This document shows positions 1 through 64,000 of a DNA stretch of 64,000 bases, one piece after another. The notes below the pieces were generated by a model. That model had not been told where the DNA came from and ran no database searches. It saw only the letters and a program-made list of their open reading frames with translations. Origin of the DNA: Wenzhouxiangella marina (GTDB taxonomy: Bacteria; Pseudomonadota; Gammaproteobacteria; Xanthomonadales; Wenzhouxiangellaceae); assembly GCF_001187785.1 (NCBI RefSeq), contig NZ_CP012154.1, positions 2,040,501 to 2,104,500 of the forward strand, in the 5' to 3' direction. The position numbers were made by a program, and so were the translations under genes. Numbering within the stretch: the first letter of the stretch is position 1; the number at the start of each line of letters is the position of its first letter.

Positions 1-43
1 CACCCCTGGACTGATTCCCTTCTGGCCACCGTGAACCTCTCAT

Positions 44-108
44 CCGCCCCGCATCGGCTTCGGTGTCGGGGCGGCCTCGGGTCCGGCAGTGCGGGTCACT
101 GCCGGACC
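44..108 (-). terminator. Two GC hairpins downstream of thioesterase gene
   Basis: Two inverted repeats follow the minus-strand thioesterase gene. Positions 80-91 pair perfectly with 97-108 (12 bp, 5-base loop), and 44-51 pair with 67-74 (8 bp). Neither has a clear U tract on the minus strand, so termination is probable rather than proven. Nothing else is visible in bases 1-122. Confidence 0.5.
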
Positions 109-122
109 ATCGAAGGCAAGAA

Positions 123-551
123 TCAGTCCGACCGATCCAGCACCATCATGCTCAGACGCGACACGGCGATGGTTCGGTCCTGTTCATCACGAAGACGGAT
201 ATCCCAGAGGTGGGTCGAACGGCCGAGATGAATCGCTTCCGCCCGCGCCGTGACCGCGCCCGAGCGCACGCTCTTCAGGTGCTGGATGTCCAGCGCCATC
301 CCCACGGCGAACTGCCGGTCCAGATCGAGTTGCAAGGCCGAAGCCGCACTGCCGACGGACTCGGCCAACGCGGCCGAAGCCCCGCCATGCAGAATCCCCA
401 TCGGCTGATGGACAACGGGGCCGATTTCCATCCGTGCTTCAAGAAAATCCTCGCCGACGGCCGTATAGGAGATCCCGATCGTCTCCATCAGGGTGTTCCG
501 GTTGCTCGCATTGAGGCGCTGGAGAATCCGCTCGGCGCGTTCTGCATCCAT
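123..551 (-). CDS. PaaI/MenI-type hotdog-fold acyl-CoA thioesterase
   Basis: Predicted 142-residue cytoplasmic thioesterase that hydrolyses an acyl- or aryl-CoA. The hotdog signature GILHGGASAALAES is present, with the family's HGG motif followed by a Glu. The ATG at 551 is chosen because the family N-terminus starts there and it lies two bases after the stop of the upstream S9 peptidase gene; longer in-frame extensions would run into that gene. It probably shares a transcript with the peptidase. The substrate cannot be told from sequence. A 1,4-dihydroxy-2-naphthoyl-CoA thioesterase (MenI/YdiI type) is one possibility, but no menaquinone genes are nearby. Confidence 0.8.
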   Translation of the reverse strand: MDAERAERILQRLNASNRNTLMETIGISYTAVGEDFLEARMEIGPVVHQPMGILHGGASAALAESVGSAASALQLDLDRQFAVGMALDIQHLKSVRSGAVTARAEAIHLGRSTHLWDIRLRDEQDRTIAVSRLSMMVLDRSD

Positions 552-553
552 GC

Positions 554-2584
554 TCAGCTGTCCTCGTCCTCGCCATCGAGGCCATAGTCGAGCTGATACG
601 GAGGCGGGTCGCCGCCCTCGCCCTTCAGATAGTGGTTCATCCAACGCATCAGACGCAGGCTGTAGTCCCAGCGCGAGGCGGCACGGCGATTGCCATGGCC
701 CTCGCCCGGATACAGGACCAGACGCAGCGGCGGCGGATTGTCCTGCAGGCTGATGTAGCGGTACAGGGTCTTGGACTGGGTCGGATCGACCCGCGGGTCG
801 GCCGCACCGTGCAGGATCAGCAACGGGGTCCGGGCCTGCTGAGCGTAGTAGATCGGGCTGGCTTCACGGTACAGATCCCAGTTCTCCCAGGGCCAGGTCC
901 GGTAGTGGACCAGGTAGAGCTCGCGCGGAATGTCCGAGGTTCCGAGCATGCCGATCTTGTCCGACAGACCGACGTTCATCACGGAAGCGGCAAAACGTTC
1001 CGTGTAGTAGGTCGCCGCCCAGGCCGAGGCATACCCACCGTAGGAGCCCCCGGTGATGCCGACCTTGTCGCCGTCGACGAGGCCGTCGTCGATCAGGGCG
1101 TCGATGCCATCGACCAGGTCCGAAAACTCTTCCCTGGCCGGACGGCCCTGCGAGCGCAGCGTGAACTCCACGCCGCGGCCCGTGCTGCCCCGGTAGTTCG
1201 GGTAGTACATGAAGTAGCCTTCCGCCGCCGCATGCTGGGCCGGGAGGTTGTAGCTGGTCAGCCAGCCGTTCGAGTAATGGGATTCAGGGCCACCATGAGC
1301 GGCAAGGATCAGGGGATAGCGCTGGCCCTCGCGATAATCCAGCGGCCAGACCAGCAGGCCCTGAATCATGAGCCCGTCCTCGGCCTCGAACTCGAACACG
1401 CTCTGGCGGGCCAGATCGATCTCGGCCAACCAGGGGTTGCTGTCGGTCAGCCGCTCGCTGTTGCCGGCGTCGATCGCGAACAGCTCGGACGGATGCGATG
1501 CGGTGCTGGCTGAAACGGCCAGGCGGCCCGAATCCGCCAGACTCATGCCCGTGATGGCCATGCCTTCCCGCGCAAACAGGGTGGTCTCGCCCGCTCCGTT
1601 GGCTGAAATGCTGCCGATGCGCGTCTCGACGCCTTCGTGGGCCAGGAACAGGAGTCGATCCTCGGCCGCCCAGGCGATGCCGCGCACATGCCCCTGATGG
1701 CCAGGCATCAGATGGGTCCAGTCGCCACCCTCGGCGCCGGTCACGAGAATGCGACCCTCGCTGGGGTCGTTGACGATGGTCGTGGCGATCATGGCCAGCT
1801 GCCGCCCATCGGGACTCCACTGGAAATCACCGAGCTTGCCCGGGTTGTCCACGCGACCCAGCTCCTCACCCTCCGTATCGATGATGCGGATGCGCTTGAA
1901 CATCAGGGTGTCGTCGACCAGCTGCCGCGGGGTGACGCTCAGGGCGAGGCGATCGCCCGCCGGCGACCAGCGCACCGCCTGCACGGACCCCTCGACGTCG
2001 ATGTGCCGCGGCTCGCCGCCTGCGCCGTTCAGGGACTGGATGTAGAGCTCGTACTCCTGCTGATCTTCTTCGAAGACGATCTGATTGAATCCTCGATCGG
2101 CCAGGGCCTCGGCTTCGGAGTCCTTTTCCTGCATGGCGATCAATGCCACCCGGTTGCCATCGGGACTGAAGCTGTAGCCCGACACGCCCGTGGGCATCTC
2201 GGCCAGTCGGCGCGCTTCGCCCCCCGACAGCGCGATACCGTAGAGCTGGGCGCTTTCGTCCCCATCGCGGCGCGCGAGGAAGCTGATCATGCCCCGGTCC
2301 GGCCGCCATGACAGGCCGCGAACATTCACCTCGCCGCCCACGAACACGCTCGACTGCCCGTCGGGACCGAGCACGTGCAGTTCCGACCAGGCGGGGCCGT
2401 CGCTTTGCGAATCGAGGTCGCGAGGAACGCTGACCGTGTAGGCGATGTGCTCGCCATCCGCGCTGATCGCGATCTCGCCGACCGTCTGCATCCGCGCGAT
2501 ATCGGCCAGGCTCAAGCCCTCGGCCGAGGCGCCGGAAACCAGCAAAACGCAGGCTGAGAACCAGCCCATCAAGAATTTCCGCAT
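554..2584 (-). CDS. Secreted S9 family (prolyl oligopeptidase-type) serine peptidase
   Basis: About 676 residues. An N-terminal signal peptide (MRKFLMGWFSACVLLVSG) is followed by a WD40/PD40-like beta-propeller over roughly residues 30-400 and a C-terminal alpha/beta hydrolase domain. The nucleophile Ser sits in GGSYGGYA, the acidic residue in HGAADPRVDP and the His in GEGHGNR. The family (dipeptidyl and acylaminoacyl peptidases) cleaves short peptides; here it is probably periplasmic or outer-membrane associated. The ATG at 2584 is preferred over the one at 2590 because AAGGA then sits six bases upstream. It is followed directly by the thioesterase gene. Confidence 0.88.
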   Translation of the reverse strand: MRKFLMGWFSACVLLVSGASAEGLSLADIARMQTVGEIAISADGEHIAYTVSVPRDLDSQSDGPAWSELHVLGPDGQSSVFVGGEVNVRGLSWRPDRGMISFLARRDGDESAQLYGIALSGGEARRLAEMPTGVSGYSFSPDGNRVALIAMQEKDSEAEALADRGFNQIVFEEDQQEYELYIQSLNGAGGEPRHIDVEGSVQAVRWSPAGDRLALSVTPRQLVDDTLMFKRIRIIDTEGEELGRVDNPGKLGDFQWSPDGRQLAMIATTIVNDPSEGRILVTGAEGGDWTHLMPGHQGHVRGIAWAAEDRLLFLAHEGVETRIGSISANGAGETTLFAREGMAITGMSLADSGRLAVSASTASHPSELFAIDAGNSERLTDSNPWLAEIDLARQSVFEFEAEDGLMIQGLLVWPLDYREGQRYPLILAAHGGPESHYSNGWLTSYNLPAQHAAAEGYFMYYPNYRGSTGRGVEFTLRSQGRPAREEFSDLVDGIDALIDDGLVDGDKVGITGGSYGGYASAWAATYYTERFAASVMNVGLSDKIGMLGTSDIPRELYLVHYRTWPWENWDLYREASPIYYAQQARTPLLILHGAADPRVDPTQSKTLYRYISLQDNPPPLRLVLYPGEGHGNRRAASRWDYSLRLMRWMNHYLKGEGGDPPPYQLDYGLDGEDEDS

Positions 2585-2727
2585 GTCCATTCCTTGCAAT
2601 GAAGTGGTTGATTCGATCGAGGCGACCCGATGACACGACCCGGGCCGCGACTGCGGGGCACAAGATAGCAGACCCGCGAGAGTGAACGATGCCCCTCCTC
2701 CCACCGAGTCGAAGGACGAGACCGGGC

Positions 2728-4077
2728 TCAGCCCGGGAGGACCTTGCCGGGATTCAGAATCCCGTCAGGGTCGAACTGGCGCTTGATCGCCCGCATCAGT
2801 TCGATTTCCGTTTCCGAGCGGCTCCAGTGCAGATCATCGCGCTTGAGAAGGCCGACGCCATGCTCGGCCGACACGCTGCCTTCGTAACGCTGCACCAGCT
2901 CGAACACGGCCGGGCTGAGCTCACGTCCGGCGGCGTGGAAGTCCTCGGTCGACCAATCCTCCGGACGCAGCACGTTCATGTGCAGATTGCCGTCACCGAT
3001 ATGACCGAACCAGAGCACTTCGAAATCGGGATAGCGTTCGCGCACCAGGGCGTCGAGGGCCTCCAGGAAGGCGGGCACCCGGCTGATCCGGACCGAGAGA
3101 TCGTTCTTGTAGGGCGTGCGCGGGGCAATCGACTCACTGATCGCTTCGCGCCAGGCCCAGAGCTCTTCGGCCTGAGCGCCCGACTGGCTCAGGGTGCCAT
3201 CGAGCACGTGACCGGCCTCCATGAGGGCCTCGAAGCGCGCCAGTGCCGCCTCCTGGTTCTGCTGACCGGGGTCCTCGAACTCGACCACCGCGTAATAGGG
3301 GCAGGCGTCGGCATCCAGAGGAAAGCCTCGGCCGAGGGCCGCTTCGACATGATCGATGCAGCGACGATCGAAGAACTCGAAGGCCGACAGGCTCAAACCC
3401 TGGCGCAGTTCGGCCAGTGCCGGCATCAGGGCGTCCAGGCCGGAGAATCCCAGCAGCAGCACCGAGGCCTCCGGTGGCGTTGGCAACAGACCGAGGGTCG
3501 CCTCGACGATGATGCCCAGGGTCCCTTCACTGCCGATCATCAGCTGCCTGAGATCCATCCCGGTGTTGTTCTTGATCAGGCCGCGATTGAGTTCGAGCAG
3601 TTCCCCGGTGCCGGTGACCACCTTCAGCCCGCGCACCCATTCACGGGTCATGCCATAGCGAAGGACGCGGATGCCGCCGGCATTGGTCGCGATGCTGCCG
3701 CCGACCTGGCTCGATGCCGCCGCCGCCCAATCGACCGGGTAGAACAGGCCATGCTCGGCGGCCGCCGTCTGCACGGCGCCGACCGTCATGCCCGCCTGCA
3801 CGCAGATGCTCGGCTCGAACTCATCGACTTCGATGAGTTTCCGCATCCGCTCCATCGACACCACGACCTCCCCATGAGCCGCCACCGCGCCACCGGACAA
3901 TCCGGTCCGACCACCACTGGGCACCAGCGCCTGGCCGTCGGCGCGCGCCTGGCGCACCAGCTCGACCACCTCGTCCACGGTTTCGGGGAATACCACCTTG
4001 CTCGGCCGGGCTGGCCAGAAGCGAGTCCAGTCTCGGCCGTAGTGGCTCAGGCTTTGCTCATCGCTGAGGGTCTGCAT
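2728..4077 (-). CDS. FAD-linked D-2-hydroxyacid dehydrogenase, D-2-hydroxyglutarate type
   Basis: 449 residues of the FAD_binding_4 / FAD-oxidase_C family (D-lactate, D-2-hydroxyglutarate, glycolate GlcD). The FAD-binding region contains GGRTGLSGGAVAAHG (about residues 55-70). The C-terminal half has the metal/substrate motifs GHIGDGNLHMNV and SAEHGVG. It is divergent from serA across a 105-base gap. In Pseudomonas, a D-2-hydroxyglutarate dehydrogenase removes the D-2-hydroxyglutarate made by SerA and so pulls serine synthesis forward; the same pairing here makes D-2-hydroxyglutarate the likeliest substrate. D-lactate dehydrogenase remains possible. Confidence 0.78.
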   Translation of the reverse strand: MQTLSDEQSLSHYGRDWTRFWPARPSKVVFPETVDEVVELVRQARADGQALVPSGGRTGLSGGAVAAHGEVVVSMERMRKLIEVDEFEPSICVQAGMTVGAVQTAAAEHGLFYPVDWAAAASSQVGGSIATNAGGIRVLRYGMTREWVRGLKVVTGTGELLELNRGLIKNNTGMDLRQLMIGSEGTLGIIVEATLGLLPTPPEASVLLLGFSGLDALMPALAELRQGLSLSAFEFFDRRCIDHVEAALGRGFPLDADACPYYAVVEFEDPGQQNQEAALARFEALMEAGHVLDGTLSQSGAQAEELWAWREAISESIAPRTPYKNDLSVRISRVPAFLEALDALVRERYPDFEVLWFGHIGDGNLHMNVLRPEDWSTEDFHAAGRELSPAVFELVQRYEGSVSAEHGVGLLKRDDLHWSRSETEIELMRAIKRQFDPDGILNPGKVLPG

Positions 4078-4104
4078 GCTCGAATTCTGACGGCAAGTCG
4101 CAGT

Positions 4105-4141
4105 GGATCAGTGCTGATCCTGCCATAATGCAAGCGCTTGC
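4105..4141. promoter_or_regulatory. Divergent serA / D2HGDH promoter region with two palindromes
   Basis: A 7-bp inverted repeat (GGATCAG, 2-base centre, CTGATCC; 4105-4120) and a perfect 12-bp palindrome (GCAAGCGCTTGC; 4130-4141) flank a -10-like CATAAT at 4124-4129 upstream of serA. Such symmetry suits a dimeric regulator or operator. No known consensus is recognised and the -35 is unclear. Confidence 0.45.
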
Positions 4142-4182
4142 GGTGAACACCGCACCCAATCCATGGCGACACGAGACGTTTC

Positions 4183-5406
4183 ATGCATTCCCTGTCCAAG
4201 GAAAAGATCAATTTCGTCCTCCTAGAAGGCATCCATGAACGCGCCGCCGATCATATTCGGCAGGCCGGCTACAGCAGTCTGAGCACCCGTTCCGGGGCGC
4301 TGGACGACGAGGCGCTGATCGAGGCGATCGAAGACGCGCATTTTCTGGGCATCCGCTCGCGCACGCATCTGAGCGACGAGCTCCTGGATCGCGCCAAGCG
4401 ACTGACCGCCATCGGCTGTTTCTGCATCGGCACCGACCAGGTCGATCTGGACGCCGCCCGCAAGCGCGGAATCCCGGTCTTCAATGCCCCCTACGCCAAC
4501 ACCCGTTCCGTGGCCGAGCTGGTTCTGGCCGAAATCATCATGCTGATGCGTGGCATTCCCGCCAAGCACATGGCGGCCCAGCGAGGTCAATGGCTGAAGA
4601 CGGCCACCGGCTCGCACGAAGTACGCGGCAAGGTGCTCGGCATCGTCGGTTATGGCCACATCGGCTCCCAGCTCGGCATTCTCGCCGAAGGCCTGGGGAT
4701 GAAGGTGATCTATCACGACATCGTCGACAAGCTGCCGCTGGGCAACGCCGAACCGGTCGAAAGCCTGAACGTCCTGCTGGACGCGGCCCAGGTGGTCAGC
4801 CTGCACGTCCCCGACACGGAGTTGACACGCGGACTGATCGACGCCAGAGCCCTGAAGACCATGCGCGCGGGAAGCCATCTGATCAACGCCTCCCGCGGCA
4901 AGGTGGTCGACATACCGGCGCTCGCCGAGGCCCTGCGCAGCGGTCACATCGCGGGTGCGGCGCTGGATGTCTTCCCCGTCGAGCCCTCGAGCGCGGGCGA
5001 GGAGTTCCGGTCCGAGCTGCGCGGCATGGACAACGTCCTGCTCACTCCGCACATCGGTGGCAGCACCCACGAGGCGCAGGAAAACATCGCCCTGGATGTC
5101 GCCGCCAAACTGGTCCGCTATTCGGACAACGGGTCGACGATGGGCGCGGTCAACTTCCCCGAAGTCACCCTGCCCGACCATGTCGGCGCGCGGCGCATCA
5201 TGCACATCCATCGCAACGAGCCCGGCGTGCTACAGGCCATCAACGCGATCTTTTCCGCGGCCGGCATCAATATCGTTTCGCAGTATCTGCAGACCCTGCC
5301 CGACATCGGCTACGTGGTGATGGACGTCGAAGCACCCGACACGCCGGCCCTGGTGGCAGAACTCGATCGCGTGCCGGCCACGATCCGCACCCGCTACCTG
5401 TACTGA
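4183..5406 (+). CDS. serA: D-3-phosphoglycerate dehydrogenase
   Basis: 407 residues, close to the 410-residue E. coli type. It oxidises 3-phosphoglycerate to 3-phosphohydroxypyruvate with NAD, the first committed step of serine synthesis in the cytoplasm. Visible features: NAD-binding GYGHIGSQLG (about residues 154-163), catalytic-domain stretches INASRGKVVD and LTPHIGGSTHEAQ, and a C-terminal ACT domain (about 335-407, starting RRIMHIHRNEPGVL) that usually mediates serine feedback inhibition. Family members of this kind also reduce 2-oxoglutarate to D-2-hydroxyglutarate, which links this gene to its divergent neighbour. Confidence 0.95.
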   Translation: MHSLSKEKINFVLLEGIHERAADHIRQAGYSSLSTRSGALDDEALIEAIEDAHFLGIRSRTHLSDELLDRAKRLTAIGCFCIGTDQVDLDAARKRGIPVFNAPYANTRSVAELVLAEIIMLMRGIPAKHMAAQRGQWLKTATGSHEVRGKVLGIVGYGHIGSQLGILAEGLGMKVIYHDIVDKLPLGNAEPVESLNVLLDAAQVVSLHVPDTELTRGLIDARALKTMRAGSHLINASRGKVVDIPALAEALRSGHIAGAALDVFPVEPSSAGEEFRSELRGMDNVLLTPHIGGSTHEAQENIALDVAAKLVRYSDNGSTMGAVNFPEVTLPDHVGARRIMHIHRNEPGVLQAINAIFSAAGINIVSQYLQTLPDIGYVVMDVEAPDTPALVAELDRVPATIRTRYLY

Positions 5407-5429
5407 AGGTCCTCGCGAAGGAGACCACG

Positions 5430-5708
5430 ATGAATTCGATCCACTTCAACGAAGCCGACAGCCGCTTCGAACTGACCGTCGACGGCCATCTCTGCGTGCT
5501 GGAAATGCGACTTGGCGACGGCATGGCCAGGATGCTTAGCGTACGCGTACCGAAAGCGGTGGGTGGCCAGGGCCTGGCCGGTCGCCTGACCCGGCACGCA
5601 CTCGACTGGGCTCGCGAACAGGGCCTGAAGGTCGACCCCGCCTGTCCCTACGTCGACACCTGGATCCAGCGTCACCCCGAATACCAGGACCTGCTGGCCG
5701 AGCGCTGA
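5430..5708 (+). CDS. Small GNAT-fold N-acetyltransferase (YjdJ / GTNAT type)
   Basis: 92 residues of the short Gcn5-related acetyltransferase family. The acetyl-CoA loop corresponds to VPKAVGGQGLAGRLTRHAL (about residues 37-55), and the end CPYVDTWIQRHPEYQDLL is typical of the family. It starts at the ATG at 5430, behind GAAGGAG, 23 bases after serA, so it is probably co-transcribed with serA. The acetyl acceptor is unknown. Confidence 0.8.
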   Translation: MNSIHFNEADSRFELTVDGHLCVLEMRLGDGMARMLSVRVPKAVGGQGLAGRLTRHALDWAREQGLKVDPACPYVDTWIQRHPEYQDLLAER

Positions 5709-5725
5709 GGCCCAGCGCGGGGAAA

Positions 5726-7084
5726 CTAGAGAGTCGCAGCCACCCGGTCGAGGCCCGTGGAGAGCTTGTCGACCAGCTCGTCGACCTGGACCTCATTGAT
5801 GATCAGGGGCGGACAGACGGCGATGATGTCGCCGGGAATGGCGCGCACCACCAGGCCTGCATCCAGACAGGCGGCAGCCACCTTGAAACCCATCTTCGCG
5901 CTCGGCTCGAAGGCTTGCCGAGCCGCCTTGTCCGCGGCGAGTTCCAGTCCAGCGATCAGCCCGATTCCGCGAAGATTGCCGACCAGGGGATGATCGGCCA
6001 GCGGCGCCAGACGGGCCTGCAGGCGCTCGCCCATCCGAGCGGCGTGTTCCACCAGGCCGCGCTCCTCCATCAGTTCGAGATTGCGGTCGGCCACCGCCGC
6101 CGCCACGGGATGGCCCGAATAGGTCAGGCCATGAGCGAACAGACCGACACCGCCGGCCGCTTCTTCGATCGCCTCGTACATGAACGGCGGCACGGCCACG
6201 GCGGAGATCGGCTGGTACGCCGATGACAGGGCCTTGGCCATGGTCATCGTGGCCGGTTTCATCCCGTAGGTCTGGCAGCCGAAGGCCTGGCCCGTCCGCC
6301 CGAAACCGCACACGACCTCGTCGTCGATGAGCAGGATGTCGTTGCGATCCAGAATGGGCTGGATGCGTTCCCAGTAGCCGGCCGGCGGCAGGATCACGCC
6401 ACCGGCGCCCATCAGAGGCTCGGCGATCATGGCCGCGATCCGGTCGGCGCCCTCGCGCTCGATCACTTCCTCGAGCTCGCGAGCCCTGCGCTCGACGAAG
6501 GCCGCCTCGCTTTCGCCAGGTTCAGCGAAGCGGTAGTAATGCGGCGAGCCCAGGTGAATCACATCGTCCATCGGCAAGTCGAAATGCCGATGGAAGGCCG
6601 GCAGCCCGGTCAGAGCCGCCGTGGCCACGGTCACGCCATGATAGGCATTGCCACGGGAGAGGATCTTGCGCTTCTCGGGCTTGCCGATGGCGTTGTAGTA
6701 ATAGCGAATCAGCTTGATCTGCGCGTCGTTGGCATCCGAGCCGGAACAACCGAACAGAAAGCGCGCACCCTCGATCGGTACCCATCGGGACAGGCGAGTC
6801 GCCAGGCGAATGCTCGGCTCGTTGCTGCGGCCGGCGAACAGCGGCCCGTAGCAGAAGGTCTCCATCTGCTCGGCGGCCACGCGCGCCAGCTCCTTCTCGC
6901 CGTAGCCGAGCGCCGTGCACCAGAGCCCGGCCATGCCCTCCAGATACTGACGGCCGTCCTGATCCCAGATGTAGACGCCCTGCCCGCGCGACCAGATGAT
7001 CGGTCCGCTTTCGCGCAGTCCGCGAAGGTCGGTGGCGGGATGAAACAGATGGTCGAGGTCCTGCTGGGCAAGGGTCGAAGTCAC
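5726..7084 (-). CDS. Class III (omega) aminotransferase, PLP-dependent
   Basis: 452 residues. Fold-type I class III aminotransferase with the PLP-binding stretch NAYHGVTVATAALTG, the acidic LLIDDEVVCGFGRTG and the Schiff-base Lys in TMAKALSSAYQPI. Members transfer amino groups from omega-amino acids, beta-alanine or diamines such as putrescine to pyruvate or 2-oxoglutarate. The FAD dehydrogenase, serA and this gene give an amino-acid-metabolism flavour, but no operon fixes the substrate. It faces the small acetyltransferase gene convergently with 17 bases between stops. Confidence 0.85.
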   Translation of the reverse strand: MTSTLAQQDLDHLFHPATDLRGLRESGPIIWSRGQGVYIWDQDGRQYLEGMAGLWCTALGYGEKELARVAAEQMETFCYGPLFAGRSNEPSIRLATRLSRWVPIEGARFLFGCSGSDANDAQIKLIRYYYNAIGKPEKRKILSRGNAYHGVTVATAALTGLPAFHRHFDLPMDDVIHLGSPHYYRFAEPGESEAAFVERRARELEEVIEREGADRIAAMIAEPLMGAGGVILPPAGYWERIQPILDRNDILLIDDEVVCGFGRTGQAFGCQTYGMKPATMTMAKALSSAYQPISAVAVPPFMYEAIEEAAGGVGLFAHGLTYSGHPVAAAVADRNLELMEERGLVEHAARMGERLQARLAPLADHPLVGNLRGIGLIAGLELAADKAARQAFEPSAKMGFKVAAACLDAGLVVRAIPGDIIAVCPPLIINEVQVDELVDKLSTGLDRVAATL

Positions 7085-7122
7085 GTCAGGGCTTCCGGTG
7101 CGGGCGACGGCGCGCCATGCTA

Positions 7123-8214
7123 TCAGATCAGCTCGCGCTGCGCCCAGACCGCCCGCCAGGCATGCGACTTGCGCTTGGCGATTTCCGTATCGAAGAAATG
7201 ACGCAGGCGCCGCCGGTCTTCAGGATGGTCCTTCAGCGCCGAGCCGATGATGAAATGCACCAGCTGGTCGAGACCGAGGCGGCCCTCGTTGTAATAGTAG
7301 GCGTGCACGCTCATGGCATGCCCCACGCCGACCGCTTCGGCCGTCGACATGGTGGCGCCGGCCAGGCGGTCCGTGCTGCGTCCGTCCAGGGTCTGGCCGT
7401 TGCGCAACTCGTGGAAGATGGTCACCAGAACCTCGATGACCGACTCGTCCATGTCCACCTCGAGTTCGGCCATGCGATTGAGTCGCCGCACTTCGCGGTC
7501 GACGACCTCGATCTCGTCGGCCAGTTGTCGGATCGGATGGATCATTTCAAAATTCATGCGGCGCTTGAGGGCGGCACTCATGTGATGCACGCCTTCATCG
7601 ACGCTGTTGGAGGTCGCGATGACGTTGAAGCCGGCGCGGGCGTAGAGCACTCCGTCCTTGCCACTGAGTTCAGGGATGGTGATGACCCGATCGGACAGGA
7701 TCGACAGCAGCGCGTCCTGCAGCGGCTGTGGACAGCGCGCGACCTCCTCGAAGCGCACCATCTTGCCGTCGCGCATGCCCCGATAGATCGGACTGGGGAC
7801 CAGTGCTTCCATGCACGGACCACGCTCGGCCAGGATGGCCCGGTTCCAGGTGTAGAGCAGCTGGCCGACCTCGGCCACGGCGCCACCCTGCAGGGTCAGG
7901 GAGGAATCGCCGGAAATCGCTGCCGCCACCAGCTCCGAGATCCAGGACTTGGCCGTCCCGGGCTCGCCGATGAGCAGGCAGCCTCGGTCGGTCAGCAGGC
8001 CGATGATGACGCGGGTGATGACGCCGGGATCGGCCACCACCTTGGGCTCGACGTTCAGCTCCGGGTGACCGAGCACGAAGGCCTCGACCGCGATCGGCGA
8101 CAGATTCCAGCCCGGCGGAACGGGATGCGAGTCCCAGTCCTTGAGGCGCTTGAGCTCCTCGCTGAACATCATTTCTGCCGGCTGACGCTGCAGCGTGATT
8201 TTCTTCCGGCTCAT
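7123..8214 (-). CDS. MoxR-like AAA+ ATPase
   Basis: 363 residues. Walker A GEPGTAKS at residues 83-90. The Walker B position reads VRFEEV (FEE at about 155-157), a Glu where MoxR proteins usually carry Asp. Sensor-1-like VIATSN is followed by ALKRRMNFE. MoxR AAA proteins usually work with VWA-domain partners as chaperones that insert cofactors or remodel complexes, but no VWA gene lies in the window. Its ATG overlaps the stop of the upstream GspE-type fusion gene (ATGA), implying translational coupling and a shared function with that ATPase. The specific role is unknown. Confidence 0.82.
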   Translation of the reverse strand: MSRKKITLQRQPAEMMFSEELKRLKDWDSHPVPPGWNLSPIAVEAFVLGHPELNVEPKVVADPGVITRVIIGLLTDRGCLLIGEPGTAKSWISELVAAAISGDSSLTLQGGAVAEVGQLLYTWNRAILAERGPCMEALVPSPIYRGMRDGKMVRFEEVARCPQPLQDALLSILSDRVITIPELSGKDGVLYARAGFNVIATSNSVDEGVHHMSAALKRRMNFEMIHPIRQLADEIEVVDREVRRLNRMAELEVDMDESVIEVLVTIFHELRNGQTLDGRSTDRLAGATMSTAEAVGVGHAMSVHAYYYNEGRLGLDQLVHFIIGSALKDHPEDRRRLRHFFDTEIAKRKSHAWRAVWAQRELI

Positions 8215-10478
8215 GTCGCGGTCCTCCGTCCGCCGCGCTGCTCGGGGGCCATCCGGTCCTGGGGCAACAGGCGTGGCAACTCGGACATCGGGATGATGCC
8301 TTCGATGACGTGATCCAGCGCACTGTCGCGCATGGTGATCAGGCCATTGTCGAGGGCACGCCAGCGGAGCTCTCCGATCGCCGGCCGCCGCGAGATCAGG
8401 TCGCGCAGTTCATCGTTGACCTGCAGGAACTCGACGACGGCGATACGGCCATGGGTGCCCCGCCCTCCGCAGTCGACGCAGCCTCGACCTTCATAGCACT
8501 TGAATTCGCTGGGCACCTGTTCCGGGAACAGCTCGCGCAGGATGCGCGGGTCCGGCTCGACCTGCTGCCGGCAATTGGGGCAGATGCGTTTAGCCAGGCG
8601 CTGCGCGATGACCGCCCTGAGCTCGCTGGCGAGCGAATTGGGCAGCACCTCGAGATCGTACATGCGCTGCATGGCGTCGACGGAGTCGTTGCTGTGCAGG
8701 GTCGAAAGCACCAGGTGCCCCGTCTGCGAGGCGCGAATCGCCTCCAGCGCGGTTTCACGGTCGCGGATCTCACCGACCAGGATGACGTCGGGGTCCTGGC
8801 GAACGAAGGACCGCATGGCATCGGCGAAGCCGAAACCGATGTCCGGGCGAGCGCGAGTCTGCTGGATGTTGTCGATCGAATACTCGATCGGGTCTTCGAC
8901 CGTGATCACCTTGCGTCGGCCGTCGTCGGCCAGCTGCTGAAGGCCGGCGTACAGGGTCGTCGACTTGCCCGATCCCGTCGGGCCCACGACCAGCACCAGA
9001 CCGGCGGGGTTGTCGAGCAGGCGCTCGTAGTGGCCGGCCACGGTGGTCGCCATGCCCAGTTCGTCCAGGCCGAGCACGCGACCGGTCTGCGAGAGCAGAC
9101 GAATGACCGCGTGCTCCCCATGCAGGGAAGGCTGGATCTGGACCCGGAGGTCGTAGTTGGTGTTGCCGACGCGCATGTGCGAGCGGCCGCCCTGCGGCAG
9201 GCGTCGCTCGGCGATGTTGATTTCCGCCCGCACCTTGATCACGTTGATCAGGCCCGCGTGGTCCCTGGGCGTCAATCGATAGTGGGTCAGATCGTGCAGT
9301 TCGCCATCGGAACGGATCCGGATGCGGATGCGGTTCCCGTAGCGTTCGACGTGCACGTCACTGGCATTGGCGCTGACGGCGTCGAGCAGGATCGCTTCGT
9401 AGATCGACACCAGATAGTGGCTGATCTCGTTCTTCGACAGTTCGAGCAGGTCCTGATTGCTCGCCTGCTCGCTCGGCGACTCGGACCAGCTCAGCATCTG
9501 TTCGCTTCGCTCGGTCAACTCCAGGGCCGACCAGATGCGCCGGAAATCGGTCGGCGTGACCAGCAGGCAGCGCACTCGCCCGCAGGCCTCCATGCCCATT
9601 GCCTCGTCCTGGCTGAGGTCCGGGTTGTCGGTCACCACGACCAGGCCCTCATCGCCCAGGGACACCGGCAGCACCCGGCGATTGTCGAGGAAAGTGCGCG
9701 AATAGCGGTGGAAGAGCTCGCTGTCGAGCCGCTGGAGCACCTCGTCGGCGCCAACGAACTTCATGTCGCGTTGGCGGGCCAGAGTACGGTAGAAATCCGC
9801 GTCTTCCAGGCCCAGTCGATTTCGGATCACGGCCAGGACCGGTTCGTGCCGACGGTGGGCCTCCTCACGAGCCCGGTCGAGCATCGCCGGCTCGACGAAA
9901 CCGAGGTCGATCAGGATCTGGCTGCTCGAGCGGGAAAAGATCACCGTGCCGAGCGCCCGCGGCGCGCCGTCTTCGGCACCCGCCTGCCGCTGGATCAGCA
10001 CCGGATGCTCACGCTCGGGGCCCTCGAGGGTATAGAGAAAGCCGTCCTCGCTCAGCTGATCCAGCAGCACGTCGAGACGGTCGAGACTGCAGACCGAAAG
10101 AATCAGATCGAAGCGCGCCGAGCGTTCCGGCCAGCCGTCTTCGCCCCGGCCGACGCGGACCTCGACCCGCTCCAGGCCGATGCGGGCGAGATTGGCGCGT
10201 GCGATCTCGGCGATCGCAGGTTCTTTCTCGAGAACGCAGACCCGATCGCTGGTACAGGCCATCAAGGCCGGAAGATAACCGGAACCACCGCCGACCACGA
10301 GCACCCGGGCCCCGCTGGGCACTTCGCCCATCAGGGTCAGCAGATGGCGCATCGCATTGCGGGGTGGGATGGTCCGACCGGAGATGACGTGGCGGAGATC
10401 GGGAGAGGCCACGAATCGTGACCGGTCGATCCGGTCGACGATGTGCGCCACCTGGTGTTCCGACAGACGCGCGTTCAC
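8211..10478 (-). CDS. Methyltransferase/GspE-type ATPase fusion (T2SS/T4P ATPase family)
   Basis: 755 residues with a GTG start. Residues about 1-165 look like a protein-isoaspartate O-methyltransferase-type Rossmann domain, with SAM motif I VLVVGGGSGYLPAL (59-72) and FDLILSVC (123-130). Residues about 180-320 resemble the GspE/MshE N-terminal domain, but the RLG c-di-GMP motifs are not preserved. Residues 350-755 are a full secretion ATPase: Walker A GPTGSGKSTT (499-508), Asp box ITVEDPIEY (525-533), Walker B DPDVILVGEIRD (562-573), His box TGHLVLSTLHSN (586-597), and a zinc site CPNC (633-636) with CVDC (667-670). A -10-like GATAAT lies at 10567-10572 on the minus strand. No other pilus or type II secretion gene is adjacent. 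Confidence 0.85.
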   Translation of the reverse strand: MNARLSEHQVAHIVDRIDRSRFVASPDLRHVISGRTIPPRNAMRHLLTLMGEVPSGARVLVVGGGSGYLPALMACTSDRVCVLEKEPAIAEIARANLARIGLERVEVRVGRGEDGWPERSARFDLILSVCSLDRLDVLLDQLSEDGFLYTLEGPEREHPVLIQRQAGAEDGAPRALGTVIFSRSSSQILIDLGFVEPAMLDRAREEAHRRHEPVLAVIRNRLGLEDADFYRTLARQRDMKFVGADEVLQRLDSELFHRYSRTFLDNRRVLPVSLGDEGLVVVTDNPDLSQDEAMGMEACGRVRCLLVTPTDFRRIWSALELTERSEQMLSWSESPSEQASNQDLLELSKNEISHYLVSIYEAILLDAVSANASDVHVERYGNRIRIRIRSDGELHDLTHYRLTPRDHAGLINVIKVRAEINIAERRLPQGGRSHMRVGNTNYDLRVQIQPSLHGEHAVIRLLSQTGRVLGLDELGMATTVAGHYERLLDNPAGLVLVVGPTGSGKSTTLYAGLQQLADDGRRKVITVEDPIEYSIDNIQQTRARPDIGFGFADAMRSFVRQDPDVILVGEIRDRETALEAIRASQTGHLVLSTLHSNDSVDAMQRMYDLEVLPNSLASELRAVIAQRLAKRICPNCRQQVEPDPRILRELFPEQVPSEFKCYEGRGCVDCGGRGTHGRIAVVEFLQVNDELRDLISRRPAIGELRWRALDNGLITMRDSALDHVIEGIIPMSELPRLLPQDRMAPEQRGGRRTAT

Positions 10479-10604
10479 GACTGAATGCCCTGAATGAGCA
10501 TGACGTCGACCCCCCTTTCATGGTCTTCGTTTGCTGGCCGCCCGGACGGGGCGACCTTATCTTCAAATTATCAGAAATGCACCGGCTTGCAAAGCTCCGA
10601 GCCC

Positions 10605-10949
10605 TCAGCCCGGCGGCCAGTTCATCTGGCGACCGCCAAGCAGATGCAGGTGGATATGGAAGACCGACTGCCCGCCGTGCTCATTGCAGTTCATCACCAG
10701 CCGGTAGCCGTCCTCGGCCAGACCCTCGTCGGCGGCCAGCTGTCGCGCCGTGAGCACCATGCGACCGACCAGCTCGGCCTGATCGTCCTTGATATCGTTG
10801 ATCGTCGCCACCCGCTGCTTGGGGATGATAAGAATGTGCACCGGCGCCTGAGGATTGACGTCGCGAAACGCCAGGATGTCATCGGTCTCGTGAACGATGT
10901 CGGCCGGAATCTCGCGGCGGATGATGCGTTCGAAAAGATCAGTGGACAT
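10605..10949 (-). CDS. hinT: HIT family nucleotide hydrolase (HinT-like)
   Basis: 114 residues. The histidine-triad motif HIHLHLLGG lies near the C-terminus, preceded by the family stretches IPADIVHETDDILAF and PQAPVHILIIPK. HinT proteins hydrolyse purine phosphoramidates and aminoacyl-AMP. The ATG at 10949 lies inside the 3' end of the SDR gene (11-base overlap), so the two are probably translated from one message. Confidence 0.9.
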   Translation of the reverse strand: MSTDLFERIIRREIPADIVHETDDILAFRDVNPQAPVHILIIPKQRVATINDIKDDQAELVGRMVLTARQLAADEGLAEDGYRLVMNCNEHGGQSVFHIHLHLLGGRQMNWPPG

Positions 10950-11637
10950 GTTCGTCTTGCTCCTTGTTGATTTGCTCGAGCACGCGGGTCGCCACCTGCT
11001 CGATCGCGTCGAACTCCTCCGGCCTGGCCGCGGGCCAGGCAGCGGATCTCAGTGCACTGAAGAAGGGCCCTGGATCGATCTCCATGACCCGCGGCCCGGC
11101 GGCGCCGAGCTCTCGAGCCAAAGTCCTGGCCATCCAGGCACGCCCGGCCTGGGCCACGCCGTAGGCCGCCCAGTGCCCCGGGCGCTCCAGGCAATGGCGG
11201 TCGGAAATGAACACCAGTCGAGCGCCCTCGGTGGCCTGCATCAGACCCAGTAGTGCGTTGCTCAACAATTGCGGGCCGGTCAGACCGGTCTGCAGGATCC
11301 GCATCCACTCCTCCGCCGGTTGATGAGCCAGCGGCCGCAGGGCCACGAAGGCCGCCGCATTGTGAATCAGGCCATCGAGGCGACCGAACTGCGCTTCGAC
11401 CGTCGACGCCACCTGCTCGTAGTCCGCCGGCCCGGCGCCGGCCAGGTCCAGCGGCAGCAGGACCGGCACAGGCCTGCCCTGCTCGGCCAGCTGGTCGTGC
11501 AGCTGATTGAGCGCGGCTTCGTTCTTGTCCAGCGCGATGCAGTCATTGCCCGCCGCCAGCAGCTGGCGGACCAGCTCGGCGCCCAGGGTGCCGGCCGCTC
11601 CGGTGACCAGCCACAAGGGTTTCTCCGATTGCGTCAT
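10939..11637 (-). CDS. YciK-like SDR protein with lost catalytic residues
   Basis: 232 residues, Rossmann-fold short-chain dehydrogenase family, closest to YciK. The nucleotide-binding loop reads TGAAGTLG (residues 12-19) and the NNAG-equivalent reads HNAAA (92-96). The catalytic Tyr is present (Y159) but the motif reads YGVAQ, so the essential Lys is Gln163. The position aligned with the catalytic Ser is Asp146 (FISDRH against FTSSSV in E. coli YciK). It therefore probably does not work as an ordinary NAD(P)-dependent reductase. In Pseudomonas a yciK-like gene follows ubiG-mupP; here several genes intervene. Confidence 0.75.
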   Translation of the reverse strand: MTQSEKPLWLVTGAAGTLGAELVRQLLAAGNDCIALDKNEAALNQLHDQLAEQGRPVPVLLPLDLAGAGPADYEQVASTVEAQFGRLDGLIHNAAAFVALRPLAHQPAEEWMRILQTGLTGPQLLSNALLGLMQATEGARLVFISDRHCLERPGHWAAYGVAQAGRAWMARTLARELGAAGPRVMEIDPGPFFSALRSAAWPAARPEEFDAIEQVATRVLEQINKEQDEHVH

Positions 11638-11679
11638 TCGACCCGAGTCTCCACGACTAAAAACCGGCATTGTCGCAGA

Positions 11680-11708
11680 TTGACTTCCATCTCGTACGCC
11701 ACCATAGT
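11680..11708 (+). promoter_or_regulatory. Promoter of the FmdB gene, apparently leaderless
   Basis: TTGACT (11680-11685), a 17-base spacer and CATAGT (11703-11708), with only 7 bases to the ATG at 11716. Transcription would begin at or within a base of the start codon, giving a leaderless mRNA. No Shine-Dalgarno sequence is present. Confidence 0.6.
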
Positions 11709-11715
11709 TCTCCAT

Positions 11716-12000
11716 ATGCCGTTCTACGAATACATCAACGACGAAGCGCCGGGCTGCGAGCACTGCAAGCAGACCTTCAGCGTGCTCCAGCGCCTGTCCG
11801 ACCCGCCCCTCGAGCACTGCCCCGAATGCCTGGCCGCCGTGCGGCGGATCATTTCATCGCCGAATGTGGTGGCCGGCCAGTCCCATCGGCTGAAGGAATC
11901 GAACATCGAGAAGGCGGGCTTCACCCAGTACAAGAAGATCGGCAAGGGTGTGTACGAGAAGACGGCCGGCAAAGGCCCGGGGGTCATCAGTGCGGATTGA
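11716..12000 (+). CDS. FmdB family zinc-ribbon protein
   Basis: 94 residues. N-terminal MPFYEYIND followed by two CxxC knuckles (CEHCKQTF at about residues 14-21 and CPEC at about 36-39) forms the FmdB/CxxC_CxxC_SSSS zinc ribbon; the C-terminal half is Lys/Gly rich. The family is annotated as putative regulatory protein, but its molecular function is not firmly known. In many proteobacteria it precedes aspS; here it precedes a Slp lipoprotein and overlaps it by 11 bases. Confidence 0.87.
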   Translation: MPFYEYINDEAPGCEHCKQTFSVLQRLSDPPLEHCPECLAAVRRIISSPNVVAGQSHRLKESNIEKAGFTQYKKIGKGVYEKTAGKGPGVISAD

Positions 12001-12502
12001 CGCCTACCCCAAGCCAGGGCTCGGACTCGCCCTTTTGCTGTCGGCCAGCCTGCTGCTGGTCGCCTGTGCCACCAGCCCGGTCGCCACCGATGGCGAGGAG
12101 ATCGCGCCAGTGGGCCCGGCCCACGTACTCGAAGACCAGAGCCTGGTCGGTGAACTCGTCGTCTGGGGTGGGCGCATCGTCGAGGTCGAGAACCGCGCCG
12201 ATCGAACCCTGCTGGTGGTGGCCAGCCTGCCCCTCGACCGGGCCGACCGTCCCCGCCTCCACTATGAACCCGGCGTGCGCTTCATCGCCGAGCAGCCAGG
12301 CTATCTGGAGCCCCTCACCTTCGCGCCCGGCCGTTTCGTCACGATCCTCGGGACCGTCAGCGGGACCCGGATTCGGGCCGTCGGCGACTACGATTACCTG
12401 CACCCCACCATGGACATCGAAAAGCTGCACCTGTGGCCCTCGGATCCGATGATGTGGTCACCGCACTGGCGCTGGAATTTCGGTATCGGCATCCGGCTCT
12501 GA
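11990..12502 (+). CDS. Slp family outer-membrane lipoprotein
   Basis: About 170 residues from the GTG at 11990. A hydrophobic signal ends in the lipobox LVAC, followed by an acidic mature protein with the Slp signatures GGRIVEVENR and YDYLHPTMDIEKLHLW. Slp is a starvation/stationary-phase lipoprotein of the outer membrane. The GTG start is chosen because it puts a normal signal peptide directly before the lipobox; the upstream in-frame extension lies wholly inside the FmdB gene. It is convergent with the next gene, 5 bases between stops. Confidence 0.85.
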   Translation: MRIDAYPKPGLGLALLLSASLLLVACATSPVATDGEEIAPVGPAHVLEDQSLVGELVVWGGRIVEVENRADRTLLVVASLPLDRADRPRLHYEPGVRFIAEQPGYLEPLTFAPGRFVTILGTVSGTRIRAVGDYDYLHPTMDIEKLHLWPSDPMMWSPHWRWNFGIGIRL

Positions 12503-12507
12503 GCCGT

Positions 12508-13353
12508 TCAGATCGCCTTTCCCCGACGTAGACGACGCGCCGTGCGCCAGGCGCGCCAGACATTGCCGGCGTGGGACGGCAGCAGTCGCTGATCCAGCAA
12601 GCGACGCGGCTTCCGATCGATCATCAGGGCCAGGCGACGGTCCAGACTCCAATGGATGAGCAGATGGCGGTGCCGCCAGCCTGACTCGCGGTCCAGGCCG
12701 TCGATGGCCAGGCGTGCCTGGCTCATGGCTTCGTGGATGAGGCTTCTGACGAGGCCATCGAAGCCGGTGCCGGCCTGGCCTGCAATGACGTCGTTGCGCG
12801 AGACCTGATAGTCGGCCTGCAGCTCCAGTGGCACCCACCAACGCTCGGCGCGGGCATCAATGGCCAGATCACGAACCAGTCGCACCAGATAGGCGGCCGC
12901 CGCCAGTTCGGCGAAACGCTCGGTCAGCCCCTGATCAGCGTCCAGCAGTCGCGACTCCAGCCGGCCCATCGGCCCGCCGATGCGCAGGCAGAAGGCCCTG
13001 AGCTCCGACACCCGCTCGAAGCGGGGCCGTGCTTCCAGCGTGGCGATGGCGTCGGCCACCGACTCGAACTCGGAGGCCGGCACGCGCTGCAGGACCTCGG
13101 TTTGCTCGAGTGCCTGGACAACGGGATGCCGACGGCCCGGCGAGTGCTCGTCCCGCAGGGTCTCTCGCCACCAGCCCAGCTTGGCCTCGGCCACCGAGGC
13201 CTCGGAAATTTCGGCCAGGGCACCGAGCTCCCCCACCAGGGTGCGCAGGGCCAGGATGGCATCCCGCTCGTCGTCGGGAGCGAACGCCAGGCTCGCCGCC
13301 ATCGGGTTTCCCGGCACCAGCATGCGGTCCCGGCACCAGGCCAGCGCATCCAT
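12508..13353 (-). CDS. Squalene/phytoene synthase-family protein, NDUFAF6-like
   Basis: 281 residues. The pattern SLAFAPDDERDAILALRTLVGEL then KLGWWRETL matches the NDUFAF6-like branch of the squalene/phytoene synthase superfamily. The second Asp motif survives as DLAID (residues 162-166). At the first, where true prenyl synthases carry DxxxD, the sequence is GELGALAE (41-48), so head-to-head prenyl transfer is unlikely. NDUFAF6 is a complex I assembly factor in eukaryotes; the bacterial role is unclear. The start codon shares one base with the hslO stop, so the pair is translationally coupled. Confidence 0.72.
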   Translation of the reverse strand: MDALAWCRDRMLVPGNPMAASLAFAPDDERDAILALRTLVGELGALAEISEASVAEAKLGWWRETLRDEHSPGRRHPVVQALEQTEVLQRVPASEFESVADAIATLEARPRFERVSELRAFCLRIGGPMGRLESRLLDADQGLTERFAELAAAAYLVRLVRDLAIDARAERWWVPLELQADYQVSRNDVIAGQAGTGFDGLVRSLIHEAMSQARLAIDGLDRESGWRHRHLLIHWSLDRRLALMIDRKPRRLLDQRLLPSHAGNVWRAWRTARRLRRGKAI

Positions 13354-14240
13354 CAGTGCAGGGTCCGGGATTCGGCCGTCGGCGCCTCGTCCATGAGAAC
13401 GGCGAGCTGCACGGGGTCGAAGGCGTAGGATTTACCACAGAATTCGCACTGGACTTCGACGGTCTCGGCGGCCTCCACCATCGACCGAATCTCCTCGGCG
13501 CCCAGACCGATCAGCACTCGCTCGACGCGGGCGCGCGAGCAGGGGCAATGGAATCGCAATGGCCGAGCGGGAAACTGGCGTCGCTCCTCGGCATGGAACA
13601 GACGATGGAACAGGCGTTCGTCAGCGACGTCGAGCAGCTCCCGGTCACCGACCGTGCCGACGAGATGTTCGAGCCGATTCCAGCCGTCCTCATCGCTGCC
13701 TTCGCCAGGCATCTTCTGGATCATCAGCGCACTGCCCTGCGTCCCGTCGACGGCCAGGCGCAAGCGAGTGGCCAATTGCTCCGAGCGCTCGAAGTAGGAC
13801 TCGAGCGCCTCGGCCAGATCGCGCCCTTCCAGCGGAACGATGCCCTGCCAGCGCTCACCGGCCTGCGTCGGCTCGAGGGTCAGAGTGAGAATTCCGCCCT
13901 GACGAAGGCTCTGCCAGAGGGCGTCACGCGACTCCGGCAGCAGTGCGTCTTCGGCCAGGCGAGCGACACAGCGCATGCCACCGTCATCGGTGCAGTCGGC
14001 CAGCAGGAACTTCAACGGCCCCGAGCTCTGCAGCTGCAGACTGATCCTGCCTTCGAACTTGAGGCCGGACGACAGCAGACCCGCCACCAGCAGGCCTTCG
14101 GCCAGCAGTTGCTCGACCGACGCGGGATAGCGATCGCTTCCGATGGCCTCCTTGAGGACTTCGCACAGATGCACGCGCACGCAGCGCGCATTGATCTCTT
14201 CGAACATCAAACGCTGAAGTTGGTCTTTCGTGTCTTGCAT
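13353..14240 (-). CDS. hslO: Redox-regulated holdase chaperone Hsp33
   Basis: 295 residues from the ATG at 14240 (E. coli Hsp33 has 292). A TTG 42 bases upstream is possible but less likely. The C-terminal redox switch is visible as CPC and CEFC, the zinc-binding CxC...CxxC set that opens under oxidative stress to activate holdase activity. It belongs to the minus-strand run efp, amidohydrolase, ubiG, mupP, hslO, NDUFAF6-like gene. Confidence 0.92.
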   Translation of the reverse strand: MQDTKDQLQRLMFEEINARCVRVHLCEVLKEAIGSDRYPASVEQLLAEGLLVAGLLSSGLKFEGRISLQLQSSGPLKFLLADCTDDGGMRCVARLAEDALLPESRDALWQSLRQGGILTLTLEPTQAGERWQGIVPLEGRDLAEALESYFERSEQLATRLRLAVDGTQGSALMIQKMPGEGSDEDGWNRLEHLVGTVGDRELLDVADERLFHRLFHAEERRQFPARPLRFHCPCSRARVERVLIGLGAEEIRSMVEAAETVEVQCEFCGKSYAFDPVQLAVLMDEAPTAESRTLH

Positions 14241-14278
14241 GATCTCGCTCGTGTCTGCCGCAGGGCGGCGCTGGCTGT

Positions 14279-14944
14279 TCAAGTCCCGGGCAGCAGTTCG
14301 AACAGTTGCCCGAATCGCTCGATCACCCGGTCGCCGCCCCAGTGCGGGAGCCGACTCGGGTCCTCGATGTAGCCCCAGGCCGCGATGACCGTGCGAGTTC
14401 CTGCCGCACGCCCGGCCACGACATCCCGCTCATCGTCACCCAGGAAGATCGACTGTTCCGGCGCCACGCCCAGACGTTCGCAGGCCGTCTGCACCGGCAA
14501 GGGGTCGGGCTTGGGGCGCGCTGTCGTGTCACCGGCGACCAGGGTGTCGAATAGATGGTGCCAGCCGGCACATTCCACAACCGGCCTGGCCAGTGCTTCG
14601 ACCTTGTTGGTCACGATGGCCAGCCGATACCCCGCCGCGCGCAGCGCCTCGAGGCCTTCGGCGACCTCGGGGAACGGCGCGCTGTGCTTCCAGAGCCGGG
14701 TTCGATAGTGCGCCAGGAACTCCTCGCGAAGGGATTCGCGCTCCGCCTCGACCAGGGGTCCGAAGCCCGCATCGATCAGCCCCAGGGCACCGCGCGTGGC
14801 TGCGGGGCGAAGCTGCGCCTCGGGCAGCGCCGGAAGCCCTCGGCGCAGGCGCAGATCGTTCAGAGTGCCGACGAGATCCGGCGCCGTATCCACCAGGGTG
14901 CCGTCGAGATCGAACAACAGCGCCCGGCAAGGCCGCTCGCTCAC
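14279..14944 (-). CDS. mupP: HAD-IA phosphatase, MupP/Gph type
   Basis: 221 residues from the GTG at 14944, which overlaps the ubiG stop (GTGA). HAD motif I LLFDLDGTLVDTAPDL, motif II VTNK, and motifs III/IV KPDPLPVQTACERL and FLGDDERD. Two reactions fit: 2-phosphoglycolate phosphatase (Gph) and N-acetylmuramic acid 6-phosphate phosphatase (MupP). The length and the position directly after ubiG and a TRZ/ATZ amidohydrolase match the Pseudomonas mupP locus, so MupP (peptidoglycan recycling) is favoured. Its partners AmgK and MurU are not in the window, so the call stays provisional. Confidence 0.68.
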   Translation of the reverse strand: MSERPCRALLFDLDGTLVDTAPDLVGTLNDLRLRRGLPALPEAQLRPAATRGALGLIDAGFGPLVEAERESLREEFLAHYRTRLWKHSAPFPEVAEGLEALRAAGYRLAIVTNKVEALARPVVECAGWHHLFDTLVAGDTTARPKPDPLPVQTACERLGVAPEQSIFLGDDERDVVAGRAAGTRTVIAAWGYIEDPSRLPHWGGDRVIERFGQLFELLPGT

Positions 14945-15663
14945 GAGCTCGGCCGGCGGGCGTGCAGCAGGTAGTTGATGGACGGCCTCCCCCCGATCCG
15001 AACCGTGCGCGAAAAAGGGTTGTAGCTCATGCCGGTGATCTCGAGCACCTCGAGGCCGGCCTGCCGACAAGCCGCCGCGAGCTCCGAGGGACGGATCAGA
15101 CGATCGTAGCGATGCGTGCCGCGCGGCAGCAGGCCAAGCAGGTATTCGGCCCCCACGATCGCTCCGGCCCAGGCCAGTGGACTTCGATTGATGGTCGAGA
15201 AGAACAGCTCACCCCCCGGCCGCGCGAGCTCGGCGCAGGCAGCCACCGTGCTGGCCGGATCGGGCACGTGCTCGAGCATTTCCAGGCAGCAGACCACGTC
15301 GAATTCGGCCGGCAGTTCCTCGGCCAGCTCCTCGGCCGTGCCCTGCCGGTAATCGATCTCCAGGCCGGATTCGGCACGATGCAGGCGAGCGACCGCCAGC
15401 GGCTTGCTCGCCGCATCCAGTCCCGTGACCCTGGCGCCTTTCTCGGCAAGCCCTTCGCAGAGCAGGCCGCCGCCACAGCCGATATCCACCACGCGCGAGC
15501 CGGCGATGCGACAACGCTCGGCAATCCAGGCCACGCGCGGCCCATTGATATCGTGCAGGGGGCGGAAATCGCCTTCGGGGTCCCACCAGCGCGCAGCCAG
15601 GGCGTCGAACTTGCTGGCTTCGGCGGGATCGAGATTGGCGACTCGTTCAGTGTGCTCGTTCAT
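14941..15663 (-). CDS. ubiG: Ubiquinone biosynthesis O-methyltransferase UbiG
   Basis: 240 residues. SAM-dependent methyltransferase with motif I VVDIGCGGGLLCEGLA and the UbiG-typical N-terminus EASKFDALAARWWDPEGDFRPLH. It carries out both O-methylations of ubiquinone synthesis at the membrane surface. It lies 14 bases after the amidohydrolase gene and overlaps the phosphatase start by four bases. Confidence 0.95.
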   Translation of the reverse strand: MNEHTERVANLDPAEASKFDALAARWWDPEGDFRPLHDINGPRVAWIAERCRIAGSRVVDIGCGGGLLCEGLAEKGARVTGLDAASKPLAVARLHRAESGLEIDYRQGTAEELAEELPAEFDVVCCLEMLEHVPDPASTVAACAELARPGGELFFSTINRSPLAWAGAIVGAEYLLGLLPRGTHRYDRLIRPSELAAACRQAGLEVLEITGMSYNPFSRTVRIGGRPSINYLLHARRPSS

Positions 15664-15677
15664 CGGGCAAAGTCTCC

Positions 15678-16994
15678 CTACTCGAAGTCAGCAAGGCGTC
15701 GATGCCATTCACGGGTCTGGCGAGCGATGCGTTCCATGTCGAGATGCTGCAGCTCGCCGCCGGCCACGACCTGGCGCCCGGCCACCCACACCTGCTCGAC
15801 CTGACGGCTGGAACAGGCGTAGACCAGCTGGGAGATGACATGATGCACTGGAGCGGTCTGCAGATGGTCGAGCTGGACCGCGACCAGGTCGGCCTGCTTG
15901 CCCTTCTCGATCGATCCGATCTCCCCGTCCAGCCCGAGTGCCCGCGCACCGTGAATGGTGGCCATCGACAAGGCGCGCGCCGCCGGAACGGCCTCGGGGT
16001 CACCGCTGGCGCCTTTGGCCAACAGGGCGGCCAGCCGCATCTCGGCAAACATGTCCAGGGTGTTGTTGCTGGCCGCACCGTCGGTACCGATGGCGATGTT
16101 GACACCTCGCTTGTCCAGCTCGGCCACCGGGCAGATGCCGCTGGCCAGCTTGAGGTTCGATGCGGGACAGTGCAGCACGCTGACGCCGGCACGAGCGACT
16201 CGATCCATGTCGGTCGGAGTCAGCTGCGTCATGTGCACGGCCAGCAAGCGAGGACTCAACAGCCCCAGCCGATCGAGCCGGTCGAGGGGATGCAGACCGT
16301 GCTCCTTCTTCGAGCCTTCGATCTCGCCGTCGGCCTCGAGCAGATGCAGATGGATCGGGATGTCCATCTCTTCGGCCAGCTCACGCATGCGCCGGAACGC
16401 GGAATCGCTGACGGTGTAGGGCGCGTGCGGCGCAAAGGCCGTGCTGAGCAGGGCCTCGGACCGGAGCGACTGATGCACCTCGAGGCCTCGACTGAAGTAC
16501 TCGTCTTCGGTCTGGGCCCAGGCCGTCGGCAGGCTGATCACCGGCAACCCCAGCACCGCGCGCATGCCGGCCTGCACGGCGGTGGCCGCCGTGACATCGG
16601 GGAAGAAATAGTTGTCGTTGAAGCAGGTCGTCCCGCCGAGCAGCATTTCGGCGATGGCCAGCTCCGATCCAGCGCGCACGAAATCGGGGCCGACCCAGCG
16701 CTGCTCCGCCGGCCAGATATGGTCTTGCAGCCAGCGCATCAGCGGCAGATCATCGGCCAGACCGCGCATCAGGGCCATCGCCGAGTGCGCGTGCGCGTTG
16801 ATCAGTCCGGGAATGAGTGCGCATCCCGGCAGGGCCTGCCGAACCGCGCCGGGATAGGCCTCGTCCAGCTGATCGACGGCGATCACATCGAGGATGCGAT
16901 CACCCTCGATCAGCACCGCATGCCCGTCCAGCACCTCGTTCTCGGGACAGACCGGGACGACCCATTCCGGCAGCAGCGCGCGGAGCTCGGACAT
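15678..16994 (-). CDS. mtaD: TRZ/ATZ amidohydrolase (MTA/SAH or 5'-deoxyadenosine deaminase type)
   Basis: 438 residues. Amidohydrolase TIM barrel with metal ligands in NAHAHSAMALMRG, HLHLLEADGE and GTDGAASNNTLDMF; HAPYTVSD is another family mark. The family deaminates S-adenosylhomocysteine, methylthioadenosine and 5'-deoxyadenosine. Its neighbour UbiG produces S-adenosylhomocysteine, which supports a salvage role. A 5-base gap separates it from efp upstream. Confidence 0.82.
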   Translation of the reverse strand: MSELRALLPEWVVPVCPENEVLDGHAVLIEGDRILDVIAVDQLDEAYPGAVRQALPGCALIPGLINAHAHSAMALMRGLADDLPLMRWLQDHIWPAEQRWVGPDFVRAGSELAIAEMLLGGTTCFNDNYFFPDVTAATAVQAGMRAVLGLPVISLPTAWAQTEDEYFSRGLEVHQSLRSEALLSTAFAPHAPYTVSDSAFRRMRELAEEMDIPIHLHLLEADGEIEGSKKEHGLHPLDRLDRLGLLSPRLLAVHMTQLTPTDMDRVARAGVSVLHCPASNLKLASGICPVAELDKRGVNIAIGTDGAASNNTLDMFAEMRLAALLAKGASGDPEAVPAARALSMATIHGARALGLDGEIGSIEKGKQADLVAVQLDHLQTAPVHHVISQLVYACSSRQVEQVWVAGRQVVAGGELQHLDMERIARQTREWHRRLADFE

Positions 16995-16999
16995 GCCCG

Positions 17000-17569
17000 T
17001 CAGTCCTTGACTCGCGAGACGTACTCACCCTTGCGGGTATCGACGCGGATCACCTCACCTTCCTGCACGAACAGCGGCACGCGCACGGTCGCCCCGGTTT
17101 CCAGGGTCGCCGGCTTGCCACCGCTTCCCGAGGTGTCGCCCTTCAGGCCCGGGTCGGTCTCGACGATCTTCAGCTCGACGAAGTTCGGAGGCATGACGGT
17201 CAGGGGCTGACCGTTCCAGAGCGTGACCTGGCACATGTCCTCTTCCTTCAGCCACTGCGCCTGATCACCGATGGCCGACTTGTCGGCGGCGAGCTGCTCG
17301 AAGGTCTCCGTGTCCATGAAATGCCAGAACTCGCCATCCGAATACAGGAACTGGATTTCCTTCTCGAAGACATCGGCCGCCTCGACCGTATCCCCGGACT
17401 TGAAAGTCTTCTCGATCGTTCGGCCGGTCTTCAGGTTGCGGACACGCACGCGGCTGAAGGCCTGGCCCTTGCCGGGCTTGACGAACTCGTTTTCCACGAT
17501 GGTGTAGGGATCGCCGTCCAGAATGATCTTCAGGCCGGATTTGAATTCATTGGTGCTGTAGGTCGCCAT
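17000..17569 (-). CDS. efp: Translation elongation factor P
   Basis: 189 residues, collinear with E. coli EF-P. Lys34 in KPGKGQAF is the residue beta-lysylated by EpmA after EpmB converts lysine to beta-lysine; the divergent neighbour is epmB. EF-P relieves ribosome stalling at polyproline. The end GEYVSRVKD is intact. GGAGAG stands upstream of the ATG. EpmA is not in the window. Confidence 0.97.
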
Positions 17570-17647
17570 GCTCTCTCCGAATTACAATGACGCCCCGGTC
17601 AGAACAACGCTTCCAACGGGGGCGAGGACGCAAACTGCTTGAGCCGA

Positions 17648-18661
17648 ATGCAATCCCCTATTCTAGCGCGAAGCCCGTCGACGCCCAAGCCATCCTTGTG
17701 GCGCGATGAGCTGCGGCAGGCCTTTCGGCAACCCGGTCCCCTGCTGGACTTTCTCGGCTTGAGTCGGGCGCAGCTGTCCCTGCCCGACGCGCAGCCCTTT
17801 CCGATGCTCGTGCCCCGCGCCTTCGCCGCTCGCATGGAGCAGGGTCGCGCCGACGATCCACTGCTCCGCCAGGTCCTGCCAGACCCGGGCGAACTCGAGT
17901 CCGTGCCCGGTTTCGTGGCCGATCCGGTGGGCGATGCCGCCAGCCGCCGCCATCGCGGTCTGCTGCACAAGTATCACGGACGAGTCCTGTTGATCACCAC
18001 CGGCGCCTGCGCGGTGCACTGCCGATACTGCTTCCGCCAGTCCTATCCCTATGCCAGTGATCATTTCGACGAGGCCGGACTCGACCACCTGATCGAGTAT
18101 CTGCTCGAACATCCGGAAGTCGAGGAAGTCATCCTCTCCGGCGGCGATCCGCTGATGCTAGACACGCGACGACTGCAGGGGCTCACTGATCGCCTCCGCG
18201 CGGTCGGCAGCCTGCGCCGTCTTCGCCTGCACACCCGCCTGCCGATCGTCCTGCCGAGTCGGATCGACGAGGAACTACTCGCCTGGCTGCAGTCCCTGCC
18301 CTGGTCCACGGTCGTGGTCGTGCATGCCAATCACGCCAGGGAATTCGACGCTGACGTGGATCGGGCGATGGCCCGACTGCGCGGAGCCGGCGCCGTGCTG
18401 TTCAACCAGAGCGTGCTGCTGCGAGGAGTCAATGACGATGAGCAGGCAATGATCGCGCTGATGCAGCGCAGCTTCGAAGCCGGCGTGGTACCTTATTACC
18501 TGCATCTTCTGGACCGGGTCGAGGGGGCAGCCCGGTTCGAGTGCGACCGTCGGACTGCACTGCGCTTGCTCGACGTGATGCGCAGACGCTTGTCGGGGTA
18601 TCTTGTCCCTCGTTTGGTTCGAGAAGAGGCAGGCGCACCGTACAAACTGCCGGTCCTTTAG
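17648..18661 (+). CDS. epmB: EF-P beta-lysylation protein EpmB (lysine 2,3-aminomutase)
   Basis: 337 residues from the ATG at 17648. The radical SAM cluster motif CAVHCRYC (CxxxCxxC) is followed by ILSGGDPLM and HTRLPIVLPSRI, typical of KamA-family enzymes. EpmB makes (R)-beta-lysine for EF-P modification, and its divergent placement 78 bases from efp is the expected arrangement. The end matches EpmB rather than longer catabolic aminomutases. Confidence 0.94.
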   Translation: MQSPILARSPSTPKPSLWRDELRQAFRQPGPLLDFLGLSRAQLSLPDAQPFPMLVPRAFAARMEQGRADDPLLRQVLPDPGELESVPGFVADPVGDAASRRHRGLLHKYHGRVLLITTGACAVHCRYCFRQSYPYASDHFDEAGLDHLIEYLLEHPEVEEVILSGGDPLMLDTRRLQGLTDRLRAVGSLRRLRLHTRLPIVLPSRIDEELLAWLQSLPWSTVVVVHANHAREFDADVDRAMARLRGAGAVLFNQSVLLRGVNDDEQAMIALMQRSFEAGVVPYYLHLLDRVEGAARFECDRRTALRLLDVMRRRLSGYLVPRLVREEAGAPYKLPVL

Positions 18662-18725
18662 CAGTCCCCTTGACAAGGGACGATCAGAAACCCGGTCCTC
18701 AATCGCCCATTTCAGGAATCGCTGC

Positions 18726-20786
18726 ATGGCAAGCCCGATCACCGAAATCCGCATCCTCGTGGTCACCGATGACCCCAGCGCGCCTCGAGAACTCGTCCAG
18801 ATGCTGGGCGAGGACGCTGTCGTCCGAACCCTGTTCGCCGACACCAGCAACGCCGTCAGTCGAACCTTCGAGACCGATGACGTCGACATGGTCGTGATCC
18901 GAATCGACCCGAATGACCTCGGTCTGCTCGAAACGGTCGGGCGCCTGGCTCGCGACCAGGAAGACCCGGTGCCGATCATGGGGGTCATCAAGGCCGACGA
19001 TGCCCGCTCGGCGGTGGCCGCGGCAGCGACCGGCGTGGAAGGTCTGGTCTTTACCACCAATCCCCGGCAGATGAAGCGACTGTCTTTGTTCCTGGTCGAG
19101 TCGGTGCGGGCACGGCGCGATGCAAGAACCGCCCTGAAGCGTCTGGAAGAGATCGAGAGCCGCTACACCCTGCTGCTCGACAGCTCCAGCGAAGCGATCG
19201 CCTATCTACACGAAGGCCTGCACATCTACGCGAACCGGGCCTACCTCGAACTGTTCAACTACGAGAGCTTCGAGGATCTCGAAGGCCTGTCGATGCTGGA
19301 TCTGCTGTCTTCCGGGGACAGCGGTCCGGACCTGAAGAAGGTCCTCAAGGCCCTGTCCAGGGACGAAATCCCCGAAGAGGCGATGACCCTCAATGCCCAT
19401 CGCCAGGACGGCAGCGATTTTCAGGCCACGGTCGCCTTCTCTTCAGCGCGCTACGGCGGCGAGTACTGCGCACAGATGCTGGTGCGCGAGCAGGTTTCTC
19501 AGGCCGATCCGGAACTTGCCAGGGAACTGGAGAAGCTCAAGACCTCGGACATGCTCACCGGCCTGCTCAATCGACCGGCCTTCCTGGAACGCTGCCGCGA
19601 GCAGGCGAGCAGCCGCGAAGACCATGCCGGCATGGCCGTGCTGCTGGCCAGCCTCGACAAGCACGATCAGCTCCAGTCCAAGCTGGGCCTCGGAGCGACC
19701 GACGCCCTGATCCAGGAATCCGCAAAACTGTTCGCCCAGGCGGTCGGGGAAAACGTCGCCATGGCGCGCGTCAGCGACCATCGCTTCGGCATCCTGATCG
19801 ACAGCAAGAATCGTGAAGAAGCCGAACAGATCGCGGCCAGGGTCATCGACCACTGCTCCGGCCGAATCATCGACGTACGCGACACCAGCCTGACCGTGTC
19901 GGCCAGCGTCGGCCTGGCCGTCGCCGGTAGCGAGCTCGCCGATCCCGACGCCTTGGTCGTGCAGGCCGATTCGGCCCTCAGCGAAGCCCTGCGGGCGGGC
20001 GGCAACGCCTACGTCCGCTACCGCCCGCGCGTCAGCGGCGAAGCCGGCGAGGACGATGCGGCCTGGGCGGAGCGACTGCACCACGCGCTGGACAACGACG
20101 AATTCAGGCTGGTGACCTCACCGATCACGAGCATGGACGATGACAGCTTCCTGATCAACGAAGTGGAGACCCGGCTGCGTACCGAGGACAGCGACGAGGT
20201 GCTGATGCCCTCGGCCTACCTGCCCGCTGCCGCGAGCCTCGACCTCGCGCCGAAGCTCGACGAAGACATGCTCCGCCGCCTGGCTTCGGCCCTGGCGGAG
20301 AAGCAGACCGGAGACGCCCACTACTGGCTCGTCCCGCTATGCCTCGACACGCTCAGCGACGAGTCGGTCCTGGGCAAGATCAACAACATGATCAAAGGCG
20401 GCCAGCTCGACCCGCAGCATCTGATCTGGGGCTTCCGGGAGCCGGAAGTGCGCGACAAGCTGCGCCGGGCCCAGTCCTTCATCGAACGATTCAAGCCGAC
20501 GGGGTCGCACTTCGCCCTCTGCGACGTGGGCCCGGACGCCGAGTGCGAACCGCTGCTGCGCCACCTGGAGATCGACTACCTGCGCCTGGCGCCGGAAATG
20601 ATCCAGAATCTGAGCGGCAACGACGCGCTGCGGCAGAGCCTGTCCAGTGTGGTGGCCTGCGCCTCCGAGCACCAGGCCCGGGTGATCGCGCCCAAGGTGG
20701 AACACACGGGCGATCTGGCCACCCTGTGGCAGTTCGGCATCACCCTCGTTCAGGGTGACTTCGTGCGCGAAGAAGCCTCGATCTGA
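18726..20786 (+). CDS. fimX: FimX-like degenerate GGDEF/EAL protein
   Basis: 686 residues in FimX order: receiver-like domain (1-125), PAS (about 145-255), GGDEF-like (275-430) and EAL-like (445-686). The PAS segment IAYLHEGLHIYANRAYLELF is nearly identical to what I recall of P. aeruginosa FimX. The GGDEF site reads VSDHRF (349-354) and the EAL site reads NEVETRL (478-484), so cyclase and phosphodiesterase activity are both unlikely. FimX binds c-di-GMP through its dead EAL domain and promotes type IV pilus assembly with PilZ and PilB. The ATG at 18726 is chosen over upstream starts lying inside epmB. Confidence 0.88.
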   Translation: MASPITEIRILVVTDDPSAPRELVQMLGEDAVVRTLFADTSNAVSRTFETDDVDMVVIRIDPNDLGLLETVGRLARDQEDPVPIMGVIKADDARSAVAAAATGVEGLVFTTNPRQMKRLSLFLVESVRARRDARTALKRLEEIESRYTLLLDSSSEAIAYLHEGLHIYANRAYLELFNYESFEDLEGLSMLDLLSSGDSGPDLKKVLKALSRDEIPEEAMTLNAHRQDGSDFQATVAFSSARYGGEYCAQMLVREQVSQADPELARELEKLKTSDMLTGLLNRPAFLERCREQASSREDHAGMAVLLASLDKHDQLQSKLGLGATDALIQESAKLFAQAVGENVAMARVSDHRFGILIDSKNREEAEQIAARVIDHCSGRIIDVRDTSLTVSASVGLAVAGSELADPDALVVQADSALSEALRAGGNAYVRYRPRVSGEAGEDDAAWAERLHHALDNDEFRLVTSPITSMDDDSFLINEVETRLRTEDSDEVLMPSAYLPAAASLDLAPKLDEDMLRRLASALAEKQTGDAHYWLVPLCLDTLSDESVLGKINNMIKGGQLDPQHLIWGFREPEVRDKLRRAQSFIERFKPTGSHFALCDVGPDAECEPLLRHLEIDYLRLAPEMIQNLSGNDALRQSLSSVVACASEHQARVIAPKVEHTGDLATLWQFGITLVQGDFVREEASI

Positions 20787-20794
20787 ACGCTCGA

Positions 20795-20818
20795 GGGCTG
20801 GTCCGAGCGGACCAGCCC
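20795..20818. terminator. Hairpin between convergent fimX and htpX
   Basis: Perfect 10-bp stem: GGGCTGGTCC at 20795-20804 pairs with GGACCAGCCC at 20809-20818, loop GAGC. There is no T tract on either side. Its position between convergent stops suggests a bidirectional terminator or 3'-end stabiliser. Confidence 0.6.
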
Positions 20819-20840
20819 CCGCCCCTTGTCCGACGGTGGT

Positions 20841-21722
20841 TCAGCCCTGCCCTCTGGCCAGCGCTTCGATGCGTTCGTCCAGCGGCGGATGGCTCATCAG
20901 CAGTCGACGCAGGCCACCACCCACGCGCCCTCGGATCCCGAAGGCTTCGACGGACTCGGGAAGCTGCGCCGGGCCATGGGCGCTCTTCAATCGCTGCAGG
21001 GCGGCCATCATGTTCTGGCGACCGGCCAGACGAGCGCCGCCGGCATCGGCCCGGAATTCACGCCAGCGTGAGAAGGCCATCACGATCAGGCTGGCCAGCA
21101 CGCCGAGCACCAGCTGCAGGACGATCACACTGATCCAGTAGCCCGGCCCATGGCCACGATCGCTCTTGAACACGACCCGATCGATCAGCTGGCCGAGAAT
21201 GCGCGACAGCAGCAATACGAAGGTGTTGAGCACGCCCTGAAGCAGGGTCATGGTGATCATGTCACCGTTGGCCACATGACTGACCTCGTGGGCGAGCACG
21301 GCCTCGACCTCGTTCGGCCGCATCGAGCGCAGCAGTCCTGTACTGACGGCCACCAGGGCATTGTTGCGCGACGCGCCCGTCGCGAAGGCATTCGGCTCGG
21401 GCGCATCGTAGATGGCCACATCCGGCATGCCGATCCCGGCTTCGCGCGCCTGCTTCTCCACGGTCGCGACCAGCCAGCGCTCGGTCTCGTTGGCCGGCGA
21501 GTCGATGACCTTGGCTCGCGTGCTCATCAGCGCCATGCGCTTGGACATCAGCAGAGAAATGAACGCACCGCCCATGCCGAACACCAGGGCGATGATCAGG
21601 GTCGCCGCCATGTTGACATCGATGCCCTGCCGGACCAGCCAGGGCTGGAGCAGATTCATCACCACGCCGAGCACCATCAGCACGGCCAGGTTGGTTCCAA
21701 GAAACAGCGCGATACGGCGCAT
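20841..21722 (-). CDS. htpX: Membrane zinc protease HtpX
   Basis: 293 residues, the same length as E. coli HtpX. M48 metalloprotease with HEVSH as the zinc motif, two N-terminal membrane segments (residues about 5-25 and 35-57) and two more after the motif (about 150-215). It degrades damaged inner-membrane proteins together with FtsH, which is encoded later in this window. The ATG at 21722 fits the family start exactly; the long upstream open frame is antisense to gluQ. Confidence 0.95.
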
Positions 21723-21809
21723 GGGGCAATCTCCTAGGGTTTCGTTGAACGCCAACGACCCGTCGCTCACTGGGGATCGACCGGGCGTGCCTCGCAGCGA
21801 GGCTGTTCG

Positions 21810-21815
21810 TAAAAT
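21810..21815 (+). promoter_or_regulatory. -10 element of gluQ, apparently leaderless
   Basis: TAAAAT at 21810-21815 ends six bases before the gluQ ATG at 21822, so transcription would start at the start codon. No convincing -35 lies 17 bases upstream and no Shine-Dalgarno sequence is seen. Confidence 0.4.
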
Positions 21816-21821
21816 GGGCGC

Positions 21822-22730
21822 ATGAAGGCTCGAATGCAAGTCTCCCAAGGTGGGCGCCCGGTCGGTCGCTTCGCCCCCTCGCCCACCGGTGATCTGCACT
21901 TCGGTTCGCTGGTCGCGGCCCTGGGAAGCTACCTGAACATCCGGGCACAGGACGGCCAATGGCTGGTGAGAATCGAGAACATCGACCCACCCAGGGAAGT
22001 CCCCGGCGCGGGCCATACGCAGATCGAGACCCTCGCTCGGCACGGCCTGGTCAGCGACCGCCCGGTGGTCTGGCAGATCGACTCGACCGCCGCACACCAG
22101 GAAGCCGTCGAGGCACTCATCGACGCCGGCCGCGCCTATCCCTGTGCCTGCTCGCGAGCGGACCTGCCGCCCGACGGTCGCTACCCCGGCACCTGTCGGA
22201 ACGGCCTCCCGCCCGGCCGGAAAGCACGCAGCATTCGCTTGCGTTGCGAGGACGAGGAGGTCCACTTCGACGATCTGATCCAGGGCGAATACCACCAGAA
22301 TCCGTACCGCGAGACCGGCGATTTCGTCATCCGGCGGGCCGATGGTCTGTACGCCTACCAACTGGCCGTCGTCGTGGACGATGCCCGAGCCGGCGTGACG
22401 GAGGTCGTCCGCGGTGCCGACCTGATCGACTCCACCGGCCGCCAGATCCTGGTCTATCGCGCCCTCGGGCTGGCGCCACCACGCTACGCCCACCTGCCCC
22501 TGATCACCGACGCTCAGGGTCGTAAGCTGAGCAAATCCGAGGCCGATGATCCGATCCACGCCAGCGAGCCCGCCGCCAACCTGCGCCTCGCGCTCGGCCT
22601 GCTCGGCCATCCTCCCCCCGAGGGCCTCGAGCGCATCGATAGCCTGCTGAGCTGGGCCATCGAGCACTGGTCCATCGAGCGCGTGCCGAGAGGCCCGGTT
22701 CAACTCGGGGTTCATCCCCAGGCGGCCTGA
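21822..22730 (+). CDS. gluQ: Glutamyl-Q tRNA(Asp) synthetase
   Basis: 302 residues. A GluRS catalytic domain without the anticodon-binding half: class I HIGH-equivalent in [12 protein letters not shown], zinc cysteines CAC and YPGTC, and the KMSKS-equivalent KLSKSEADD. It attaches glutamate to queuosine in tRNA-Asp. It is often linked to dksA, which is not nearby. The ATG sits just after a -10-like TAAAAT. Confidence 0.93.
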
Positions 22731-22776
22731 AGCTATACTCACAGGCTTCCCCTTCACGCCCCGCCAGCGCCTGACC

Positions 22777-23736
22777 ATGAACCCCAACTACCTCGACTTC
22801 GAACAGCCGATCGCCGAACTCGAAGCCAAGATCCGAGAGCTGCGGCACGTCGGTTCGGACAATTCGATCAATCTCGAAGAGGAAATCCAGCGCCTGGAGG
22901 CCAAGTGCCGGGAACGAACCGAGTCGATCTTCGCCGAACTCAGCGACTGGCAGATCTCCCAGCTCGCCAGGCATCCGCAGCGGCCCTACACGCTCGACTA
23001 CATTCCGATGATCTTCGACCGCTTCGAAGAACTTCACGGCGACCGCCACTTCGCCGATGACAAGGCCATCGTCGGTGGCCTGGCCTCGCTGGACGGCCAG
23101 GGCTTCATGGTCATCGGACATCAGAAGGGCCGTGACACCAAGGAAAAGGTGCAGCGCAACTTCGGCATGCCCCGACCGGAAGGCTATCGCAAGGCCCAGC
23201 GCCTGATGGAAATGGCCGAGCGTTTCGGCCTGCCGATCGTGACCTTCATCGACACCCCGGGCGCCTACCCCGGCGTCGGTGCCGAGGAGCGGGGGCAGTC
23301 CGAAGCCATTGCCAAGAACCTGGCCGTGATGGCCCGCCTCGAAGTCCCGATCATCTGCAACGTGATCGGCGAAGGCGGCTCCGGCGGTGCACTCGCCATC
23401 GGTGTCGGAGACCGGACCAATATGCTGCAGTACAGCGTCTATTCGGTGATCTCGCCGGAAGGCTGTGCCTCCATCCTCTGGAAGGATGCGGGCAAGGCGG
23501 AAACGGCCGCGGGGGCCCTGGGCCTGACGGCGCGCCGCCTGAAATCCCTGAAGCTCATCGACAAGGTCATCAAGGAACCGGCCGGGGGCGCGCATCGCTC
23601 ACCGCAGCAGGTCGCCGTGCGCCTGCGCGAGACCATCGTCGCCCAGATCGACGCGCTGCGCCAGATGAGCGCTTCGGAGCGGCTCGAGGCACGCTATCAG
23701 CGCCTGATGAGCTTCGCGGCCTTCGATCGCGCGTGA
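22777..23736 (+). CDS. accA: Acetyl-CoA carboxylase carboxyltransferase subunit alpha
   Basis: 319 residues, standard AccA length. With AccD it transfers the carboxyl group from carboxybiotin to acetyl-CoA, the first step of fatty acid synthesis. Family stretches: [14 protein letters not shown] at the N-terminus, [20 protein letters not shown] and [13 protein letters not shown] at the oxyanion region. Its stop overlaps the tilS GTG start. A -10-like TATACT lies at 22733-22738. Confidence 0.97.
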
Positions 23737-25037
23737 GCCCGCGGCTGTCTGACGCCGGACCGCCACTTCACCCCTCGCCCTCCGAGCTGCCAGGCCGGGG
23801 CCCGCTCCTCATCGCCTTCAGTGGCGGTCCGGATTCGGTCTGCCTGGCACAGGAACTCAAACGCTCGACCACGCCACGCGAGCTGATCTGCGTGCACGTC
23901 GATCACGCCCTGGACGAGCACAGTGCGACGCGTGCCCGACAAGCCGCCGATCTGGCCGCCGCCCTCGATCTTCCCTGCCGTGTCGAGCGCCTGCAGCTGC
24001 CTCGACAGGGCAATGTCGAGGCCCGGGCGCGAGAAGCCCGCTATGCCGCACTGCAACGGCATATGGACGCAGAAACCACCCTGCTCACGGCCCATCACCG
24101 CGACGACCAGATCGAGACCGTCCTGCTGCGTCTGCTGCGCGGTGCAGGTCCGGCTGGCCTGGCCGGCATTCCCCGGCTCCGACGCCTCGGCCCGGGCTGG
24201 CTCGCTCGACCGCTCCTGGACTGGAGCCGCGAGCAGATTCTGGATCGACTTCGAGACCTCGACCTGAACTGGATCGAGGACCCCTCCAATACCCTGTCCC
24301 ATTTCGATCGGAACTTCCTTCGCCAGGACATCCTTCCGAGCCTGAGAGAACGCTGGCCCGGGCTGGATCGCGCCATCCTGCGCAGCGCCCGGCTGGCCGG
24401 CGCCGCCGCAGAGGAGCTCGAAGCGTTTGCCGAACGGGATCTGGCGGACTGCCTGGGCGAAGCAGGCTGCCTGCGCCTGGACCGCCTGCAATCGCTCTCC
24501 AGCTATCGCCAGGCCCAACTGCTGCTGAGCTGGTGCGACCGCCTGGGCCTGCCCCGCCCGCCGGGACGTCGCCTCGACAGCCTGATCGAGCAGCTGGCCG
24601 AGGCCCGGGCAGACCGTCAGCCCGAACTCCGCTGGTCCGGCCTGGCCCTGCGCGCATGGCGCAGCGGGCTGTGGCTGGACGTCGAAAGCTGGCCGCAGGA
24701 CTACACCCTGGACTGGCCGCCGGGAGAGCCGCTTCAGCTGCCCCCGCCGCTGGGGGTGTTACGGCTGAACGGAACCAGTCGGCTCCCTGGCCTGACGGTG
24801 TCCAGTGGTCGGGCCGGCGAACGCTTCCGCCCGAGGCCCGATGGACCGCGGCGACTCGTTCAGCAGTGGCTGGCCGAGCGCGATATTCCGCCCTGGTCGC
24901 GCACCGCCTGGCCGCGGATCCGGCTCGACGACCAACTCGTAGCACTCGGCACGGACTGGCTCGATCCGGGCTTTGCCGATCGACTGGCGGCCGAGGGCCT
25001 CGAGCTGCGCTGGGATCGGTTAGACTTCGCGCCATGA
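23733..25037 (+). CDS. tilS: tRNA(Ile)-lysidine synthase
   Basis: 434 residues, GTG start overlapping accA by four bases. The PP-loop SGGPDSVCL (ATP pyrophosphatase) and [10 protein letters not shown] are visible, with [17 protein letters not shown] after them. TilS converts C34 of tRNA-Ile2 to lysidine so it reads AUA. The C-terminal domain is shortened but retains GERFRP and LGTDWLD. The accA-tilS order is common in gammaproteobacteria. Confidence 0.95.
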
Positions 25038-25321
25038 GCAAGAAGTCCGATTCCAGATCATCCTCCAGCCAGTCCGATCAGGCCGAAGCGCTGGATTTCG
25101 AAGCCGCCCTCGAGCAACTCGAGTCCCTGGTCGAAGCCCTGGAAAGCGGCGACCTGGCACTGGCCGATTCACTCGAGCACTTCGAGAAAGGCATCCGCCT
25201 GAGCCGTCGCTGCCATGAACTGATCGACGGGGCCCGTCAGAAGGTCAGTCTCCTCAGCGATCCGGACCAGGAAGACCGGGCCAGCGACTTCAAGCCAGAA
25301 TCCGCCGAAACGTCAGATTGA
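25034..25321 (+). CDS. xseB: Exodeoxyribonuclease VII small subunit
   Basis: 95 residues. The core FEAALEQLESLVEALESGDL then LADSLEHFEKGIRLSRRC is diagnostic of XseB. The ATG overlaps the tilS stop (ATGA). Its partner gene xseA lies about 26 kb away at 51390. The 3' end overlaps the convergent alkB-type gene by 32 bases. Confidence 0.94.
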   Translation: MSKKSDSRSSSSQSDQAEALDFEAALEQLESLVEALESGDLALADSLEHFEKGIRLSRRCHELIDGARQKVSLLSDPDQEDRASDFKPESAETSD

Positions 25322-25913
25322 TCCTCGGTGCGACGGCCTGCCGGGTCTTCGGGACCTCGTGCAGCCAGTGATGCTGGAGGTCGCCGGCCATCAGCAGCAA
25401 GCTGCCGTGCGCCGGCTCGAACTGATAGCGCCCGGCGCCGCTGCGGGCTTTGAGCCGGAACCGCCGGCGTCCGCCCAGACTGATCGATGCGATCAGGGGA
25501 TCGGGACCGAGCTCGGCCTCGTCGTCGGCATGCCATCCCATCGAGTCCTGCCCGTTCCGATAGAGATTGCACAGCACGCTGTTGAAGCCCCCACCCAGGC
25601 GCTCGTTCAATCGACGCACCAGCCCGAGCAGCGGCTCCGGCCAGCCCGTGGCGCTCAGGCGCTTGCCCGAGTAGGCATAGCTGATGCCCGGCTCACCGTG
25701 AAAAGCGGTCAGACGCGGCTGGAGAACCTCGCGCCCGAACAACTTGATCGGTCGCTGCTGCCAGTCGAGTGAACGCTCCAGGACCTGATACAGACGGTCG
25801 GCCTCGCTCGCCTGAATCCAGTCCGGCAGGTACTCAATTCGCCCCGCCGGCGGCAACCACCATTCACCAGCGTCGGTGGAAGAAATGCTGATCATCGAGG
25901 CAGTGACCTTCAT
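25290..25913 (-). CDS. alkB: AlkB-like 2OG-Fe(II) DNA dealkylation dioxygenase
   Basis: 207 residues from the ATG at 25913. Fe(II) ligands in WHADDE (HxD) and HWLHEVP, and the 2-oxoglutarate-binding Arg in RINLTFR. Closest to the ALKBH2/3-like type (YxYSGK and NSVLCNLYRNGQDSMGWH). It removes methyl lesions from 1-methyladenine and 3-methylcytosine. No Ada-like regulator is adjacent. It overlaps xseB tail to tail. Confidence 0.9.
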   Translation of the reverse strand: MKVTASMISISSTDAGEWWLPPAGRIEYLPDWIQASEADRLYQVLERSLDWQQRPIKLFGREVLQPRLTAFHGEPGISYAYSGKRLSATGWPEPLLGLVRRLNERLGGGFNSVLCNLYRNGQDSMGWHADDEAELGPDPLIASISLGGRRRFRLKARSGAGRYQFEPAHGSLLLMAGDLQHHWLHEVPKTRQAVAPRINLTFRRILA

Positions 25914-25931
25914 CAATGAATGATCCGAAAA

Positions 25932-25940
25932 TGCTAATAT
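25932..25940 (+). promoter_or_regulatory. Extended -10 promoter of the HiPIP gene
   Basis: TGCTAATAT is an extended -10 (TGn before TAATAT at 25935-25940) in a locally AT-rich stretch. No good -35 is seen. The start codon is 43 bases further on. Confidence 0.5.
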
Positions 25941-25982
25941 TCACCTCAGGAGAGCCAAGTACACCACAAGCAGGAGAATTCC

Positions 25983-26321
25983 ATGAAAACATGCAGTCGA
26001 CGTGATCTTTTCAAATACCTGGGTGCGGGCTCGCTGGCCCTCATGCTTCCGACCCTGTCCCGCCTGTCCAGCGGTCAGGCCTGGGCGCAGGACAACCAGC
26101 TCGACCCGGCCTCGCCGCAGGCGGCCGCACTGGGTTATGTCCACCACTTCGAAGAGGTCGACCGCGAAACCTGGACGCGCTACGCGCCCGGTCAGATGTG
26201 CTCCAACTGTCAGCTGGCCCAGGGCGATCTGAGTGCCGACTGGTTCAACTGCGCCATCTTCCCCGGCAAGCAGGTCGCGAAGGAAGGCTGGTGCAATGCC
26301 TGGGTGCAGCGCCAGGGTTGA
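25983..26321 (+). CDS. High-potential iron-sulfur protein (HiPIP)
   Basis: 112 residues. The Tat-type signal CSRRDLFKYLG precedes a hydrophobic run and the cleavage region AWA. The mature protein has CSNC, then a Cys in WFNCAIFPG and one in WCNAWV, the four ligands of a HiPIP [4Fe-4S] cluster. HiPIPs are periplasmic electron carriers to reaction centres or cytochrome oxidases. It stands alone, with its own promoter and strong terminator. Confidence 0.92.
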   Translation: MKTCSRRDLFKYLGAGSLALMLPTLSRLSSGQAWAQDNQLDPASPQAAALGYVHHFEEVDRETWTRYAPGQMCSNCQLAQGDLSADWFNCAIFPGKQVAKEGWCNAWVQRQG

Positions 26322-26346
26322 TCCCGAACCAGCTTCGATCCGTTCA

Positions 26347-26375
26347 ACGGGCCGGCACCTCGCCGGCCCGTTTTC
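26347..26375 (+). terminator. Rho-independent terminator of the HiPIP gene
   Basis: ACGGGCCGGC (26347-26356) pairs with GCCGGCCCGT (26362-26371) around a 5-base loop, followed by TTT and CT. A classic intrinsic terminator; on the other strand it may also end lptG-distal reads. Confidence 0.85.
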
Positions 26376-26384
26376 TATCCGGGC

Positions 26385-27455
26385 TCAGCGAGCCCGCGCC
26401 AGCAGCCACCAGGCCAGTCCGGCCAGGAAGAACGGCGGCGCCAGCGCCACGACCATGACCGGCCAATTCAACAGCAGGCCCAGGTAGGTTGCGAGTTCGG
26501 TCAGCATCTGGAAACCGAGCCCCAGCACCAGCGCCCCGACCAGACGCACGCTCACCGCCCGGCTCTTCAGCGGCACGGCGGCCGTGGCCATGGCGGCCAG
26601 CACCATGACCAGGCAGGTCAGCGGCAGCGCCAGGCGCTTCCAGAGGACCATCTCGAACTCGGCCACGTCCTGGCCGCGCTGCTTCAGACCCCCGACGTAC
26701 TGCCACAAATCGCTGAGGGCGAGAGAGGCCGGGGGCAGCAGCAGCAGCTCCAGCTGCCGCGCGGTCAGGAAGGAATCCCAGCTCAGGGAGTCCAGGCGCT
26801 CGAAATAGGCCTCCGGCGAGGCGTTGAAGTCCCGGATCCGAACGTCTTCCAGCAGCCACCGACCATCCGGTCGCACGAGCGCGTCGCCCGCGCGGATCTG
26901 GCGCTGCAGCTGTCCATCCTCGGCGAACTGGTACAGGTTGATGCCGGTCGGAATCCGCCCCAGGCGAAGCTCCTGGACATTGAGAAATTCATTGCCTGAC
27001 CGGATCCACAGTCCGTGCGAGGGGTGCCAGAGCCCGCTCTCTCCCAGGGAAGCGCCCAGCAGCCGCTCAGGACTCTGCCGGATCTCCGGGGTGACCCACT
27101 GCAGCGCGGACAGCGCCAGCAAGGAAACCACCAGGCCCGGAATCAGCGCCAGGCCGGTCAAGCGCCAGATCGACAGACCGGAGACTCTGAGAATGGTCAG
27201 TTCATTGCGTGCCTGCAGGCTGCCCATGGCCGCCGCCGTCGCCAGGACGGTGATCACGGGCAGCAGGTCGATCAGACCCTCTGGAAGCTGGCGCAAGGCC
27301 GACAGGCCGGCCAGCAACAGGTCGGCCGAGCCGGACAGGCCCTGCTCCAGATTCTCCAGCATGTGCAAGAGCCAGAGCAATGCCCCGATGGCCGTGGCCG
27401 CCACCAGGTAGGCCCCGCCCAGGGTGTTGAGCAGATAGCGCGTCGACAGCTTCAC
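26385..27455 (-). CDS. lptG: LPS export permease LptG
   Basis: 356 residues from a GTG at 27455 that overlaps the lptF stop (GTGA). The YjgP/YjgQ family layout is clear: N-terminal segments (about 12-32, 58-80, 100-120), a large periplasmic beta-jellyroll, and three C-terminal membrane segments. LptG with LptF forms the permease that extracts LPS from the inner membrane using LptB. The open frame continues upstream through lptF antiregister sequence and is not a fusion. Confidence 0.9.
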   Translation of the reverse strand: MKLSTRYLLNTLGGAYLVAATAIGALLWLLHMLENLEQGLSGSADLLLAGLSALRQLPEGLIDLLPVITVLATAAAMGSLQARNELTILRVSGLSIWRLTGLALIPGLVVSLLALSALQWVTPEIRQSPERLLGASLGESGLWHPSHGLWIRSGNEFLNVQELRLGRIPTGINLYQFAEDGQLQRQIRAGDALVRPDGRWLLEDVRIRDFNASPEAYFERLDSLSWDSFLTARQLELLLLPPASLALSDLWQYVGGLKQRGQDVAEFEMVLWKRLALPLTCLVMVLAAMATAAVPLKSRAVSVRLVGALVLGLGFQMLTELATYLGLLLNWPVMVVALAPPFFLAGLAWWLLARAR

Positions 27456-28519
27456 AGCACGCTCCCCGGCCCACGCTGGAACAGCAGAAAGCGAGCGCCC
27501 AGGATCAGCATCAGGCTCATCGGCAACACGAACAGGCCCGGCAGCGCCGGCAGGCTGGCCTGCTCCAGCCAGTTCATCAACACGCCCAGGACGCTGAAGT
27601 ACAGGGTTCCGGCCAGGCTGGCTCCCAACACCCGAGCCGACTGACCCTGGCGCGGATTGATGCGGCTCATGGCCATGCCGAGCAGGGCCAGGGCGATCAC
27701 CGACAGCGGCGACAGGAGCCGCCACTGCAGTTCGGCTCGTTCGATGGGGCTGTCGTGTGCCAGCAACTCGGTCGTGGACATCGCCCGCCTGAGCTGCTCG
27801 CGGCGCGGCGGCGGTCGCGTCTCGAACTCGACCTCGAAGCGGTCGAAGTGCCCGATCAGATCGTCCTCGCCGCCCGGAACGATGCGATAGCTCTGCACAT
27901 TGCCGGTGAAGATCAATCGCATCCGGTCTTCCTGGGCCACGGCCTGCTCGAGACGCTCGGCCCGAAGCACGCCCTGAAAACCGGGCTGGCGCTGATGCAC
28001 GAGAACCTGATCGAGCCCACCGTTCGAAGCGGACTCGGCATAGATCAGCCACTGCTGATCACCGACCTGGAAGCGCCCGGGCTCGATGCGGCTCAGGTCC
28101 AGCTCGGCGGCCAGATCCCGCTCCAGCGCATAGAGCGTCGAGTAGGCCCAGGGCCGGAACAACAGCGACAGACAGGCCACGATCAAGGCCACGATCAAGA
28201 CCCAGTAGGCCAGACCGAAGAGGATCCGCTGGCGCCCTGCTCCACCGGCCGCCATCGCTTCGATCTCGTGGCCGGCCTGCAGTCGTCCCAGACCGATGAC
28301 CACGCCCAGCAGCACCGAGGCCGGCACCAGCACATCCAGGTAGAGCATCAGTCGCAGCACGGCCATGGTCATGACCGTGCCCAGAGGCAGGCTCTCGGCC
28401 GCGGCCCGGGCCAGCAGCTGGCTGGCGTAGAAGACCAGCACGACGACCAGCAGAAAGGCCAGCACCGACAGCACGGGCCGCAGCACCTCGCGGGCAAGAT
28501 AGCGCTCGATCAGGTGCAT
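27452..28519 (-). CDS. lptF: LPS export permease LptF
   Basis: 355 residues from the ATG at 28519. Start IERYLAREVLRPVLSVLAF and the C-terminal mark RAELQWRLLSPLS ... INPRQGQSARVL match LptF. Six membrane segments with a periplasmic domain between. It overlaps the nucleotidyltransferase gene upstream by 10 bases, putting lptFG in the same transcription unit as the putative ceramide synthase. Other lptFG homes (next to pepA) are not seen, so these may be the only LPS copies or a sphingolipid-dedicated pair. Confidence 0.9.
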   Translation of the reverse strand: MHLIERYLAREVLRPVLSVLAFLLVVVLVFYASQLLARAAAESLPLGTVMTMAVLRLMLYLDVLVPASVLLGVVIGLGRLQAGHEIEAMAAGGAGRQRILFGLAYWVLIVALIVACLSLLFRPWAYSTLYALERDLAAELDLSRIEPGRFQVGDQQWLIYAESASNGGLDQVLVHQRQPGFQGVLRAERLEQAVAQEDRMRLIFTGNVQSYRIVPGGEDDLIGHFDRFEVEFETRPPPRREQLRRAMSTTELLAHDSPIERAELQWRLLSPLSVIALALLGMAMSRINPRQGQSARVLGASLAGTLYFSVLGVLMNWLEQASLPALPGLFVLPMSLMLILGARFLLFQRGPGSVL

Positions 28520-29307
28520 GGACTCGCTGGCTCGGCCGATGCACGGCAACGCGCATCGATGAGGCCTTCGACCAGGCGCAGGTCCTCCGGCGTATCCACG
28601 TCCACCGCGCTCAGCGGATCGGGCACGAGACGATAGTCGATCGAGAAGCCCAGCCGCTCGGACAGGGCCTCGAAGGCCTCATCGACGCGCAGCCGCCCGG
28701 CCAGGTAGCGTGCCAGATTGCTCCAGCCGACCAGGGAGACGATCTTCCAGGGCTTCTTGCGTTCCCGCTCGACCCGCTGCCAGAGTTCGAGCACCGCGTC
28801 GGCCCGGCGACTGCGGAACTGGAACAGGTTGGTGCCACCCAATTCGAGATCGGCAAAGCGATAGCGCGTGCGTCGACTGTCGGGGAAGCGCGCACGAACA
28901 CCCGCATGATCGACCAGGCCAACGCGCAGATCGTCCTCGCCCTCACCGCACAGGCCCTCCAGCCAGTCAGGCGACAACAGGGGATGATCCGCCGTGACCA
29001 GCATGACGGGACGCTCATCGCCCAGCGCGGCCAGGGCCTTGCCCACGCTGCGACTCGGTGAGTCGGCCGGCGCCACGAGCGTGACCGGCACGGACAGATT
29101 CGCGGCCTCGATGGCCTGTTCGTAGGCGTCCGACGCGGGGGCGACGACCGCCAGCTCTGCGGCCCGTGGCCAGGCCCCCAGGCTATCGAGCACTCGGGTC
29201 AGCATCGCTCGGCCGGCGACCGGCACCAGGGTCTTGCCGGGCACGCCGGCCTGGCGGGCCAGCGGATCGTTCGGGCCGCGATCACCGGCCAGCACGATGA
29301 CGTTCAT
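28510..29307 (-). CDS. MobA-like nucleotidyltransferase (GT-A fold)
   Basis: 265 residues. N-terminal MNVIVLAGDRG with VPGKTLVPVAGRAML is the NTP-binding signature of the MobA/CobY/RfbA group; TADHPLLS carries the metal-binding Asp and VDVDTPEDL closes the family pattern. It would transfer a nucleotidyl group to a phosphorylated small molecule. Its ATG overlaps the stop of the GNAT gene (ATGA) and its end overlaps lptF, so it sits between a ceramide-synthase candidate and a lipid exporter. A role in head-group activation is conceivable but unproven. Confidence 0.75.
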   Translation of the reverse strand: MNVIVLAGDRGPNDPLARQAGVPGKTLVPVAGRAMLTRVLDSLGAWPRAAELAVVAPASDAYEQAIEAANLSVPVTLVAPADSPSRSVGKALAALGDERPVMLVTADHPLLSPDWLEGLCGEGEDDLRVGLVDHAGVRARFPDSRRTRYRFADLELGGTNLFQFRSRRADAVLELWQRVERERKKPWKIVSLVGWSNLARYLAGRLRVDEAFEALSERLGFSIDYRLVPDPLSAVDVDTPEDLRLVEGLIDARCRASAEPASPCT

Positions 29308-30449
29308 CGGACCGCCACCGGCAGCTCGCATTCGTAGAGGCGATAACGCTTGTACAGATCACCGCCCATCGCTTCGATCATGGAGTTCATTCCGCGATTG
29401 CTTTCCAGAATCCAGCTCAGCTCGACCTGACCCACCCCATCGGCCTCGAGCGCCTGGCGGACCTGTTCGATCATCGAAAAACTCACTGCCGCTCCCATCG
29501 GACCGCGCTGGTGCGCCTTGCGAACCCCCATCAGAGGCACCCGGGCCGTCGTCGCCAGACGGCGCTTCAGACGCCAGAGCAGCCGGGCCCAGCCGAACGG
29601 CAGTAGCCGCCCATTCAGGTCGGCGATCAACTCGTTGATATTGGGCAGCGCGACGATGAAGCCGGCCGCTTCACCATCGACCTCGGCGACGCAGGTGTAG
29701 GCGGGCCGGATGATCTGGCGAAGGTCCTTGCCCATTGCCCGGAATTCTGCCCCGGTCAGCGGCACGAAGCCCCAGTTGTCGGACCAGGCATCGTTGAAGA
29801 TGTCACGCAGCAGTTCAAGCTCTTCATCATAGCGCGAAAAGTCCAGTGGCCGGAGGCGAAGGCGCCCATCCAGACGGCGAGTGAGGCGCTGCATGGCCGC
29901 CGGCGGCTCGAAGTCCGGCGGCAGCAGATAGGCGAGCAGGTCCATGGCCTTGACCAGGCCGCAGGCTTCGAGTCGTTCGGCATAGTAGGCCGGTGCATGA
30001 TTCATCATCAGCATCGGCGGCGTCTCCCGCCCTTCGACGAGCAGGCCGCAGCCCTGGTTGATCCCCAGATCGAAGGGCCCACGCAGCCAGCCACAGCCCC
30101 GCTCGCTCAACCAATCCGATGCCGCTCGGAGCAGGCCGGCGAAGACCTCGCCGTCATCGATCCCTTCGAGTTGCCCGAACCAGCCCAGCCGTCGACCGTC
30201 GACCGACGGCGCCAGACGGTCGATCTGGGCGCTGATCGTGCCCACGGCATCGTCCCCGCGCAGGGCCAGAAAGGCCTGTGCTTCGGCATGCTCGAAGAAG
30301 GGATGGCGCGCCGACCACTGATGGCGGCGCTCCATGCGCAATGGCTCGACCCAGTTCGGATCCTGACCCTGAATCCCGCGAGCGGCGCTCAGGAATCGAC
30401 GCATCGCCCGACGGTCGCTCACCGCCTCGACCCGAAGCGTCGAGTTCAT
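29304..30449 (-). CDS. GNAT-superfamily protein, candidate bacterial ceramide synthase (bCerS)
   Basis: 381 residues from the ATG at 30449 (GGAG nine bases upstream); an ATG at 30494 would add 15 residues. The N-terminal pattern DPNWVEPLRMER, then HPFFEHAEAQAFLA and GTISAQIDRL, marks a large GNAT family with two acetyltransferase-like halves. In Caulobacter a GNAT protein acylates the sphingoid base, and it is one of five enzymes needed for ceramide. The other four have counterparts just across the divergent promoter, so N-acylation of 3-ketosphinganine is the favoured role. The family has many uncharacterised members, so the function is inferred from context. Confidence 0.65.
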   Translation of the reverse strand: MNSTLRVEAVSDRRAMRRFLSAARGIQGQDPNWVEPLRMERRHQWSARHPFFEHAEAQAFLALRGDDAVGTISAQIDRLAPSVDGRRLGWFGQLEGIDDGEVFAGLLRAASDWLSERGCGWLRGPFDLGINQGCGLLVEGRETPPMLMMNHAPAYYAERLEACGLVKAMDLLAYLLPPDFEPPAAMQRLTRRLDGRLRLRPLDFSRYDEELELLRDIFNDAWSDNWGFVPLTGAEFRAMGKDLRQIIRPAYTCVAEVDGEAAGFIVALPNINELIADLNGRLLPFGWARLLWRLKRRLATTARVPLMGVRKAHQRGPMGAAVSFSMIEQVRQALEADGVGQVELSWILESNRGMNSMIEAMGGDLYKRYRLYECELPVAVR

Positions 30450-30570
30450 CGCCGGGCTCCGGACACCGGGCCGGGCCGGCCAGATGTGATCCATCTCTCA
30501 ATCCGAGGCCCCAAGCTTGCCGCAACACCTGCTGCGACCCGCGGACCGGCGGCCGCGATCGAATTGACAG

Positions 30571-30599
30571 TTTTCATCAGAGATTCGTCCACTTATAAT
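30571..30599 (+). promoter_or_regulatory. Promoter of the sphingolipid operon
   Basis: TTTTCA (30571-30576), 17-base spacer, perfect TATAAT (30594-30599). A second TATAAT follows at 30618-30623. The stretch 30560-30672 is much more AT-rich than the genes around it. Expected start of transcription near 30606, leaving a leader of about 66 bases. Confidence 0.65.
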
Positions 30600-30672
30600 G
30601 GGAGGTTATTCTGCGACTATAATAAGAACCCCAGACGGGACGCTACAACAAGCAAGGGAAACCAATATTTTG

Positions 30673-32466
30673 ATGCAGCATCCTACGCCGACCAATCATT
30701 CCCTGCCCCTCAAAACCTCCGGATTCAGAAGCCTCGCCGAGGCCCTGGACTATGCCGCGGGCGGGGAGACGGGTTGCAACTTCTACAATGGACGGGGCGA
30801 GCTGACCGAGGCGCTGACCTACGCCGAGCTGCGTGAGCAGGCCCTCGAACTCGCTTCCCGTTTGCATGCGCTCGGATTGGAGCGCGGCGCGCGGGTTGCA
30901 CTGGTGGCGGATACCCATCCGCATTTCCACGTCTTTTTCTTCGCCTGCCAGTACGCAGGCCTGGTTCCCGTGCCCCTGCCGGCCGCCGTGCACCTCGGCG
31001 GCCGGGAAGCCTTCGTCGCCCACCTGCGAGCCATGCTGGTCGACTCCCAGGCGCGCGTGGCCTTTGCTCCCGACAGCTTCGCCGCCTTCCTGGCCGAAGC
31101 CTCCGAGGGCCTGGAACTCGAAGTCTCGGGCACCCTCGCCGATTTCGCCGATCTGCCGCGCGCCGAGCGACTGCCGGAGCCGCCCGCGCCCGAAGAACTG
31201 GCCTACCTGCAGTACACCTCGGGCAGCACCCGCTTTCCCCGCGGCACGATGATCACCCAGCGGGCCGTGCTGGCCAATCTTGCCGGCATCCTGCAGTTCG
31301 GGGTCCAGATTCGCCGGGGCGACCGCTTCACCTCCTGGCTGCCCTACTACCACGACATGGGCCTGGTCGGCCTGATCCTCGGCCCACTGGTCTCCCAGCT
31401 GTCCGTGGACTACCTCGGCACGCGCGACTTCGCCATGCGTCCGCGCGTCTGGCTGAAGCTGATGTCGGCGAACCGTTCGACCATTTCCTTCAGCCCGCCG
31501 TTCGGCTACGCTCTGTGCGCCCGTAGAGTTCGCGCGAGCGATCTGGATCGCTTCGACCTGAGCTCCTGGAGAGTCGCCGGTGTGGGTGCGGAGATGATCC
31601 GCGCCAGCTGGCTGAAACGATTCGCCGATGCGCTGGCCCCGGCCGGCTTCTCGCCGGCGGCCTTCCTGCCCTGCTATGGAATGGCGGAATGCTCCCTCGC
31701 GGTCAGCTTCGCACCCCTGGGCCAGGGCATCGACGTCGATCTCCTCGACGCGGACGTCCTCGCCCAGGATCGTCACGCTCGTCCGGCCAGCGCGGACCTG
31801 GACGACACGCGCATCACCGAGTTCGTCAACTGCGGGCGCCCCCTGCCGGACTACGAAGTCGAGATTCGCGCCGCGGACGGTTCCCTCGTCGCCGAGCGCG
31901 AATGCGGCGTGATCTACCTGCGCGGCCCCAGCGTCATGAGCGGCTACGCGAACAACGAGGAAGCCAGCCGCGAAGCGCTGAGCCACGATGGCTGGCTGAA
32001 CACGGGCGATGTCGGCTACCGTGCCGGCGACAGCCTGTTCATCACCGGGCGCGCCAAGGACCTGCTGATCATCAATGGCCGCAACATCTGGCCGCAGGAC
32101 CTCGAGGAAGTCGCCGAACAGCAGCCTGAAGTGCGCGCCGAAGACGCTTCGGCCTTTTCGATCCCCGGTGAAGACGGCACCGAAGTCGCCGTGCTGGTCG
32201 TCCAGTGCCGAGAGCGCGACGCCTTCCGCCAGGCCGATCTCGTCGAGCGCCTCAAGCAGCGCATCCAGTCCGAGTTCGGAATCGCCTGCCTGATCGAGCT
32301 GGTGCCCTTGCATACCCTGCCACGCACCTCCTCCGGCAAGCTGTCGCGAAGCGGCGCTCGCCTGGACTTCCTGCGTCGCAACGGCCTCGAATCCCGCCCG
32401 GTGCTGTCCCAGGAACTGGTCGATCGGACGCCCCACACCGACGCGGTCGAAACTTCCCGCGGCTGA
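30673..32466 (+). CDS. Fatty acyl-AMP ligase / acyl-ACP synthetase (AasR-like)
   Basis: 597 residues from the ATG at 30673 (TTG at 30670 also possible). ANL superfamily: YTSGSTRFPRG (from residue 181) binds ATP, GRAKDLLIINGRNIWPQDLE is typical of fatty acyl-AMP ligases, and SSGKLSR holds the C-terminal catalytic Lys. It would activate a fatty acid as acyl-AMP and load it on the acyl carrier protein encoded two genes downstream, giving the acyl donor for serine palmitoyltransferase. First gene of a four-gene unit with its own promoter. Confidence 0.87.
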   Translation: MQHPTPTNHSLPLKTSGFRSLAEALDYAAGGETGCNFYNGRGELTEALTYAELREQALELASRLHALGLERGARVALVADTHPHFHVFFFACQYAGLVPVPLPAAVHLGGREAFVAHLRAMLVDSQARVAFAPDSFAAFLAEASEGLELEVSGTLADFADLPRAERLPEPPAPEELAYLQYTSGSTRFPRGTMITQRAVLANLAGILQFGVQIRRGDRFTSWLPYYHDMGLVGLILGPLVSQLSVDYLGTRDFAMRPRVWLKLMSANRSTISFSPPFGYALCARRVRASDLDRFDLSSWRVAGVGAEMIRASWLKRFADALAPAGFSPAAFLPCYGMAECSLAVSFAPLGQGIDVDLLDADVLAQDRHARPASADLDDTRITEFVNCGRPLPDYEVEIRAADGSLVAERECGVIYLRGPSVMSGYANNEEASREALSHDGWLNTGDVGYRAGDSLFITGRAKDLLIINGRNIWPQDLEEVAEQQPEVRAEDASAFSIPGEDGTEVAVLVVQCRERDAFRQADLVERLKQRIQSEFGIACLIELVPLHTLPRTSSGKLSRSGARLDFLRRNGLESRPVLSQELVDRTPHTDAVETSRG

Positions 32467-32492
32467 TCGCCGCGGGTTCCCCACGCACGCCC

Positions 32493-33419
32493 ATGGCCAG
32501 GATCGCCCTGACCGGCGCCAGCGGCTTCGTGGGGCGCCACCTGCTCGCCGCCCTGCTCGAGGGCGGCCATGAGATCCGGGCCCTGGTTCGTCACCCCGAA
32601 CAACTGCCGGGCCGCCATCAGCTCACCCCCGTTCGAGGTCGCCTGGACGACAGCGAGGCCCTGGGCGAGCTCGTCTCCGACGTCGACGCCATCATCCACC
32701 TCGCCGGAGCCACGGCCGGAATCGACTACGCCGAGCTGGCCCGTGTCAACGCCATCGGCACGGCCCGCCTGGCCGAGGCCGCCGAACTGCACGCCCCTGG
32801 CGCGCGCTTCATCCACCTGTCCAGCCTGGCCGCACGTCGCCCCGAGCTATCGGACTACGCGGCCAGCAAGCGAGCCGGCGAAGACCTGCTCGTCGACCGC
32901 GAGCTCGATTGGGTCATCCTGCGCGCACCCGCCATCTACGGGCCGGACGATCCCGCCCTGGAACCCCTCTGGCAGGCGCTTTCCAGGGGCTGGCTGGTCC
33001 GCACCGGGCCGCCCCGGGCCCGCTTTTCCCTGCTGCACGTCGATGACCTGGCCTCGGCGCTGATGACGCTGGCGGTCACGCCGCAGGCGGCGCAGCACCG
33101 GGTCTTCGAGCTCGATGACGGCCACCCCGGCGCCTACGGCTGGCCGGAGCTGCGCCAGCTGGCAACGGAACAGCGTGGTCGGCCGGTCCGGGAGCTGCCG
33201 GTGCCGAAGATGGCCCTGCGCCTGCTCGGGCACGCCAATCTGCTGCTGGCCCGTCTGCATCGCCGGCGTCCGCCCCCGCTGGTGCCAGGCAAGGTGCGTG
33301 AACTGGTCCATCACGACTGGGTCTGTGATAATAGTGGGCTTCCCGGTTGTCCCGACTGGACTCCGAAGTACACATTGAAAACCGCCCTGCCGACGCTGCC
33401 GGGCTGGAGAGACGCTTGA
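32493..33419 (+). CDS. Extended SDR, CerR-like ceramide reductase candidate
   Basis: 308 residues. NAD(P)-binding GASGFVG (residues 8-14) and the catalytic pair Y122/K126 in YAASK, with HLSS ahead of it. NAD-dependent epimerase/dehydratase family. In Caulobacter an enzyme of this family, encoded beside spt, reduces the 3-keto group of the acylated sphingoid base. Its stop TGA overlaps the acyl carrier protein ATG. Without the neighbours it would only be called an epimerase. Confidence 0.75.
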   Translation: MARIALTGASGFVGRHLLAALLEGGHEIRALVRHPEQLPGRHQLTPVRGRLDDSEALGELVSDVDAIIHLAGATAGIDYAELARVNAIGTARLAEAAELHAPGARFIHLSSLAARRPELSDYAASKRAGEDLLVDRELDWVILRAPAIYGPDDPALEPLWQALSRGWLVRTGPPRARFSLLHVDDLASALMTLAVTPQAAQHRVFELDDGHPGAYGWPELRQLATEQRGRPVRELPVPKMALRLLGHANLLLARLHRRRPPPLVPGKVRELVHHDWVCDNSGLPGCPDWTPKYTLKTALPTLPGWRDA

Positions 33420-33679
33420 TGAACACGAGCACCCGAAACCGGGTCGATGACGCCATCGGCAAGGCCCTGTCCATCGCCCTGCCCGAACTCGAACAACCCA
33501 ACCGCGATGCGGCCCTGACCAGCGACATGGGCCTGGATTCGGTCCAGATCATGAACCTGGTGATGGAAATCGAAGACGAACTCGACATTTCCATTCCCGT
33601 GGATCTGCTGTCGGAGACGCGCACCCTCAATGAACTGGCCGCACGCCTCGTGGCCCTGATCGACGAGGACGGCGCATGA
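33419..33679 (+). CDS. Acyl carrier protein, sphingolipid-dedicated (AcpR-like)
   Basis: 86 residues, acidic four-helix carrier. Ser41 in GLDSVQIM is the phosphopantetheine site. It is distinct from the housekeeping AcpP and sits between the SDR gene (one-base overlap) and the serine palmitoyltransferase gene (ATGA overlap), so the three are translationally coupled. It would present the fatty acyl chain to the transferase. Confidence 0.9.
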   Translation: MNTSTRNRVDDAIGKALSIALPELEQPNRDAALTSDMGLDSVQIMNLVMEIEDELDISIPVDLLSETRTLNELAARLVALIDEDGA

Positions 33680-34893
33680 GCCTGTTCGACAAGTTCGCCA
33701 AGCTGGCCGAAGCCCGCGCCGCTCTGGGTGCCGAGGGCCCGTCCGCCATCGCCACGCCGATCGAGTCGGTGGAATCGGCCAGCCGCGGACGCATCGCAGG
33801 CCGGGAAGTGATCCTGGCCGGAACCAACAACTACCTCGGCCTGACCTTCGACCCGGACGTCATCGCTGCCGGCCGAGAGGCCCTGGAACGGCTCGGCAGC
33901 GGCACCACGGGATCTCGCATGGCCAACGGCAGCTACGCCGGTCACCGCGCCCTGGAAGCCGAGCTGGCCGCCGCCTTCGGCTGGCCTTCGGCGATCGTGT
34001 TCTCGACCGGCTATCAGGCCAATCTCGGCACCCTTTCAGGCCTGGCCGGCGACGGCGATTACCTGCTGGTCGATGCCGACAGCCACGCCAGCATCTACGA
34101 CGGCTGCCGCCTGAGCCGCGCCCAGACCGTCGTCTTCCGCCACAACGATCCGGACAACCTGGACCGCCGCCTGAGCCGCCTCGGTGACCGGGCCAGCAAC
34201 GCCCTGGTCGTGGTCGAGGGCCTGTACTCGATGCTGGGCGACCAGCCGCCGCTGGAGGAATTCGTCGAGGTCAAGAAGCGCCACGGTGCCTGGCTGGTGG
34301 TCGACGAAGCGCACAGCTTCGGCGTCTTCGGCGAGCGCGGCCTGGGTCTGGGCGAAGCCGCCGGCCTGCTCGACGACATCGACTTCGTGGTCGGGACCTT
34401 TTCCAAAAGCCTGGCCGGCATCGGCGGCTTCTGCGTCAGCCGCCACCCCGAGCTCGAACTGCTGCGCCTGGCCAGTCGCCCCTATATCTTCACTGCCTCG
34501 CCTTCGCCGGCCGTCATCGCCTCGACGCGGGTCGCCCTGGACAAGGTCCTGCAGGGTCAGGCCCTGCGCGAGCGCCTGCATCGCAACATCCGCCGCCTGT
34601 ACGAGGGCGCCGAGGCGATGGGCTACCGACTCGGCAGCGAACAGCCCGGCCCCGTGGCGGCTCTGATCCTGCCCGACCGTGCCACCGCCCTGGCCCACTG
34701 GCAGGGCCTGCTCGAGGCCGGCGTCTATGCCAACCTGATGATTCCGCCAGCCACCCCGGCAGGCCTGAATCTGCTGCGCATCAGCATGAGTGCGGCGCAC
34801 AGCGACGAGGACGTCGACCGCATCCTTGCAGCCCTTCAGGACATGGCCGCCGCCATGCCGTCCCAGGCGCCCTCCAGCGCCGTTTCGGCCTGA
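33676..34893 (+). CDS. spt: Serine palmitoyltransferase-like alpha-oxoamine synthase
   Basis: 405 residues, PLP-dependent. Schiff-base Lys244 in GTFSKSLAGIGGF, DEAHSFG (210-216) and GSGTTGSRMANGSYAGH near residues 74-90. The family includes AONS (BioF), KBL and ALAS; the FSKS form and the carrier-protein/acyl-ligase context point to serine palmitoyltransferase, which condenses serine with an acyl thioester to 3-ketosphinganine. BioF is the alternative, but no biotin genes are nearby. Confidence 0.87.
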   Translation: MSLFDKFAKLAEARAALGAEGPSAIATPIESVESASRGRIAGREVILAGTNNYLGLTFDPDVIAAGREALERLGSGTTGSRMANGSYAGHRALEAELAAAFGWPSAIVFSTGYQANLGTLSGLAGDGDYLLVDADSHASIYDGCRLSRAQTVVFRHNDPDNLDRRLSRLGDRASNALVVVEGLYSMLGDQPPLEEFVEVKKRHGAWLVVDEAHSFGVFGERGLGLGEAAGLLDDIDFVVGTFSKSLAGIGGFCVSRHPELELLRLASRPYIFTASPSPAVIASTRVALDKVLQGQALRERLHRNIRRLYEGAEAMGYRLGSEQPGPVAALILPDRATALAHWQGLLEAGVYANLMIPPATPAGLNLLRISMSAAHSDEDVDRILAALQDMAAAMPSQAPSSAVSA

Positions 34894-34985
34894 GAGCGCG
34901 AGTACAGCAGCACCCATAGCACCGTGGCCGCCCTCGACGGCGGCCCGGATTCGATACACTTGATTCTTTGACCATCGAGCACGTC

Positions 34986-35597
34986 ATGAACTTCCCGCAA
35001 CCCTTCTACCGCTGGCGACCGCACCCCTGGCATGGCCTCGACACCGGCCGCAACCCGCCGCTGGACATCCACGCCTACATCGAAATCACGCCCTTCGATA
35101 CGGTCAAGTACGAGATCGACAAGAAGACCGGCTACCTGCGCGTGGATCGCCCGCAGCGCACCTCCTCGCAGCCGCCGACGCTCTATGGCTTCGTCCCGCG
35201 CACCTTCTGCGGCGACCGCGTCGGCGCCCTGATGCCCAACGCCACTCGTGGTGACGGCGATCCCCTCGACATCTGCGTATTCAGCGAACGCCCGATCTCG
35301 CGCAGCGAAGTGCTGCTCAACGCCCGCGTCATCGGTGGCCTGCAGATGCTCGATCACGGCGAGGCAGACGACAAGATCGTCGCCGTGCTGGAGAACGACA
35401 GCCTGTGGGGCGAAGCCGAAGACATCACCGACCTGCCCCCGAGCCTGGCCGAACGCCTGCGCCACTACTTCCTGACCTACAAGCTGCTGCCGGGCGAAGA
35501 GGCCGAGATCTCCATCGACAAGATCTACGGCCGCGACCACGCCGCCAAGGTCGTCGAAGCCTCCGTGCTGGACTACCAGGACGAATTCGGCGGCTGA
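34986..35597 (+). CDS. ppa: Family I inorganic pyrophosphatase
   Basis: 203 residues from the ATG at 34986. Metal-binding [12 protein letters not shown], the start [14 protein letters not shown] and LDYQDEFGG at the end. It is the longer class of soluble Mg-dependent pyrophosphatase. It hydrolyses the pyrophosphate released by reactions such as acyl-AMP formation. It stands 92 bases after spt in the same direction, so it may be co-transcribed, or simply be the housekeeping enzyme. Confidence 0.92.
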
Positions 35598-35620
35598 GCA
35601 CGCGAGGGGCCCGAAAAATG

Positions 35621-35641
35621 AAAAAAGCCCGATTCGGGCTT
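35621..35641 (-). terminator. Minus-strand terminator between ppa and tRNA-Asn
   Basis: AAGCCCG (35625-35631), loop ATT, CGGGCTT (35635-35641); A6 on the plus side gives a U tract on the minus strand. It would stop minus-strand transcripts before they enter ppa. Its 3' arm provides the first bases of the tRNA promoter -35. Confidence 0.65.
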
Positions 35642-35668
35642 GACGATATTCCGATCCAACGGGATAAT
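35640..35668 (+). promoter_or_regulatory. tRNA-Asn promoter
   Basis: TTGACG (35640-35645), 17-base spacer, GATAAT (35663-35668), 13 bases before the mature tRNA 5' end. A near-consensus sigma-70 promoter. Confidence 0.75.
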
Positions 35669-35681
35669 ACGCGGCTTCAAT

Positions 35682-35758
35682 TCCCCGGTAGCTCAGCTGG
35701 TTAGAGCGGGTGACTGTTAATCACTAGGTCGTTGGTTCGAATCCGACCCGGGGAGCCA
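35682..35758 (+). tRNA. tRNA-Asn (anticodon GTT)
   Basis: 77 bases with encoded CCA. The acceptor stem TCCCCGG pairs with CCGGGGA, the discriminator is G and CCA ends at 35758. Anticodon GTT at 35716-35718 is flanked by CT and AA. The T loop GGTTCGAATCC is canonical. It stands alone with its own promoter and terminator. Confidence 0.97.
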
Positions 35759-35767
35759 AATCAAGAG

Positions 35768-35804
35768 AAAAGGCCCTGCAGGCATCGCCGCAGGGCCTTT
35801 TTTC
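35768..35804 (+). terminator. Rho-independent terminator after tRNA-Asn
   Basis: GGCCCTGC (35772-35779) pairs with GCAGGGCC (35790-35797), extended by A/T pairs, followed by T6. The A run on the left makes it usable from the minus strand too, for the lipoprotein gene at 35860. Confidence 0.85.
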
Positions 35805-35859
35805 TTGGCTGGATCCTGGCGCTGGAACCGGGCCGCGCGAGGCGGCCCGGGGGCGTGGA

Positions 35860-36831
35860 TCAGCGCGGGTCCAGGTGAACCATGAAGGAGCCGGTGCTGC
35901 TGCCGTAGCCGCTGACGACCAGCTGGTACTGGCCGGCCGGCAGGGCGTACTCGATCTTGCAGTTGAAGTCTTCGTCCCCGTCGTCGTTCTCGTCCATCAC
36001 TTCACCGTTCGATGAACGCAGCTCGCAGAAGGTGTCCGTGTCACCGCTGGTCCGCATGATGTAGCGACCATCCTGGGCGATGTCGAACTCGAACAGCACG
36101 CGATCTCCAGAGTCGGCGATCCGCGAGGCCATGGCCTGTCCCAGGGTCAGGGTGAAGCTCTCCATCTCGTTGCGCTCGACCATGAAGGTCGGCGAACCGC
36201 TTTCTTCGCTGTAGCTCGCGATCATGACGGTGTAGCGACCCGGTTCCAGGCGTCGCGACAGGCCGCAATTGAAGCCGTCGCCGTCATCGTCGTTGCTGGC
36301 GAGCTCCGTGCCATCGGCGCTGAACAGGGTACAGACCGTGTCCAGCTGGCCGGAGGTGCTCATCCGGTAGTCACCGGCTTCGGTGATCTCGAAGTCCCGA
36401 GCCGAGGGCTGGTGAGCTTCGACCTGCACGGTCGAGACCTGGCCGACGTTGATGGATTCGCTCGGTACGCGCTTGGCGGTGATGTAGGCCTCGCCGCGAT
36501 CGTCCGTGTCGAAGCCGCCGACCTCGATCTGATAGTTGCCCGCGTCCAGGCGGGTCAGCAGCAGGCAGTTGAAGCCCGAGCCGCTGTCATCGTCTTCGGC
36601 GAGCATCGCACCGGCCTCGCTGAAGACCTTGCAGACCACGTCTTCTTCGCCTTCGGAGAAGATCGAGTAGAAGCCGGCTTCGCTGACACTGAAGTCGAGA
36701 CGGGTGTCGGTGAAGCCGACGTCGATGCGCGTGCGTTCACCTTCGTGCAGGGTACTGGAGCCGCCACAGGCGGTCAGCAGCAGGGCCGGCAGCAGCGCTG
36801 CACCGCCCAGTCGATTGATGTGCTTGTTCAT
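35860..36831 (-). CDS. Lipoprotein with three PPC-like beta-sandwich repeats
   Basis: 323 residues. Lipobox LLTAC with Cys22. Three repeats of about 100 residues (about 35-120, 140-220, 240-323), each like a bacterial pre-peptidase C-terminal domain. Each has a Cys pair with exactly 22 residues' spacing: C67/C89, C167/C189, C269/C291, likely disulfides. Before the second Cys is an Asp-rich loop (EDDDSGSGFNC, NDDDGDGFNC, NDDGDEDFNC) that could bind calcium. No catalytic domain is present. Predicted envelope-anchored; function unknown. Confidence 0.8.
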   Translation of the reverse strand: MNKHINRLGGAALLPALLLTACGGSSTLHEGERTRIDVGFTDTRLDFSVSEAGFYSIFSEGEEDVVCKVFSEAGAMLAEDDDSGSGFNCLLLTRLDAGNYQIEVGGFDTDDRGEAYITAKRVPSESINVGQVSTVQVEAHQPSARDFEITEAGDYRMSTSGQLDTVCTLFSADGTELASNDDDGDGFNCGLSRRLEPGRYTVMIASYSEESGSPTFMVERNEMESFTLTLGQAMASRIADSGDRVLFEFDIAQDGRYIMRTSGDTDTFCELRSSNGEVMDENDDGDEDFNCKIEYALPAGQYQLVVSGYGSSTGSFMVHLDPR

Positions 36832-36916
36832 GGTCTTCCTCCAAGGTCTTGGTCAATTTCACTGGCGAACACCCTCCCCGCATTCGCTTTCGATCCCCTT
36901 GATGACTCTTCAGTCT

Positions 36917-37273
36917 TCACTCATTCCTATCCAATGCCAGGCGCCACACAAAGCGCACCCAGAGCAGCCAGGCCACCAGCGCCAGCGCCGCGGCGGCCAC
37001 GAAGATTTCGTACTGCTCACCGAAGCGATTCGTGGCCACCATGGCGATCACGGCGCCGAGGCCGCTCAGGGCGGAGACCAGCACCGGATGTGCCTCCGGT
37101 GGCAGACGATCATGCCAGATGGCTCGAATCAGCACGAATCCCAAAGGCGCCAGCGCGCTCAGCATGGCGCCGAGGGGCGCCATGGTCGAGGGATGGCGAA
37201 ACACGGCCACGCCCGACCAGATGGCGATGGCCAGCCAGACGACAACGACCAGCGCGTTGACCGCCCGCGTCAT
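36917..37273 (-). CDS. Small integral membrane protein, unknown function
   Basis: 118 residues with four hydrophobic stretches (about 5-24, 33-50, 65-83, 90-110) and no recognised motif. The ATG overlaps the fbp stop (ATGA), so it is translationally coupled to fructose-1,6-bisphosphatase. A regulatory link to gluconeogenesis cannot be claimed from sequence. Confidence 0.7.
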
Positions 37274-38280
37274 TCGCCGTGGTAGGAGGTCACTCGCTCG
37301 ACCTCGGCCCGCGAACCGAGGATCACGGGTACGCGCTGGTGGATTTCCTGCGGCTCCAGCTCCAGGATCCGCTGTCGGCCCGTGGTCGCGGCACCGCCGG
37401 CCTGCTCGACGATCATCGCCATGGGGTTGGCTTCGTACATCAGGCGGAGCTTGCCGGCCTTGCCGGCCGCGCTCAGCTTGGCGTCCCCGGGGTACATGAA
37501 GATGCCGCCGCGAGTGAGAATCCGATGCACTTCGGCAACCATGGAGGCCACCCAGCGCATGTTGAAGTCCTTTCCACGCTGTCCTTCCTTGCCCGCGAGG
37601 CATTCGGCGATGTAGCGCTCCACCGGCGGCTCCCAGTGGCGACGATTGGACATGTTGATCGCGAACTCGGCCGTTTCCTCGGGGATACGCACGTTCTCGC
37701 GGGTCAGCAGGAATTCACCGAAATCACGGTTGAGGGTGAACATGCTCACCCCGTCACCGGTGGTCAGGACCAGGATCGTCGCCGGACCATAGAGGCAGTA
37801 GCCGGCCGCCACCTGCGCCGTGCCGGGCTTGAGGAAGTCGGCCTGGGTCGGGTTGCGAACGCCGTCCGGCGCCTTGAGGATCGAGAAGATCGTACCGACC
37901 GAGACGTTGACGTCGATGTTCGAAGAACCGTCGAGCGGGTCGCAGAGCACCAGGTAGTTGCCGCGCTGGCAGTGATCGGGCAGCTGGTGGATGTCGTCCA
38001 TCTCTTCCGACGCCAGGCCCGCGATGTGACCATTGTGCTGCAGCGCCTCGATCATCAGCTCGTTGCTGATCACGTCGAGCTTCTTCTGCTGCTCGCCCTG
38101 CACGTTCTCCGACTCGGCCGCGCCGAGCACGCCCACCAGATCGCCCTTGTTGACGAGATCGGCGATCCGCTTGCAGGCCACGGCGATGTCGTTGAGCAGG
38201 CCCGTGAAGGTGCCACTGGCCCCCTGGATGCCCTTCTGCTTGTTGATGGTGTAGTTGGTGAGCGTGGTACCGATGCGCAT
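37270..38280 (-). CDS. fbp: Class I fructose-1,6-bisphosphatase
   Basis: 336 residues. Active-site [20 protein letters not shown] and the C-terminal [17 protein letters not shown] are diagnostic. It converts fructose 1,6-bisphosphate to fructose 6-phosphate in gluconeogenesis. A perfect TATAAT on the minus strand at 38316-38321 lies about 36 bases upstream of the ATG and is the likely -10. Confidence 0.97.
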
Positions 38281-38397
38281 GAGGGGTTCCGGGGATGATC
38301 AGGGGCCAGGCCGCGATTATACCGCCGAGCGGGCTCGCTCCCGCCGCCTACACACGCGCTGGGTATGGTAATGGTCACACTCGCACCAGGAGCTTCC

Positions 38398-39687
38398 ATG
38401 CCTCGCCGCGCCTTCGAACGAGCGCTCGAACGAATCACCCACGCCGCCGAACACAGCGATATCCCCGACGAGGCCTGCCAGCGCCTCGCTCATCCGAAAG
38501 CGGCACTCACCGTCTCGGTCCCCGTGCGGATGGACGGTGGGCGCCTGAAGCTCTTCACCGGCCACCGCGTCCAGCACTCCGATCTGCTCGGGCCCGGCAA
38601 GGGCGGACTGCGATTCCACCCGGACGTCGACCTCGACGAATGCAGCGCCCTGGCGCTCTGGATGACCTGCAAGTGTGCCGTGATGGATCTGCCCTACGGC
38701 GGCGCAAAGGGCGGCATCGAGGTGGATCCACGCGAGCTCTCGATGGCCGAAGTCGAACGCCTGAGCCGGGCCTTCATTCGACAGATCGCCGACTTCATCG
38801 GCCCGGACCGGGACATTCCCGCGCCGGACGTCTACACCAACGAACACATCATGGGCTGGATGATGGACGAATACGGGCACGCGGTTCGTCGGCACGAACC
38901 CGCCGTGATCACCGGCAAGCCCCTGGCCCTTGGCGGCAGCGCCGGACGGTCCGAGGCCACTGGCTTGGGCGGTCAAGTCTGCATCCAGGCCCTGGCCGAG
39001 CGCCAGGACTGGACACCCGAGGAGACGACCGTCGCCATCCAGGGCTTCGGCAACGCCGGCCAGGCCGTGGCCCGTCACCTGCACGAGTCGGGCTACCCAG
39101 TGGTCGCCGTGTCCGATTCGGGCGGCGCCATTCACCAGGCCGACGGGCTCGACGTGCCCGCGGTCATCGAGGCCAAGAACGAGGGCCGCAGCCTGAAGGA
39201 GATCTACTGCACCCATTCGGTGGGTGAGCAGGAGAATGCCGAGCGGATCGACAACGAGGCCCTGCTGGAGCTGGACGTGGATGTCCTGATACCGGCGGCC
39301 CTGGACGATGTGATCACCGAGGACAACGCCGAGCGCATCCGGGCCGGAACGATCGTCGAGCTGGCCAACGGACCCGTGACATCGGATGCCGACCGCATCC
39401 TCGAAGACCAGGGCACCCTGGTCGTGCCCGACATCCTGGCCAATGCCGGCGGGGTGACGGTCAGCTACTACGAATGGCTGCAGAACCGCAGCGGCGAACG
39501 CTGGCCGGAGCGCAAGGTCCACAAGCGTCTGGAAAAGCGCATGCGGCGGCAGTTCGATCGGGTCATGGACCTGGCCGAAGACCGCGAGCTGTCACCGCGC
39601 ACCGCCGCCTACGTGCTGGCCCTGGAACGTCTCGGCCGTGCCGCTCAAGCCGTCGGAACCCGCGATCTCTACCGACAGGAACGGTAG
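38398..39687 (+). CDS. gdhA: Glu/Leu/Phe/Val-type dehydrogenase (glutamate dehydrogenase)
   Basis: 429 residues from the ATG at 38398 (AGGAG seven bases upstream). Catalytic Lys in PYGGAKGGI, dinucleotide motif GFGNAGQAV, and NAGGVTVSYYEW near the end. Length and motifs fit the bacterial NAD-dependent glutamate dehydrogenase class (about 420 residues). The TAG stop abuts the non-coding element starting at 39687; removing the element with one TA copy would still leave TAG in frame. Confidence 0.92.
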   Translation: MPRRAFERALERITHAAEHSDIPDEACQRLAHPKAALTVSVPVRMDGGRLKLFTGHRVQHSDLLGPGKGGLRFHPDVDLDECSALALWMTCKCAVMDLPYGGAKGGIEVDPRELSMAEVERLSRAFIRQIADFIGPDRDIPAPDVYTNEHIMGWMMDEYGHAVRRHEPAVITGKPLALGGSAGRSEATGLGGQVCIQALAERQDWTPEETTVAIQGFGNAGQAVARHLHESGYPVVAVSDSGGAIHQADGLDVPAVIEAKNEGRSLKEIYCTHSVGEQENAERIDNEALLELDVDVLIPAALDDVITEDNAERIRAGTIVELANGPVTSDADRILEDQGTLVVPDILANAGGVTVSYYEWLQNRSGERWPERKVHKRLEKRMRRQFDRVMDLAEDRELSPRTAAYVLALERLGRAAQAVGTRDLYRQER

Positions 39688-40094
39688 GGAGCCTCTGAAT
39701 AATCATGCTCGGGCGCGACAGGTCTTTGCGGGAGTCACGCGCTTGACGGCACTCCGTTACGGCTTCTTCGCTGCGCGAAACCGCCGCATCTCCGCTGCCT
39801 GCGCTGGCTTGGCTTGGGTGAGCGCCGTTTCGTGCCAGGTGCGGTTTGCCGAAGGCAAGAAGCGCCTGGTGACGAAACGATCAGCGCGTGCGGTTTGGTC
39901 ATTCCAAATAAGCGAGACCAAACAAGGCGGAGACCCCGCAAAGGCCTGTCCCTATCGGGTTTCGCCGGAAAAGCCGCATCTCGCGCGTCGCGCCACTCGG
40001 CCGTAGCTAAGGCTACTGTCACTCGCATCGCACCGCACGAGATGCGGCTTTTCCGACTGAAACGCGCTCCAAGCATGATTATTCAGAGGCTCCC
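39687..40094. mobile_element. 408-bp non-coding element with 23-bp terminal inverted repeats
   Basis: Fills the gap between gdhA and the amidohydrolase gene. The ends 39687-39709 and 40072-40094 are perfect 23-bp inverted repeats beginning GGGAGCCTCTGAATAATC. TA flanks both ends (39685-39686, 40095-40096), so a TA target duplication is possible; GTAG/CTAG would be an imperfect 4-bp one. No credible ORF. The inside is nested palindromes: 39717-39732 with 39935-39950 (16 bp), 39967-39983 with 40038-40054 (17 bp, perfect), 39893-39900 with 39916-39923, and the hairpin at 39822-39887. MITE-like or a structured RNA element. Confidence 0.75.
39822..39887 (+). repeat. Conserved compound hairpin, copy 1
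   Basis: Helices from outside in: GCGC/GCGC; CGTTTCGT (39826-39833) with ACGAAACG (39872-39879); CCAGGTGC (39835-39842) with GCGCCTGG (39862-39869); internal loop GGT opposite GAA; TTGCC with GGCAA; loop GAA. The same plan, with different but still pairing stems, occurs at 45769-45831. Confidence 0.75.
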
Positions 40095-40151
40095 TAGGAT
40101 CTCCGGCTCGGCTATCATCCGATCATGCACGGCCTGCAACAAGGAACCGCA

Positions 40152-41447
40152 ATGAACAGCTTCTACCGCCCCTCCATTCTGATCATTTCCCTGCTCGCCT
40201 CCGCCGGGCTGCGAGCCGAGACCTGGGTCCAATGCGGCGGCCTGATCGACGTCGAAAGCGGCCGCAGCCTCGGGGCCAGCACCCTGGTGATCGAGGATGG
40301 CCTGGTCGCACGGCGCCTAGACGGCCACCCCTCGGTGCCCGAGGCCGCCGAGCGCATCGATCTGAGCGCTCTGACCTGCCTGCCGGGCCTGATGGACATG
40401 CACACCCATCTGACCAGCCAGTCCAGCCCCAGCGCCTACATCGACCGCTTCACCCACGACCCGGCCGAGATCGCTTTCCAGTCCAGCGTCTACGCCGAAC
40501 GCACCCTGATGGCCGGTTTCACCACCGTGCGCGATCTCGGTGATTCCTTCAACGTCAGCATCGCCCTGCGCGACGCCATCAACACGGGCCAGATCGTCGG
40601 GCCACGCGTCTATACCTCGGGCAAGTCCCTGGCCTCGACCGGCGGACACGCCGACCCGACCAACAGCTGGCGAGTGGATCTGATGGGGCGCCCGGGCCCG
40701 CGCGAAGGCGTGGTCAACGGCCCCGATGCCGCCCGCGAAGGCGTTCGCCAGCGCTACAAGGATGGAGCGGACCTGATCAAGATCACCGCCACCGGCGGCG
40801 TGCTCAGCGTGGCCGCCAGCGGCCTGGCACCCCAGTTCCAGGCCGACGAACTCGAAGCCATCGTGTCCACGGCGCGTGACTACGGGATGCAGGTGGCCGC
40901 CCACGCCCACGGCAAGGAAGGCATGCTGCGGGCAATCCGCGCCGGCGTGCATTCGATCGAGCACGGCACGATGATGGACGAGGAGGTCATCGAAGCGATG
41001 ATCGAGCACGGCACCTGGTACGTGCCGACGGTCCTGGCCGGCGCCTTCGTCGCCGAAAAGGCCGAGATCGAAGGCTACTTCCCCGAGATCGTGCGGCCCA
41101 AGGCGCTATCGATCGGTCCGATGATGCAGGACACCTTCGGACGCGCCTGGCGGGCTGGCGTCCGGATCGCCTTCGGCACGGATTCCGGGGTCAGCGCGCA
41201 CGGCGGCAATGCACGGGAATTCGAGCTGATGGTCGAGACCGGCATGCCCGAGATCGAGGCCATCCGCACCGCCACCCTGAACGCGGCCGAACTGCTCGGC
41301 ATCCAGGACCGGGTCGGCGCCCTCGCCGAGGGTCAGTGGGCCGATCTGATCGCGGTCGAAGGGGATCCCAGCAACGATATCCGCGCGCTCAACGAGGTGG
41401 CCTTCGTGATGAAGGGCGGCGAGGTCTATCGGCGCCCCGAGGGCTGA
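40152..41447 (+). CDS. Exported metal-dependent amidohydrolase (Xaa-Pro/imidazolonepropionase-like)
   Basis: 431 residues. A signal peptide (MNSFYRPSILIISLLASAG) precedes the amidohydrolase barrel: LPGLMDMHTHLTSQ with two metal His, the Lys in LIKITATGGV, HAHGKEGM, HSIEHGTMM and FGTDSGVSAHGG. The exported relatives hydrolyse dipeptides such as Xaa-Lys/Arg or Xaa-Pro. RBS AAGGAA precedes the ATG at 40152. The non-coding element ends 57 bases upstream, so its right end may influence this promoter. Confidence 0.87.
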   Translation: MNSFYRPSILIISLLASAGLRAETWVQCGGLIDVESGRSLGASTLVIEDGLVARRLDGHPSVPEAAERIDLSALTCLPGLMDMHTHLTSQSSPSAYIDRFTHDPAEIAFQSSVYAERTLMAGFTTVRDLGDSFNVSIALRDAINTGQIVGPRVYTSGKSLASTGGHADPTNSWRVDLMGRPGPREGVVNGPDAAREGVRQRYKDGADLIKITATGGVLSVAASGLAPQFQADELEAIVSTARDYGMQVAAHAHGKEGMLRAIRAGVHSIEHGTMMDEEVIEAMIEHGTWYVPTVLAGAFVAEKAEIEGYFPEIVRPKALSIGPMMQDTFGRAWRAGVRIAFGTDSGVSAHGGNAREFELMVETGMPEIEAIRTATLNAAELLGIQDRVGALAEGQWADLIAVEGDPSNDIRALNEVAFVMKGGEVYRRPEG

Positions 41448-41471
41448 GCCGGACATCTCCTGCCTGGTGGT

Positions 41472-41492
41472 CCCGGGCCGCCCTGGCCCGGG
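41472..41492. terminator. Hairpin between convergent genes
   Basis: CCCGGGCC (41472-41479) pairs with GGCCCGGG (41485-41492), loop GCCCT. No T tract. Located between the convergent amidohydrolase and UbiB-like genes. Confidence 0.5.
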
Positions 41493-41495
41493 GTC

Positions 41496-43172
41496 TCAGT
41501 CCTCGCGCCCGCTGCGCCAGATCGACAGCAGCAGCCAGACCCCACCCAGCGCGGCGCCTACGAAGCCCATCAGGCCGAAGATCGACAGCCCGCCCTCCCC
41601 TGGCTGGACATTCAGGGCGATCGCCGAACCGATGATCAGGGCCGCCGTTACCACGCCCAGGGTCAGGCGGCTGGCCGCACCGTCGAGGCGATGGCTGACT
41701 TCCTTGAGCGAGTTGACGTCGACGTGGACCTCGATGCGCCCGCGTCGGGCCGCCCGCAGCAGCCGACTGAGGTCCTCGGGCAGCCCGCCGAGGATGCGTA
41801 CGGTCTCGATCAGGCTCTTCTGCGCGCGCCGGGCCATCGCCGCCGGCGAGTAGTGGCGCTTGAGCACCGCCTCGACGACGGGCCGCGCCTCGCTGGCCAT
41901 GTCGAAGCCGGGATCCAGAGAGCGCCCCATCCCTTCCAGGGTGATGAAGGCCTTGAGCATCAACACCAGGTCCGGCGGCAGCATCAGATGATTGCGTCGG
42001 AGCACGCTGGTCATGTCGCTGATCATCGCCGACATGTTCAGTTGCTCGAGGGGGACGCCATGGTACTGGTCGATGAATTCGGCCACCTCCTCTTCCAGGC
42101 GATCGGGGTCGGCGTCACTGTCCGCGCTCCACTCCAGCAGGACACTTCGCACCTGACGGACGTTGCGGTCCACCAGACCGTGCAGCAGTTCGGCCACCTC
42201 GTAGCGTCGCTCTTCGGTCAGCCGCCCGACCATGCCGAAATCCAGCAGCGCAATGCGATCGCCCGGCAGGTACTTGACGTTGCCGGGATGCGGGTCGGCG
42301 TGGAAGAAGCCGTGCTCGAGGATCATCCGCAGAATCCCCGAACTGCCGCGCTGGGCGATTCGGTGCGCATTCAGACCGGCCCGGCGCACGCCCTCCAGGT
42401 CGCGGCCGCTGATCCCTTCGATGTAATCCTGCACGTTCAGACGCTCGCCGCTGTACTGCCAGTGGACCCCCGGCACCACGATGCCATCGTCCTCGTCGAG
42501 CTCGTCGGCGATCCGCTCGGCGTTGCGACACTCGGCAGCGAAGTCCAGCTCGCGGCGCAGTGACTGGGTGAACTGCCGGACCAGCTCTCGCGGCCGATAC
42601 TGGCGCAGCTCCGGCGCCTCGGACTCGACGATCTCGGCCAGTCGCGCGAGCAGGCGCAGATCGGCCTCGACCACCGGACGAATCCCCGGGCGACGAACCT
42701 TGAGCACCACCCAATCCCCCTCGGGCAGGCGGGCCCGATGCACCTGGGCCAGGGAGGCGGCAGCGAGGGGTTCATGGTCGACGTCCGAGAAGATTTCATC
42801 GGGCGGGGCGCCGAGGTCCTCGGTCAGCTGCGCTTCGATCTCGGCCCAATCGACCATCGGCGCCTTGTCCTGGAGCTGCGAGAATTCGCTCAGCCATTCC
42901 GGCCCGAACAGGTCGACGCGGGTGGCCAGCACCTGGCCCAGCTTGACGAAGGTCGGCCCCAGTTCTTCCATCACCCGGCGCACGCGCTCGGGTGGCTTCA
43001 GGCGCGCCAGTTCCTCGGCCCGTTTCCAGTGCAGCACCTTGCCCGCCCCCTCCAGGGCGCCGGCCATGCCGATGCGCTGAACCACGTCCCCGAATCCGTA
43101 ACGAACAAGAACCGCGGCGATGTCCTGGACGCGTCCCAGGTCCCGCGCGGCGCTCAGAGCCTGCCACAACAT
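41496..43172 (-). CDS. ABC1/UbiB-family atypical kinase
   Basis: 558 residues from the ATG at 43172 (GAGAGGA upstream). The UbiB signature FVKLGQVLATR (KxGQ) near residue 78, the ALAS-like nucleotide loop ASLAQVHRARL and HADPHPGNVKYL with LLDFGMVGRL define the family. The C-terminus has two membrane segments. UbiB is an ATPase/kinase that supports ubiquinone synthesis; ubiG lies elsewhere in the window but ubiE and ubiJ are not adjacent, so this may be the paralogous AarF-type rather than UbiB itself. Confidence 0.87.
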   Translation of the reverse strand: MLWQALSAARDLGRVQDIAAVLVRYGFGDVVQRIGMAGALEGAGKVLHWKRAEELARLKPPERVRRVMEELGPTFVKLGQVLATRVDLFGPEWLSEFSQLQDKAPMVDWAEIEAQLTEDLGAPPDEIFSDVDHEPLAAASLAQVHRARLPEGDWVVLKVRRPGIRPVVEADLRLLARLAEIVESEAPELRQYRPRELVRQFTQSLRRELDFAAECRNAERIADELDEDDGIVVPGVHWQYSGERLNVQDYIEGISGRDLEGVRRAGLNAHRIAQRGSSGILRMILEHGFFHADPHPGNVKYLPGDRIALLDFGMVGRLTEERRYEVAELLHGLVDRNVRQVRSVLLEWSADSDADPDRLEEEVAEFIDQYHGVPLEQLNMSAMISDMTSVLRRNHLMLPPDLVLMLKAFITLEGMGRSLDPGFDMASEARPVVEAVLKRHYSPAAMARRAQKSLIETVRILGGLPEDLSRLLRAARRGRIEVHVDVNSLKEVSHRLDGAASRLTLGVVTAALIIGSAIALNVQPGEGGLSIFGLMGFVGAALGGVWLLLSIWRSGRED

Positions 43173-43466
43173 GATGTCCTCTCCGCGAAGCCTTTGATCA
43201 TCTTCGACCCACGATAGCCGATTTCCCGCGACGCGGCTTGCTCGGGCCCGAAGCGGACCCTCCTTGTCGGCGCCGCGAGTCTCGGCAGGCGCCATATTCC
43301 TGCCGGTTATATGCTGAGAACACGGATATCGTTCACCCTGACGGCGTCCCTCGTTAGGATGAAGGATCGGTCAGGACGCTCCAAGGCATCCAGGGGACGC
43401 CTGCCCGTTCACCACCGATACGCTACCGTGCAACGCAGACGAGATTCCATCGCGAGCAGCCAGACC

Positions 43467-44426
43467 ATGATCCACGACAACATTCTGCAGACCATCGGCC
43501 GGACCCCGGTCGTCCGGCTCAATCGCCTGGCCCCCAGCAAGGTCGAGGTCTTCATCAAGGCCGAATTCTTCAACCCCCTGGCTTCGGTCAAGGACCGCCT
43601 GGCCGTGGCCATCATCGAAGATGCCGAGCGCCGGGGTCGACTGCAACCCGGCCAGACCGTGATCGAGGCGACCTCGGGCAACACGGGCATTGCCCTGGCC
43701 ATGGTCTGTGCCGCCAAGGGCTATCCCTTCGTGGCCTGCATGGTCGAGACCTTCTCCGTCGAACGGCGCAAGCTGATGCGCGCCCTGGGCGCGAAGGTCA
43801 TCCTGACGCCGGCCGAAGAGCGCGGCACGGGCATGGTCCGGCGCGCCGAAGCCCTGGCAGAAAAGCACGGCTGGTTCCTCGCCCGCCAGTTCGAGAACGA
43901 GGCCAACCCCGCCTACCATCGCAACACCACGGGCCCGGAAATCCTGCGCGATTTTGCCGATCGGAACCTGGACTACTTCGTCGCCGGCTGGGGCACGGGC
44001 GGGACCATCAGCGGCGCAGGCGAGATGCTCAAGCTGGCCCGCCCCGGACTCAAGGTCATCGCGGCCGAGCCGGTCAATGCCTCTCTGCTCGCGGGCAAGG
44101 AGTGGACGCCCCACAAGATCCAGGGCTGGACCCCGGACTTCCTGCCCAAGACCCTCAACCAGACGATCGCCGACGAGATCATCACCGTCAGCGACGAAGA
44201 GTCCCGCGATACGGCCCTGGCCCTGGCCAGCCAGGAGGGCATCTTCTGCGGGCTGTCCGGCGGCGGATCGGTCGCGGCGGCCCTGAAGCTGGCCGAGCGG
44301 GTGCCGGATGGATCGACGATCCTCGCCATCGTCGCCGACACCGGTGAGCGTTATCTCTCCACCTTCATGTTCGAAGGCATCAACGAGGGCTCGGACGACG
44401 ACTGGCTGGCCAGCCTGAACGATTGA
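43467..44426 (+). CDS. cysK: Cysteine synthase (O-acetylserine sulfhydrylase)
   Basis: 319 residues. PLP Lys in NPLASVKDRLA, phosphate/substrate loop TSGNTGIALAM and GTGGTISGAGEML. It makes cysteine from O-acetylserine and sulfide. The ATG at 43467 is chosen at the family N-terminus (MIHDNILQTIGRTPVVRL); the upstream extension shows no homology pattern. CysK is favoured over CysM by the motif spacing, with moderate certainty. Confidence 0.9.
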   Translation: MIHDNILQTIGRTPVVRLNRLAPSKVEVFIKAEFFNPLASVKDRLAVAIIEDAERRGRLQPGQTVIEATSGNTGIALAMVCAAKGYPFVACMVETFSVERRKLMRALGAKVILTPAEERGTGMVRRAEALAEKHGWFLARQFENEANPAYHRNTTGPEILRDFADRNLDYFVAGWGTGGTISGAGEMLKLARPGLKVIAAEPVNASLLAGKEWTPHKIQGWTPDFLPKTLNQTIADEIITVSDEESRDTALALASQEGIFCGLSGGGSVAAALKLAERVPDGSTILAIVADTGERYLSTFMFEGINEGSDDDWLASLND

Positions 44427-44439
44427 TAGAATCCGGAGC

Positions 44440-45114
44440 ATGTCGAAGGCTCCGGACAACACTCGCTCCCTCGGACCCGCCCGCCGGGTCCTGGCCGCTC
44501 TGGCCGCTCTGGCCGCTCTGGCCGTGCTGGGCCTGCTCAGCGCCTGCGCGACGACCCCGCCGGCCAACCAGGACAACCTCTGCGAGATCTTCGAGGAATA
44601 CCCCGAGTGGTACGACGATGCGCGCCGCTCCGAGCGCCGCTGGGGAACACCGATCGCGATCCAGATGGCCTTCGTGCGTCAGGAATCCGCCTTCCGAGCC
44701 GGCGCAAAGCCGGAACGGCGACGCTTTCTGGGCATCTTCCCCGGCCGACGCCCCTCCTCGGCCGAAGGCTATGCCCAGGCTCAGGACCCGGCCTGGGCGG
44801 ACTATCGCCGGGCCACGGGTCGGCGCTTCGCCAGTCGAGGCGACATGGAGGACGCGCTGGATTTCATCGGCTGGTACAACGACGTCAGTCACCGGCGACT
44901 GGGCCTGGCGCGCAACAACGCCTATGACCTCTACCTGGCCTACCACGAGGGCCATGGCGGCTACTCACGGCGAAGCTGGGCGGACAAACCCCGCCTTCGT
45001 CAGATCGCCAGTCGTGTCGACGAACTGAGCCTGCGCTACCAGCGCCAGCTGGCCAGCTGCGAAGACGCGCTGCGCTGCCGGCGCTGGTATCAGTTCTGGC
45101 CCTTCTGCCGCTGA
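44440..45114 (+). CDS. Lytic-transglycosylase-like lipoprotein
   Basis: 224 residues. A long signal with the repeat LAALAALAAL ends in the lipobox LLSAC. The SLT/lysozyme-like fold carries a likely catalytic Glu in MAFVRQESAFRAG, then DFIGWYND and NAYDLYLAYHEGHGGY. It would cleave peptidoglycan glycan strands from the envelope side. TAGAAT at 44427-44432 ends 7 bases before the ATG, another leaderless-type arrangement, though GGAG is also present just before the ATG. It overlaps the next, convergent gene by 25 bases. Confidence 0.82.
   Translation: MSKAPDNTRSLGPARRVLAALAALAALAVLGLLSACATTPPANQDNLCEIFEEYPEWYDDARRSERRWGTPIAIQMAFVRQESAFRAGAKPERRRFLGIFPGRRPSSAEGYAQAQDPAWADYRRATGRRFASRGDMEDALDFIGWYNDVSHRRLGLARNNAYDLYLAYHEGHGGYSRRSWADKPRLRQIASRVDELSLRYQRQLASCEDALRCRRWYQFWPFCR
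44491..44526 (+). repeat. 9-bp tandem repeat in the signal peptide of the lipoprotein gene
   Basis: Three perfect copies of CTGGCCGCT (44491-44517) and a fourth with two changes. In-frame unit length means that slippage would add or remove three hydrophobic residues rather than shift the frame. Confidence 0.8.
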
Positions 45115-45539
45115 ACGAGCACGCTGGCGTACAGGAAGCCGCCGACAGCGCCCGCCGCCGAGAGCAGCAGGGTACCCAGCAGACCGCGGGAGGCGCCGAT
45201 CAGGGTCACCGGCAGCATCGCATTCATCGCGGCCAGGGCCGTGTAGATGGCCACGAAGCCCGCCAGGGCGAACCATCCCCTTCCAAGGCCGGGCAGCCGG
45301 GAGGCCGGCCAGGCGGCGACCAGCAGGGCAATCAGCAAGGCAAAGGCACTGACGATGGCATAGGTCGGCGCAAAGCTGAGCAGATCGAACAGGGTCACCT
45401 CCAGACGCGTACCCCAGTCGATCTGCTGACCCAGCTCCGCGATTCGAGCCAGATTGAACTGCGTCTGGATCACGCTGCCGAGCAGCGCCGTGACCAGCAC
45501 GGCCAGCAGGAAGGCGAGCAACCAGCGAATCACGGCCAT
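45090..45539 (-). CDS. Four-segment membrane protein, unknown function
   Basis: 149 residues from the ATG at 45539. Hydrophobic segments near residues 3-23, 50-72, 80-103 and 115-138; the last contains Gly/Ala-rich SAAGAVGGFLYASV. No motif recognised. It overlaps the lipoprotein gene tail to tail. Upstream of its start is the second palindromic element. Confidence 0.68.
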   Translation of the reverse strand: MAVIRWLLAFLLAVLVTALLGSVIQTQFNLARIAELGQQIDWGTRLEVTLFDLLSFAPTYAIVSAFALLIALLVAAWPASRLPGLGRGWFALAGFVAIYTALAAMNAMLPVTLIGASRGLLGTLLLSAAGAVGGFLYASVLVQRQKGQN

Positions 45540-45611
45540 GAGTTTGAATCCCTCGGACTTGACGATGAAGGCCCCGAGCTTACCCCATTCGGACGCCCCT
45601 GCCGTTACTAG

Positions 45612-45930
45612 CCCCACCGTAAGTATTGCCTCATTCAGCTTGTCTCTCAGCGCTCGTGGCAAGGCGTTGGTGCGAAGTGCGTAGCCGGGCCTACGTTGAG
45701 CGCCAACAACGCAGTCCACGGGCGATGAGAGGCAAGCCCTGCGGGGGCTCCGGACGAATCCGCCTGCAGCGCAGGTCGTAAGCAGGGTGCGGTTTGCGCA
45801 GCAAGAAGCGCCCTGCTGAAGACCGTAGCGCGTGTTAAAGTGCCTTGACGTAGACTGACTATGCCTTCGGCACTTTGCCTTGCAGGCGAATCCGTCCGGA
45901 GCCCTGAATGTGGCAATACTTACGGTGGGA
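45612..45930. mobile_element. 319-bp non-coding element with 18-bp terminal inverted repeats and CTAG flanks
   Basis: Fills most of the 433-base gap between the membrane-protein gene and the sugar dehydrogenase gene. CCCACCGTAAGTATTGCC at 45613-45630 is repeated inverted at 45912-45929, and similarity continues inward. CTAG at 45608-45611 and 45931-45934 looks like a 4-bp target duplication (YTAR type, as IS5-group transposases make). No credible ORF. Two folded domains: 45638-45649 with 45726-45737, and 45745-45768 with 45881-45904 (22 of 24 pair), the latter enclosing hairpins 45769-45831 and 45837-45844/45869-45876. MITE-like. Confidence 0.75.
45769..45831 (+). repeat. Conserved compound hairpin, copy 2
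   Basis: GCGC/GCGC; GGTC (45774-45777) with GACC (45821-45824); GCAGGGTGC (45782-45790) with GCGCCCTGC (45808-45816); internal loop GGT opposite GAA; TTGC with GCAA; loop GCA. Same architecture as 39822-39887 with compensatory stem changes. Confidence 0.75.
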
Positions 45931-45972
45931 CTAGTACCATGCCTTCAGTCCGACGACGAGAGTTGCCAAGCC

Positions 45973-47067
45973 ATGCCCGCCATCCTGATCTTCGCTATCG
46001 CCCTGCTGCTGGCGCTGCCGGGGCCTGCCCACGCCGAGTTCGAACTCGACACCGTGGCCGAGGGCCTGGATCACCCCTGGTCACTGGCCTTTCTTCCCGA
46101 GGGCGGTTACCTGGTCACCGAACGAGTCGGCCGTCTGCGCCGCGTCAGCCCCGAGGGTGAGCTGTCCGAGCCGATCGAGGGCGTGCCGCCGGCCTGGGTC
46201 CGCTCCCAGGGCGGGCTGATGGGCCTGGCGCTGGATCCCGATTACGAAAGCAACGGCTGGATCTACCTGACCCTGGCTCATGGCACGGCCGAGGCCAACG
46301 CGACCCGCCTGGTCCGTGCGCGCCTGGATGGCCCGCGCCTGGTCGATCTGAACGTCCTGTTCACGGCGCGACCGACGCGCGATACGCCGGTCCACTACGG
46401 AGGCCGGATGGCCTTCCTGCCCGATGGCACCCTGCTGCTGACGATCGGCGACGGCTTCGATGATCGCGAAGACGCACAGAGCCTGGAGAGCCACACCGGC
46501 AGCATCGTGCGCCTGCACCGCGATGGGTCAGCCCCGGCCGACAACCCCTGGTCCGGACGCAGCGACGCCCTGCCCGAGCTCTACAGCATCGGCCACCGCA
46601 ACCCCCAGGGCATCGTGCTGGATCCGGACAGCGGCCGGGTCTGGTCGCACGAACACGGCCCCCGCGGCGGCGACGAGCTCAACGTGATCGAAGCCGGCGT
46701 CAACTACGGCTGGCCCGTGGCCACGGAAGGGATCGACTACTCGGGAGCCCGCGTCTCGCCCTTCACTTCACGTCCCGGCATGCGCGACCCGGTCCTGGTC
46801 TGGACGCCCAGCATCGCCCCGTCGGGCATGGTGATGGTGCACGGCGATCGCTATCCGGACTGGAGCGGCGATCTGCTGATCACCAGCCTGGCCGAGCGCA
46901 GCCTGCGCCGGATCGACCTGGACGATGGCGAGGTCGTCGGACAGGAGCGCCTCGAACTGCCCCTCGACGAACGCCTGCGCGACGTGCGCGTCAGCCCCGG
47001 CGGCGAAATCTACCTGCTGACCGACTCCAGCGACGGCCGCATCCTGCGTCTGCGGCGAACGCCCTGA
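45973..47067 (+). CDS. PQQ-dependent sugar dehydrogenase (YliI/Asd-like), exported
   Basis: 364 residues. A signal peptide ending ALPGPAHA precedes a six-bladed GSDH beta-propeller. Visible marks: LDHPWSLAFLPEGG, the catalytic-type His in VHYGGRMAFLPDG, RNPQGIVLDP, EHGPRGGDELNVI and NYGWPVATEG. Soluble aldose dehydrogenases of this group use PQQ to oxidise sugars in the periplasm. The palindromic element ends 43 bases before the ATG and may carry or disrupt the promoter. Confidence 0.9.
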   Translation: MPAILIFAIALLLALPGPAHAEFELDTVAEGLDHPWSLAFLPEGGYLVTERVGRLRRVSPEGELSEPIEGVPPAWVRSQGGLMGLALDPDYESNGWIYLTLAHGTAEANATRLVRARLDGPRLVDLNVLFTARPTRDTPVHYGGRMAFLPDGTLLLTIGDGFDDREDAQSLESHTGSIVRLHRDGSAPADNPWSGRSDALPELYSIGHRNPQGIVLDPDSGRVWSHEHGPRGGDELNVIEAGVNYGWPVATEGIDYSGARVSPFTSRPGMRDPVLVWTPSIAPSGMVMVHGDRYPDWSGDLLITSLAERSLRRIDLDDGEVVGQERLELPLDERLRDVRVSPGGEIYLLTDSSDGRILRLRRTP

Positions 47068-47074
47068 TCGAGGG

Positions 47075-47551
47075 TCAGGCCTTGCTGCCCGGCTTGCCCT
47101 TGCCGCTGGGCGCCCTAGCATCCGACGAAGACGGCGAAGACGACCCTGCCGAGGGCTTGGCAGCGGCGCCGGTCGACCCCGAGGCCGCTGCGGAGCCTTG
47201 AGGCCCGGCGCTCGACGAGGGTCGCACCGAGCTCCCGATGCGTTTGAGGCGGATTTCCTGATCGGACACCTTCGGCATGCGCTCGCGCACGACCTGCTCG
47301 TCGACGAGGCGCTCCGCACCCTCGCTCAAGTGATCGAAGACGGCCTTGTAGCTGTCGGTCAGGCGGTTGATCAGTTCCGCCGTCTGGACGAAGTGGTCGT
47401 TGACCTGCTCCCGGAACTGTTCGTTCTCCTCGCGCAGCTGACGAACCGAATGCCCCGGCCCCGCCGCGGAACGCGTCAGCAACCAGACGACCAGGGCGCC
47501 GACGGCCAGTCCGAGAGCGAGTGCGCCTACCACCCAAACCATGGAATACAT
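47075..47551 (-). CDS. zapG: ZapG/YhcB (DUF1043) envelope and division protein
   Basis: 158 residues. One N-terminal membrane segment (about 5-25), then a coiled-coil stretch (LREENEQFREQVNDHFVQTA and AELINRLTDSYKAVFDHLSE) and a long low-complexity Ser/Ala/Gly/Pro tail. This matches YhcB, an inner-membrane protein linked to division and cell-envelope growth. The tail is longer than in E. coli. Stops of this gene and the dehydrogenase are 7 bases apart. Confidence 0.88.
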   Translation of the reverse strand: MYSMVWVVGALALGLAVGALVVWLLTRSAAGPGHSVRQLREENEQFREQVNDHFVQTAELINRLTDSYKAVFDHLSEGAERLVDEQVVRERMPKVSDQEIRLKRIGSSVRPSSSAGPQGSAAASGSTGAAAKPSAGSSSPSSSDARAPSGKGKPGSKA

Positions 47552-47666
47552 CGAGCACCTCCTACCAAGAATGAAGCTTCATGGTATCAATCCTCGCCGC
47601 CCTTCCAGCAACGTTCCTGCGAATATCCACACCGCCGAGCCTCGGCCGGCCATGTAGACATCCCCG

Positions 47667-47695
47667 TTTACAGAAAAATGCGGCAAAGCTAATAT
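47667..47695 (+). promoter_or_regulatory. Promoter of the IPTL-CTERM-like protein gene
   Basis: TTTACA (47667-47672), 17-base spacer, TAATAT (47690-47695); start codon 35 bases further on with GGAG before it. A 12-bp palindrome ATGAAGCTTCAT lies upstream at 47571-47582. Confidence 0.7.
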
Positions 47696-47729
47696 TGGCA
47701 GCACCTACCTTCACCCCCGGAGCCGATCC

Positions 47730-48566
47730 ATGAAACGCCTTGTACTGCCACTACTCCTCGCCTTCAGCCCAGCCAGCTTCGCCCAGGTCGGGGACGTTCT
47801 GTTCGTGAACTACAACGGCAGCGACAACAGCGTCGAAACCGCGCTGGCGGCAGATGGCCACACGGTCACTGCCGTCGATGTACCCCCGAACACGGCCAGC
47901 GCCTACTTCTCCTCGACCGACCTCAGCGGCTACTGCGCCGTCGTCTGGAGTGGCGCATACGCCTACGACGAAGACGTCGCCGGCGCGACCTCGGTGCTGA
48001 GCAACTGGGTCGCCGATGGTGGCTCGGTACTGGTCACCGCACCGGATGCAATCCGCAGCCAGTCAACGGACATGATCCAGTTCCTGGGAGGGTCGTCGGC
48101 CCGCGACGAAAACCTGAATTTCAGCACCATCGCCAACGTCGCCAACAGCCTGACGATCGGCCTCGTCGACATCCGCGGCCTCACGCCGCCGGACATCTCC
48201 GACCAGGACACCCTGTGCGGCCCGCTGGTCCCGGGCACGGTCGGCCTCGTGACCGGCACTGCCACGCCGGACAGCACCTGTCCGAACGACGAAGGCTACG
48301 CCTGGACGCTGCGCAGCCTGGGCAATGGGCAGATCGCCTTCATCACCAGCGGCAACTTCACGACGGGCGACGATCCGGACTGGTCCGACACGACGATTCC
48401 GGGCGACGGCGTCTACAACGCAGCCCTGCGCAATTTCGCGCGTGCCGCCTGCACCCCTAGGGCCGAAGCGCGCTCGGTGCCGGCCCTTTCACCCCCGAGC
48501 CTGGTGGTCTTGTTCACGCTGCTTCTGATGCTTGCAGCGTTCTCCATTCGCCATCCGGTTCGCTGA
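47730..48566 (+). CDS. Exported protein with IPTL-CTERM-like sorting signal
   Basis: 278 residues. Signal peptide (MKRLVLPLLLAFSPASFA), then a Rossmann/GATase-like exported domain (GDVLFVNYNGSDNSVETAL, YCAVVWSGAY, WVADGGSVLVTAPD). The C-terminus has the tripartite form of a sorting signal: VPALSP, a hydrophobic helix (VVLFTLLLMLAAF) and a basic end RHPVR. VPALSP resembles the IPTLSEWG motif of IPTL-CTERM proteins, though the Trp-Gly is missing. Function of the main domain unknown. Confidence 0.72.
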   Translation: MKRLVLPLLLAFSPASFAQVGDVLFVNYNGSDNSVETALAADGHTVTAVDVPPNTASAYFSSTDLSGYCAVVWSGAYAYDEDVAGATSVLSNWVADGGSVLVTAPDAIRSQSTDMIQFLGGSSARDENLNFSTIANVANSLTIGLVDIRGLTPPDISDQDTLCGPLVPGTVGLVTGTATPDSTCPNDEGYAWTLRSLGNGQIAFITSGNFTTGDDPDWSDTTIPGDGVYNAALRNFARAACTPRAEARSVPALSPPSLVVLFTLLLMLAAFSIRHPVR

Positions 48567-48576
48567 ATCAGTTGTG

Positions 48577-48604
48577 GGTGCTCCGGACCCGCGTCCGGAG
48601 CACC
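48577..48604. terminator. Perfect 12-bp hairpin between convergent genes
   Basis: GGTGCTCCGGAC (48577-48588) pairs with GTCCGGAGCACC (48593-48604), loop CCGC. No T tract. Likely bidirectional terminator or 3'-end stabiliser. Confidence 0.65.
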
Positions 48605-48616
48605 TCGAGGGCAGAG

Positions 48617-50158
48617 TCACTTCCACTTCAACTCGTACAGATCCAGGCGCCGATCCTTCAGGTTCCGCACCGAACCGTGGGAGCGGACTTCCCGCAGGTT
48701 GTCCAGGTCGAGATCGGCGATCAGCATGGTTTCGGTGTTGGCCGTTGCCTCGTGTGCCACGGCATCGTGGGGAAAGGCGAAGTCCGAGGGCGTGAACACG
48801 GCCGCCTGGGAATACTGCATGTCCATGTTCTCCACCCTGGGCAGGTTGCCGACCGAACCGGTGATGACGACGTAGCATTCGTTCTCGACGGCTCTGGCCT
48901 GGGCGCAGCGGCGCACCCGCAGATAGGCATTCTTCGTGTCGGTCCAGTAAGGCACGAACAGGATGTTCAGCCCCTGGTCCGCCATCAGGCGCGGCAGTTC
49001 GGGAAACTCGACGTCGTAGCAGATCAGGATGCCGATCTTGCCGAAGTCCGTATCGAAGACCTGGATCCGGTCGCCCCCGGTCAGGCCCCAGGCACTGACC
49101 TCGTCGGGCGTGACGTGAATCTTGTACTGACGATCCCAACTGCCGTCGCGACGCAGTAGATAGCAGACGTTGCGCAGCTGATCGCCATCGTATTCGGGCA
49201 TCGAGCCGGCGATGATGTTGATGTTGTAGGACACGGCGAACTGCAGCATCCGATCCCGAATGGCTTCGGTGTAGCCGGCCAGCCGGCGTACGGCCTCGGC
49301 CGGGCCCTGGTCGTTCCACTCGGCCATCAAGGGGCCGTTGAAGAATTCCGGGAACAGGACGACGTCGGCCTGGTAGCCGGAGACGGCGTCGACGAAGTAC
49401 TCGATCTGGCCGTACAGGTCCTCCAGCGACCGGGTCGGTCGCATCTGCCATTGCACGGCCCCGATGCGCACGTCGGACGGCCGCCCGCCGATCACGCTGC
49501 TGGACGGCTCTTCGAAGTAGATGTTGATCCACTCGAGCAAGGTGGCATAGCCGGCCGACTGGGCGTCATCGGGCAGGTAGCCACGCACGATCCGGCGCAC
49601 CTGGAAATCATTGGCCAGCTGAAAGGTCAGGATCGGGTCCGTCAGCTCGCGCGACTGCACCTTGGCCACGTATTGCTGCGGCGTCATCTCGTCGGCCACC
49701 TTGTGGTAGCCGGGAATCCGACCGCCGACCACGATGCCGCGCAGGTTCAACTTTTCACAGAGCTCCTTGCGCGCATCGTAGAGTCGACGGCCGAGGCGCA
49801 GGGCCCGGTAGTCCGGATGCACGAAGACGTCGACGCCGTAGAGCACGTCGCCCTTCGGGTCGTGGGTGGTCAGGTAGCCGTTGCCGACGATGTCCCAGTA
49901 GCGGTGGTTCTGGCCCCAGCGGCTGTACTTGACGATCAGTGAAATGGCAGCGGCCACGACCCTGCCGTTGTCCTCGATGCAGATCTGGCCCTCGGGAAAG
50001 CGCTGGATCTGGGACTCGAACTGAGCGCGGGTCCAGGCGCCGTCCAGGCCGCCCGGGTAGACCCGCTCCATGATCACGGCGATGTCCTCGTAGTCCTCCG
50101 GCCGGGTCTGGCGGAGCAGCAGGCGATGGCCTTCGGAATGGTCGGTGTTTTCGTTCAT
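48617..50158 (-). CDS. GNAT acetyltransferase / carbon-nitrogen hydrolase fusion
   Basis: 513 residues. Residues about 10-190 are a GNAT domain with the acetyl-CoA loop ALRLGRRLYDARKELCEKL; residues about 225-510 are a nitrilase-superfamily domain with the catalytic triad Glu in VVLFPEFFNG, Lys in QYKIHVTPDE and Cys in ILICYDVEFPEL. This fusion is a recognised family in proteobacteria and is often called a bifunctional protein. The substrates of both halves are unknown. Standalone gene. Confidence 0.9.
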   Translation of the reverse strand: MNENTDHSEGHRLLLRQTRPEDYEDIAVIMERVYPGGLDGAWTRAQFESQIQRFPEGQICIEDNGRVVAAAISLIVKYSRWGQNHRYWDIVGNGYLTTHDPKGDVLYGVDVFVHPDYRALRLGRRLYDARKELCEKLNLRGIVVGGRIPGYHKVADEMTPQQYVAKVQSRELTDPILTFQLANDFQVRRIVRGYLPDDAQSAGYATLLEWINIYFEEPSSSVIGGRPSDVRIGAVQWQMRPTRSLEDLYGQIEYFVDAVSGYQADVVLFPEFFNGPLMAEWNDQGPAEAVRRLAGYTEAIRDRMLQFAVSYNINIIAGSMPEYDGDQLRNVCYLLRRDGSWDRQYKIHVTPDEVSAWGLTGGDRIQVFDTDFGKIGILICYDVEFPELPRLMADQGLNILFVPYWTDTKNAYLRVRRCAQARAVENECYVVITGSVGNLPRVENMDMQYSQAAVFTPSDFAFPHDAVAHEATANTETMLIADLDLDNLREVRSHGSVRNLKDRRLDLYELKWK

Positions 50159-50331
50159 GGGAACGCTTCTGAAACGCCATGCAAGAGCATAGCGCAGGCC
50201 GCGGGAATACGGCGCGATCCAACGGCAAATGCTTGCTGGAAACCGGCGTCATCAAACGGTCAGCGTTCTGCCACGGAGCTGAAAAGCGGGCCGCCTAGGC
50301 TTCCATCATTCGACAAGAGAAGGCTCTGACA

Positions 50332-51444
50332 ATGCGAATCCTGCTGGTCACCGACGCCTGGGCACCCCAGGTCAACGGCGTGGTCCGAACCCTGGAAACC
50401 ACCCGAGAGCATCTTCGCCGCATGGGCCATGAGGTCGAGGTGCTTTCTCCGGAAGGTCAGCGCACCATGCCCTGCCCCGGCTACCCGGAAATCCGTCTGA
50501 CCCTGCGCCCGGGCAAGCGCCTGCGCGAGCTGATGCGCACGCGACGCTTCGATGCCGTTCACATCGCCACGGAAGGGCCCATCGGCCTGGCTGCACGTCG
50601 CTGGTGCCTTCGCCATGGCCTGGCCTTCACCACCTCCTACCACACGCGCTTTCCCGAGTACCTGCAGATGCGCGCACCGGTGCCGCTGGCCTGGTCCTAC
50701 GCCTATCTGCGCTGGTTCCATCGGCCGGCCGCCAACACCCTGGTTCGAACGGACACCCAGCGCCGCCTGCTCGAGGACCACGGCTTCACGCATCTTTCCG
50801 TGTGGCCCGGCAGCGTCGACACGCGCCTGTTTCGACCGCAGGACAGCCAGGTCCTCGATCTGCCCCGTCCGATTGCCATGTACGTCGGCCGCGTTGCCCG
50901 GGAGAAGAATCTCGAGGCCTTCCTGGACCTGGACGTCAGGGGCTCGAAGGTGATCGTCGGCGACGGCCCCGATCTGGAGCGACTGCGCAGGGCCTATCCG
51001 GACGCCCACTTCCTCGGCTACCGACACGGCCAGGCCCTCGTCGACTGCCTGAATTGCGCCGATGTCTTCGTATTCCCGAGCCGGACCGAAACCCTGGGGC
51101 TCGTCATGCTCGAAGCCATGGCCTGCGGCGTGCCCGTCGCCGCTTTCCCGGCACCCGGCCCGATCGACCTGATCACCGACGGCGCCAATGGGGCCCTCGA
51201 CGAGAATCTGGCCGCCGCCTACTATCGCGCACTGTCGGTCGATCGAACCGCCTGCGTCGAGTTCGCCGAGCAGTTCTCCTGGGAACGATCCACCCGCCGC
51301 TTTCTGCGCAGCCTCAGCCCCATCGACGGCGAACAGACTCGGCGCCCGTCCCGAGTCGACAGTGCAACGGGCGCGTATAATCCGGCCCCATGCGAGTCGC
51401 ACCCCCGGGCCCGGAAAGCCGAATCTATCGCCCAGCCGAGCTGA
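50332..51444 (+). CDS. GT4 family glycosyltransferase
   Basis: 370 residues. N-terminal TDAWAPQVNGVVRTLETT and C-terminal YVGRVAREKNLEAFL with SRTETLGLVMLEAMACG (the EX7E motif) are GT-B retaining transferases of family 4, near the MgtA / diacylglycerol-glycosyltransferase group. The probable acceptor is a lipid at the inner membrane. A glycosphingolipid acceptor is possible given the ceramide genes 17 kb away, but nothing direct supports that. The last 55 bases overlap xseA; the C-terminal 40 residues look like non-conserved read-through. Confidence 0.85.
   Translation: MRILLVTDAWAPQVNGVVRTLETTREHLRRMGHEVEVLSPEGQRTMPCPGYPEIRLTLRPGKRLRELMRTRRFDAVHIATEGPIGLAARRWCLRHGLAFTTSYHTRFPEYLQMRAPVPLAWSYAYLRWFHRPAANTLVRTDTQRRLLEDHGFTHLSVWPGSVDTRLFRPQDSQVLDLPRPIAMYVGRVAREKNLEAFLDLDVRGSKVIVGDGPDLERLRRAYPDAHFLGYRHGQALVDCLNCADVFVFPSRTETLGLVMLEAMACGVPVAAFPAPGPIDLITDGANGALDENLAAAYYRALSVDRTACVEFAEQFSWERSTRRFLRSLSPIDGEQTRRPSRVDSATGAYNPAPCESHPRARKAESIAQPS
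51376..51381 (+). promoter_or_regulatory. -10 element before xseA
   Basis: Perfect TATAAT ending eight bases before the xseA ATG, inside the 3' end of the glycosyltransferase gene. Consistent with leaderless xseA transcription. The -35 is weak (TCGACA only 14 bases upstream). Confidence 0.45.
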
Positions 51445-52757
51445 ACCAGGAAGTCCGGCTTCACCTCGAGGCGGGCTTCCCCAGGCTCTGGCTCGAAGCC
51501 GAGCTGTCGAACCTGGCCCGCCCGGCCTCCGGGCACCTGTACTTCACCCTCAAGGACGCCCGCGCGCAGATTCGCTGCGCGCTGTTCCGTGGCAACGCCT
51601 CGGCCCTCGGGTTCCGACCGGAAAACGGCCAACAGGTGCTGGTCCGCGGGCGGCTGAGCCTGTACGAGGCCCGTGGCGACTACCAGCTCATTGCCGACGC
51701 CATGCTCGAAGCCGGCGCCGGACAGCTGCAGAAGGATTTCGAGGCCCTGCGCCGCAAGCTGGCCAGCGAGGGCCTGTTCGAGGAGGCCCGTAAGCAGGCC
51801 CTGCCCCGCTGGCCGCGACGCATTGCCCTGGTGACCTCGCCCTCGGGAGCCGCGGTCCGCGATCTGCTGAAGGTGCTCGGCGAGCGATGGCCCGCGGCCG
51901 AAATCAGGATCTACGCCGCCACCGTTCAGGGCGAAACCGCCCCCGCCTCGCTGATCCGCGCCCTGCGAGCCGCCGATCGACACGAGTTCGCGGACCTGAT
52001 CATCCTGGCCCGTGGCGGGGGCTCGCTGGAAGACCTCTGGGCCTTCAACGATGAAGGCCTGGCCCGCGCCATCGCCGACTGCCGCACTCCGATCATCAGC
52101 GGCGTCGGCCACGAAACGGACACCACGATCGCGGACTACGTGGCCGATCTTCGCGCGGCCACACCGAGCGCGGCGGCCGCAGCCGCCACCCCCGATGGCC
52201 CGGCCCTGCGCCTGTCCCTGCAGCGCCTGGATGCGCAGCTGTCGCGATCCATGCAGGCCCGCCTCGATCGACTCGACCAGACCAGCGACCATCTGGCGCG
52301 GCGACTGGCCACCCAGCACCCGGCTCGGCGCCTCGACGAGACCCGACGCCGCCTGGACGCCTGCGACCGGCGGGCGAGCCTGGCCATGAACAGCCTGCTG
52401 GAACACGGCGCTCGCAGCCTGACGGCCCTGGACCTGCGGCTTTCCGCTCGACACCCGGCGCGCCGGCTCGATCGCGCGACGGAGCGCGTGAGCGACCTGG
52501 AACGACGGCTCCGACAGGCCCAGCATCGAATGCTCCGACAGGCCGATCGCCTGCTGGCCAGCCGGGTGGCACAACTGAATGCGGTCAGCCCCTTGAGCGT
52601 CCTGGAACGAGGCTACGGCATCGTTCGTGACCGCAACAGGCAAGCGCTGGTTCATCGAGAAGACTTCATCAAGTCAAAAAAAATCAGCATCTTGATGAAT
52701 TCTTTTGAAGTAGATGCTGAGGTCAGCGCGGCCCCCAGAGACGCCAAGCTCTCATGA
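51390..52757 (+). CDS. xseA: Exodeoxyribonuclease VII large subunit
   Basis: 455 residues. N-terminal OB fold (YFTLKDARAQIRCALFRGNA), catalytic core LVTSPSGAAVRDLLKVL, ARGGGSLEDLWAFNDE and SGVGHETDTTIADYVAD, then a coiled-coil that binds XseB. The 3' end (52662-52720) is abruptly AT-rich with an A8 run (52676-52683) inside a hairpin loop (TTCATCAAG/CTTGATGAA); the encoded tail is KSKKISILMNSFEVDAEV. Overlaps yigZ by ATGA. Confidence 0.95.
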   Translation: MRVAPPGPESRIYRPAELNQEVRLHLEAGFPRLWLEAELSNLARPASGHLYFTLKDARAQIRCALFRGNASALGFRPENGQQVLVRGRLSLYEARGDYQLIADAMLEAGAGQLQKDFEALRRKLASEGLFEEARKQALPRWPRRIALVTSPSGAAVRDLLKVLGERWPAAEIRIYAATVQGETAPASLIRALRAADRHEFADLIILARGGGSLEDLWAFNDEGLARAIADCRTPIISGVGHETDTTIADYVADLRAATPSAAAAAATPDGPALRLSLQRLDAQLSRSMQARLDRLDQTSDHLARRLATQHPARRLDETRRRLDACDRRASLAMNSLLEHGARSLTALDLRLSARHPARRLDRATERVSDLERRLRQAQHRMLRQADRLLASRVAQLNAVSPLSVLERGYGIVRDRNRQALVHREDFIKSKKISILMNSFEVDAEVSAAPRDAKLS

Positions 52758-53338
52758 GCCTGACCCTGCTCGAACCCGCCCGGCACGAGCTCGAAGTCAA
52801 GCGCAGCCGCTTCATCGCCCTGGCCGAGCGCTGCGCAGACGAGCAGTCCGCGCGCCGCTTTCTGGCTTCGGTGGCCGATCCGTCAGCCACGCACAATTGC
52901 TGGGCTTGGAAATCCGGCCAGAGCTACCGCTTCGACGACGATGGCGAACCGGGCGGCACGGCCGGGCGGCCGATCCTCGCCGCGATCGAGAACCAGGGCT
53001 ACGATCAGGTTGCCGTGGTCGTCATCCGCTACTACGGCGGCATCAAGCTGGGCACCGGTGGCCTGGCACGGGCCTACGGCGGCAGTGCGGCCGAATGCCT
53101 GCGAACGGCCCGCTCCGAGCCCCTGATCCCCACGGTACGAAAGCGCATCCAACTCCCCTTCGAGGCCGTGTCCCTCGCCCACCAGCTGCTCGACCGCCAT
53201 GCGGCGGTCAAATGCGGGGAACGCTATACCAGCCAGGGACTGGAGCTGGAGATCGAATGCCCTCGATCCAGTCTGGCCGCGCTGGAGCGCGACCTCCGGG
53301 ACGCAAGCTCGGGAAACGTGCAGATCAGATCAGCTTGA
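52754..53338 (+). CDS. yigZ: YigZ/IMPACT family protein
   Basis: 194 residues. KRSRFIALAERC, HNCWAWKSG and FDDDGEPGGTAGRPILAAIE with VVIRYYGGIKLGTGGLARAY are the IMPACT-family signatures. Related proteins are linked to translation control and nucleotide binding, but the enzymatic role is uncertain. The ATG overlaps the xseA stop; the 3' end overlaps the next convergent gene by 14 bases. Confidence 0.92.
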   Translation: MSLTLLEPARHELEVKRSRFIALAERCADEQSARRFLASVADPSATHNCWAWKSGQSYRFDDDGEPGGTAGRPILAAIENQGYDQVAVVVIRYYGGIKLGTGGLARAYGGSAAECLRTARSEPLIPTVRKRIQLPFEAVSLAHQLLDRHAAVKCGERYTSQGLELEIECPRSSLAALERDLRDASSGNVQIRSA

Positions 53339-54275
53339 TCTCACGCAGGCGCTCGAGCAGGTACTCGTGCGAGGTGATCGGCCCCGGGAAATGGTCCTCG
53401 CCCTCGCGCTCGACGCACTGCGGCAGGGTCCTGATCAGGAAGTCCGGATTCGGGTGCAGGAAGAACGGGATCGAATAGCGCGCGCGGCGCGCCGCATCGC
53501 CCGGCGGATTGACCACCCGATGGGTCGTCGACGGATAGACCCGATTGGTCAGACGCTGCAGCATGTCGCCGACGTTCACCACGATCGTGCCCGGCAGGGT
53601 ACTGACCGGCACCCAGTCACCGTCCCGGGTCAGAATCTCCAGACCCTGCTCGCGTGAACCGATCAACAGGGTGATGAGGTTGATGTCCTCGTGGCGCGCC
53701 GCGCGCACGGCACCGGGCACGGCCTGTTCGATCGGCGGGTAGTGAATCGGTCGCAGGATCGAATTGCCGAAGTCGGTCTTGTCGGCAAACCAGTCCGCCG
53801 GCAGACCGATGTCCAGCGCCAGCGCCGACAGCACCCGCGAGCCCAGGCCGTCCAGGGCCTGGTACAAGGCCAGCGCGGCCTCCTTGAAGCCGGGCACTTC
53901 CTCCGGCCAGACGTTCGGCAGCAGGATTTCCGGGGCCGGATTGTCGGCATCGGCCAGCTCGCGGCCCACGTGCCAGAATTCCTTCAGGTCCGGCACGTCG
54001 TGATCCTTTGCCTGCTCGACCCCGAAGCCCGTGTAGCCGCGCGCCCCGCCCTTGCCGGGCAGCTGGTAACGTTGCTTGACCTCGGCCGGCAAGGCAAAGA
54101 ATTCGCGGAATACTTCGTAGGCCCGATCGATGATCGCATCGTCGACCCCGTGGTCGCGGACACCGACGAAGCCGGTTTCACGCCAGGCCTGGCCGAGCGC
54201 GTCGCTGAACGCGCCTTTCTGACCATCGAAATCGGCCATCGACAAGGTGGGAACCTGCGGGTGACTTGACGTCAT
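53325..54275 (-). CDS. Isopenicillin N synthase-like 2OG-Fe(II) oxygenase
   Basis: 316 residues. N-terminal DIOX_N-type region (ETGFVGVRDHGV) and a 2OG-Fe(II) core with HEDINLITLL (HxD) and the distal His in STTHRVVNPPG followed by RYSIPFF (2OG-binding Arg). The family includes ethylene-forming and GA-oxidase-like enzymes; bacterial members are mostly uncharacterised. The ATG at 54275 overlaps the glmM stop (ATGA), so it is coupled to glmM. Confidence 0.85.
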   Translation of the reverse strand: MTSSHPQVPTLSMADFDGQKGAFSDALGQAWRETGFVGVRDHGVDDAIIDRAYEVFREFFALPAEVKQRYQLPGKGGARGYTGFGVEQAKDHDVPDLKEFWHVGRELADADNPAPEILLPNVWPEEVPGFKEAALALYQALDGLGSRVLSALALDIGLPADWFADKTDFGNSILRPIHYPPIEQAVPGAVRAARHEDINLITLLIGSREQGLEILTRDGDWVPVSTLPGTIVVNVGDMLQRLTNRVYPSTTHRVVNPPGDAARRARYSIPFFLHPNPDFLIRTLPQCVEREGEDHFPGPITSHEYLLERLREIKLI

Positions 54276-55624
54276 GATTGCGTTGCCTCCTGAACGGTGC
54301 GGGCCAGGGATTCGGCCAGCCGTTGAACCTGTTGCGAGTCGCGGCCCTCGACCGTGACCCGGACGACCGGCTCGGTGCCGGACGGACGAAGAATGATGCG
54401 GCCCTGATCGCCCAGGCTGGCCTCGGCCTCGGACAGCGCCAGGGCCAGGCCCTCGTGCGTCTCGACCAGCACTCTGGCCTGCCCCTGAACGGGCACGTTG
54501 ATCATGACCTGGGGATAGCGCTCCATGCCACCGGCCAGCGCGGCCAGGGACTGACGGGTACGGGCGACCACCTCGAGCACCTGCAGGGCGCTGACGATCC
54601 CGCAGCCGGTCATGGCGCGATCCAGGCACAGGATGTGACCCGACGCCTCGCCACCCAGCTGCCAGCCGTTGCGACGCAGTGCTTCGTGCACATGGCGATC
54701 GCCCACGGGGCTTCGCTCGAAGGGAATCTCCAGCGCTCGAAAGGCCTCTTCGAGGCCGAAGTTGCTCATCACCGTACCGACCACACCGCCCTCGAGGGCA
54801 CCCCGGGAATGACGGTCACGCGCCAGCAGGAAGAGGATCTGATCACCATCGATCAGCCGCCCTCGATGATCGACGAGCAGCACCCGGTCACCGTCGCCGT
54901 CGAAGGCGATACCGAGGTCCGCCCGCTCCTGGACGACGCGTTCGGCCAGGGATTCGGGATGAGTCGAACCACAATCGGCGTTGATGTTGAGGCCATCGGG
55001 ACGGTCATGGATGGGCACGACCTCGGCGCCGAGCTCTCTGAACACCTCGGGGGCGATCCGGTAGGTCGCACCATTCGCACAGTCCACGACCATGCGCAGG
55101 CCATCGAAACGGGTGCCGAAGGGCACCGTGGACTTGCAGTATTCGATGTAGCGGCCGACCGCGTCATGCACCCGGGTCGCCTTGCCCAGGCGATGCGCCG
55201 ACACCTGCTCGATGGGCTGGTCGAGCTGGGCTTCGATGGCGGCCTGAACCTCGTCATCGAGCTTCTCACCACGCCCCGAAAAGAACTTGATGCCGTTGTC
55301 TTCGTAAGGGTTGTGCGAGGCGGAAATCACCACGCCGGCCACCGCCCCCAGACTGCGCGTCAGATGCGCGATGGCGGGCGTCGGCATCGGGCCGAGCAGG
55401 ACCGCATCGACACCGGCGGCGGAGAATCCGGCCTCGAGGGCGGATTCGAACAGGTAGCCCGAGATGCGGGTGTCCTTGCCGATGACCACGCTGGGACGCC
55501 CGGGCGAGCGCTCGGCGAGAACGCGACCGGCTGCCCAGCCCAGATGCAGGATGAAATCGACGGTGATCGGCGGGTCACCGACCCGACCGCGAATCCCGTC
55601 GGTACCGAAGTAACGATGGCTCAT
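54272..55624 (-). CDS. glmM: Phosphoglucosamine mutase
   Basis: 450 residues. Start RYFGTDGIRGRVGDPPIT, active-site phosphoserine loop ISASHNPYEDNGIKFF, metal loop FDGDGDRVLLVD and the C-terminal LRPSGTEPVVRVTVE. It makes glucosamine 1-phosphate for UDP-GlcNAc. It follows folP by 9 bases in the E. coli order ftsH-folP-glmM. Confidence 0.97.
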   Translation of the reverse strand: MSHRYFGTDGIRGRVGDPPITVDFILHLGWAAGRVLAERSPGRPSVVIGKDTRISGYLFESALEAGFSAAGVDAVLLGPMPTPAIAHLTRSLGAVAGVVISASHNPYEDNGIKFFSGRGEKLDDEVQAAIEAQLDQPIEQVSAHRLGKATRVHDAVGRYIEYCKSTVPFGTRFDGLRMVVDCANGATYRIAPEVFRELGAEVVPIHDRPDGLNINADCGSTHPESLAERVVQERADLGIAFDGDGDRVLLVDHRGRLIDGDQILFLLARDRHSRGALEGGVVGTVMSNFGLEEAFRALEIPFERSPVGDRHVHEALRRNGWQLGGEASGHILCLDRAMTGCGIVSALQVLEVVARTRQSLAALAGGMERYPQVMINVPVQGQARVLVETHEGLALALSEAEASLGDQGRIILRPSGTEPVVRVTVEGRDSQQVQRLAESLARTVQEATQS

Positions 55625-55633
55625 CCACGTATT

Positions 55634-56494
55634 CTAGCGGCTGGACACCTCGCGAGTGGCATTCCAGACCTTGACCACGTCCACGGTCTCGGCCACATCG
55701 TGCACGCGCAGGATGGCCGCACCCTTCTGGGCCGCGATCAGGGCGACGGCCAGGGAAGCCGCCAGACGCTGGTCGGGACGCTCCCGACCCGTGATCCGGC
55801 CGAGCATGGACTTGCGCGACAGACCGGCCAGCACGGGAAAGCCGATCCGCGCCAGCTCATCCAGCGCGTTCAGCAGCGCCAGATTGTGTTCCAGGGTCTT
55901 GCCGAAGCCGAAGCCGGGATCGAGCACCAGATTCGCCCGGTCCAGCCCGGCACGCTGGCAGACCTCGGCTCGTTCGAGCAGGAAGTCCCGCACATCGCTG
56001 ACCACATCCTGATAGCTCGGTCTGGCCTGCATCGTGCGCGGCTCGCCCTGCATGTGCATCAGACAGACCGGCACCGCGAGCTCGGCCGCCGTTGCCACGG
56101 CCCCGGGGGCTCGCAGGCCATTGACATCGTTGATCATGGCGGCGCCTGCCGACACGGCGGCACGCATCACCTCGGGCTTGCTGGTGTCGATCGAGATCGG
56201 CACGTCGCATTGCCGACTCAGGCGCTCGATGACCGGGATGACCCGCGCCAGTTCCTCCTCGATGCCTACCGGCTGGGCGCCGGGCCGGGTGGATTCACCG
56301 CCGATGTCCAGGATGTCGGCGCCCTCCGCGGCCAGGCGCAGCCCATGCTCGACCGCCTGCTCGGCCTGCTCGAAGCGCCCGCCGTCCGAAAAGGAATCCG
56401 GGGTCACGTTGACGATGCCCATCACCAGGGCGGGACCCTGTTCATGGGCCCGGTGAATGCGTTCCTTCAGTCTCGTCGCTCGATCGTCGTGCAT
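55634..56494 (-). CDS. folP: Dihydropteroate synthase
   Basis: 286 residues from the ATG at 56494. MGIVNVTPDSFSDGG, DILDIGGESTRPGA and IDTSKPEV are the pterin/substrate loops; LVLDPGFGFGKTLEHNL and GLSRKSMLG follow. It joins pABA to the pterin pyrophosphate in folate synthesis. A terminator-like hairpin separates it from ftsH. Confidence 0.97.
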   Translation of the reverse strand: MHDDRATRLKERIHRAHEQGPALVMGIVNVTPDSFSDGGRFEQAEQAVEHGLRLAAEGADILDIGGESTRPGAQPVGIEEELARVIPVIERLSRQCDVPISIDTSKPEVMRAAVSAGAAMINDVNGLRAPGAVATAAELAVPVCLMHMQGEPRTMQARPSYQDVVSDVRDFLLERAEVCQRAGLDRANLVLDPGFGFGKTLEHNLALLNALDELARIGFPVLAGLSRKSMLGRITGRERPDQRLAASLAVALIAAQKGAAILRVHDVAETVDVVKVWNATREVSSR

Positions 56495-56527
56495 CTTCCC
56501 ACCATTCGGGCCAGTCACCTGGTGCCC

Positions 56528-56558
56528 AAAAAGAACCGCCGCGGCAGAGCGCGGCGGT
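56528..56558 (-). terminator. Terminator/attenuator between ftsH and folP
   Basis: Plus-strand A5 (56528-56532), then ACCGCCGCG (56535-56543) pairing with CGCGGCGGT (56550-56558). Read on the minus strand this is a 9-bp stem followed by a U run, placed between the ftsH stop and the folP start, so it could reduce read-through. Confidence 0.75.
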
Positions 56559-56582
56559 CCATCGTCCTCGAGGTCCCGGGGA

Positions 56583-58505
56583 TCAGCCCGGCGCCGGCTG
56601 TCCCGACGGTTCGGCATCGTCACCCTCGACCGCCGAGGGCCCGGAAGGCGGCCGTCCGCCGCCTTCGGTCCAGCCCGCCGGCGGATCGGGCTCTTCACCC
56701 TTCATGATCTGGTCGATCTGGGCCACATCGATGGTCTCGTACTTCATCAGGGCATCGGCCATAAGTTCGAGCTTGTCGCGATTGGCTTCCAGGATGCGCG
56801 TCGTCGTGGCGTAGGCCTCGTCGATGATCCGACGCACTTCCGCGTCGAGCTGACGGTGGGTCTCGTCGGAGATGTGCTTGTGCTGGGTAACGGAGCGACC
56901 GAGGAAGACCTCGTCCTCGTTCTCCCCGTAGGCCAGCGGTCCCATCGCGTCGGAGAGCCCCCACTTGGTGACCATGTTGCGCGCGATCTGCGAGGCGCGC
57001 TCGATGTCGTTCGAGGCGCCGGTGGTCACCCGCTCCTTGCCGTAGATCATCTCCTCGGCCACCCGACCGCCGTACAGGCTGGCCAGCTGCGAGGTGAGCT
57101 GCTGCCGGGTCAGGGAGTACTTGTCCTGCTCGGGCAGGAACATGGTCACGCCCAGGGCGCGGCCACGCGGGATGATCGTGACCTTGTAGACCGGATCGTG
57201 ATCTGGCACCAGACGGCCGACGATGGCGTGACCGGCTTCGTGATAGGCCGTCAGGCGCTTCTCTTCCTCGGACATGGCCATGGACTTGCGCTCGGCGCCC
57301 ATCATGATCTTGTCCTTGGCCTGCTCGAAGTGATTGTGGGTCACGGTCTTGCAGTTCTGGCGCGCCGCGAACAGCGCCGCCTCGTTGACCAGGTTGGCCA
57401 GGTCCGCTCCCGAGAAGCCCGGGGTGCCTCGTGCCAGATCGCGCGGGCGCACATCGTCGTCGACCGGCACCTTGCGCATGTGGACTTTCAGGATCTGCTC
57501 ACGACCCGGCAGATCGGGCAGCGGCACGACCACCTGGCGGTCGAAGCGGCCCGGGCGCAGCAGCGCCGGATCCAGCACGTCCGGCCGGTTGGTCGCGGCA
57601 ATCAGAATGATCCCTTCATTGCCTTCGAAACCGTCCATTTCGACGAGCAGCTGGTTGAGCGTCTGCTCGCGCTCGTCATGACCGCCGCCCAGGCCCGCAC
57701 CGCGATGCCGGCCGACCGCGTCGATCTCGTCGATGAAGATGATGCAGGGGGCGTGCTTCTTGGCCGTTTCGAACATGTCCCGGACGCGCGAGGCGCCGAC
57801 ACCGACGAACATCTCGACGAAGTCCGACCCCGAGATCGAGAAGAACGGCACCCGCGCCTCACCGGCGATGGCGCGCGCCAGCAGGGTCTTGCCGGTACCG
57901 GGCGGCCCGACCATCAGGATGCCTTTCGGAATATGCCCGCCCAGGCGCTGGAACTTGGAGGGATCACGCAGGAACTCGACGAGCTCGCTGACCTCGTCCT
58001 TGGCTTCCTCGCAGCCCGCCACATCCTTGAACGTGACCTTGACCTGGTCTTCGCCCTGCAGCTTGGCGCGGGACTTGCCGAAGCTCATCGCGCCACCGCG
58101 ACCGCCCATGCCACCCTGCATCTGGCGCATGAAATAGACCCAGAGGCCCACCAGCACCAGCACCGGCAGCAGGGCGATCAGGATTTCGATCAGCACCGAG
58201 CGCTGCTCCGGCGGCACGCCGGTCACGTCGACGTCGTTGTCGAGCAGCTCCTTCATCAGACCATCGTCGCGCGGCCCGAAGACCTCGAGGCGCTGGCCGT
58301 CCCGGCCTTCGGCCGTGATCTTGGACACGCCCGGGGACTCTTCGATCCTGACCGTCTGGATGGTTCCGTCGCGAACCCGATCGAGGAAGGTCGTATACGA
58401 CACCGGCTCGGGCTGCTGCGGCGGCTGCGAGTAATAGTTGAACACGCTCATGAGGACCATCGCGATGATGATCCACATGACCAGATTCTTGGCAAAATCG
58501 CTCAA
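56583..58505 (-). CDS. ftsH: ATP-dependent zinc metalloprotease FtsH
   Basis: 640 residues. Two membrane segments (about 8-23 and 101-120), AAA+ module with Walker A GPPGTGKT and Walker [16 protein letters not shown], and the zinc motif HEAGH. A membrane-anchored hexameric protease controlling LpxC, sigma-32 and damaged membrane proteins. The start [19 protein letters not shown] and Pro/Gly-rich end are normal. Order rlmE-ftsH-folP-glmM is as in E. coli. Confidence 0.98.
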
Positions 58506-58553
58506 ATTCGTTTCTCCTCGGGACCAACGGAGTCGGACCCTGATTGTGCCAGC

Positions 58554-59156
58554 TTAACGGCGACCGGTCCCGACCAGGTAGACCTCCCGACTCTCGGAGC
58601 GGGAGGCCGCCGGCTTGCGGACCTTCACGGTCTTGAATGATCGCCGGAAATCGGTGAGCAGTTCGTCAAATCCCGCGCCCTGGAAGACCTTGATCACCAG
58701 GGTCCCCTGCGGCTTCAGCCAGTCGTTGGCGAAGGCCAGGGCCAACTCGGCCAGATGGATACTGCGCGCCTGATCGGAAGGTCCGATACCCGATAGATTG
58801 GGGGCCATGTCCGAAAGCACAAGGTCGACGGGCTGCCCGTCGACAAGCGCTTCGAGGCGCGCGAGAATCTCGTCCTCGCGGAAATCGCCCTGGATGAAAT
58901 CGACGCCGGGAATCGGATCCATGGCAAGCAGATCGAGGGCGATCAGCTGAGCGTCGGGGCCCATCCGTTCACGGGCGACCTGACACCAGCTTCCCGGGGC
59001 CGAGCCCAGGTCGACCACCCGCCGCGCACCGCGGAAGAAGTGATCCTTGTCGTCCAGCTCCATCAGCTTGAACGCCGCCCGCGCGCGGTAGCCTTCGTCG
59101 CGCGCGCGCTTGACGTAGGGGTCGCTGTTCTGGCGCTTCTTCCAGGCTTTGCTCAT
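58554..59156 (-). CDS. rlmE: 23S rRNA (U2552) 2'-O-methyltransferase RlmE
   Basis: 200 residues from the ATG at 59156. FtsJ family: SAM motif VVDLGSAPGSWCQVA, DLLAMDPIPGVDFIQGDF, and the catalytic Lys/Asp/Lys surroundings LSDMAPNLSG and LVIKVFQGAGF. Divergent from yhbY, as in E. coli. Confidence 0.96.
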   Translation of the reverse strand: MSKAWKKRQNSDPYVKRARDEGYRARAAFKLMELDDKDHFFRGARRVVDLGSAPGSWCQVARERMGPDAQLIALDLLAMDPIPGVDFIQGDFREDEILARLEALVDGQPVDLVLSDMAPNLSGIGPSDQARSIHLAELALAFANDWLKPQGTLVIKVFQGAGFDELLTDFRRSFKTVKVRKPAASRSESREVYLVGTGRR

Positions 59157-59298
59157 CGTTCGGTGCAGACTCCAGACCCAAGCTTGCGCGGCATGTCCGC
59201 CGTGAACGCCGATTCTACCTGCTTTGACGGCGGCCTTTCCGCCATGCGAGGGATCGGCCGTGCGATAATTCCCGCCATCGCAAACGCATGGATCCATC

Positions 59299-59592
59299 GT
59301 GTCCCTGAGCAATTCCCAGAAAAAGTACCTGCGTGGCCTCACCCACCACATCGACCCGGTGGTCATGGTGGCCGACAAGGGTCTGAGCGAGAACGTCATG
59401 GCCGAGATCGAACAGGCCCTGGAGCACCACGAGCTGATCAAGGTCAAGCTCCGCGGCGAGCGCGAGGACCGCAAGGCCTGGATCCAGCAGATCGCCGAGG
59501 CCACCGGTGCCGAGCTCGTTCACCAGATCGGTCAGGTGGCTTGCTACTATCGCCGCAATCCCAAGAAGCCGAAGGTCGCCCTGCCGGCCTGA
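59299..59592 (+). CDS. yhbY: YhbY family CRM-domain RNA-binding protein
   Basis: 97 residues with a GTG start at 59299. YLRGLTHHIDPVVMVADKGL and the GxxG-type loop LRGEREDR match the CRM/YhbY domain; it is a 50S assembly-associated RNA-binding protein. GATAAT at 59264-59269 is the likely -10. Confidence 0.92.
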   Translation: MSLSNSQKKYLRGLTHHIDPVVMVADKGLSENVMAEIEQALEHHELIKVKLRGEREDRKAWIQQIAEATGAELVHQIGQVACYYRRNPKKPKVALPA

Positions 59593-59605
59593 ATCTGCAA
59601 GCGCG

Positions 59606-59983
59606 ATGCAACTGACCGAACACCGGCCCGGCGACCACCACATCATCCGCCAGGCCGCCGCCGACTTGATCGTCGTCGATGATCAACGCTTCACCCGCAG
59701 CCTGATCGTCGGCGCCCGCCTGCTCGAATCCGACTGGCCAGTGAGCAGCTACGACGACCTCGATGCATCGATGATCGAGCCCTTGCTACGCCACCGGCCC
59801 GAGGTCGTGCTGCTGGCCATGGGCGAAACCCAGTGCTTCCCGCCGATCGAGCTGCAGCGGGAATTCCTGCGCGCGGGCGTGGGCCTGGAATGCATGACCG
59901 TGCCCGCCGCCGCGCGCACCTTCAACGTGCTGATGAGCGAAAATCGCCGCGCCCTGGCCGGCTTCATCCTGAAGCCTCGCTGA
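59606..59983 (+). CDS. Mth938-like (DUF498/Xcc1710) domain protein
   Basis: 125 residues from the ATG at 59606. The pattern VDDQRFTRSLIVGARL, EVVLLAMGETQCFP and ECMTVPAAARTFNVLMSENR is that of the Mth938-like family (human NDUFAF3 homologues). Function in bacteria is not established. It is 13 bases after yhbY and likely co-transcribed. Together with the NDUFAF6-like gene at 12508 it is a second homologue of a complex I assembly factor in this window. Confidence 0.85.
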   Translation: MQLTEHRPGDHHIIRQAAADLIVVDDQRFTRSLIVGARLLESDWPVSSYDDLDASMIEPLLRHRPEVVLLAMGETQCFPPIELQREFLRAGVGLECMTVPAAARTFNVLMSENRRALAGFILKPR

Positions 59984-60042
59984 AGCGCCAACGCCCAGCG
60001 CTGGTTTTCTATACTGAGGTCCTGCCCCACCGGAACCTCCAG

Positions 60043-61701
60043 ATGCCGCGCCCCTCGCCCAACCGTTCGCCGTCCGACACCCACCGCGTCGACAATCAGC
60101 CCGAGCCCCTCGGTCACTACAACGCCTACCTCAGCGATCCGGCGCTGATCGATGCCGTTCAGCGCGAAGGCGCGTCGGGGCATTCGGCGCGGCTCGAGAC
60201 CTACGGCGACATCGCCGGCGAGCGCTTCGAGTCCCTGGGCGAACTGGCCAACGAGCATCTACCGACACTGAAGACCCACGACCGCTACGGCCACCGGATC
60301 GATCAGGTGGAGTTCCATCCCGCCTATCACGAGCTCATGAAGCTGGGTCTGAACCATGGGCTGGCCTCGCTGACCTGGAACGGTCAGCCGGGTGATCGGG
60401 TCGCCCGCTCGGTCCTGATGTATCTGCACAACCAGTTCGAGGCCGGCACCATGTGTCCGATCACGATGACTCATGCGGCCCTGCCGGCCCTGCGTGAACA
60501 GCCGGAGCTGGCCGCGGAATGGGCGCCCAGGATTCTCGCCGGCGCCTACGACCCCCGCTTCGTTCCCGCCGAGGAGAAGCATGGCGTCACCCTCGGCATG
60601 GCCATGACCGAAAAGCAGGGCGGATCCGATGTGCGCGCCAACACCACCCGCGCCCGCCCCCTGGACGGCCCCGGCGGCGGGCAGGCCTATGAGCTGGTCG
60701 GCCATAAGTGGTTCTGTTCCGCACCGATGTCCGATGCCTTCCTCAGCCTTGCCCAGACCGATGAAGGCCTGAGCTGCTTCCTGGTCCCCCGCTTCCGACC
60801 GGACGGCTCGGTCAACCCGATCCGGATCCAGCGCCTCAAGCACAAGCTCGGCAATCGCTCCAATGCCTCCTCGGAGATCGAGTACCCGGGCACCTGGGCC
60901 CGCTGCGTCGGCGAGCCCGGCCGGGGCGTTCCGACGATCATCCGCATGGTGGCCGAGACGCGCCTGGACTGCGCCATCGGCTCGGCCGCACTGATGCGCC
61001 AGGCCGTGGCCCAGGCGATCGATCATTGCCGTCAGCGCTCGGCCTTCGGCGCCCGCCTGAGCGAGCAGCCCCTGATGAAGAATGTGCTGGCCGACCTGGC
61101 CATCGAGAGCGAAGCGGCGATGCGCCTGGCCCTGCACCTGGCAGGCCGCTTCGAACGCAGCGACTCGGACGAGGCCTCGGAACGAATCGCGCGGATCGCC
61201 ACGCCGATCGCCAAGTACTGGATCTGCAAGCGCGCAGTCCACGTGATCAACGAAGCCCAGGAATGCATGGGTGGCGCCGGCTATGTGGAGGAATTCATCC
61301 TGCCGCGTCTCTATCGTGAGGCGCCGGTCAACGCGATCTGGGAAGGCTCGGGCAACGTGCAGTGCCTGGACGTCCTGCGCGCGGTCCAGCGCGACCCGGC
61401 CTGCCTCGACGCACTGCTCGCGTGGTTACAGCCCCATGCATCTGCGTTGAGTGGCCTGGAGCGTTGCCTGGACGACAGCCGCCGGGCCCTGCTCGACGGC
61501 GACGCACCGGGGCTGGCACGTCGTGCCGTCGAGGGCCTGGCGCTGGCCATGCAGGCCGTGCTGCTGGAGGGCTCGGAAAGCCCGGCGAGCGAGGCCTTCG
61601 CTCAGAGCCGCCTCGATTCAAGCCATGGAATGATGCTGGGCACCCTGCCCCGGCAGGCGGATCTGACGGCGCTCATCGAGCGCGCCGCACCCCGTCCCTG
61701 A
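60043..61701 (+). CDS. aidB: AidB-like acyl-CoA dehydrogenase family flavoprotein
   Basis: 552 residues; E. coli AidB has 541. Close match through CPITMTHAALPALR, MAMTEKQGGSDVRANTTRA, SCFLVPRFRPDG, LKHKLGNRSNASSEIEY and PRLYREAPVNAIWEGSGN. AidB is a FAD protein that protects DNA from alkylation, with weak acyl-CoA dehydrogenase activity. A -10-like TATACT lies about 30 bases upstream. No ada gene is adjacent. Confidence 0.92.
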   Translation: MPRPSPNRSPSDTHRVDNQPEPLGHYNAYLSDPALIDAVQREGASGHSARLETYGDIAGERFESLGELANEHLPTLKTHDRYGHRIDQVEFHPAYHELMKLGLNHGLASLTWNGQPGDRVARSVLMYLHNQFEAGTMCPITMTHAALPALREQPELAAEWAPRILAGAYDPRFVPAEEKHGVTLGMAMTEKQGGSDVRANTTRARPLDGPGGGQAYELVGHKWFCSAPMSDAFLSLAQTDEGLSCFLVPRFRPDGSVNPIRIQRLKHKLGNRSNASSEIEYPGTWARCVGEPGRGVPTIIRMVAETRLDCAIGSAALMRQAVAQAIDHCRQRSAFGARLSEQPLMKNVLADLAIESEAAMRLALHLAGRFERSDSDEASERIARIATPIAKYWICKRAVHVINEAQECMGGAGYVEEFILPRLYREAPVNAIWEGSGNVQCLDVLRAVQRDPACLDALLAWLQPHASALSGLERCLDDSRRALLDGDAPGLARRAVEGLALAMQAVLLEGSESPASEAFAQSRLDSSHGMMLGTLPRQADLTALIERAAPRP

Positions 61702-61717
61702 GTGAGCGTCAACCCGA

Positions 61718-62104
61718 TCAGACGATCGGCGTGGGCTCCATGGACTCGTCGACGGCCACCATGACGAGTCGGCCTTCGATGGCCAGCTTCTGCTCGCCGG
61801 TCTCGGCGTTTTCCATCAGGATCTGAACACGAACAACCATCGACGTGCGACCGACCCGCTCGACCTCGCCGATCAGCTCGACGATCGCGCCCTGGGGAAT
61901 CGGCACCTTGAAATCCACCCGATCCATCGACACGGTCACCACCTGGCAGCGGGCGTAGCGGGTCGCGGTCAGGAAGGCGACTTCATCCATCCAGTGCAGG
62001 GCGGTCCCGCCGTACAGGGTGCCGATCGGATTGGTGTCGTGCGGGAAGACCAGTTTGGTGATTCGAGTGCGCGAGGCTTCGATGCGCTCACTCTGATTGC
62101 TCAT
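61718..62104 (-). CDS. YciA/BFIT-type acyl-CoA thioesterase
   Basis: 128 residues of a hotdog thioesterase: FPHDTNPIGTLYGGTALHWMDEVAF carries the substrate-binding HxxNPxGxxxGG pattern with the catalytic Asp, and VDFKVPIPQG follows. It hydrolyses fatty acyl-CoA. It is convergent with aidB with 16 bases between them. Confidence 0.88.
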   Translation of the reverse strand: MSNQSERIEASRTRITKLVFPHDTNPIGTLYGGTALHWMDEVAFLTATRYARCQVVTVSMDRVDFKVPIPQGAIVELIGEVERVGRTSMVVRVQILMENAETGEQKLAIEGRLVMVAVDESMEPTPIV

Positions 62105-62183
62105 CGGGACGATCTCCGGAACAGCGGCTGGCTTGGAGTCTAACCGATCGCCTCTTCGATGATGGCGGGAGCGGTCCCGAGAA

Positions 62184-62208
62184 CGAAAAACCCCGCCCGA
62201 GGGCGGGG
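62184..62208 (-). terminator. Terminator of the ahpC-ahpD unit
   Basis: CCCCGCC (62190-62196) pairs with GGCGGGG (62201-62207), extended by an A-T pair; the plus-strand AAAAA at 62185-62189 becomes a U tract on the minus strand, about 30 bases after the ahpD stop. Confidence 0.85.
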
Positions 62209-62236
62209 TCGTCGTCGACCGTGCCGGACCCGCAGG

Positions 62237-62791
62237 TCAGGCAGCAGCTTGAAGCGCGGGGATTTCGGCCGTATCGAGCACGCCGGCGACGGCATGCATC
62301 ACCGAGGCAATGCGGACCGCATGCTGGATCGTGCCAGCACTCACGCCGCCCTGCTTGAGGACCTTCTCGTGACTGTCGATACACATTCCGCAGCCGTTGA
62401 TGGCCGACACCGCGAGCGACAGCAGTTCGAAATCGACCTTGTCGATGCCCGGGTTGCCGATCACGGTCATCCGGAGCTTGGCCGGCATCTTGGCGTACTC
62501 GTCGTTGGACGCCAGGTGCAGGAAGCGGTAGTAGATGTTGTTCATGCCCATGATCGCCGCCGCGGAACGTGCGGCCGACATCCACTGGGCGTCGAGGTGA
62601 TTGGACGCTTCGGCGGCAACGGCCTCGATCAGGGTCTTGTTGCGGCTGGCCAGCGCCGTCGCCAGCGCCGTTGCCCAGAGCTGGTTCTCGGACATGTCGC
62701 CGGCCTGCTCGTGGTCGAGCACGTTGCCGAGGTTGATGCGCAGATCCTTGGCAAAATCCGGAATCTGACGCTTGATGGTGTCGATGCTCAT
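62237..62791 (-). CDS. ahpD: Alkyl hydroperoxide reductase AhpD family
   Basis: 184 residues from the ATG at 62791 (AGGAG ten bases upstream). Carboxymuconolactone decarboxylase-like fold with the redox/proton-relay set NGCGMCIDSH (Cys134, Cys137, His141). AhpD reduces AhpC using lipoylated partners, as in Mycobacterium. It follows ahpC after an intercistronic hairpin. Confidence 0.92.
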   Translation of the reverse strand: MSIDTIKRQIPDFAKDLRINLGNVLDHEQAGDMSENQLWATALATALASRNKTLIEAVAAEASNHLDAQWMSAARSAAAIMGMNNIYYRFLHLASNDEYAKMPAKLRMTVIGNPGIDKVDFELLSLAVSAINGCGMCIDSHEKVLKQGGVSAGTIQHAVRIASVMHAVAGVLDTAEIPALQAAA

Positions 62792-62826
62792 GAGGAACGA
62801 TCTCCTGAAATGGGTGGGGACTGAAA

Positions 62827-62852
62827 CGCGGGCCCCGAGGCCGGGGCCCGCG
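62827..62852 (-). other. Intercistronic hairpin between ahpC and ahpD
   Basis: CGCGGGCCCCG (62827-62837) pairs perfectly with CGGGGCCCGCG (62842-62852), loop AGGC: an 11-bp all-GC stem. On the minus strand the U run precedes rather than follows it, so it is not a standard terminator; it may protect the ahpC part of the message. Confidence 0.65.
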
Positions 62853-62876
62853 CGAAAAAGCACCTGATCAGATCGA

Positions 62877-63416
62877 TCAGGCCGCCTTCAGATGGTCGTC
62901 ACCCGGCTGCCAGTTGCAGGGGCAGAGCTCATCGGACTGCAGCGCGTCCAGGATGCGCAGAGTTTCCTTGGCGTTGCGGCCGACGTTCATGTCGGTGACC
63001 GACACGTGACGGATGATGCCCTGCGGATCGACCAGGTAGGTCGCGCGCATGGCCACGCCTTCTTCCGGATGCAGAATGCCCAGGGCGCCGGACAGTTCGC
63101 GCTTGACGTCGGCCAGCATCGGGATCTTCAGATCGCGCAGGTCGTCATGGCTGTTGCGCCAGGCCAGGTGCACGAACTCGGTGTCGGTGCTGGCGGCCAG
63201 CACGACGCAGTCGCGGTCCGCGAACTCGTCGGCCAGATCGCTGTAGGCCTTGATCTCGGTCGGGCAGACGAAGGTGAAGTCCTTCGGATAGAAGAACACC
63301 AGCTGCCACTTGCCTTCGAAGCTGGCGTTTTCGAGGTCGGCAAAGCCGTTTTCCAGGTCGGTGCCCACCGTGGCCTTGAGCTTGTAGTTCGGGAAACGAT
63401 CACCAATGGTCAACAT
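62877..63416 (-). CDS. ahpC: Peroxiredoxin AhpC
   Basis: 179 residues from the ATG at 63416 (AAGGAG ten bases upstream). Peroxidatic Cys51 in FTFVCPTEI, resolving region ELCPCNW with Cys165 and Cys167, the three-cysteine form seen in mycobacterial AhpC that pairs with AhpD. It reduces H2O2 and organic peroxides. First gene of ahpC-ahpD, divergent from oxyR. Confidence 0.95.
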   Translation of the reverse strand: MLTIGDRFPNYKLKATVGTDLENGFADLENASFEGKWQLVFFYPKDFTFVCPTEIKAYSDLADEFADRDCVVLAASTDTEFVHLAWRNSHDDLRDLKIPMLADVKRELSGALGILHPEEGVAMRATYLVDPQGIIRHVSVTDMNVGRNAKETLRILDALQSDELCPCNWQPGDDHLKAA

Positions 63417-63485
63417 GTCGACATAACTCCTTGAAATTTCTTGGGTGCAGTTGTGTATAAAGAGCGCCTTTGCGCTTCGGGACAC

Positions 63486-63513
63486 AAGATAAGGCCGATA
63501 CAAGATTTCTCAA
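63486..63513 (-). promoter_or_regulatory. ahpC promoter
   Basis: Minus strand: -35 TTGAGA (63508-63513), 16-base spacer, -10 TATCTT (63486-63491). The OxyR-like site starts directly upstream, suiting activation. Confidence 0.6.
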
Positions 63514-63553
63514 ATTGATTGTGATGATCACCTTGATAGAAAGGCCCTATAAT
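63514..63553. promoter_or_regulatory. Putative OxyR operator and oxyR -10
   Basis: ATAG-N7-CTAT at 63536-63550 is a perfect OxyR half-site; a weaker half (ATTG-N7-TGAT) lies 22 bases upstream at 63514-63528. The downstream half overlaps TATAAT (63548-63553), the likely oxyR -10, so bound OxyR could repress oxyR while activating ahpC. Confidence 0.65.
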
Positions 63554-63641
63554 TCTGGACCAAGGCTTCCGGACGGCAGGCGATTGCCCTTGCCTTTCGA
63601 ACCGTGACGGGCCGATAGCGAATGAACATAGGGGAAAGAGG

Positions 63642-64000
63642 ATGAACCTACGCGCGCTGCACTACCTGGTCACCCTGGCCGACGTGCGCCACTTCAGCAA
63701 GGCGGCGGAACAGTGCTATGTCAGCCAGCCCACGCTCAGCACGCAGATCCGCAAGCTCGAGGAGGAGCTGGACGTTCAGCTCGTCGAACGCGCGCCGCGG
63801 CAGGTCATGCTGACTCGCGTCGGCGAGGAGATCGTGGAGCGGGCCCGGGCCGTGCTCGGCGAGGTCGATGCGATCCGTGCGATCGCGCGCCGCTCGCGTG
63901 ATCCGCACAGTGGCACCCTGCGCCTGGGCATCTTCCCGACCCTCGCGCCCTATCTTCTACCGCATGTGATCCCACGCATGCGGCAGGATTATCCGCGCCT
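63642..64000 (+). CDS. oxyR: LysR-type peroxide regulator OxyR (N-terminal part)
   Basis: The first 119 codons up to the window edge; the gene continues beyond. Start MNLRALHYLVTLADVRHFSK, then VSQPTLSTQIRKLEEEL, is the LysR helix-turn-helix and closely follows E. coli OxyR; LGIFPTLAPYLLPHVIPRM begins the sensor domain. The redox cysteines lie outside the window. Strong RBS GGGGAAAGAGG. Divergent from ahpC with the expected operator between. Confidence 0.92.
   Translation, partial: MNLRALHYLVTLADVRHFSKAAEQCYVSQPTLSTQIRKLEEELDVQLVERAPRQVMLTRVGEEIVERARAVLGEVDAIRAIARRSRDPHSGTLRLGIFPTLAPYLLPHVIPRMRQDYPR

Follow-up and report, generated by a model that had tools for sequence, protein, structure and literature searches.

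A predicted ceramide-synthesis and sphingolipid-export locus in Wenzhouxiangella marina

Gene content of the locus

Five intact open reading frames (ORFs) at 29304-34893 of the window, the whole 64-kb stretch of Wenzhouxiangella marina DNA that was analysed, correspond to the full set of five ceramide genes known from Caulobacter. An earlier note on this DNA had claimed as much, and protein families, identities and a predicted fold bear it out. Four of the ORFs lie on the forward strand. The first is an aasR-like gene encoding a fatty acyl-AMP ligase/acyl-ACP synthetase (30673..32466; PRK09192, 777.7 bits, cut-off 600), with 46-53% identity to its counterparts in the Caulobacter S45, Azotobacter, Pseudomonas and Stutzerimonas neighbourhoods. 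It is followed by a cerR-like SDR gene for a predicted ketosphinganine/ketoceramide reductase (32493..33419; Epimerase-type, PF01370, E 3.5e-25; 34-41% identity to same-cluster homologs of Caulobacter, Azotobacter and Pseudomonas), an acpR-like gene for a specialised acyl carrier protein (ACP; 33419..33679; PP-binding, PF00550, E 2.8e-12), in which the DS of the phosphopantetheine site is invariant in all six aligned sequences, and spt, encoding the alpha-oxoamine synthase serine palmitoyltransferase (Spt; 33676..34893). The last three overlap, as had been noted before, SDR and ACP by 1 base, ACP and synthase by 4 bases. Divergent from these four genes, on the reverse strand, lies the gene of a tandem-GNAT N-acyltransferase, the predicted ceramide synthase bCerS (29304..30449), assigned by homology, neighbourhood and predicted fold; this orientation likewise agrees with the earlier note. 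A promoter-like site, TTTTCA-17-TATAAT, is a consensus match upstream of aasR (30571..30599, forward strand); one site of this type occurs in 30400-35100, against 0.4 expected from shuffles. Measured against the rhodobacterial ceramide pathway, the locus would supply AasR and AcpR adjoining spt, judged by homology and place, a CerR-type SDR, judged by homology, and bCerS in a separate transcription unit, here the divergent gene.

The GNAT gene heads an overlapping reverse-strand operon, GNAT-NTase-lptF2-lptG2. The second gene (28510..29307) encodes a MobA/CofC-like nucleotidyltransferase, the homolog of Caulobacter CC_1153 (PF12804, E 2e-14; the CofC match is weak and below cut-off), 35-39% identical to what follows the GNAT gene in Caulobacter spp., Azotobacter, Pseudomonas and Stutzerimonas. 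Next come the genome's second copies of the LptF/LptG-family permease genes, lptF2 (27452..28519; PF03739, 191.5 bits) and lptG2 (26385..27455; PF03739, 191.2 bits). With the starts that we chose, lptF2 shares 10 bases with the nucleotidyltransferase gene, and lptG2, from a GTG, shares 4 with lptF2. The locus had earlier been delimited as 28510-34893, a range that starts where it does because it takes in the nucleotidyltransferase gene. Its gene content stands, but it is incomplete: the nucleotidyltransferase went unmentioned, and outside it lie lptF2 and lptG2 as well as a presumed head-group operon elsewhere in the genome.

In a set of 25 genomes of the genus, 17 carry the GNAT, and lptF, nucleotidyltransferase and GNAT genes are together in 17 of these 17, so the arrangement is not due to chance. 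The divergent acyl-AMP ligase gene adjoins them in 15 of the 17; in the remaining pair of genomes, L019 and L029, the GNAT lies at the contig end. That the five ceramide genes surround one promoter region had been pointed out. The layout is confirmed but the clustering is not special: Azotobacter and Pseudomonas have the same divergent layout, and according to a passage of PMC9386255, C. crescentus and E. coli BL21 also have the five genes grouped.

The second LptF/LptG pair

The genome's other LptF/LptG pair (genome 557474-559593) adjoins a peptidase M17 gene. In trees, the window LptF and LptG cluster with copies from Azotobacter, Pseudomonas, Nitrosomonadaceae and Desulfobulbaceae that are sphingolipid-linked (SH-aLRT 98 and 88, respectively), apart from 11 LPS-type pairs of the genus, the LPS-type pairs in these trees being from Wenzhouxiangella only. 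Two LptFG matches are found in seven of the eight GNAT-less genomes of the genus and none in the eighth; four are found in 12 of the 17 GNAT-bearing ones. Among the named GNAT loci, the best 80 of at least 570 confirmed relatives and hence a description of close relatives only, LptF matches occur in 55 and LptG matches in 52. Of a dedicated sphingolipid Lpt set (LptC2/F2/G2), the second LptF/LptG pair is present. A search of the source genome for a second LptC found none, PF06835 matching once, so that only part of such a set would be present.

The single LptC is one of two observations that would fit a pair serving LPS, or a neutral passenger unrelated to sphingolipids. The other is that the Caulobacter LptF2/LptG2-position proteins lie elsewhere in the tree, outside the clade of the window pair, and no tblastn match was found between the two. 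Such a role is nevertheless unlikely. The genes overlap those of the nucleotidyltransferase and GNAT in an operon, another pair exists elsewhere, GNAT-less genomes keep one pair, and the window pair groups with the sphingolipid-linked pairs of four other families. The frequency of LptF and LptG at related GNAT loci points the same way, and in a passage of PMC11324152 a role in sphingolipid export is proposed for Caulobacter LptF2/G2. On operon overlap, the second pair elsewhere and the separate clade, we rejected the window pair as the LPS pair.

Identity and co-occurrence of the synthase and the N-acyltransferase

The synthase passes the Spt model NF047599 (588.9 bits, cut-off 500) and fails those of BioF (324.4, cut-off 426.45) and KBL (PRK06939, 274.2, cut-off 460). 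Its top eight matches among solved proteins are all Spt (406-446 bits; best single match 2x8u, 446), the best KBL/BioF match reaching 207 bits, cysteate-C-fatty acyltransferase 184 and CqsA chains 122. In the tree, the Spt side separates from the genus's own KBL/BioF-like paralogs with an SH-aLRT of 99. A BioF/KBL identity is ruled out by the sub-cut-off scores together with the tree placement, and the serine palmitoyltransferase of the rhodobacterial pathway would be provided by this gene on model cut-off, solved-protein scores and tree.

The GNAT protein gave no Pfam or NCBIfam match at E <= 0.001, only Acetyltransf_1 (E 0.007, 17.1 bits, cut-off 20.7), and its profile found no PDB sequence at E <= 1. 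The GNAT label holds because the predicted fold is a tandem GNAT: the AlphaFold2 model (pLDDT 92.2) finds the tandem GNAT 7q3a at Z 24.3. Identity to the Caulobacter, Azotobacter and Pseudomonas proteins in the equivalent neighbourhood, the bCerS position, is 47-52%. The earlier note had singled out the phylogeny of the synthase and the clade of the GNAT for checking; the former groups with Spt, not BioF/KBL, and the latter, judged by sequence, sides with the proteins at the bCerS position in Caulobacter and Azotobacter.

Across 397 Pseudomonadota genomes, the GNAT is present in 39 of 39 with Spt and in nine of the 358 others, in which Spt falls below the cut-off used (Fisher p 1e-45, relatedness ignored). 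Within the genus, Spt exceeds the cut-off in 15 of the 17 GNAT-bearing genomes and in none of the eight GNAT-less ones. A genome at the order level (G027) with a GNAT match of 66 residues (E 4.7e-4) and an internal stop was excluded from the counts. On a tree of LpxC (21 of 22 rows; G002 was omitted, as its fragment failed the orientation check, and G001, G004 and G014 had no LpxC match) the presence and absence of the locus amounts to one change. The genus pattern thus counts as one event, not 25, which rules out many independent events.

Since the substrate amino acid is not readable from the sequence tests used, the synthase might take alanine, glycine or cysteate in place of serine, the product then being a 1-deoxyceramide or a sulfonolipid-like base; 1-deoxyceramides are known from bacteria, according to a passage of PMC11334938. 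We consider this very unlikely: serine is the substrate of the nearest solved proteins, the score of cysteate-C-fatty acyltransferase being 184 against 446 bits, and a ceramide kinase would require a C1 hydroxyl. Domains of the ligase, ACP, SDR and GNAT kinds also occur in lipo-amine, signal and secondary-metabolite pathways. That a BioF/KBL-like or CqsA-type signal or secondary-metabolite synthase here makes a small lipo-amine with these partners, as the match to CqsA chains might suggest, is hardly credible given the Spt equivalog passed and the BioF model missed, the place of the synthase on the Spt side of the tree, the GNAT tracking Spt across the phylum, and the linkage to lptFG and kinase genes.

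The second operon, the proposed pathway and known systems

A second operon lies at genome 1,749,643-1,758,420, 0.3 Mb from the window locus. It encodes a desaturase/hydroxylase, a CpgB-like kinase, a CpgC-like protein, an MsbA-like ABC transporter, an LpxL-like acyltransferase, an ELM1-type putative glycosyltransferase and a 2OG oxygenase; gene positions here and at the Azotobacter locus (L161) rest on profile hits, automatic frame calls being partly wrong (e.g. reverse-strand in L161). All seven genes occur in the same order in the source genome and eight sister genomes. In the sister genome G018 the operon directly follows spt, as do six of the seven genes in G024. The CpgC-like gene is found in 14 of the 25 genus genomes, all 14 GNAT-bearing. 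The modelled member of the CpgC family matches Tam41 at Z 18.0 (219 residues superposed at rmsd 3.1, 15% identity), the best other nucleotidyltransferase at Z 7.5. Sequence matches of family members to Tam41 are weak: 17 of 31 have one at E <= 1, the best at 2.4e-5, and the modelled member has none. With the family profile, a PDB search to E <= 10 returned no Tam41 chain. The CpgC family is thus predicted, from the model, to have the Tam41 fold. The kinase has low identity (26-34%) to its Caulobacter and Azotobacter neighbours; with this reservation, the CpgB kinase and CpgC of Caulobacter CPG2 synthesis have homologs here. In the ELM1 fusion, Pfam matches to residues 1-390 all stayed below cut-off. 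For CpgA (CC_1159), the query was a CDP-OH_P_transf protein of Pseudomonas asuensis that shares 40% identity with its Caulobacter counterpart; it had no match in the source genome and short, weak, partial matches in three of the 25 (best E 1.9e-5 over 69 residues).

The locus very probably forms the core of ceramide synthesis and sphingolipid export in a Wenzhouxiangella species. This reading is based on gene content, homology, order, co-occurrence and predicted folds, from which we infer the reactions, the lipid and the transport role; the organism would accordingly be a ceramide producer. AasR would load a fatty acid onto AcpR, and Spt would join acyl-AcpR to serine, yielding 3-ketosphinganine. 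The divergent operon would supply the N-acyltransferase and one head-group nucleotidyltransferase, and its LptFG pair may extract the finished sphingolipid from the inner membrane in the way that LPS is extracted by LptFG. The second operon would account for the head-group steps and for flipping: a ceramide kinase (CpgB-like) and then a Tam41-type cytidylyltransferase (CpgC-like) would convert ceramide-1-phosphate to CDP-ceramide, and the MsbA-like protein would be the flippase. CpgA, which Caulobacter requires for CPG2, was not found, and the locus is thus a variant, probably with a different head group and an LPS-like export route. More tentatively, an LPS-like sphingolipid line might run parallel to lipid A, beside ordinary LPS, in which ceramide is hydroxylated, phosphorylated, activated to CDP-ceramide by the Tam41-type enzyme, acylated further by the LpxL relative and glycosylated by the ELM1 fusion, with a dedicated MsbA relative to flip it and a dedicated LptFG pair to export it.

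The ceramide pathway and its occurrence in gammaproteobacteria are already published. A passage of PMC11087976 (2024) states that flippases and transporters of bacterial sphingolipids had yet to be identified by its authors, and one of PMC12275187 (2025) that the mechanism by which CpgC works is unidentified. Both questions become directly testable through the conserved proximity of spt to genes for an MsbA-like transporter and an own-clade LptFG pair and through the Tam41 fold predicted for the CpgC family; the one clade of the genus without the locus offers a natural comparison. Our literature search, which covered papers outside subscription, found none combining Tam41, ceramide and Caulobacter. 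For Wenzhouxiangella and sphingolipids it returned no more than single passing mentions, a polar-lipid/fatty-acid match concerning another organism. A flippase or ABC transporter for Caulobacter sphingolipids led only to PMC11324152, which was also the only one to hold LptF among the matches listed for LptF and sphingolipids.

Compared with the Caulobacter crescentus ceramide/CPG2 cluster CC_1168-CC_1152, as passages of PMC11324152 and PMC9386255 describe it, the window locus shares aasR, cerR, acpR and spt, and a separate operon of cerS, lptF2/lptG2 and the CC_1153 nucleotidyltransferase; the source genome also has genes of the CpgB and CpgC kinds. Unlike Caulobacter, W. marina has no CpgA match and a single LptC, its head-group operon has the MsbA-like transporter, LpxL-like acyltransferase, ELM1 protein and 2OG oxygenase, and the Caulobacter-type LptF2/G2 branch apart from its pair. 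The clusters of Azotobacter vinelandii and Pseudomonas asuensis (L161, L179) have the same divergent aasR-cerR-acpR-spt/GNAT-NTase-lptF-lptG arrangement; those of A. vinelandii and P. luteola are treated in part of PMC11324152. No LpxL-like match of >= 25 bits was found at the two loci and, unlike W. marina, they keep a CDP-alcohol phosphotransferase gene after lptG, in the CpgA position (40% identical to that of Caulobacter). An MsbA-like gene (50% identity) follows spt, and LptF and LptG fall in the same clade as the Wenzhouxiangella pair. With the mitochondrial CDP-DAG synthase Tam41, finally, the CpgC-like protein shares its predicted fold, and ceramide-1-phosphate is its proposed substrate.

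Predicted ceramide locus and its core enzymes

The genome of Wenzhouxiangella marina (3.68 Mb, single contig, completeness 99.99%) carries, in the window at positions 2040501-2104500, five ceramide-type genes where the earlier note had located them. The right arm runs from an aasR-like acyl-AMP ligase through an SDR and an acyl carrier protein (ACP) to the synthase, and the last three genes overlap as described there, SDR and ACP by 1 base and ACP and synthase by 4 bases. The GNAT gene is indeed divergent from these four and lies on the reverse-strand left arm (30449 to 29304), together with genes for a nucleotidyltransferase (29307 to 28510), LptF (28519 to 27452) and LptG (27455 to 26385), overlapping in this order by 4, 10 and 4 bases; the left-arm start codons are our choice and all yield open frames. 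A consensus-matching sigma-70-like site lies upstream of the ligase at 30571-30599 and favours 30673 over the ORF start at 30598 as the beginning of the ligase gene. A protein with PPC/DVUA0089-type matches (35860-36831) adjoins the locus, with no evident link to it.

The synthase passes the NCBIfam serine palmitoyltransferase (Spt) model NF047599 (588.9 bits, cut-off 500) and stays below the cut-off of the sister model NF047603 (471 of 670 bits). Without exception, its top eight matches among solved sequences are serine palmitoyltransferases (406-446 bits); another two solved Spt sequences score 250 bits and the best KBL 207. A tree of 91 oxoamine synthases, built by a quick method and containing several long branches, places it on a 75-row side with Caulobacter and Azotobacter Spt, split from 16 KBL/BioF-like rows of Wenzhouxiangella with an SH-aLRT of 99. 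The Spt label is carried by 74 of these 75 rows, the window protein included; the exception, L136, scores 447 against a label threshold of 450 bits. Burkholderiales records (L199 and L219) are the closest rows from outside the genus. A position with BioF, which according to the earlier note would have spoken against ceramide synthesis, was thus not found, and the BioF model itself misses its cut-off (324 of 426 bits, NCBIfam).

The GNAT protein has no match in Pfam or NCBIfam at E <= 0.001. It is 47-51% identical to a protein encoded between lptF-lptG and the nucleotidyltransferase gene in Caulobacter records, which are from species other than C. crescentus. Its structure model (pLDDT 92.2) best matches tandem GNATs (7q3a, Z 24.3, rmsd 3.3, 304 aligned residues), and N-myristoyltransferases follow at Z about 16. 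Identity, shared neighbourhood and predicted tandem-GNAT fold group it with bCerS, in agreement with the initial proposal. The order lptF-lptG, cerS, nucleotidyltransferase is that given for CC_1156 to CC_1153 in PMC11324152.

Distribution in genus and phylum

The genus set comprises 25 genomes, of which 17 encode the GNAT. Spt exceeds the cut-off in 15 of these 17 and in none of the eight GNAT-less genomes; in G014 it appears as two partial matches split over two contigs, and in G012, with no Spt over the cut-off, the GNAT gene lies at a contig end. In an LpxC tree that covers 21 genomes, the eight GNAT-less ones form one clade (support 100/98 for DNA, 84/94 for protein), requiring one change, and with a midpoint root the absence of GNAT reads as one loss. 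The joint absence is hence one event; more weight goes to gene order and to the pattern across the phylum. In 397 Pseudomonadota genomes GNAT is found in 48 and Spt over the cut-off in 39, all 39 also GNAT-bearing; Caulobacter vibrioides gives an Spt match as a named control, as do E. coli and Bacteroides ihuae, and two of these three exceed the cut-off. Since nine genomes have GNAT without Spt (G080, G131, G203, G205, G328, G356, G361, G390, G416), the tie is not strict at the cut-off used; their GNAT match is weak in four (E 9e-39 to 3e-48) and clear in five (E 4e-81 to 5e-94). Outside Pseudomonadota, two Gemmatimonadetes MAG contigs (L196, L198) carry Spt, ACP, acyl-AMP ligase, GNAT and kinase together.

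Second lptF/lptG pair and proposed export role

W. marina has two lptF/lptG pairs, the window pair and one at genome positions 557474-559593. The latter adjoins a peptidase M17 gene, where the LPS pair is usually located. As LpxC is present in one copy, the organism probably makes LPS as well. Four LptFG matches occur in 12 of the 17 GNAT-bearing genus genomes (G004 has 2, G021 3, G015 5, G013 and G016 6 each), and two in seven of the eight GNAT-less ones (none in G008). A tree with 66 LptF/LptG proteins, for which the program warned of long branches meeting, gives the same picture for both halves. The window copy, six genus relatives from sphingolipid loci and ten copies of other taxa (Azotobacter, Pseudomonas, Stutzerimonas, Nitrosomonadaceae, Desulfobulbaceae, Litorirhabdus and a record labelled Klebsiella) form a sphingolipid-linked clade (support 98 for LptF, 88 for LptG). 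Eleven LPS-type copies of the genus form a separate clade with support 100, the LPS-type rows being from Wenzhouxiangella only. The GNAT-adjoining copies of Caulobacter, Niveispirillum and Hydrocarboniphaga branch apart from the window clade, which argues against one ancient sphingolipid pair.

The third pair of G013 and G016 (L261-L264) groups in the LPS-type clade and represents either an additional copy or foreign contigs. The cluster-bearing MAG labelled Klebsiella pneumoniae (L206) may be wrongly labelled, since its Spt has a long branch in the synthase tree and both LptF and LptG from this MAG lie beside Nitrosomonadaceae.

Among the best 80 of at least 570 confirmed GNAT relatives, incomplete loci included, 55 have an LptF match, 52 an LptG match and 64 the nucleotidyltransferase. 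Of those with Spt over 300 bits (32 loci), ten have a gene resembling MsbA (above 400 bits against our own model) within 4 kb of spt, and nine of these ten are from outside Wenzhouxiangella: Azotobacter (2), Pseudomonas, Stutzerimonas, Roseovarius, Litorirhabdus, Desulfobulbaceae (2) and a gammaproteobacterial MAG (1). The Caulobacter loci examined showed no such gene next to spt. We propose that the MsbA relative would flip the finished sphingolipid and that LptF2G2 would extract it. As W. marina has a single LptC match (PF06835), the other components of the Lpt bridge would either be shared or have escaped recognition.

Predicted head-group operon and comparison with known systems

A DAGK_cat search led to a second operon at genome positions 1,749,643-1,758,420 (L071), encoding in order an FA_desaturase (PF00487), a DAGK_cat kinase, a CpgC-like protein with no Pfam match, an ABC transporter (MsbA-like, at 230 of 602 bits far under the MsbA cut-off), a member of the lipid-A-acyltransferase family, a protein of 751 residues whose ELM1 domain covers 390-662, and a 2OG-Fe(II) oxygenase. 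The seven genes keep this order in L071, L073, L074, L227, L228, L230, L231, L232 and L234, and as far as each stretch covers in L229, L233, L086 and L082; L072 has six of the seven, with no desaturase match. Within stretch limits, the series directly follows spt in G018 (L073), G024 (L072), G004 (L086) and G021 (L082). No CpgA, which CPG2 synthesis requires, was found in W. marina with a CDP-alcohol phosphotransferase query 40% identical to the Caulobacter protein at the CpgA position, so the head group probably differs from CPG2. NeuB-like genes run towards spt in L075, L077, L079, L080, L081, L083 and L147-L149, most also with PseF-like and GFO/IDH/MocA-like genes and a 402-465 aa protein of no assigned family, hinting at a nonulosonate-type variant; in G002, G005 and G013 this set lies between spt and the head-group operon.

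The third operon protein is the counterpart of CC_1161/CpgC, judged by its gene neighbourhood and an identity of 31-39%. Its gene occurs in 14 of the 25 genus genomes, all GNAT-bearing, and is missing from three of the 17 with GNAT (G001, G012, G015). Tam41 is a CTP-using CDP-DAG synthase. A model of a Wenzhouxiangella member (31 sequences, pLDDT 88.7) matches Tam41 with Z 18.0 over 219 residues (best non-Tam41 row 7.5) and a Foldseek E of 1.9e-6. The sequence link is weak: 17 of 31 family members match the Tam41 Pfam family at E <= 1 (best 2.4e-5), the modelled member does not at this threshold, and a PDB profile search with the family gave no Tam41 chain. The predicted fold strengthens the idea of a nucleotide-activated ceramide, suggested for CC_1161 in PMC11324152, where a CDP-DAG synthase InterPro domain is also noted.

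Convergent evolution of ceramide synthesis was reportedly the subject of a Nat Chem Biol paper in 2022. Already published (PMC11324152, PMC9386255) are the five-gene pathway, its presence in alpha-, beta- and gammaproteobacteria, the separate operon for cerS and the LptC2/F2/G2 idea. CpgB is a ceramide kinase (PMC10331486), CDP-glycerate is made by CpgD (PMC12275187; preprint PMC13228409), and whether acylation or reduction comes first is under dispute (PMC11087976). Judged by sequence, the Wenzhouxiangella locus is a sound addition to this pathway, and the CpgA not found, the MsbA-, LpxL- and ELM1-like genes and a second LptFG pair from a distinct clade make the surrounding combination a new variant. 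The locus points towards testable answers on head-group activation and transport. Its CerR-like SDR (32493-33419) opens with the Rossmann motif MARIALTGASGFVG, leaving no space for a signal peptide, whereas Caulobacter CerR is reported to be periplasmic (PMC11087976).
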